Of a stretch of 20,316 nt of DNA, positions 1 through 20,316 are shown piece after piece. The position numbers and the translations under genes are program-made. Every line of letters begins with the position of its first letter. Positions within the stretch are counted from its first letter, which is position 1. This DNA is from a virus: IMG/VR virus record IMGVR_UViG_3300043411_000934, positions 1 to 20,316 of that record; one strand, written 5' to 3'. The notes under the pieces are model-generated. The model did not search any database. It was not told the origin of the DNA and saw only the letters and a list, made by a program, of their open reading frames with translations.

Positions 1-754
1 TCTCGTCCAGCTCGCTGTCGGCGTTGAACAGCCGCTTGCTCAGGTCCGCGATGGCCGAGAAGGGTCCGAAGTGCGGGAAGTCGCCGCCCTCGGTGAAGAT
101 CAGCACCGGGCACTCGCCCAGCGGGTGGACGCCGTTGGCCAGCGGTCGCTTTTCCTTGTCGACGGCCGACCACTTCTCGCGGTCGAAGTGCCACGTGCAG
201 GCGGTGCGCGAGCCGTCGGCCTGCGTGAAGTTGCCGCCGAACTCGACGAAGTCGAACTTGCCGTCGTCGCCCACGGCGAAGTCGGTCAGACTCTCGGGCT
301 CGATGGTCGTCCAGAACGGCAGCTTGCGCGTGCTCAGCTGCTCGGCCTGGCTGGCGGGCAGCACTGACGGCATGTCCACCAGCAGCAGCATGCTGCCGCG
401 GGCCTTGGCCTGCACGATGAACTGCGACCAGAACACCTCGATGGCGTTGCCCTTGCCGTCCACGTCCTCGGCGATCTTCTTGAACTGCGCGTTCGGCAGC
501 TCGCGCTGCACGGCCATCGTGCTGATGTAGCCGGCGAAGCGGCTGCAGGCCAGCGCCAGCGGCGAGGCATAGAACGCGATCTCGTTGCGCCGAGCGAACT
601 TGACATCGCTCTCGCGCGGGTAGCGCACCAGGTAGCTGGCGCCGTTCAGCGTGACGGTGCCGTCGCCGAACTCCGACACGGCAGGACGAAACGGACCATC
701 ACCGCGCAGGGCATGCGCGATGAACTGGAAGCGCGGCGCGCTGGTGTTTGGCAT
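1..754 (-). CDS. Phage portal protein, N-terminal part (3' end beyond left edge)
   Basis: The minus frame is open from an ATG at 754-752 to base 1, giving 251 residues and no stop in the window. An in-frame TAA lies upstream, so this ATG is the first possible one, though no good ribosome binding site precedes it. The protein begins MPNTSAPRFQF and contains YLVRYPRESDVKFARRNEIAFY (split here as YLVRYPRESD then VKFARRNEIAFY), then SPLALACSRFAGYI, GSMLLLVDMPS, HPLGECPVLIF and PFSAIADLSKRLFNADSELDE. Such runs are typical of portals of the DUF4055-like type, where the helical segment after the PF-AI motif leads into the portal core. The portal would form the dodecameric DNA channel at the capsid vertex and dock terminase. 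It is transcribed away from the scaffold gene, and is separated from the terminase and F-like genes by the whole plus-strand structural block. Family assignment is by recognition of sequence style. Confidence 0.72.
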   Translation of the reverse strand, partial: MPNTSAPRFQFIAHALRGDGPFRPAVSEFGDGTVTLNGASYLVRYPRESDVKFARRNEIAFYASPLALACSRFAGYISTMAVQRELPNAQFKKIAEDVDGKGNAIEVFWSQFIVQAKARGSMLLLVDMPSVLPASQAEQLSTRKLPFWTTIEPESLTDFAVGDDGKFDFVEFGGNFTQADGSRTACTWHFDREKWSAVDKEKRPLANGVHPLGECPVLIFTEGGDFPHFGPFSAIADLSKRLFNADSELDE

Positions 755-787
755 GTCGTGTGGGCTGGGGCAGACGCTGGGAGTCTG

Positions 788-816
788 TTGCGCAAGTTAT
801 GCAGATTGCGCATAAC
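788..816 (+). promoter_or_regulatory. Candidate promoter for the structural operon
   Basis: TTGCGC at 788-793 and CATAAC at 811-816 are spaced by 17 bases, a weak match to sigma-70 -35 and -10 boxes (3 of 6 and 4 of 6). The predicted start would leave a leader of about 40 bases before the ATG at 863. The stretch is AT-richer than its surroundings and is one of very few non-coding segments. On the other strand, TTGACG (837-842) could be a -35 box for the portal gene, but no convincing -10 follows. Support is sequence match only. Confidence 0.35.
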
Positions 817-817
817 T
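795..817. promoter_or_regulatory. Perfect inverted repeat in divergent intergenic region (candidate operator)
   Basis: AGTTATGC (795-802) and GCATAACT (810-817) are perfect 8-base inverted arms around a 7-base spacer. The arms are AT-rich for this genome and no T-run follows, so it looks more like a protein-binding dyad than a terminator. Its centre (806) lies 52 bases from the portal start and 57 from the scaffold start. It overlaps the -10 box of the candidate promoter. TTGCGCAA (788-795), itself palindromic, abuts it. Confidence 0.5.
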
Positions 818-862
818 ACGGCCGTACCTTCCGCCGCGTCAACAACCACGGCGTGAGGCCTG

Positions 863-1537
863 ATGGACATCGCACAACTGAAGGAAAAGCTCGGGGACGA
901 GACGTTCTCCAAGCTGCAGGGCTACGTGACGGATCTGATCGGGCAGCGCGACACCGCCCGCCAGGAATCGATCACCGGCCGGAAGAAGCTGAAGGACGAC
1001 CTGGAGAAGGCCCAGGGTCTGGCAACGAAGGCGCTGGAGAAGCTCGGCATCGAAAGTGCCGACGATCTGGACGCCCTGCCCGACGCCAAGGGTCAGGTCG
1101 AAGCCCTGAGGCAGTTCGAGACCAAGCTCAAGCGCACCGAGCGGGAACGCGACGACGCGAAGAAACTGGCCGACGAAGCATCCGGCAAGTACCGAAGCAG
1201 CCTTCAGAAGGCGGCCATCGCCGAAGCGCTTGGCGGGCACGAGTTCGTGGCCCGCGACATCGTCGAGACCTACATCAACCAGCGGTTGGTGTGGGAGGGC
1301 GATGACCTGTTTTTCAAGTCCGACGACGGGAAGCTCATCCCGCCGAAGGACGGAGTCGCCGGGATCGCCAAGACGCGCCCCGAGCTGCTCAAGCCCACCG
1401 GCACGGGAGGTGCGGGTATGCGTCAGTCCAACGCGGGAAGCGGTGGCGGCGGCAAGACGATGACCCGAGCCGAGTTCGAAGCCATGGAGCCCGCAGCGCG
1501 GGTCGAGGCCGCGAAGTCTGGCGTTCAACTGACCTGA
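863..1537 (+). CDS. Phage head scaffold-like protein (GP20-type minor structural protein)
   Basis: A 224-residue protein with an ATG start and a GTGAGG ribosome binding site at 853-858. Residues from about 1 to 130 are highly charged and helical, with Lys/Glu/Asp-rich coiled-coil character (for example LKRTERERDDAKKLADEAS). They are followed by a compact segment (KAAIAEALGGHEFVARDIVETYI), a Gly/Ser-rich linker and a short C-terminal helix (TRAEFEAMEPAARVEAAKSG). This architecture, directly before the coat gene, is that of phage scaffold proteins, which guide coat assembly inside the procapsid and then leave. The AIAEALGGHEFV-type segment and the C-terminal helix are common in GP20-like minor structural proteins. 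First gene of the plus-strand operon; the coat gene follows after 20 bases. Confidence 0.7.
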   Translation: MDIAQLKEKLGDETFSKLQGYVTDLIGQRDTARQESITGRKKLKDDLEKAQGLATKALEKLGIESADDLDALPDAKGQVEALRQFETKLKRTERERDDAKKLADEASGKYRSSLQKAAIAEALGGHEFVARDIVETYINQRLVWEGDDLFFKSDDGKLIPPKDGVAGIAKTRPELLKPTGTGGAGMRQSNAGSGGGGKTMTRAEFEAMEPAARVEAAKSGVQLT

Positions 1538-1557
1538 CACCCTCATAGGAGCCCAAC

Positions 1558-2712
1558 GTGGCCAACACCCTCACCTCCCTGATCCCCGAGCTGTACAGCA
1601 ACCTCGACGTCGTCAGCCGCGAGCTGGTCGGCATGATCCCCGCCGTCACGCTCGACCCCGTGGCCAGCCGCGCCGCGCTGAACGCCACCGTGCGGACCTT
1701 CTCGGCGCCCGCCGCCACCGCCAGCGACATCACCCCCGGTGTGGCCGCGCCTGACACGGGCGACCAAACCATCGGCAACGGCACGCTGTCGATCACCAAG
1801 GCCCGCAAGGTGCCCATTCGCTGGAACGGTGAAGAAACGCTGGCTGTCGGCGGCGCCGGCTTCGGTGCATCGCAGATCCGCGCCGCGCAGATCCAGCAGG
1901 CTTTCCGCACGCTGGTCAACGAGATGGAAGCGGACCTCTGCGCCCTGCACGTCAACGCCAGCCGCGCCTACGGCACCGCCGGCACCACGCCGTTCGGCAC
2001 CGCTGGCGACTACACCGACGCCTCGAACGCTCGCAAGATCCTGGTCGACAACGGCGCGGGCGAGTCCGATCTGCACCTGGTGATGAACACCGCGGCCGGC
2101 GCCAACATCCGCGGCAAGCAGTCGCGCGTCGACGAGGCCGGCACGACGGCGCTCCTGCGCCAGGGTGTCCTGCTCGACACCAGCGGCATGATGCTGCGCG
2201 AGTCGGCGCAGATCGTGACCTTCACCAAGGGCACGGGCGCCAGCGCCACCACCAACACGGCGGGCTACGCTGTCGGCGCCACGGTCATCACCCTGGCTGC
2301 GGCAGGCACCGGCACGATCCTGGCCGGCGACGTCATCACCTTTGCGGGCGACACCAACAAGTATGTCGTCGCCTCGGGTGACGCCAGCACTGCAGACGCC
2401 GGCACCATCACGCTGGCCGCCCCGGGCCTGCGCCAGGCCATCGCGGCTTCGGCCACCGCCATCACGCTGATCGCCACCTCGGCGCGCAATATGGCATTCC
2501 GCCGCAGCGCCATCGTGCTGGCCACCCGCCTGCCGGCTCTGCCGGACGGCGGCGACGCGGCCATCGACCGCGCCGTGGTCACCGACCCGCGCTCGGGGGT
2601 CTCGTTCGAGATCAGCATGTACGCGCAGTACCGCCAGATGTACTACGAGGTAGCGGCCTGCTGGGGTGTGAAGGCCGTCAAGCCCGAGCACATGGCCCTC
2701 CTGTTGGGCTGA
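1558..2712 (+). CDS. Major capsid (coat) protein, P22 gp5-like
   Basis: A 384-residue protein starting with GTG after AGGAG at 1547-1551. The N-terminus MANTLTSLIPELYSNLDVVS, the segment RELVGMIPAVTLDP, and later SITKARKVPIRWNGEE, QQAFRTLVNEMEADLCAL, ASRAYGTAGTTPFGTAG and LHLVMNTAAGANIRGK are characteristic of the P22 coat protein 5 family, which has the HK97 fold. Residues about 221-310 are a Thr/Ala/Gly-rich, beta-like insertion including GDVITFAGDTNKYVV, in the position of the P22 insertion domain. The C-terminus returns to a core-like sequence (GVSFEISMYAQYRQMYYEVAACWGVKAVKPEHMALLLG). It forms the icosahedral shell. The gene lies between the scaffold and small head/tail genes, as expected. 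Confidence 0.88.
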   Translation: MANTLTSLIPELYSNLDVVSRELVGMIPAVTLDPVASRAALNATVRTFSAPAATASDITPGVAAPDTGDQTIGNGTLSITKARKVPIRWNGEETLAVGGAGFGASQIRAAQIQQAFRTLVNEMEADLCALHVNASRAYGTAGTTPFGTAGDYTDASNARKILVDNGAGESDLHLVMNTAAGANIRGKQSRVDEAGTTALLRQGVLLDTSGMMLRESAQIVTFTKGTGASATTNTAGYAVGATVITLAAAGTGTILAGDVITFAGDTNKYVVASGDASTADAGTITLAAPGLRQAIAASATAITLIATSARNMAFRRSAIVLATRLPALPDGGDAAIDRAVVTDPRSGVSFEISMYAQYRQMYYEVAACWGVKAVKPEHMALLLG

Positions 2713-2717
2713 TCGCA

Positions 2718-2891
2718 ATGACCACCCAGACCGCGACGGTCAAGGTGGTTTCGACGGACCCTGCCAGCCAGGGTCCGTTCGTGATCATCAACGAGGCCGA
2801 CTTCGACGAGGCGGTGCACGAGCTGTACACCGCCGCCACCGACACGCCCAAGAAGCGCTCGGCCAAGCCCACACCCACCACGGAGGCCTGA
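2718..2891 (+). CDS. Small acidic/basic hypothetical protein between coat and tail tube
   Basis: A 57-residue frame from the ATG at 2718 to the TGA at 2889-2891, five bases after the coat stop and one base before the tail-tube start. It reads MTTQTATVKVVSTDPASQGP, then FVIINEADFDEAVHELYTAA, then a Lys/Pro/Thr-rich tail. Small proteins with a PFVIINEADFD-like core and a basic tail sit between head and tail genes in many phages; their function is unknown. Its end carries the tail-tube ribosome binding site (GGAGG at 2881-2885), so the two are probably coupled. Confidence 0.72.
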   Translation: MTTQTATVKVVSTDPASQGPFVIINEADFDEAVHELYTAATDTPKKRSAKPTPTTEA

Positions 2892-2892
2892 C

Positions 2893-3867
2893 ATGGCAAC
2901 CGCAGAGAACGCAAAGCTCCAGTACGAAGCCGGCCAGAACGCCGTCGCCATGTCGGCGCTGACTAACAGCGGCGACGAGACCACCTTCACCAGCGCGGCG
3001 ACGCTCTGGTCCGGCCGCAGCGGCTACGCGCCTGTCGTGCGGCCCAATGGTGTGCTGACCGGCTTTGCCGTCACCACGCACGCCACCGACAACACCGTCA
3101 CCATCGCGGCCGGCACCCTGAACCTGGCCGGCGTCGTGACATCGGTCTCGGCCGGCTCGCTGGCCGCCACGCGCCCGGCGACGGCCGTGTCGAAGGTGGT
3201 TTCGCTGACCGTGAACAGCAGCGGCGCCCTGGCGGCCGTGGCTGGCACCGACGGCAGCACCACCGCATTCAGCGAGACGCGCGCCGCAGCCGGCGGACCG
3301 CCGCTGATCCCGGTCGGCTCGATCGAGATCGGCCAGGTGCGCTACACCAGCAACACGGCCGGCGTCGTCGCCGCCGCCGAGATCTACCAGGTCGTCGGTC
3401 TGCACCGCGAGCGCGCCGACTTCCCGCTGTACGACGTGAACTATGGCGAAGGCAGCGTGACGTTCCTGGACGCCCTGCCCGAGATCCACACCGGCCCGGT
3501 GCCCAAGGCGGTCTACGCCAGCTACGCTTCGCCGATCTTCGCCGACATCGCGCTGGCCAGCGACTTTGTGCCGCCCGAGACCTCGCACTCGGTCAGCTCG
3601 ACCCAGGTCTACGGCACCACGCTGGGCGCCACGGCCTCCACGCTGGGCCAGGGCAGCTTCACGGCCTTCCTGAGCAACGGTGTCAGCGACGCGCTGGTGA
3701 CGCTGAAGAACGAGACCTTGTGGTTCAAGTTCTTCCCCGACCGCTACGCCTCGCCCTACATCCTGTGCCAGGGCAAGCTGGGTATCGCGCGCACCTTCCC
3801 GGCGGCTGACAGCCTGCAGGCGGCGTGCACGATCTCGGCCAGCGCTGCGGCTACCGAGGTGGCCTGA
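2893..3867 (+). CDS. Major tail tube protein
   Basis: A 324-residue protein with the ATG at 2893 and a GGAGG box 8 bases upstream. It contains GGPPLIPVGSIEIGQVRYTS, HRERADFPLYDVNYGEGSVT, ALPEIHTGPVPKAVYASYAS, SDFVPPETSHSVSSTQVYG and LWFKFFPDRYASPYILCQGK. These are beta-rich signatures I associate with siphophage tail-tube proteins of the group that has P22-like coats. Place (after coat, before two chaperone frames and a tape measure) is the canonical slot for the tail tube, whose hexameric rings stack around the tape measure. The gene ends in TGATG, sharing one base with the next start, so translation is coupled. Confidence 0.8.
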   Translation: MATAENAKLQYEAGQNAVAMSALTNSGDETTFTSAATLWSGRSGYAPVVRPNGVLTGFAVTTHATDNTVTIAAGTLNLAGVVTSVSAGSLAATRPATAVSKVVSLTVNSSGALAAVAGTDGSTTAFSETRAAAGGPPLIPVGSIEIGQVRYTSNTAGVVAAAEIYQVVGLHRERADFPLYDVNYGEGSVTFLDALPEIHTGPVPKAVYASYASPIFADIALASDFVPPETSHSVSSTQVYGTTLGATASTLGQGSFTAFLSNGVSDALVTLKNETLWFKFFPDRYASPYILCQGKLGIARTFPAADSLQAACTISASAAATEVA

Positions 3868-4325
3868 TGGGCTTCAACGCGGAGCAGTTCGAGCGCGCGC
3901 AGTTTGCGCCGCGCCGGGCCAGCGTGTCTGTGGATGCGCTGGCCGCCTTTTTCCCCGAAGGCGAGCCGGCAATGTGGGAGGTGCGAGGCCTCTCGTCGTC
4001 CGAACTGCACCGCGCGCTGGAAGCCGGCAAGCGGCAGGGCAGCATCGAGCAGATCGTGCGCGCCATTGCCGGCAGCGGCGACCAGGCCGAGGCGGTGCGC
4101 TCGGCGCTGGGCCTGTCCAAGGACACGCCGGGCGAGATCGCAAAGCGCCTGGAGATGCTGGTCATGGGCAGCGTGGCGCCGAAGGTCGAGCTGCCCACCG
4201 CAGTGAAGCTGGCCGAGGCCTTCCCCATCGAGTTCCTGTCGATCACCAACCGCATCACCGAACTGACAGGGCAAGGCGCCGACCTGGTAAAGCCCGCAGC
4301 CGCCTCGCAACCGATCCCGGCCTAG
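3867..4325 (+). CDS. Tail assembly chaperone, upstream frame (lambda G-like position)
   Basis: 152 residues from the ATG at 3867 (overlapping the tail-tube stop as TGATG) to the TAG at 4323-4325. An in-frame ATG at 3825 exists, but it lies within tail-tube coding sequence and is less likely. The protein is mainly helical (LSSSELHRALEAGKRQGSIE, PGEIAKRLEMLVMGSVAPKV, AVKLAEAFPIEFLSITNRIT) and resembles tail chaperones that bind the tape measure. It directly precedes a short -1-frame extension and the tape-measure gene, as in lambda G/GT. Role is inferred from position and style; no catalytic residues are expected. Confidence 0.72.
   Translation: MGFNAEQFERAQFAPRRASVSVDALAAFFPEGEPAMWEVRGLSSSELHRALEAGKRQGSIEQIVRAIAGSGDQAEAVRSALGLSKDTPGEIAKRLEMLVMGSVAPKVELPTAVKLAEAFPIEFLSITNRITELTGQGADLVKPAAASQPIPA
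4289..4292 (+). other. Candidate -1 ribosomal frameshift site (A_AAG)
   Basis: In the upstream chaperone frame the codons are GTA AAG CCC (4287-4295), giving the slippery tetramer A_AAG at 4289-4292. A shift here would bypass the TAG at 4323 and fuse the protein to the -1 frame, which stays open to 4474 and reads through ATDPGLVASMRLLEMRGGF. No classical X XXY YYZ heptamer was found in the last 180 bases of the gene, so the exact site is uncertain. Confidence 0.35.
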
Positions 4326-4333
4326 TCGCTTCC

Positions 4334-4474
4334 ATGCGGCTGCTTGAGATGCGAGGCGGCTTTCTCTACCAGCACCGGCCGGACGTGATCCCGCAGGGCT
4401 TCATGACGGACGAGGAACTCGCCATGTGGGCGGTCTACTACGAGCGCAAGGCCGCCGAGGCCAAGAATGGCTGA
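4334..4474 (+). CDS. Tail assembly chaperone, downstream frame (lambda T-like position)
   Basis: 46 codons counted from the first ATG (4334): MRLLEMRGGFLYQHRPDVIP, QGFMTDEELAMWAVYYERKA, then AEAKNG and stop. The MTDEELAMWAVYYERKA segment resembles the short T-type extensions made by frameshifting in siphophages. There is no ribosome binding site before 4334, and the frame is open upstream across the end of the first chaperone gene in the -1 phase. It is therefore more likely the C-terminal part of a fusion protein (3867 to 4474) than an independent gene. It overlaps the tape-measure start by 8 bases. Confidence 0.6.
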   Translation: MRLLEMRGGFLYQHRPDVIPQGFMTDEELAMWAVYYERKAAEAKNG

Positions 4475-6443
4475 CCTCACCAAGACCGTCAGCATCATCT
4501 TCGAAGGTGAGGACCGGGTAACGGTCACCACCGACAAGATCGCGCGCACCTTCCAGGCTGTCGGCACCGAGGCCAGCGGCGCCGCGGCCAAGGTCGACCA
4601 GCTCGACAAGGAGATGGACGACCTCGGCAAGAAGGCGCCGGCCATCGCCAGCGTCTCAAGCGCGCTGCAGGCACTGGCCGCGTCGCTGGTGGTCAAGGCC
4701 TTCATTGACGCCAACGTCGAGGCCGAGAAGTTCACGCGCACGATGACGCTGCTGAAGGGCAGCAGCGAGGCCGCGGCGCAGGAGTTCGCCTTCGTCAAGG
4801 ACACGGCGAACCGCCTGGGCCTTGAGATCGCAGTCACCGCCGGCGCCTATTCCAGCCTCACGGCGGCCACCAATGGCACCGCGCTGCAGGGTGAGTCGAC
4901 CCGCGTGATCTTCGAAGCCGTGGCCCGTGCCATGGCCGCCCTGGGTCGGTCGAGCGAAGAGACCGGAGGCGCTTTCCTGGCCATTACGCAGATCGTCAGC
5001 AAGGGCCGGGTGAGTCTTGAGGAACTGAACGGCCAGCTCGGCGAGCGCCTGCCCGGTGCGCTGCAGATCGCGGCGCGCGGGCTGGGGATCACCACCACCG
5101 AACTGATCAAGCTTGTCGAGACCGGAGGCCTGACCGCTGAGCAGTTCCTGCCGCGGTTCGCGTCCGAACTCAACAGGACATTCGCCAGCGCCACCTTCGA
5201 CGGCTACGTGGCGTCGCTGGCGCGGCTGAAGAACAGCATAGGCGACGCGTTCCTCACCATAGGCGACGCGGGTGCTTTCAACATCCTGATCAAGGGCGTG
5301 CAGGGCGCCACCGCGGTCATCACGGGCTCGGTGGCCTCGTTTGTCTTGCTTGGCGAAGTTGCCGGGGCGCTTGCCGCCAAGCTGTCCCTTGGCAAGTCCT
5401 TCGACTTCGGCGCCGCCGTCGAAGCCTCGATCAACAAGGCCGCCAACGCGACACGCGGCGCCAACGAGGCACTTCTGGGCGCAGAGAGCGCGACTAAGGC
5501 TGTAGGCGACGCAGGAACTGCTGCCGGCGCCAAGCTGGCCAGTGGCCTCGCCGGGACCGCCGCGCAGTCGGCCGACGCCTGGAAGAAGGCCTCGGGCGAG
5601 ATCGACAAGGCGCTGAAGGTGCTGGGCATCGATCCCAAGACGCTGATCGACCCGATCATCGAGGTCAACTCTGCATTCAAGGATCTGACCGGAAACGTCG
5701 CGGCAGTCGGCGACGTGATCATCGTCGGCCTGATCGGCGCCCTGCAGAAGCTGCCGCAGGACGCCAGCCTCGACACCCTGCGCCAGCAGATCGCCTACGC
5801 CTTCCGCGACGGCAAGATCAACGCCGAGGAATACGCCCAGGCGCTGGCGCTGATCGACACCAAGCAGAAGGGCCTTTCGCCGTCCTTCGGCCCGGTCAGC
5901 GATGCCGCGCGCCGCCAGGCCGAGGAGTTGGCCAAGACCGCCAAGGAGGCGAAAAAGGCATCCGAGGATCTGGACAAGTACCGGCTGGAGCTGGAGAAGC
6001 TGGCTAGCAACGAGCGGATTAAGAACATCGAGGCCAAGGTCTCGCTGAACATCGCGCAGCTGCAGGAGGACACCAAGCGCGCGCAGGCGGTGTTCGAGTC
6101 GCTCGACAACACCGTCAACAGCACGGGCGACCTGATCGGAAGCCTCTTCGGCCTGTTCAAGGACATGGACAGCCTCAGTTTCGGCGCCATCCGCGCCATC
6201 GAGGACCAGATCGAGAAAGAGAACCAGCGCCGCCAAGAGGCGCTGAACATGCAGAAGAAGCTGGTCGAGGCGCAGATCGCGCAGATCCGCGCGCAGACCC
6301 AGGCCCTGGAGAAGGGCGATTCCATCATCAAGGTCGACGGCGCAGGCCTGAAGCCGCACCTGGAGGCCTTCATGTGGGAGATCCTGCGGACGATCCAGGT
6401 GCGCGTGAACGCTGACGGCCTGAAGATGCTTCTAGGCACCTGA
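4467..6443 (+). CDS. Tail tape measure protein
   Basis: A 658-residue protein starting MADLTKTVSIIFEGEDRVTV. Residues about 60-270 match tape-measure N-terminal domains (FIDANVEAEKFTRTMTLLKG, KDTANRLGLEIAVTAGAYSS, EETGGAFLAITQIVSKGRVS, LEELNGQLGERLPGALQIAA, GLITTTEL-like segment with GGLTAEQFLPRF). A hydrophobic stretch lies near residues 272-300 (GATAVITGSVASFVLLGEVA). The C-terminal third is a long charged coiled coil (about 475-635). It sets tail length and is ejected with the DNA. By the usual rule of about 0.15 nm per residue, the tail would be near 100 nm long (inference). No lysozyme or peptidase domain is evident. It starts inside the chaperone extension frame, so it is coupled to it. 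Confidence 0.92.
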   Translation: MADLTKTVSIIFEGEDRVTVTTDKIARTFQAVGTEASGAAAKVDQLDKEMDDLGKKAPAIASVSSALQALAASLVVKAFIDANVEAEKFTRTMTLLKGSSEAAAQEFAFVKDTANRLGLEIAVTAGAYSSLTAATNGTALQGESTRVIFEAVARAMAALGRSSEETGGAFLAITQIVSKGRVSLEELNGQLGERLPGALQIAARGLGITTTELIKLVETGGLTAEQFLPRFASELNRTFASATFDGYVASLARLKNSIGDAFLTIGDAGAFNILIKGVQGATAVITGSVASFVLLGEVAGALAAKLSLGKSFDFGAAVEASINKAANATRGANEALLGAESATKAVGDAGTAAGAKLASGLAGTAAQSADAWKKASGEIDKALKVLGIDPKTLIDPIIEVNSAFKDLTGNVAAVGDVIIVGLIGALQKLPQDASLDTLRQQIAYAFRDGKINAEEYAQALALIDTKQKGLSPSFGPVSDAARRQAEELAKTAKEAKKASEDLDKYRLELEKLASNERIKNIEAKVSLNIAQLQEDTKRAQAVFESLDNTVNSTGDLIGSLFGLFKDMDSLSFGAIRAIEDQIEKENQRRQEALNMQKKLVEAQIAQIRAQTQALEKGDSIIKVDGAGLKPHLEAFMWEILRTIQVRVNADGLKMLLGT

Positions 6444-6444
6444 C

Positions 6445-6798
6445 ATGCTGTGCATCGTCTCCACCCCGGACTATGACCTCGACGGGTTCGTCGAGCTGCA
6501 GCTCGTCAGCCAGGCCGAGCCCAGCGAAACGCGCCGCCGCGTCACCCGCATCGCCACGCTGGACGGCGGCGTCGTGCTCAATGACTTCGGATTCAGCGAC
6601 GGCGACCGGACGATGGTTCTGCGCTGGCAGCCGGCCAGCCGGGCGCAACACGACGACATCGAGCGCCTGGTGCAGACCTACAGCCAGCTCCAGGTCGCCG
6701 TCAGAAGCGGGGTCTACCTCGCCGCGCCTGAGTCCTACCAGCAGGGCAGTGATGAGTCGTCGCTGCGCCTGCTGGTGGTCGAGAAGCTCTCCACCTGA
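6445..6798 (+). CDS. Small minor tail protein, unknown
   Basis: 117 residues from the ATG one base after the tape-measure stop. Beta-rich: ELQLVSQAEPSETRRRVTRI, ATLDGGVVLNDFGFSDGDRT, MVLRWQPASRAQHDDIERLV and a C-terminal strand LRLLVVEKLST. No domain is recognised with confidence. In siphophages the slot just after the tape measure holds distal-tail or tip-assembly proteins (lambda M-like position), so a role at the tail tip is inferred. The next gene begins 13 bases after the stop. Confidence 0.65.
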   Translation: MLCIVSTPDYDLDGFVELQLVSQAEPSETRRRVTRIATLDGGVVLNDFGFSDGDRTMVLRWQPASRAQHDDIERLVQTYSQLQVAVRSGVYLAAPESYQQGSDESSLRLLVVEKLST

Positions 6799-6811
6799 TC
6801 GGAAACATGCC

Positions 6812-7204
6812 ATGACAGTGCCAACCGTTGCCACCTACTCCGCTGCCGCGCTGATCGCAGCGCACACCAGTTTCCGCGACCTTATCGACAGCGGCAGCGG
6901 CGCTGGCTTCTTGCGCATCCGCAACAGCGCCGACGCGCTGCTGGCCCAGGTGCCGCTGAACGATCCATGCGGCAGCGTCAACGGCACCACGGGTCAACTG
7001 ACCTTCAGCTTCAGCGGACGCGACGAGAGCGCCGACGCCACCGGCACCGCGGCCTATGGCGAGTTCTGCGACAGCGATGGCGACGTGCACCTGGCGCTAC
7101 CTGCTCAGGCGGGCACTGCGGCCGTCAGCGGCAAGCTCGTGCTGAACACGCTCAGCATCATCTCCGGCGGCCCCGTCGAAGTGCTGAGCGCCACGATAGG
7201 CTGA
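6812..7204 (+). CDS. Hypothetical tail-region protein
   Basis: 130 residues from the ATG at 6812 (MTVPTVATYSAAALIAAHTS) to the TGA at 7202-7204. The frame extends further upstream, but that part overlaps the previous gene and lacks a plausible start signal. A helical N-terminus is followed by a Gly/Ser/Asp-rich beta region (GFLRIRNSADALLAQVPLND, GQLTFSFSGRDESADATGTA, VHLALPAQAGTAAVSGKLVL). It looks like a small beta-sandwich structural protein. It sits between the tape measure and the LamG-domain protein, so it is probably a tail component. No specific function can be assigned. Confidence 0.62.
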   Translation: MTVPTVATYSAAALIAAHTSFRDLIDSGSGAGFLRIRNSADALLAQVPLNDPCGSVNGTTGQLTFSFSGRDESADATGTAAYGEFCDSDGDVHLALPAQAGTAAVSGKLVLNTLSIISGGPVEVLSATIG

Positions 7205-7208
7205 CACC

Positions 7209-8582
7209 GTGTCGGTCGTCTTCCAGCTCGCCTGCGACGGCAGCAACGGCTCGACCACGTTCACCGACAGCAGCCCGTCGCCAAAGACGGTCAGCGTATT
7301 CGGCAACGCCCAGGTCAGCACGGCGCAGAGCAAGTTCGGCGGCGCCAGCGCGGCCTTCGACGGCACGGGCGACTATCTCAGCGTCGCCGATTCGGCCGAC
7401 TGGGACATCCCTGGCGACTGCACCGTCGAGTTCTGGTTCCGCACCGAGGTCTCCTCCGGCGTCTCCTTCACGAAGGGGATCATCGGCACGGGCACGCTGG
7501 CGTCCAGCGCCGGCTGGGCAGTGGGCCACTACATGGGCACCCTGTCGCTGCGGATCAACTCCACCAGCTACTCGGGCAGCGGCACGATCAACGATGCCAC
7601 CTGGTATCACGTCGCGCTGGTGTGGAACGGCGCCAGCTTCAAGTGCTACCTGAATGGCGCCGAGCTATACAGCGGCACGGCCGGTGCCATCGACACCAGC
7701 GCAGCGCTCATCGTCGGCAACTTCAGCCCCATCGATGCCAACCGCTACCTGCATGGCTACGTTGACGACATCCGCGTGGCCAAGGGCGAGGTTATCTACT
7801 CGGCGCCATTCACGCCGCCGATAGTCGCGCACCCGTCGAGCTGGCTGGCCTACGTCGCCGGCACCGGCCCGCTACAGCAGCCCAGCGCGCTGGGCGCTCC
7901 CATGGTTCCGGGCTATGTTGCCGCCACCGGCCCGCTTGGCGCCGCCGAGATCGTGGCACGCCAGCCGGTGGCCGCGCATGTCTCCGCGGACGGCCCCCTC
8001 GGGTCCGCGCTGGTTCTGGGCCTGCACGACTTCAGCGTCTTTGTGGAAGGCCTGGCCACCTTCTACGTCATGGACATGGACACGCCAGGCGGCACTGTGC
8101 GTGCGCCGATCAGCAGCTGGCAGGCCACGCTCCAGACCGGCTCGGCGAACTACCTGCAGTGCGTCATCCCGGCCTGCGCGCCATACCTGGACGACATCAA
8201 CGAGGCCACATCCTTCACCGTCTCGCGCCGCGCCGTCCTGGCCAACGGCACGGTGCTGGAGTACGCCATGGCCTCGGCGCCTGTCGACAACCCCTCGATT
8301 TCACGTGGAACGTCGAACTACACCGCAGTCCTCGACGGCTACAGTGCCGCGTTGACTGCCGACGCGGACCCATCGACGGCACTAGACCGCACGCTGCAGG
8401 ACGTGAGAACGGTCTTCAACCAGGCCAGCGGCGTGCGCGTTCGCTGCGGCGTCGACTGGCTTCTCAGGCCGGCGCAGCGCGCCTATCTCGGCGACACGCC
8501 GTTCATCGTCAGCTACATCAACTACTACGTTTCAGACGGCGACCAGTACATGGACGTCGGCGAGCGCATCGAGGAGGCCTGA
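7209..8582 (+). CDS. Tail protein with N-terminal LamG/concanavalin-like domain and 21-residue repeats
   Basis: A 457-residue protein starting at GTG 7209, with a weak ribosome binding site four bases after the previous stop. Residues about 1-205 form a LamG-like jelly roll: FGGASAAFDGTGDYLSVADS, then DWDIPGDCTVEFWFRTE, TWYHVALVWNGASFKCYLNG and GYVDDIRVAKGEVIYSAPFT, the classic order ending in the DDIRV strand. Three repeats with an exact 21-residue period follow from 214 (AYVAGTGPLQ, GYVAATGPLG, AHVSADGPLG). The remainder (about 273-457) resembles tail hub or baseplate-type sequence ending SYINYYVSDGDQYMDVGERI. LamG domains commonly bind carbohydrate or protein ligands, so host-surface binding is a reasonable inference. 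The gene is coupled to the next one by GAGGAGG at 8571-8577. Confidence 0.72.
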   Translation: MSVVFQLACDGSNGSTTFTDSSPSPKTVSVFGNAQVSTAQSKFGGASAAFDGTGDYLSVADSADWDIPGDCTVEFWFRTEVSSGVSFTKGIIGTGTLASSAGWAVGHYMGTLSLRINSTSYSGSGTINDATWYHVALVWNGASFKCYLNGAELYSGTAGAIDTSAALIVGNFSPIDANRYLHGYVDDIRVAKGEVIYSAPFTPPIVAHPSSWLAYVAGTGPLQQPSALGAPMVPGYVAATGPLGAAEIVARQPVAAHVSADGPLGSALVLGLHDFSVFVEGLATFYVMDMDTPGGTVRAPISSWQATLQTGSANYLQCVIPACAPYLDDINEATSFTVSRRAVLANGTVLEYAMASAPVDNPSISRGTSNYTAVLDGYSAALTADADPSTALDRTLQDVRTVFNQASGVRVRCGVDWLLRPAQRAYLGDTPFIVSYINYYVSDGDQYMDVGERIEEA

Positions 8583-8583
8583 A

Positions 8584-10089
8584 GTGGGCTTCGCGCGCAT
8601 TCTCAGCGGCGGCACAAACGGGCGATACTCCATCGAGATCGACTATGGCGAGGCCACGCGCCAGGGTCTCCTGACCTCGATCACGGCGGTCATCGCCAGT
8701 ATCGACAGCGCCATCGCATCGGTCTCTGTACTTATTTTGGAGGGTGAGGTGAAGGAGGCCGCGGCCATCGCCGCGGTGAATGCCGCGCGGGATGCCCTGA
8801 TCGCCGCCACGCTGCCGGGGCTCCCCGCAGGGAGCCCGAAGCCAGACACCGCTGGATTCCGCTTTGCAGTGAAGAGGCTCACCGACCTGAAGGCGATTCA
8901 CGAGCCGCTGCGCATCCGCAAGGAGTCCTTGCGGCACCAGCGCGCGATTGCGGTCAACCGCGCCGCGGCATGGTCAGCATTCACAGCCGTCGAGACGCGC
9001 AACGCCTGGTGCACAGACTACACCGACGACGCGGCGCCGGGGTCATATGCGGCCACCGTCGAGATCCCGGGCGATTCGAGCCTGATCCTGCTCGCGCCGG
9101 GCTGCAGGACATGGTCGGAGGGCGACGGCATCCTGACAGCCCGCGAGATCCTGTCGCCAGAGCAGGCCTACCTGAATGCGGCCATCCTGCCCGGGTGGCA
9201 GAAGTTCAAGCCCACATACCGCTGGGGCACGTGCACGGGCATCAACTATGACGCGAACACCATGGACGTGTCTTTGTTCGCGCAGTCATCAACCGCGCAA
9301 GGTTTGAGCGTCAACCAGGCCAGCGCCCTGACCTCCGTCCCCGTGGTCTACATGACATGCAACGCCCTGGCGTTCGAGATCGACGACCGCGTGGTGGTGC
9401 AGTTCGTCGGCCAGGATTGGGCCAATCCGCGGGTGATCGGCTTCCTGGACAACCCGAAGCGATGCAACGCGTGGCAGCTGTTCCAGAGCGACTACATCCA
9501 GGACACCATTCTCGACGACGACTCCGCGGACTTCTCGCGCCTCACCTATCTTGAGTACAAGTCCTACTTCGCCGACATGGATCAGTGGCTGCTCTGGGAA
9601 ACCGAGGCGGCAAGCGGGACGCTACTGCTGCGCGTCAGGCAGGCCGGCGGCGCATGGAGCGAATACACGGTCTCCCCAATCGCCGGGGGCTGGCTGGGGA
9701 TCAACGTCACGCCGGGGCTCTATGGATCGAACAACTCATTCAACTTCGTGCGGGAACTTACCGGCGCGCAGCGCATGATCGTCTCGGTCCAGATGACGAT
9801 CAACTCATCGAGCCCCATCGGCACCTACCCGACGACGAGTTACCCGCAAACATCGGATGCTGTCTTTGAGTTCCTGGCCACCAAGCTGGACGGCGGCGTC
9901 ATCTACAACGCTGCCTTCCGGATCAAGAACAACGGCACGGCCAACGAGTTCAAGCACTACCACCCCGTGCCGCCGGATGAGCCGGGCTCCTACACGCAGC
10001 AGATCAACGTGCACCCCGGGTCTGAGTCGCTCACCGACGTTGGCCTGCCCTCCATGCTCGACTACACGCTATACGCGGATACCCTCTGA
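8584..10089 (+). CDS. Large tail-tip / baseplate-like protein
   Basis: A 501-residue protein with a GTG start at 8584, preceded by a strong GAGGAGG. It starts GFARILSGGTNGRYSIEIDY. Residues about 30-140 are helical and Ala-rich, interrupted by a Pro/Gly linker (LPGLPAGSPKPD). The central region about 215-295 (RWGTCTGINYDANTMDVSLF, VVYMTCNALAFEIDDRVVVQ, FVGQDWANPRVIGFLDNPKR) looks like an OB or spike-type beta domain. The last 200 residues are beta-rich with many Ser/Thr/Tyr/Trp, as in receptor-binding or fibre regions. It follows the LamG protein and is likely part of the tail tip. No enzymatic motif is visible. The gene ends in TGATG with the next start. Confidence 0.65.
   Translation: MGFARILSGGTNGRYSIEIDYGEATRQGLLTSITAVIASIDSAIASVSVLILEGEVKEAAAIAAVNAARDALIAATLPGLPAGSPKPDTAGFRFAVKRLTDLKAIHEPLRIRKESLRHQRAIAVNRAAAWSAFTAVETRNAWCTDYTDDAAPGSYAATVEIPGDSSLILLAPGCRTWSEGDGILTAREILSPEQAYLNAAILPGWQKFKPTYRWGTCTGINYDANTMDVSLFAQSSTAQGLSVNQASALTSVPVVYMTCNALAFEIDDRVVVQFVGQDWANPRVIGFLDNPKRCNAWQLFQSDYIQDTILDDDSADFSRLTYLEYKSYFADMDQWLLWETEAASGTLLLRVRQAGGAWSEYTVSPIAGGWLGINVTPGLYGSNNSFNFVRELTGAQRMIVSVQMTINSSSPIGTYPTTSYPQTSDAVFEFLATKLDGGVIYNAAFRIKNNGTANEFKHYHPVPPDEPGSYTQQINVHPGSESLTDVGLPSMLDYTLYADTL
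8818..8837 (+). repeat. Strong GC hairpin inside coding sequence
   Basis: GGGCTCCC (8818-8825) and GGGAGCCC (8830-8837) are perfect 8-base inverted arms with a CGCA loop. They encode the Pro/Gly linker of the tail-tip protein. No T-run follows, so this is not a standard terminator. Confidence 0.6.
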
Positions 10090-10529
10090 TGTCGCTCTTC
10101 GTCAAATTCGACGGCCTCAGCGCGGCCACCGGCACGCTCCAGCGCCTGCCCGCATCGCTGGAGAAGACGACCATCCTGCGCATGTCCCAGGTGGCCTACG
10201 ACGAGGCCCAGCGCGGCGCCGGCCGGCACAACAGGACAGGCGCCCTTTTCCAGTCGCTCTTCAATCGCGCCATCCCCAAGGGTCGCGAGATCGGGCACGA
10301 TGGCCAGCGCGCGCCGCACGCCGTCTTTGTGCAGCTTGGCACCAGGCCGCACGTCATCCTGCCCAACAAGAAGAAGGCCCTGCGCTGGGCCACGGGCGGT
10401 AAGTTCTTCTTCGCCGGCAAGGTCAACCACCCGGGCTACCGCGGCGACGCCTACCTGATCAACGCTGCCACGCTGGCGGTGCGCGAGTTCTCCAACATCG
10501 TCACAGCAGCCCTGAAGGAGCAGACCTAA
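10089..10529 (+). CDS. HK97 gp10-like neck / head-tail connector protein
   Basis: 146 residues starting at ATG 10089 within TGATG. The sequence SLFVKFDGLSAATGTLQRLP, the helix SLEKTTILRMSQVAYDEAQR, RTGALFQSLFNRAIPKG, HAVFVQLGTRPHVILPNKKK and a basic GGKFFFAGKVNHPGYRGDAY segment have the order and spacing of the HK97-gp10-like family. That order is an N-terminal strand, a long helix, RTGAL-type motif, then a VQLGTRPH-type turn and an HPG(Y/T)-type motif. These proteins sit at the head-tail joint or complete the tail. Here the gene lies after the tail-tip genes rather than between coat and tail tube. Confidence 0.72.
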   Translation: MSLFVKFDGLSAATGTLQRLPASLEKTTILRMSQVAYDEAQRGAGRHNRTGALFQSLFNRAIPKGREIGHDGQRAPHAVFVQLGTRPHVILPNKKKALRWATGGKFFFAGKVNHPGYRGDAYLINAATLAVREFSNIVTAALKEQT

Positions 10530-10867
10530 TGGCACTCATCTACGCCTACCCCGACGCCTACCTGGCCAAGTTCTGCACCGAGGAGCGCGAGGCCCGCGCC
10601 ATCGCCGATGTCGAGCTGCGCGCCGAGACGGCCGGCTACACCTTCAGCGCCGCATGGCTGGAGCGCCTGGTCATCTACCAGACCTACATCCTGGCGTGCC
10701 TGGAGAACCAGGCCGACGCGGACGACCTGTTCACAGCCAAGCTGAAGAGCTACCGATCGCAGTTCGACGTGCTGCTTCCCCAGGCCATCCAGGCAGCAGC
10801 CGCGGCGGCCGAGACTGTGGGCGGCGCCGGCTTCGGCCTCTTCTCGATCCCGCTGGAGCGCGCGTGA
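10529..10867 (+). CDS. Possible head-tail adaptor, unknown small helical protein
   Basis: 112 residues, ATG at 10529 in a TAATG overlap with the gp10-like gene. It is mostly helical: TEEREARAIADVELRAETAG, AAWLERLVIYQTYILACLEN, DDLFTAKLKSYRSQFDVLLP, and an Ala-rich helix. Size, helical character and the pairing with gp10-like and terminator-like genes suggest a gp6-type adaptor between portal and neck. No diagnostic motif is recognised, so this is inference from neighbours. It ends in TGATG with the following gene. Confidence 0.6.
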   Translation: MALIYAYPDAYLAKFCTEEREARAIADVELRAETAGYTFSAAWLERLVIYQTYILACLENQADADDLFTAKLKSYRSQFDVLLPQAIQAAAAAAETVGGAGFGLFSIPLERA

Positions 10868-11244
10868 TGATGGCCACCCTTGAGGCCGTGCGCGACGCGC
10901 TGGCGCTGATCCCCGGCGTGGCGTCGTGCAAGGTCGGCCTGGAGGCGAACATCGGGCCGGGCGACTATCCGCTGGTGCGCCTGGTGCCCGCCCGCATCAT
11001 CGCGGGCCGGCCGTACCACGCCCGCGAGTGCGAGACGCTGATCTACTTCGGCGCGCCCATCGCAAACAGCGAGGGCATGGAGTCGGTCTACACCAGCCTC
11101 TTCGAGCTGGAGACCGAGATCCTGGCCGTCCTGAAGGCGCAGGGCGCGCGCTACCGCGAGACGATCACCGACGAGGACCGGCTCGACGCCTACAAGCTCA
11201 TGGCGATCCGCGCGGACATCGTGGGTGTGAACGCGGCGCCGTGA
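10867..11244 (+). CDS. Probable tail terminator / tail completion protein
   Basis: 125 residues from the ATG at 10867; a second ATG follows at once, so either of two adjacent starts is possible. MMATLEAVRDALALIPGVAS then CKVGLEANIGPGDYPLVRLV, PARIIAGRPYHARECETLIY and SVYTSLFELETEILAVLKAQ. This shows helix, strands, then long helix, the alternation seen in small alpha/beta tail terminators of siphophages, which cap the tube before joining the head. It follows gp10-like and adaptor-like genes, completing a neck-like set. Assignment is by context and secondary-structure impression. Confidence 0.6.
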   Translation: MMATLEAVRDALALIPGVASCKVGLEANIGPGDYPLVRLVPARIIAGRPYHARECETLIYFGAPIANSEGMESVYTSLFELETEILAVLKAQGARYRETITDEDRLDAYKLMAIRADIVGVNAAP

Positions 11245-11639
11245 AGACCCGCTGGCTGGACCGCCGCATTGCGCTGCCGGGGCCTTGCCTGGCGCTTTGC
11301 CTGAGCGAGCCCGAGTTCAAGGCGGCGGCCAAGCACCTGCGCGTGGATGAGCCTGGTGCGTGGATCAAGACCGCGCACTCACACGCGACGACGCACTTCT
11401 TCCGTCTGCCGGGCAAGCCACCTGCATCCGTTGTGTCGCTGGCCGACTGGCAGGACCGCGAGCCGGTGGAAGTTGCCGGGCTGCTGATCCATGAAGCCGT
11501 GCACATCTGGCAGCGCTACGCCGAGGACATGGGCGAAGACCGCCCCGGCGATGAGCAGGAGGCCTACGCCGTCCAGGCCATCGCTCAGGAGCTTCTGGCC
11601 GAGTTCGCTCGGCGCATGGAGCCCGCGGCACCCACTTAA
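11241..11639 (+). CDS. HEXXH metallopeptidase-like phage protein
   Basis: 132 residues from GTG 11241, overlapping the previous stop as GTGA. Longer upstream frame is shadow of the previous gene. The motif LIHEAVHIWQRYAEDMGED lies at residues 82-100 (H84, E85, H88) and is followed by RPGDEQEAYAVQAIAQELLA, offering E105 or E107 as a third ligand. This is a gluzincin-like arrangement: two zinc-binding His, catalytic Glu, downstream Glu. The N-terminal part has a SEPEFKAAAKHLRVDEPG helix and short strands. It could be a structural-protein protease, a cell-wall-related activity or an inactive fold. Neither a signal peptide nor a fused domain is seen. No substrate can be named. Confidence 0.65.
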   Translation: MKTRWLDRRIALPGPCLALCLSEPEFKAAAKHLRVDEPGAWIKTAHSHATTHFFRLPGKPPASVVSLADWQDREPVEVAGLLIHEAVHIWQRYAEDMGEDRPGDEQEAYAVQAIAQELLAEFARRMEPAAPT

Positions 11640-11646
11640 GCGGGAC

Positions 11647-11681
11647 GCGCCGGCCGCCTGTCCAGGCGCAGAATCCGGCGC
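11647..11681 (+). repeat. Nested inverted repeats before the small signal-anchor gene
   Basis: Outer arms GCGCCGG (11647-11653) and CCGGCGC (11675-11681) enclose an inner hairpin CGCCTG (11655-11660) with CAGGCG (11663-11668). They occupy most of the 43-base gap after the metallopeptidase-like gene and reach to one base before the next ATG. Folded RNA would cover the region where a ribosome binding site should be. No T-run, so not a clear terminator. Confidence 0.45.
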
Positions 11682-11682
11682 C

Positions 11683-12009
11683 ATGAAGACCTTGGTAATC
11701 GTGGCGGTCATCGCCTTCGCGGGGCTCTTGTGGCTTGGCTCTGGCGATTCGAACAGGACAGCCAGCGGATGCCCTGGCGTCGATCAAAACGTGATCTGGC
11801 TGCCGGCCGACCGCCAAGGCGACCGCGCCGTGCTACTGAACGCCGCCGACGTGCTGAACAACCGCATGGGCGCCTGCGTCATCGGGGGCGGATGGGGCCA
11901 GCAGACCGGCATGTACTTCCTGAGCGTCCAAGAGCCAGGGAAGCCGCCTGAGAATCGACGCTACACCCTGGATGCCCTGGAAAAGCTCGCCAAGCTCGGC
12001 GAGCGCTGA
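11683..12009 (+). CDS. Small signal-anchor / exported protein, unknown
   Basis: 108 residues from the ATG at 11683. The N-terminus MKTLVIVAVIAFAGLLWLGS is a short basic start plus about 15 hydrophobic residues, a signal peptide or membrane anchor. The rest is soluble, with two Cys (GCPGVDQNVIWLPADRQGDR; MGACVIGGGWGQQ) that could pair in the periplasm. No clear lipobox is seen. It is the last gene of the structural operon and ends exactly at the convergent F-like gene. A role in lysis, superinfection exclusion or envelope contact is possible, but nothing in the sequence decides it. No good ribosome binding site; the preceding inverted repeats may limit its expression. Confidence 0.6.
   Translation: MKTLVIVAVIAFAGLLWLGSGDSNRTASGCPGVDQNVIWLPADRQGDRAVLLNAADVLNNRMGACVIGGGWGQQTGMYFLSVQEPGKPPENRRYTLDALEKLAKLGER
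11981..12004 (-). terminator. Candidate intrinsic terminator for the minus-strand packaging operon
   Basis: Read on the minus strand, GCTCGCC (12004-11998) and GGCGAGC (11991-11985) form a perfect 7-base GC stem with a 6-base loop, followed by TTTT (11984-11981). It lies just past the stop of the F-like gene and within the 3' end of the opposing gene. The T-run is short, so efficiency is uncertain. On the plus strand no U-tract follows. Confidence 0.5.
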
Positions 12010-13116
12010 TCACCGACGCCCGGCCGTCTCGCCCAGCGTCTCCACCCGATAGAGCGGATCGCGGCCGGCGTTCACCACCGCCTCGGGCGTCACGCCGCGC
12101 AGCACCGCATCGGCCTTGCCCAAGCTGCCCATGACGCGGCCGGCCACCGACGGGTCAAGCCGGCGCAGAAAGTAGGCGTCGCCGCCCGGGTCGCGCTCGC
12201 GGGCCTTCTTGCCGGTCAGGTCCAGCCGCGGCGAGTTCACGCACATGCAGTGGGGATGGAAGGGCGGGCGCGGCGCCCTCGCCTTCGGGTAGACGCCGGG
12301 GCCCAGGCCGTACAGGTCGCGGCCGGCGAACAGAGAGCAGATGCACGGCGCCCCACGGCCAGGCGCGCGCCGCACCTGCACGAACTCGATGTCGGCGTCG
12401 TCCATCAGGATCTGCGCCTCGCGCTCGGCATAGGCCTTGTGCAGCTCGGTGCGGGCGATGCGCGCCGCGAAGTAGCGCATGCGCTCAAAGAAGGCCACTT
12501 CCAGGCGCTTCTCCAGCAGCTTGCTCCCTGCCCCAGCCTCCAGCGCTTCCAGGGCGTCCAGCGCCTGCTGATAGGCCGCGCGCAGGGCTGGCGTCGACAG
12601 GTTGTCCACCTGCAGGCCGGCGAAGGCCCGCCGCATGCCGGCCAGCACCGCGTCGTCGTTCAGCAGGGCCTCGCGCAGGTACTTTGGGAGCCGTGGATTG
12701 CGCGGGCTGAACTGCAGCGGCTCGGCGTCCGGCGGCCTGAAGGTGTAGCCCTCGTACAGCTCCAGCGCCAGGCCGCGGGCGTCCTGGAAGCCTTGGGTGT
12801 GACGCTGCACCACGCCCTGCACCACCTCGCCCGCGACCAACGCCTCGGCGTACAGCCGCCTCGACAGCTGCACGGCTCCGACCTCCAGCTGCATGACCGC
12901 GGCCGGGCCCACGGCCTCGCCCAGGATGCCCGACAGCGCCGTCGACATGGTCTGCGCCATCTCGCCGCGGAAGCCGTCCATGACCGCCTGCACGGCGTCG
13001 CGCGGCACCACGCCGGCCTCGATCTGGTCGATGATCTCGCGGAAGGCCTCGCGCAGCGCCTCGTCGAGGCCGGCGACGGTGGCGGCCAGCAGGGCGCGTT
13101 CTTGTTCGGGGGTCAC
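12010..13116 (-). CDS. Mu gpF-like head morphogenesis (minor head) protein
   Basis: 368 residues from GTG at 13116, with AGGAG in the end of the preceding gene. The N-terminal 200 residues are helical (TPEQERALLAATVAGLDEAL, a long Ala-rich region). Residues about 215-310 hold the family core: ARIARTELHKAYAEREAQIL, DADIEFVQVRRAPGRGAPCI, CSLFAGRDLYGLGPGVYPKA and PPFHPHCMCVNSPRLDL. The CIC and HPHCMC cysteine/histidine cluster is the hallmark of the Mu-F-like C-terminal domain and probably binds metal. These proteins assist procapsid assembly near the portal. It is the last gene of the minus operon and its stop abuts the convergent gene with no spacer. Unusually, the portal is not next to it. 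Confidence 0.88.
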   Translation of the reverse strand: MTPEQERALLAATVAGLDEALREAFREIIDQIEAGVVPRDAVQAVMDGFRGEMAQTMSTALSGILGEAVGPAAVMQLEVGAVQLSRRLYAEALVAGEVVQGVVQRHTQGFQDARGLALELYEGYTFRPPDAEPLQFSPRNPRLPKYLREALLNDDAVLAGMRRAFAGLQVDNLSTPALRAAYQQALDALEALEAGAGSKLLEKRLEVAFFERMRYFAARIARTELHKAYAEREAQILMDDADIEFVQVRRAPGRGAPCICSLFAGRDLYGLGPGVYPKARAPRPPFHPHCMCVNSPRLDLTGKKARERDPGGDAYFLRRLDPSVAGRVMGSLGKADAVLRGVTPEAVVNAGRDPLYRVETLGETAGRR

Positions 13117-13118
13117 TT

Positions 13119-13328
13119 CTACTCCTTCAGCGCCATGTCGGCCGCCATGTCCACGATGCGCCAGGCCTCAGGCTGTCCGACCTCGAATCGAAGCTGGATC
13201 TGCGCCACGGCGTCTTTCCTCGTTGTGCCGGCGCGCAGCATCTGCACGGCGCACACCAGGCGCTTTGCGCGCATGCCGGTGCGCGGGTTCAGCACGAACA
13301 CCGCTTCGAGCAGCAGTTCGGTGCTCAT
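13119..13328 (-). CDS. Small hypothetical protein between terminase and F-like gene
   Basis: 69 residues, ATG at 13328 overlapping the large-terminase stop as ATGA. MSTELLLEAVFVLNPRTGMR, AKRLVCAVQMLRAGTTRKDA, VAQIQLRFEVGQPEAWRIVD then MAADMALKE. The TTRKDAVAQIQLRFEVGQPEAWRIVDMA stretch (shown in parts above) looks like a helix-turn-helix, resembling KorB-like or small-terminase DNA-binding segments. It could be a packaging accessory factor, but this rests on position only. Its end provides the ribosome binding site AAGGAG for the F-like gene. Confidence 0.68.
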   Translation of the reverse strand: MSTELLLEAVFVLNPRTGMRAKRLVCAVQMLRAGTTRKDAVAQIQLRFEVGQPEAWRIVDMAADMALKE

Positions 13329-14806
13329 AGGCCCTGCACCTTGATGCCGGCCGGGTTCGCGTCAGGCGCCCCCAGCAGGCGGGCAAAGGCACGGCTGGCC
13401 GCGTCGACCTGGTCGTCATAGGTGCCGCTGTCGAAGGCCCGCAGCTCTTCCCGGAAGGCCTGATTCCACGGCGCCTCCAGCATGAGCACGTTGCCCACGT
13501 TCACCTGGGCCGCGAAGGGCTCCGAGCGCGTTACCTTGTCGCCCGTCTCAGGGCTGCTGTGCACCGCGTAGCCGGCGAGCTGGCGCGTCAGGTACAGGAC
13601 CTGCGTCTTGCCGGCCTGGCCGGGGTCTTGCGGGATGCTCACGCGCACGCCGGCACCGTCGGCCGTCGTCGTGTTGCGGATCAGCGCGTCGCGCTTGTCG
13701 GCCAGGTAGCGCTCGCGCACCACGTCGGCCACGATGAACCGGCCGTCGGCCAGCTTGCCCAGCTTCACGCCGGCCGTGAAGTCGCCGTCGACCGAGCCAG
13801 CGAAGTCCCAACCCCGGGCCCACTGCGTCACGCCGGCCGGGATCGCCTTGACGGTCTGCAGCATGCCGACCTCGAAGATGTCGCCCTGCAGCGGCTTGGG
13901 CTTCTGCTGGTACAGGCTGGCCCAGGTGCGCGGGTAGACCTTGAACGGCTCCCAGTGCCCAGGCTTGAACCACTCCGGCCACAGCGACTCGCCCAGCGCG
14001 CGGCCCAGCGGGTCGTCGGCGCGGTCGGCCTCGGCAGGCAGGCAGACCACATACCAGCGCCGGCCATCGCGGCCATTGAACCACCCGCTCTCGCCGTCCC
14101 AGCCTTCGGGCAGGATGCGCCCGGCCGGGTCGTCCTCGTGCCACCTGGTCAGCACCATGACCTGCGGCGCGCCGGGTATCAGGCGGCTGCAGAAGTCGTC
14201 GATGTAGGCATCCCAGGTCTTGTTTCGGATGGTCTCGGACTGCGCGGCCTCGCGGCCTCGGATCGGGTCATCGATCAGGCCCAGCGCTGCGCGGTTGCCC
14301 GTCAGGCCAGACAGCAGGCCGCCGGCCATGAACTCGCTGCCGTTGTCCAGGCTCCACTGATGCACCGCGCGGTTGTCGGCCTTCAGCGTGCGCCCGGTCA
14401 GGTTGTGGAAGCTCCTGCTGCCGATCAACTGCCGGGCCCGCCGGCCCTGCTTCTCGGCGATCTCGCTGGCGTAGCTGGCCAGGATGACGTGCCGCCGCGG
14501 CTTGCGCGACATGAACCACGGCACGAACACCACGTCGGTGTAGGTGCTCTTGGCCGACCCTGGCGGCATCAGCACCATGAGGTTCTGGATCTCGCCAGAG
14601 TCGATGGCCTGCAGCTTCTCGCACAGCAGCGCGTGGTGCGCTGCCAGGCTGTCGAGCTTCATGACGCTGAAGCGGTCCTCCTGGGCCTCATCGGACAGCG
14701 GCACCGTCGGGATGTCGACCAGGCAAGCGAAGTCGGCCAGGCTGCGGCGGGCCAGCTCACGGCGGGCCGCCATGACGTGCTCTGGGCGGATGTCAGTCGC
14801 CAGCAT
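13325..14806 (-). CDS. terL: Terminase large subunit (packaging ATPase and nuclease)
   Basis: 493 residues from the ATG at 14806, overlapping the small-subunit gene by 14 bases. Walker A is MPPGSAKST at residues 80-88, Walker B is LGLIDD at 175-180, and a coupling-type motif VMVLTRWHEDD lies near 216-226. The C-terminal nuclease has GWDFAGSVDGDFTAGVKLG, SIPQDPGQAGK and YDDQVDAASRAF, supplying the acidic residues of the RNase H-like fold. ASYASEIAEKQGRRARQLIG and EFMAGGLLSGLTGNRA are also typical. It pumps DNA through the portal and cuts concatemers. Length is normal and no key motif is missing. Next gene downstream begins within its stop (ATGA). Confidence 0.95.
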   Translation of the reverse strand: MLATDIRPEHVMAARRELARRSLADFACLVDIPTVPLSDEAQEDRFSVMKLDSLAAHHALLCEKLQAIDSGEIQNLMVLMPPGSAKSTYTDVVFVPWFMSRKPRRHVILASYASEIAEKQGRRARQLIGSRSFHNLTGRTLKADNRAVHQWSLDNGSEFMAGGLLSGLTGNRAALGLIDDPIRGREAAQSETIRNKTWDAYIDDFCSRLIPGAPQVMVLTRWHEDDPAGRILPEGWDGESGWFNGRDGRRWYVVCLPAEADRADDPLGRALGESLWPEWFKPGHWEPFKVYPRTWASLYQQKPKPLQGDIFEVGMLQTVKAIPAGVTQWARGWDFAGSVDGDFTAGVKLGKLADGRFIVADVVRERYLADKRDALIRNTTTADGAGVRVSIPQDPGQAGKTQVLYLTRQLAGYAVHSSPETGDKVTRSEPFAAQVNVGNVLMLEAPWNQAFREELRAFDSGTYDDQVDAASRAFARLLGAPDANPAGIKVQGL

Positions 14807-15386
14807 CGCCCAGCTTCAGTGAGGCCAGCGCGCGAAGTTGCTCGGGCGTGGCGTTGCTCAGGTCCACGCTGACCATCGTCAGCGGCTCGCCACCCGGGCC
14901 CGTCAGTGCGCGCTGATCGCGGAAGGCTTGGACATCGACGTGGCGGCCGATCAACTCGATGTGCTTGGTGCGGTCGGTCATCTTCACTTTCCGAATCTGG
15001 ATGATGGTCGACTCCTCGCCAACACCAACTCGCTCTTCGGCGGTTTCCAGGCCGACCACCACGCCACACCTGAAGGCCATAGGCCAATCCTTGACCGGCT
15101 TCAGCAGGCCGCCTGCGTCATACAGGTCAGCCAGGTCTGCGGCCTTCTCATCTGCCAATGTGCGCAGCACCCAATCGGCGTTGATCTTGGTGCGCTCGCT
15201 GCGCTGCTCCTTGGCGGCAGCTATGGCTGCGGCAATCGTAGGTTTACCGAGGTTCTCGCGGCCGATGGCATCGGCAGTCCGCACGCTGTAGCCGGCACGG
15301 CGCGCGGCAGCGCTGGCGTTCAGGTCGACGAGGTATTCCTCGACGAATCGCTCTTGCTTTGGCGTCAGATCGTTGCGCGCCTTCAT
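14793..15386 (-). CDS. terS: Terminase small subunit
   Basis: 197 residues from ATG 15386 in an ATGA overlap. The N-terminus NDLTPKQERFVEEYLVDLNA then SAAARRAGYSVRTADAIGRE and NLGKPTIAAAIAAAKEQRSE is the classic small-terminase helix-turn-helix (terminase_2 family). A central region TKINADWVLRTLADEKAADL, LYDAGGLLKPVKDWP and RKVKMTDRTKHIELIGRHVD follows, also standard. It recognises the packaging site and loads the large subunit. Located directly before terL as usual. The C-terminal tail (about 155-197) is variable in this family. Confidence 0.93.
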   Translation of the reverse strand: MKARNDLTPKQERFVEEYLVDLNASAAARRAGYSVRTADAIGRENLGKPTIAAAIAAAKEQRSERTKINADWVLRTLADEKAADLADLYDAGGLLKPVKDWPMAFRCGVVVGLETAEERVGVGEESTIIQIRKVKMTDRTKHIELIGRHVDVQAFRDQRALTGPGGEPLTMVSVDLSNATPEQLRALASLKLGDAGD

Positions 15387-15577
15387 GATGTCGCCTTCCT
15401 CGCATCCATCTGCCCATGGTCCCGCGCCTCTCCGACGTGGAACCTGTGGCAGAACTTGCAGTCATACGGCTCGACGTGCGCGCCCTGGTCTCGGCGGTTG
15501 AGTCGCACGGCGCCGCGCTTGGCCTGGGTGAAGGTGCCGAACTCGCGCTTGCCGGTGCAGCCGGGCTTGTGGGTCAC
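15383..15577 (-). CDS. Small Cys/His protein, possible zinc finger
   Basis: 64 residues from GTG at 15577 (GTGA overlap). Sequence MTHKPGCTGKREFGTFTQAK, RGAVRLNRRDQGAHVEPYDC, KFCHRFHVGEARDHGQ. The CKFCHRFHVGE cluster (C-x2-C-x-x-x-H type) resembles a small zinc-binding motif and is a common feature of small phage proteins found before terminase genes. Basic, possibly nucleic-acid binding. Function unknown. Confidence 0.68.
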   Translation of the reverse strand: MTHKPGCTGKREFGTFTQAKRGAVRLNRRDQGAHVEPYDCKFCHRFHVGEARDHGQMDARKATS

Positions 15578-15726
15578 GGCCGCACCTCACAAACCCGCCA
15601 AGTCACGCCGCCCATCGTGAACCGCTCGCCCAGGCGCACGGTGAACGGCGCCAGCTGCGGCCCAGCGTACTGCAGCAGCATGGGGCGCCAGTTGCCGGGG
15701 CCGATGGGTTTGGCGATCACGGTCAC
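15574..15726 (-). CDS. Small hypothetical protein (50 residues)
   Basis: The frame runs from GTG 15726-15724, overlapping the previous stop as GTGA, to the TGA at 15576-15574, which overlaps the next GTG in the same way. It reads VTVIAKPIGPGNWRPMLLQY, AGPQLAPFTVRLGERFTMGG, VTWRVCEVRP. This fills exactly the gap between two coupled genes with the same overlap signature, and has a beta-rich, well-formed look (GNWRPMLLQY, VTWRVCEV), which supports a real gene. Function unknown. Confidence 0.65.
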   Translation of the reverse strand: MTVIAKPIGPGNWRPMLLQYAGPQLAPFTVRLGERFTMGGVTWRVCEVRP

Positions 15727-16037
15727 ACCCACTCCGCGCGCACAGACAGAACAATCGCCTCTGTCTGCGTCAGCCCCGTTGCCTCTTTGATCGCTGCCGC
15801 CTCTTTTTTCAGCACTCGCAGGCTTACGCCCATCAGCCGGGATGCCTCGCCGCGCTCGAAACCCTTGGCAACCAGCCGCAGAAATTCGCGCTGGCGTTCA
15901 CTCAGGACGGAAAGCTCATCCTGCGCGGCTTTGACAACCGCTTGATGCTCTTCCCATGCAAGAACGTATGCGCGGCATCCGTAGGTACAGAACTCGCGCT
16001 CCGATAGCTTCACGCCTTGGTCTGTGGTATCTGTCAC
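15723..16037 (-). CDS. Small LuxR/GerE-type HTH protein
   Basis: I choose GTG at 16037, giving 104 residues: it overlaps the upstream stop as GTGA and has GGAGGTGG (16050-16043) as ribosome binding site. An ATG at 16052 would add five residues. After an N-terminal CTYGCRAYVLAWEEHQAVVK segment comes LSERQREFLRLVAKGFERGE, ASRLMGVSLRVLKKEAAAIK, EATGLTQTEAIVLS, the helix order of a LuxR-like DNA-binding domain. There is no sensor domain. Probable DNA-binding regulator of the phage, possibly a late-gene switch given its place before the terminase genes; target unknown. Confidence 0.7.
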   Translation of the reverse strand: MTDTTDQGVKLSEREFCTYGCRAYVLAWEEHQAVVKAAQDELSVLSERQREFLRLVAKGFERGEASRLMGVSLRVLKKEAAAIKEATGLTQTEAIVLSVRAEWV

Positions 16038-16249
16038 TGCCGCCACCTCCATATCACCGGGCGGATGCCCTGCGGCCTTGGCTCATGCCCAGCCGGCTCG
16101 ATCCACCCCCTGTCCCGCATCTTGTTGATGTATGCGCGGGCGGTTTCTTCGCATAGCCCATGCAGAACGCGCAGGCCCACAGCGCTTGTCGGCGTCTTGC
16201 GGATGCTGTCGATGGCATCGCAGAACTTGTCGATGTAGGCTGAAGTCAT
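16034..16249 (-). CDS. Small winged-helix-like protein
   Basis: 71 residues from ATG 16249 (ATGA overlap). MTSAYIDKFCDAIDSIRKTP, TSAVGLRVLHGLCEETARAY, INKMRDRGWIEPAGHEPRPQ, then GIRPVIWRWRQ. Helix, helix (CEETARAYINKMRDRGWI), then a wing-like turn is the pattern of a mini winged HTH, where ETARAYINKMRDRGWI would be the recognition helix and GWIEPAG the wing. Probable DNA-binding protein; function unknown. Confidence 0.66.
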   Translation of the reverse strand: MTSAYIDKFCDAIDSIRKTPTSAVGLRVLHGLCEETARAYINKMRDRGWIEPAGHEPRPQGIRPVIWRWRQ

Positions 16250-16587
16250 GCGGCACCCATTGCAGCGGCTGCTCGGACGATGGCGCGGCGGGTGGCGGCT
16301 TCGTAGTTACTGCCGACCACATATTCCGTGTGGATCGGGTCGCAGTCGCCGCGCCAGATTTCCACAAAACCCGGAAAAACTTCAATGCCCTCGGCATTCG
16401 TGGCCGAGAAAATGTCCACATGGAATCTGTGCCGCACAGCCAGCCTCAGCGCGTCACCGTCGTCCTCCAAGGGATTCCACGGCGGGCACCCAGCCTTTGG
16501 GTCCGGGATCACCAGCAGCCCGTGGAAGTCGGTCAGTTCGATTCCCGCAGCCTTAGCCGCAGCCTCCAACAGTTCACGGTCAGTCAT
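16246..16587 (-). CDS. Phage ABA-sandwich-like protein, unknown
   Basis: 113 residues from ATG 16587, overlapping the previous frame by 8 bases. MTDRELLEAAAKAAGIELTD at the start, NPLEDDGDALRLAVRHRFHV in the middle and EAATRRAIVRAAAAMGAA at the end are the conserved pieces of a widespread small phage family that is often described as an alpha-beta-alpha sandwich. The biochemical role of the family is not known. The central part (HRFHVDIFSATNAEGIEVFP, GFVEIWRGDCDPIHTEYVVG) is variable. It is in the coupled chain of small genes. Confidence 0.72.
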   Translation of the reverse strand: MTDRELLEAAAKAAGIELTDFHGLLVIPDPKAGCPPWNPLEDDGDALRLAVRHRFHVDIFSATNAEGIEVFPGFVEIWRGDCDPIHTEYVVGSNYEAATRRAIVRAAAAMGAA

Positions 16588-16678
16588 GCTTACCCCCGCG
16601 CTTCTCTATTGCTTGCGAAATAAGCACGGCAGCGACAACGACGCACATTCCAAGGTATGCGATTGAAAGCGCAATCAT
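16580..16678 (-). CDS. Tiny single-span membrane protein (32 residues)
   Basis: ATG at 16678 overlaps the upstream stop as ATGA; the TGA lies at 16582-16580. MIALSIAYLGMCVVVAAVLI then SQAIEKRGGKHD: about 18 hydrophobic residues, then a basic tail, predicting an N-out, C-in small membrane protein. A longer frame upstream exists but overlaps the preceding gene throughout. The start signature matches the operon's other junctions. Function unknown; holin-like, exclusion or membrane-regulator roles are all possible. Confidence 0.55.
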   Translation of the reverse strand: MIALSIAYLGMCVVVAAVLISQAIEKRGGKHD

Positions 16679-17169
16679 GCGGCCATCCTTTCGGCGTAAT
16701 GCCAGATCGACGTATAAACGGGCTGTGGCGCCTGCCATTCCCGTTCGCTGCACCATCGGTAGCGGGTGGGTTGTTTTGTCGCCGCCTTGGCCTGTTTCTG
16801 CGCGTTCTTGAGGCATTGGCGTTCTGCTTTGCTCGGCGGCTTCTGCCTGTCGGGGCGATTTCGGTCCTTTTCGCGCTCTGCTCTGCGCTCCTTCAGGCCC
16901 CGCGCCAACTCAGCCCGGATGCGGTCAACGTGGGCTGTCAGTTCGGCACGGTGCCGGGGGTGCGTCCACAGACATTGCCTGCCGACTTGCATCCACAGCA
17001 CGCGGCCTTGCTCACGCAACACGGCAATGTGGACTTCGCAGGTGCTGTCGGCCAGGCCCACATGCGCCTTGATTTCGTGGATGGTCACGCCAAGCGGGTG
17101 AGCGTCCAGAAAGCTTGCGATGCGCTCACGGCGTGCGGCTGCGTCTTCGGCTCGTTGTGCGGGGGTCAT
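16675..17169 (-). CDS. Winged helix-turn-helix DNA-binding protein
   Basis: 164 residues from ATG 17169 (ATGA overlap). Residues about 14-70 (RRERIASFLDAHPLGVTIHE, IKAHVGLADSTCEVHIAVLR, EQGRVLWMQVGRQCLWTH) form a winged HTH like those of MarR or IclR-type repressors. A strongly basic helical linker follows (ELARGLKERRAEREKDRNRP, DRQKPPSKAERQCLKNAQKQ), then a short aromatic C-terminus WQAPQPVYTSIWHYAERMAA. Probably binds DNA; a regulator or replication accessory role is inferred. Confidence 0.72.
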   Translation of the reverse strand: MTPAQRAEDAAARRERIASFLDAHPLGVTIHEIKAHVGLADSTCEVHIAVLREQGRVLWMQVGRQCLWTHPRHRAELTAHVDRIRAELARGLKERRAEREKDRNRPDRQKPPSKAERQCLKNAQKQAKAATKQPTRYRWCSEREWQAPQPVYTSIWHYAERMAA

Positions 17170-17411
17170 GCGCGCACCTGCCGGTCAAGGATCAGCGCCA
17201 GATGCGTGCGGTTGCGGGCTTGCAGCTTGTCCCGCATCCTCAGAATGTGCGACTTCACCGCAGACTCCGACTGGATGCCGACAGCTTCGGAAATCTCCAA
17301 GTCCGTGAGTGCATCCAGCAGGCAGGCGGCAATTGCGCGCTGCGTTGGGGATAGCTCGGTCGTGCGGCGGGCGTGGCGGGTGGCGGCAATGCCTTGGCGG
17401 GGGGCGGTCAT
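17166..17411 (-). CDS. Small LuxR/GerE-type HTH protein
   Basis: 81 residues from ATG 17411 (ATGA overlap). Residues about 20-75, LSPTQRAIAACLLDALTDLE, ISEAVGIQSESAVKSHILRM, RDKLQARNRTHLALIL, align by eye with LuxR-family C-terminal domains: the ESAVKSHILRMRDKL stretch corresponds to the usual TVK-H recognition helix. No sensor or receiver domain. A short basic N-terminus (RQGIAATRHARRTTE) precedes it. Likely a DNA-binding transcription factor of the phage; it may dimerise like other isolated GerE domains. Confidence 0.78.
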   Translation of the reverse strand: MTAPRQGIAATRHARRTTELSPTQRAIAACLLDALTDLEISEAVGIQSESAVKSHILRMRDKLQARNRTHLALILDRQVRA

Positions 17412-17968
17412 GAGCTCACCTTCATTGCCGGCAGCAGCGCCACTACTTCACGCGAAGTCCGCATGTCAGGGATCAGGCCCACAACGTCGGCTTGCTTCAG
17501 GCGCCCAAGCTGGACAGCCCTGGTCAGCACCTGCTCGCGGCCCCTTGGATTCCAGCCCAAGCTATGCGCCCACTTGGCCGGCACGCCGTTGCTGCGGGCT
17601 TCGTCAACCAACGATTTGTAGGCTTCACGGAACGCCAGGCGCGCGGCATTCAAGCCACCGTCGAAGTTGCACAGGCTGAACGCCTTAGCCATTTCCTCTG
17701 TCCACACCACAGACTCAGATTCCGACAGCGGGACCATTGCCCATGCCTCATCCGGCCCCGGCCTGCCGTCGTCAATGCGGCTGATCACATCGGCCACGGT
17801 CAGCACACCGCGCACTTCCTTGCGGCAGCGGGTAAGCGCCTTCAGAACCGCGGCTTCTTCGTAGCACGACAGATCGGACACGAACACCCGCGCGGCAGGT
17901 TCTGAAAAGACCCGGCCACACAGTTCTGCGGTCACGGCCACGGCTTCAAGCAGCTTTGAGCTTGCCAT
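17408..17968 (-). CDS. Replication-associated phage protein of unknown function
   Basis: 186 residues from ATG 17968, overlapping the replication gene by 23 bases. MASSKLLEAVAVTAELCGRV, FSEPAARVFVSDLSCYEEAA, VLKALTRCRKEVRGVLTVAD, VISRIDDGRPGPDEAWAMVP then a helical region and a C-terminal SLGWNPRGREQVLTRAVQLG segment. The LxxCRKEVRGxLTxADVxxRIDDGRPGPDEAWAM block is a strong conserved-looking core that I have seen beside phage replication proteins. The pairing suggests a helicase-loader-like or replication partner (lambda P position), but no ATPase motif is visible. Confidence 0.72.
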   Translation of the reverse strand: MASSKLLEAVAVTAELCGRVFSEPAARVFVSDLSCYEEAAVLKALTRCRKEVRGVLTVADVISRIDDGRPGPDEAWAMVPLSESESVVWTEEMAKAFSLCNFDGGLNAARLAFREAYKSLVDEARSNGVPAKWAHSLGWNPRGREQVLTRAVQLGRLKQADVVGLIPDMRTSREVVALLPAMKVSS

Positions 17969-18761
17969 CTTCTTCCTCGCGTTGTTGGGCCTCAGCGATC
18001 AGGGCGCCGAAGGCGTTGGCGTTGGTCTGCGTCTTGTCGGCCTGCTGGCCTTGAGTCCGCGTCATCTGGCGATTCGTCGCCCACTCCGTGCGCAGCTTCT
18101 CGGCGTCACGCAGCATCAGGTTGACCGGGTGCATGGCCGACACGTACAGGCCGTTCTGGTGCCGGACGTAGAAGGCCGCGACTGCTGGCGCTTCGTCTGC
18201 AGGGATGCGTCCGACGAATTGCGCTAGCTGGCCGTTGACCCTGGCGTTCCTGACAGGCTCCGCGCCGTAGCGGCCTTGGTAGGCAAAGGCATAGGCTCCC
18301 CACGTTTCAGAGCTAACCGGCGCGGCAGTCGAGCGCTTTGCGCGAGGCTTGCCCGCAATTTGTGATGCCTCTGCCTCTGTCTCTGGGTCTGCCTCTGTCC
18401 TCTGTAATGCCTCTGCCTCTGCCTCTGTCTCTGGTACAGCACCGCGCAAGCACTCTGCTAGCACTCCGCTAGCGGCTTGCACCGGCTCAAAGAAATGCTT
18501 TTCCAGCAGTGGGCGAAGTGCTACAGAGATTTCTTTCTCTGTACTGCGAAGGCGGAACGCCAAATCATCCGGGTCTGCATTGATGACGCCATCAACCGAT
18601 TCACTGGCGAGAAGCCAGAGCATGGGGGCCAAAGCCCTGCTAGCGACCGGAAGCCGCTGGAAATCCTTGTTGTCCAGCAAACCGCGATGCAGACGAATCC
18701 ACGGCGGGTTACGGTCTTTGTAGTGCTGGAAATCGCGCCAGTTGCGCGGCACGATCTTCAT
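17946..18761 (-). CDS. O-like phage replication initiation protein
   Basis: 271 residues from ATG 18761 (ATGA overlap with the HNH gene). I choose this over an upstream in-frame codon because it fits the coupled overlap and starts MKIVPRNWRDFQHYKDRNPP, WIRLHRGLLDNKDFQRLPVA. The N-terminal 110 residues (WIRLHRGLLDNKDF, RALAPMLWLLASESVDGVIN, DDLAFRLRSTEKEISVALRP) form a winged-helix domain typical of O-like proteins that bind the origin. A low-complexity Glu/Ala/Thr linker (PETEAEAEALQRTEADPETE) follows, encoded by DNA repeats. The C-terminal part (about 165-245, ETWGAYAFAYQGRYGAEPVR, HPVNLMLRDAEKLRTEW) is probably the partner-contact region. It likely opens the origin and recruits helicase. 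Confidence 0.8.
   Translation of the reverse strand: MKIVPRNWRDFQHYKDRNPPWIRLHRGLLDNKDFQRLPVASRALAPMLWLLASESVDGVINADPDDLAFRLRSTEKEISVALRPLLEKHFFEPVQAASGVLAECLRGAVPETEAEAEALQRTEADPETEAEASQIAGKPRAKRSTAAPVSSETWGAYAFAYQGRYGAEPVRNARVNGQLAQFVGRIPADEAPAVAAFYVRHQNGLYVSAMHPVNLMLRDAEKLRTEWATNRQMTRTQGQQADKTQTNANAFGALIAEAQQREEEDGKLKAA
18365..18434 (-). repeat. Hexamer-type repeats inside the replication gene (candidate origin iterons)
   Basis: CTCTG occurs nine times in 70 bases on the plus strand, mostly as GCCTCT(G) units. A block ATGC followed by CTCTGC/CTCTGT units and ending CTCTGG spans 18365-18386; it recurs at 18407-18434 with one extra 6-base unit. They encode the Glu/Ala/Thr linker of the O-like protein. 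Repeats inside an O-type gene are where lambdoid origins lie. An alternative is simple slippage in a linker codon tract. Confidence 0.6.
18450..18471 (-). repeat. Tandem 11-base repeat next to the iteron block
   Basis: GCACTCTGCTA (18450-18460) is followed directly by GCACTCCGCTA (18461-18471), differing in one base. Both contain the ACTC(T/C)GCTA core and adjoin the hexamer block in the replication gene, so they may be part of the same origin array. Confidence 0.55.
18522..18543. repeat. Perfect inverted repeat in the replication gene
   Basis: TACAGAGA (18522-18529) and TCTCTGTA (18536-18543) are perfect 8-base arms around a 6-base AT-rich spacer, TTTCTT. CTCTGTA also occurs once in the nearby direct-repeat block (18400-18406), so the same protein could recognise both. 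Confidence 0.5.
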
Positions 18762-19147
18762 GCTTGTGCCCCTCTTGAGAACGCAGCAGTCGCCGCCTTG
18801 TCTTCCTTTTGCTTGCGTCGGTTGCACGTTTCGCACAGCGTCTGCAGGTTGCTTGGCACGTTCAACCCGCCAGCAGGCCGCGTGACGATGTGGTCAACGA
18901 TCAAAGCGTCGGAACTTCCTGCGCCTGTCTTGGTGTCGGTCCCGAGCGTGTATCGACCGGAATAGTCAGCAGGCACGTTCACTGCCTTCGCGTCGCACCG
19001 CCGGCACTTGAAACCATCGCGGCGGAACACTTCTCGCCGCAAGGCGGCATGGCACGGGATATTGAACTTGAGCGCACGCACGCTCGATGTGACGGGCCAC
19101 GCGCGGCCATCCATGTCAGTCCAAATGCGTTCGGCTTTGGTTCTCAC
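18758..19147 (-). CDS. HNH endonuclease
   Basis: I take GTG 19147 as start (129 residues): it overlaps the upstream stop as GTGA and has AGGTGG upstream. A TTG at 19180 in the same frame would give 140 residues but overlap the previous gene by 37 bases. The protein has a zinc-site CRRC, the DHIV of VDHIVTRPAGG, LNVPSNLQTLCETCNRRKQK with the catalytic Asn and a second C-x2-C, the standard HNH fold order. The N-terminal half (RIWTDMDGRAWPVTSS, FNIPCHAALRREVFRRDGFK) is typical of small phage HNH nucleases. It may nick or cut DNA during replication or packaging. It is located before the replication gene, away from the terminase. Confidence 0.85.
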   Translation of the reverse strand: MRTKAERIWTDMDGRAWPVTSSVRALKFNIPCHAALRREVFRRDGFKCRRCDAKAVNVPADYSGRYTLGTDTKTGAGSSDALIVDHIVTRPAGGLNVPSNLQTLCETCNRRKQKEDKAATAAFSRGAQA

Positions 19148-19362
19148 GCAGTCCACCTCGTTGGCTGAACAACGCGCCAAGTCACCAAGCCGTCGCGCGT
19201 CTTGCCCTTCTTGACTTGCTCGTCGGCGCGCAGCGATTCCTCAATGCGCTTCCAGGGGCACACGCTGACGCCGAGGGCCAGCATCTGCATGTAGGTGTGT
19301 GGGCGCTGCTTGAGCGCGGCTATCAAAAGCCGGCCCTGCGTTGCGTAGACGTTGCGCTTCAT
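19144..19362 (-). CDS. Small winged-helix-like protein
   Basis: 72 residues from ATG 19362, overlapping the previous stop as ATGA. MKRNVYATQGRLLIAALKQR, PHTYMQMLALGVSVCPWKRI, EESLRADEQVKKGKTRDGLV, then TWRVVQPTRWTA. Helix, helix, helix (CPWKRIEESLRADE) and a strand-turn-strand wing (VKKGKTRDGLVTWRVVQ) suggest a compact winged HTH. Function unknown; one of several such small proteins here. Confidence 0.66.
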   Translation of the reverse strand: MKRNVYATQGRLLIAALKQRPHTYMQMLALGVSVCPWKRIEESLRADEQVKKGKTRDGLVTWRVVQPTRWTA

Positions 19363-19532
19363 GCCTTGTCATTGCTTGCGCACCGTGGCCACGCCATCGG
19401 AAGATTCCCGCGCCACTTGCTGCCAGTGCGCAGACCTTTGCAGCCGCATAGGTATAGGACGCGGGTATCTGATCCGCCGCCGCCTGGGTTGCGCTGGGCG
19501 GTCAGGTCTTTCTGGGACGAGAAGCGGTTCAT
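19359..19532 (-). CDS. Cysteine-containing microprotein (57 residues), possible zinc binder
   Basis: ATG at 19532 and TGA at 19361-19359, both in ATGA overlaps with neighbours. MNRFSSQKDLTAQRNPGGGG, SDTRVLYLCGCKGLRTGSKW, RGNLPMAWPRCASNDKA. The CGC pair and later C could form part of a zinc-ribbon-like site (YLCGCKG with WPRC). It exactly bridges two coupled genes, which argues for a real gene. Function unknown. Confidence 0.62.
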   Translation of the reverse strand: MNRFSSQKDLTAQRNPGGGGSDTRVLYLCGCKGLRTGSKWRGNLPMAWPRCASNDKA

Positions 19533-20316
19533 GCTGCGAACAGGTCTTCGGTCTTCGTTACTGCGCCGGCCAGATTGGCAACAGCCTGCTTGAAGTAGCT
19601 GGCCTTCAGTTCCGCGCCGACAAAGCGCCGGCCCATTTCCAGCGCCACATAGCCCTCAGACCCGATGCCCATGAACGGCGACAGAACGATGTCGTCAGGG
19701 TTCGTCCACAGCATCACGCCACGGCGGATCACGTCGAGCTGCAGCGGGCAGATGTGGCGCTCGTCATCATGCTCACGGGCGCTCATGTACTGCAGGGTGT
19801 CTGACTGGTTTATGTCCATCCACACCGGGCTGGCGACCTTCTGCCAGACCTCGACGGGGAACTCCTGCGCCGTGTGCGTGACGTGCTCCTCGGCTTCGCC
19901 TGGGCAGCGCATCGTGATGAGGTAGTCAGGGATGCCCATGCGGGTCATTTCAGACCGCTCGCGGATGCTCTTGTGCAGCAGGCCCAGCGCCTTGGTGCGC
20001 GTCATTGCGGTAACCGGGTCTTTCCAGATCGTCGCCTTGCTGTGGAAGATGAACCCGTGCCGCTGGAAAGCCCGCAGCAGATCGCCGGGGAAATCCTTCA
20101 GCCCGATGTAGCCGTCGCGCTCCTTGCTGGCCGGCATGTCCATGCAGTGAAAGCTGACGTTCCGGCCGGGCTTCATCACGCGGCGCAGTTCGGCAATGAG
20201 GAAGTCGAAGTGCTCGAAGAACTCGGCATCGTCGCGCACGTTGCCCATGTCGCGCGGGCTGTTGCTGTAGGTGTAGAGGCTAGCGAACGGCGGCGAGAAG
20301 ATCGAATAGCCCACGC
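19529..20316 (-). CDS. DNA methyltransferase, SPPF-type (5' end beyond right edge)
   Basis: The frame is open from the right edge to the TGA at 19531-19529, at least 261 residues. A GTG at 20314 is the only start-like codon near the edge, but sequence there (GYSIFSPPFASLYTYSNSPR) is an internal motif, so the true start probably lies outside. SPPF at residues 8-11 counted from that GTG is the catalytic motif IV in the S/T-PP-F/Y form seen in N4-cytosine methylases such as M.PvuII, rather than the DPPY of most adenine enzymes. The C-terminal LSPFMGIGSEGYVALEMGRR then FVGAELKASYFKQA is motif I (SAM binding), so motif order is IV before I, the beta class. Probable role: protecting phage DNA from host restriction or marking origin/packaging sites. 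Confidence 0.85.
   Translation of the reverse strand, partial: VGYSIFSPPFASLYTYSNSPRDMGNVRDDAEFFEHFDFLIAELRRVMKPGRNVSFHCMDMPASKERDGYIGLKDFPGDLLRAFQRHGFIFHSKATIWKDPVTAMTRTKALGLLHKSIRERSEMTRMGIPDYLITMRCPGEAEEHVTHTAQEFPVEVWQKVASPVWMDINQSDTLQYMSAREHDDERHICPLQLDVIRRGVMLWTNPDDIVLSPFMGIGSEGYVALEMGRRFVGAELKASYFKQAVANLAGAVTKTEDLFAA

Follow-up and report, generated by a model that had tools for sequence, protein, structure and literature searches.

A PHROG_882 gene with an HExxH...E metallopeptidase signature and a roaming, cargo-like distribution among phages

Introduction

Gluzincins of the MA(E) group, such as the thermolysin-like enzymes and the minigluzincins/abylysin, combine an HExxH motif with a Glu further along, on the helix that follows, features which they have in common with the phage protein analyzed here. 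The DNA-protein-crosslink proteases SprT/Spartan and Wss1 (WLM) likewise have a small zincin domain in which a helix carries the HExxH, and the third zinc ligand of SprT/Spartan is a His. Both of these protease groups are described as minigluzincin-like in a passage of PMC4559962. In phages, a jumbo-phage review (PMC7824862) suggests that patchily distributed SprT-like and ArdC-like peptidases cleave proteins of the host, and that maturation may involve another zincin. PMC12363180 refers to a SprT-like cluster in mycobacteriophages, and for gp24 of Acinetobacter phage Loki, encoded in the replication module, the authors of the genome noted “SprT-like and peptidase domains” (PMC5313236).

That one sentence of PMC5313236 was all that the literature surveyed contained on PHROG_882, a catalogued phage family without an assigned function in PHROGs. 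Here, we analyze a member of the family encoded in a 20,316-nucleotide stretch of virus DNA (positions 1 to 20,316 of IMG/VR record IMGVR_UViG_3300043411_000934), referred to below as the window. New for PHROG_882 are an active-site assignment, a predicted fold and a roaming, cargo-like distribution.

Results

The PHROG_882-type metallopeptidase-like gene occupies 11241-11639 on the + strand, from a GTG start at 11241 to a TAA stop at 11637-11639, and its first 4 bases (GTGA, 11241-11244) are shared with the end of the upstream gene. The product of 132 residues contains H84-E85-A86-V87-H88, E105 and E107, as a previous sequence-only reading of this DNA had recorded. Across the family, dN/dS was 0.01-0.21 in 31 of 37 close pairs; four further pairs, from a single very close group, gave 0.29-0.41, and two with dS ~0 gave no ratio. 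The window gene and its nearest relative, L014, are separated by a dN of 0.218 and a dS of 1.12. We conclude that 11241-11639 is a genuine gene under purifying selection. The family proteins are acidic (pI 5.65 for the window protein, median 5.93, above 7.5 in 1 of 77), and no N-terminal or secretion signal was seen in the window protein when inspected by eye. A tblastn search of annotated phages matched 65 records, 56 of them from Acinetobacter phages; among the 60 of the 65 matches listed, 10 bore the name “peptidase”, “putative proteinase” or “metallo-protease”. The family match runs past annotated ORF gp60 in EBPR siphovirus 1 (L008, 6001-6351) and covers two annotated ORFs in Caulobacter phage DMCA (L011, 6001-6129); misannotated starts, or a broken copy in DMCA, may be the reason.

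To describe conservation, 94 relatives were extracted from viral contigs and bacterial genomes (L024, on the same contig as L003, was not extracted). All 94 have HE[A/S]VH followed by E-x-E-A-Y. The His-to-Glu spacing returned by a regular expression was 16 residues in 90 relatives and 17 in L079; in L058, L060 and L062 the expression caught an earlier HEALH, and the true HEAVH spacing is 16 by eye. Alignment A2 comprises the window protein and 72 of the 94 loci, after removal of 14 identical copies, 5 near-copies and three truncated sequences (L097, L101, L102), and is invariant at R8, H84, E85, V87, H88, W90, Q91, E99, E105, E107, A108 and Y109. A deeper set (n=10) joined the window protein with nine proteins at 19-71% identity to it, from Pasteurella (Pm86), Synechococcus, Microcystis, Loki and its relatives, and Vieuvirus phages. 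Only Met1, H84, E85, H88, E105, A108 and Y109 are invariant in all ten.

The relatives had been checked for loss of the second His or the downstream Glu, and both are kept (94/94; 10/10). The gluzincin-like HExxH...E signature proposed earlier is supported, with H84, E85, H88 and E105 the same in 10/10. The earlier reading had left the downstream Glu as either 105 or 107; Glu105 is preferred because it alone is invariant among the distant relatives (10/10), and Glu107, missing from several distant rows of the deeper set, is given up. Phage Loki gp24, for example, has E-L-H-A-Y at the E105 position. The putative zinc-binding and catalytic motif, H84-E85-A-V-H88, is encoded at 11490-11504 (+ strand), and E105, the candidate third zinc ligand within E-x-x-A-Y, at 11553-11555 (+ strand). 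The pattern H-E-x-x-H-(16)-E-x-x-A-Y resembles the E-x-x-x-D arrangement in M48- and thermolysin-type enzymes. Conservation of this extent indicates that the HEAVH motif of the window protein is not due to chance.

The PHROG_882 profile matched residues 41-126 of the window protein (E 6.5e-21), followed by PHROG_1365; among A2 members the two profiles matched 73/73 and 71/73, respectively. NCBIfam gave no match for the window protein. The Pfam SprT-like profile had no match to it at E<=1, and at E<=0.1 it reached 2/73 sequences of A2 (best 0.023). Neither A2 nor the 10-member set has an invariant counterpart of the third SprT His, E105 being invariant instead, and membership in SprT/Spartan was rejected because the His is absent and the third ligand would be a Glu. 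Pfam BSP (PF04450) matched 54/73 A2 members at E<=0.1 (best 2.2e-4), and in the window protein the match covers residues 72-94, the HExxHxxQ helix. At 14.4 bits against a curated cut-off of 23.8, membership in BSP was also rejected. The window protein is a member of PHROG_882 and gluzincin-like by signature, and it is neither SprT, by the third ligand, nor BSP, by score.

An AlphaFold2 model computed on A2 (pLDDT 90.2, pTM 0.85) predicts strands at 16-20, 49-54 and 62-67, a helix at 75-96 with the HExxH in its middle, and a helix at 104-126 with E105 near its beginning. This modeled two-helix layout is that of a small or minimal HExxH...E (gluzincin-type) zincin and would suit a metal site. 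Against a library of viral models there were 20 matches at E<=1e-3, mostly unnamed; two were named SprT-like, and one was a Loki protein of 127 aa, the same length as gp24. Foldseek returned no significant match in the PDB (best E 0.074, an unrelated toxin). With VIA-align the best hits were macro domains (Z 3.8), followed by 1oz9, which we take to be a YbeY, at 2.8 and IrrE (3dti) at 2.4, none of them usable. A PDB profile search with A2 gave only two rows, CIAO1 (E 0.34) and VgrG2b (6h56, E 3.1), and the same search with alignment A1 gave nothing. Since no PDB match was significant, the proposed zincin fold is drawn from the motif, the helix layout and the mostly unnamed viral models.

The window encodes a major head protein of P22-coat type at 1558-2712 (+ strand; phrog_283 E 2.2e-93, PF11651 E 2.3e-8). 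P22 heads assemble in a scaffold-dependent manner without a prohead protease. The earlier observation that no prohead protease lies near the coat gene fits a P22-type, scaffold-dependent head, because such a head needs none. Coat residues ~230-303 (window 2245-2466) also matched the distal tail protein family phrog_1302 (E 0.0013), and this region is possibly a shared inserted surface domain.

The Neck1/tail-completion gene (10089-10529, + strand; phrog_5 E 1.5e-7) lies three genes upstream of the peptidase gene. Between them are a gene at 10529-10867 and a gene for 125 aa at 10867-11244 (+ strand), whose stop overlaps the peptidase start and which flanks the empty site described below; neither matched a functional PHROG. 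The earlier placing of the peptidase gene directly after gp10-like and terminator-like genes is thus borne out in part, by the phrog_5 neck gene upstream, with “terminator-like” as a putative label. Downstream are a small ORF with a hydrophobic, signal-like N-terminus (11680-12009, + strand; best phrog_18623 E 0.019, no Pfam match) and a convergent head morphogenesis gene (12010-13116, - strand; phrog_1657), beyond which are a 69-aa ORF and then TerL. Toward the right end of the window, the - strand encodes an HNH-endonuclease-like protein (18758-19180, CRRC...CETCNRRK) and a DNA-methyltransferase-like protein (19529-20314, SPPF motif), both recognized by eye.

Two relatives have this junction without a peptidase gene. 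L273 and L348 carry three homologous neck-block genes (46-66% identity), a head-morphogenesis homolog (49-54%) convergent with the upstream gene, and a coat 70% identical to that of the window; L306, another part of the L348 record, also has portal, scaffold and tail genes. At the L273 junction, the stop of the upstream gene (3394, - strand) overlaps the stop of the morphogenesis gene (3397, + strand), and at the L348 junction 125 bases separate the two genes. The corresponding 769 bases of the window contain the peptidase gene and the small ORF. The whole record of L348 (G422) had no match to the family profile. Because both are absent from the site in these two relatives, the only empty sites found, the peptidase gene and the small ORF appear to be optional cargo; the ORF at 11680-12009, missing together with the peptidase gene from both sites, probably belongs to the same cargo.

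The Neck1 block itself (window 10089-11244, L273 3394-4516, L348 2081-3182) also differs in its setting. It follows tail genes on the + strand in the window and lies directly beside a same-strand portal gene in L273, and several kilobases separate it from the portal gene in L306. The convergent junction of Neck1 block and morphogenesis gene is kept in the window, L273 and L348, which points to module rearrangement between close phages.

In a census of 43 long records, picked by length from 240 coat loci and searched with the A2 profile, a family member was detected in 1 of 21 records whose coat is related to that of the window, in none of 10 related to L030 by coat (also phrog_283) and in none of 12 HK97-coat records. 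The HK97 set consists mostly of near-identical enterobacterial-type phages and is thus a poor control, whose 0 of 12 carries little weight. In the flanks of the coat loci the counts were 2/80 for the window type, 1/80 for the L030 type (the query's own record) and 0/80 for HK97. Conversely, among records carrying the gene, a phrog_283 coat was found in 23/38 (7 of them weak, E ~1e-12 to 1e-8), an S78 protease in 0/39 (L024 being counted in this search as L003's record) and a ClpP-type protease in 0/38. On these raw frequencies, family-bearing records may lean to protease-free heads. In chromosomes the family is rare: of 349 genomes from a single bacterial order, only the set's center genome had a PHROG_882 match, and a pattern scan of bacterial genome contigs found 11 family loci. 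PHROG_882 may therefore reside mostly on non-integrating phages, with the Acinetobacter Vieuvirus phages as an exception.

The neighbors of the gene vary among phages. Genes within 2.5 kb of the 94 loci were assigned by cluster, with the polymerase, exonuclease and ssDNA-binding labels and two portal clusters named by eye or position; the neighbor tables comprise 62/68 upstream and 53/58 downstream ORFs from our own ORF picks, some of them antisense. A packaging, head or neck gene was within this distance at 58/94 loci and a replication gene at 14/94, one locus falling in both classes; 23/94 were unassigned, among them L015 and L021-L023, where tblastn placed a window-type TerS just downstream. 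By our reading the gene lies between TerS and TerL at 22/94 loci, and in L054 it abuts both. Elsewhere it precedes TerS, follows the portal gene and precedes the scaffold gene (L006), lies between scaffold and coat (L044, L050) or between coat and Neck1 (L086), or has a resolvase (RusA-like or NinG) or a helicase as neighbor. In the two Vieuvirus phages of Acinetobacter that were examined, its position is one gene past a “neck protein”; in one of them it immediately precedes a putative tail terminator. Few of the other window genes tested have homologs next to family relatives, and the core of the viral A2 members is mostly 45-70% identical to that of the window protein though the neighbors change.

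A quick tree had 92 rows, of which 72 carried a slot label. The five coarse slots required 20 changes, where 4 would be the least possible and shuffling gave 36.1 on average; with 132 columns the resolution of the tree is poor, and no more than 1-2 changes per slot are forced by strong branches. Under the label TerS_FAM_TerL (32 rows) are also 10 loci at which only a downstream TerL was found; L018 (TerL at +3 only), L034, L042, L032, L079 and L100 were labeled by the nearest known gene, and no label was given to L027 (both kinds), L057 or L096. The slot therefore seems to be inherited for a while and to change repeatedly.

Discussion

We regard it as fairly probable that the window gene encodes a roaming, optional metallopeptidase of the infected cell that acts in trans. 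On balance, the signature suggests that the window protein would be a protease. Action in trans is most likely because the gene occupies many slots in unrelated phages and is missing from two syntenic relatives, and the product probably targets a protein within the infected cell and is probably dispensable for building the particle. Judging from conservation and the predicted fold, H84, H88 and E105 would hold the zinc, E85 would activate the water, and A108/Y109 would pack the second ligand helix. The cargo of peptidase gene and small ORF lies where the neck block converges on the head-morphogenesis/terminase operon, and the 4-base overlap may couple translation of the peptidase gene to the neck block. 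The enzyme would be free in the cytoplasm in the late phase and would cleave either a protein of the host or one of the phage that is not tied to the particle type. Expression time, and not a physical partner, would decide the place of the gene.

The sequence-only reading had suggested that a prohead or tail-maturation protease, or an activity linked to peptidoglycan, could be encoded. The latter was dropped, as no wall-hydrolase match was found (PHROG, Pfam, NCBIfam) and no N-terminal signal was seen by eye. A prohead, scaffold or tail-maturation protease would contact the assembling particle and cleave a structural protein, and the neck genes around the window gene, the Vieuvirus copies near a “neck protein”, and the packaging, head or neck genes near 58/94 loci could mean a virion-related role there. 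The gene-bearing records, with their phrog_283 coats (23/38) and no S78 (0/39) or ClpP-type (0/38) protease, also speak for such a function. However, L273 and L306/L348 keep the neck, morphogenesis and coat genes without the peptidase gene, which is present in 1/21 related-coat records and also in replication modules, and P22-type heads are not proteolysed. The window protein had no PHROG or Pfam match at E<=1 to known prohead protease families. Because of the two empty sites and the 1/21 related-coat records, maturation no longer leads and now seems quite unlikely. Less likely still is a non-catalytic protein, structural or regulatory, that binds zinc with an inherited zincin core; the small size and the frequent place among head and neck genes would suit it, but Glu85 is invariant in the examined members, and a zinc site that serves structure alone could do without it.

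The preferred reading of an enzyme acting in trans has a narrower form, in which the protease would serve counter-defence or host takeover by destroying a host protein and would be kept by phages of certain hosts. This seems quite possible, given a gene that is patchy, mobile, under purifying selection and absent from close relatives, and the cargo pattern agrees with the suggestion in the review cited above that such peptidases cut host proteins. However, no defence gene or known target is linked to the family, and a gene placed in a late operon would come late for taking over the host. A SprT/Spartan-like protease that strips cross-linked or tightly bound proteins from phage DNA before replication or packaging is doubtful. 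The slot between TerS and TerL (22/94), the resolvase or helicase neighbors elsewhere, the SprT-like names of two of the 20 best viral model hits and the SprT-like link made by the Loki authors in PMC5313236 speak for it. Against it, the family is acidic (median pI 5.9) and its members lack a separate DNA-binding domain. Moreover, the third His of SprT is replaced by Glu, and the Pfam SprT-like matches are few (2/73) and weak. We also consider it unlikely, slightly more so than such DNA clearing, that the PHROG_882 protein is a late protease for packaging, which would clear proteins or a packaging inhibitor from concatemeric DNA for the terminase. It would then be a proteolytic counterpart of the Holliday-junction resolvases, consistent with a gene repeatedly beside resolvases or TerS/TerL, and could move between unrelated packaging systems because its substrate would be on the DNA or in the host and not in the particle.

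The likely active site (H84, E85, H88, E105), the optional presence in this phage type and the roaming between packaging, head, neck and replication slots turn a “hypothetical protein” into a testable enzyme and shift attention from virion maturation to a target in the infected cell. If that target is a phage DNA-bound protein or a defence protein, the family would represent a new late phage strategy.

Among zincins, only the effector domain of VgrG2b (6h56) was reached by profile, with an insignificant match (E 3.1, positions 76-93) ranked below CIAO1, a non-peptidase. Its third-ligand Glu is also at the top of a helix, according to a passage of PMC6899460, but its His-to-Glu gap (H939 to E983) is much longer than that of the window protein. 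BSP proteins are plant and bacterial peptidases, whereas the window protein has no secretion signal by eye. The window family differs from SprT/Spartan and Wss1 (WLM) in its candidate third ligand, a Glu, and in being acidic and without a DNA-binding tail. Acinetobacter phage Loki gp24 is a distant homolog, with 35% identity over 72 aa, HEACH and the E-L-H-A-Y noted above, and its gene sits in a replication module, flanked by the beta-subunit gene and by a short ORF that precedes the helicase.
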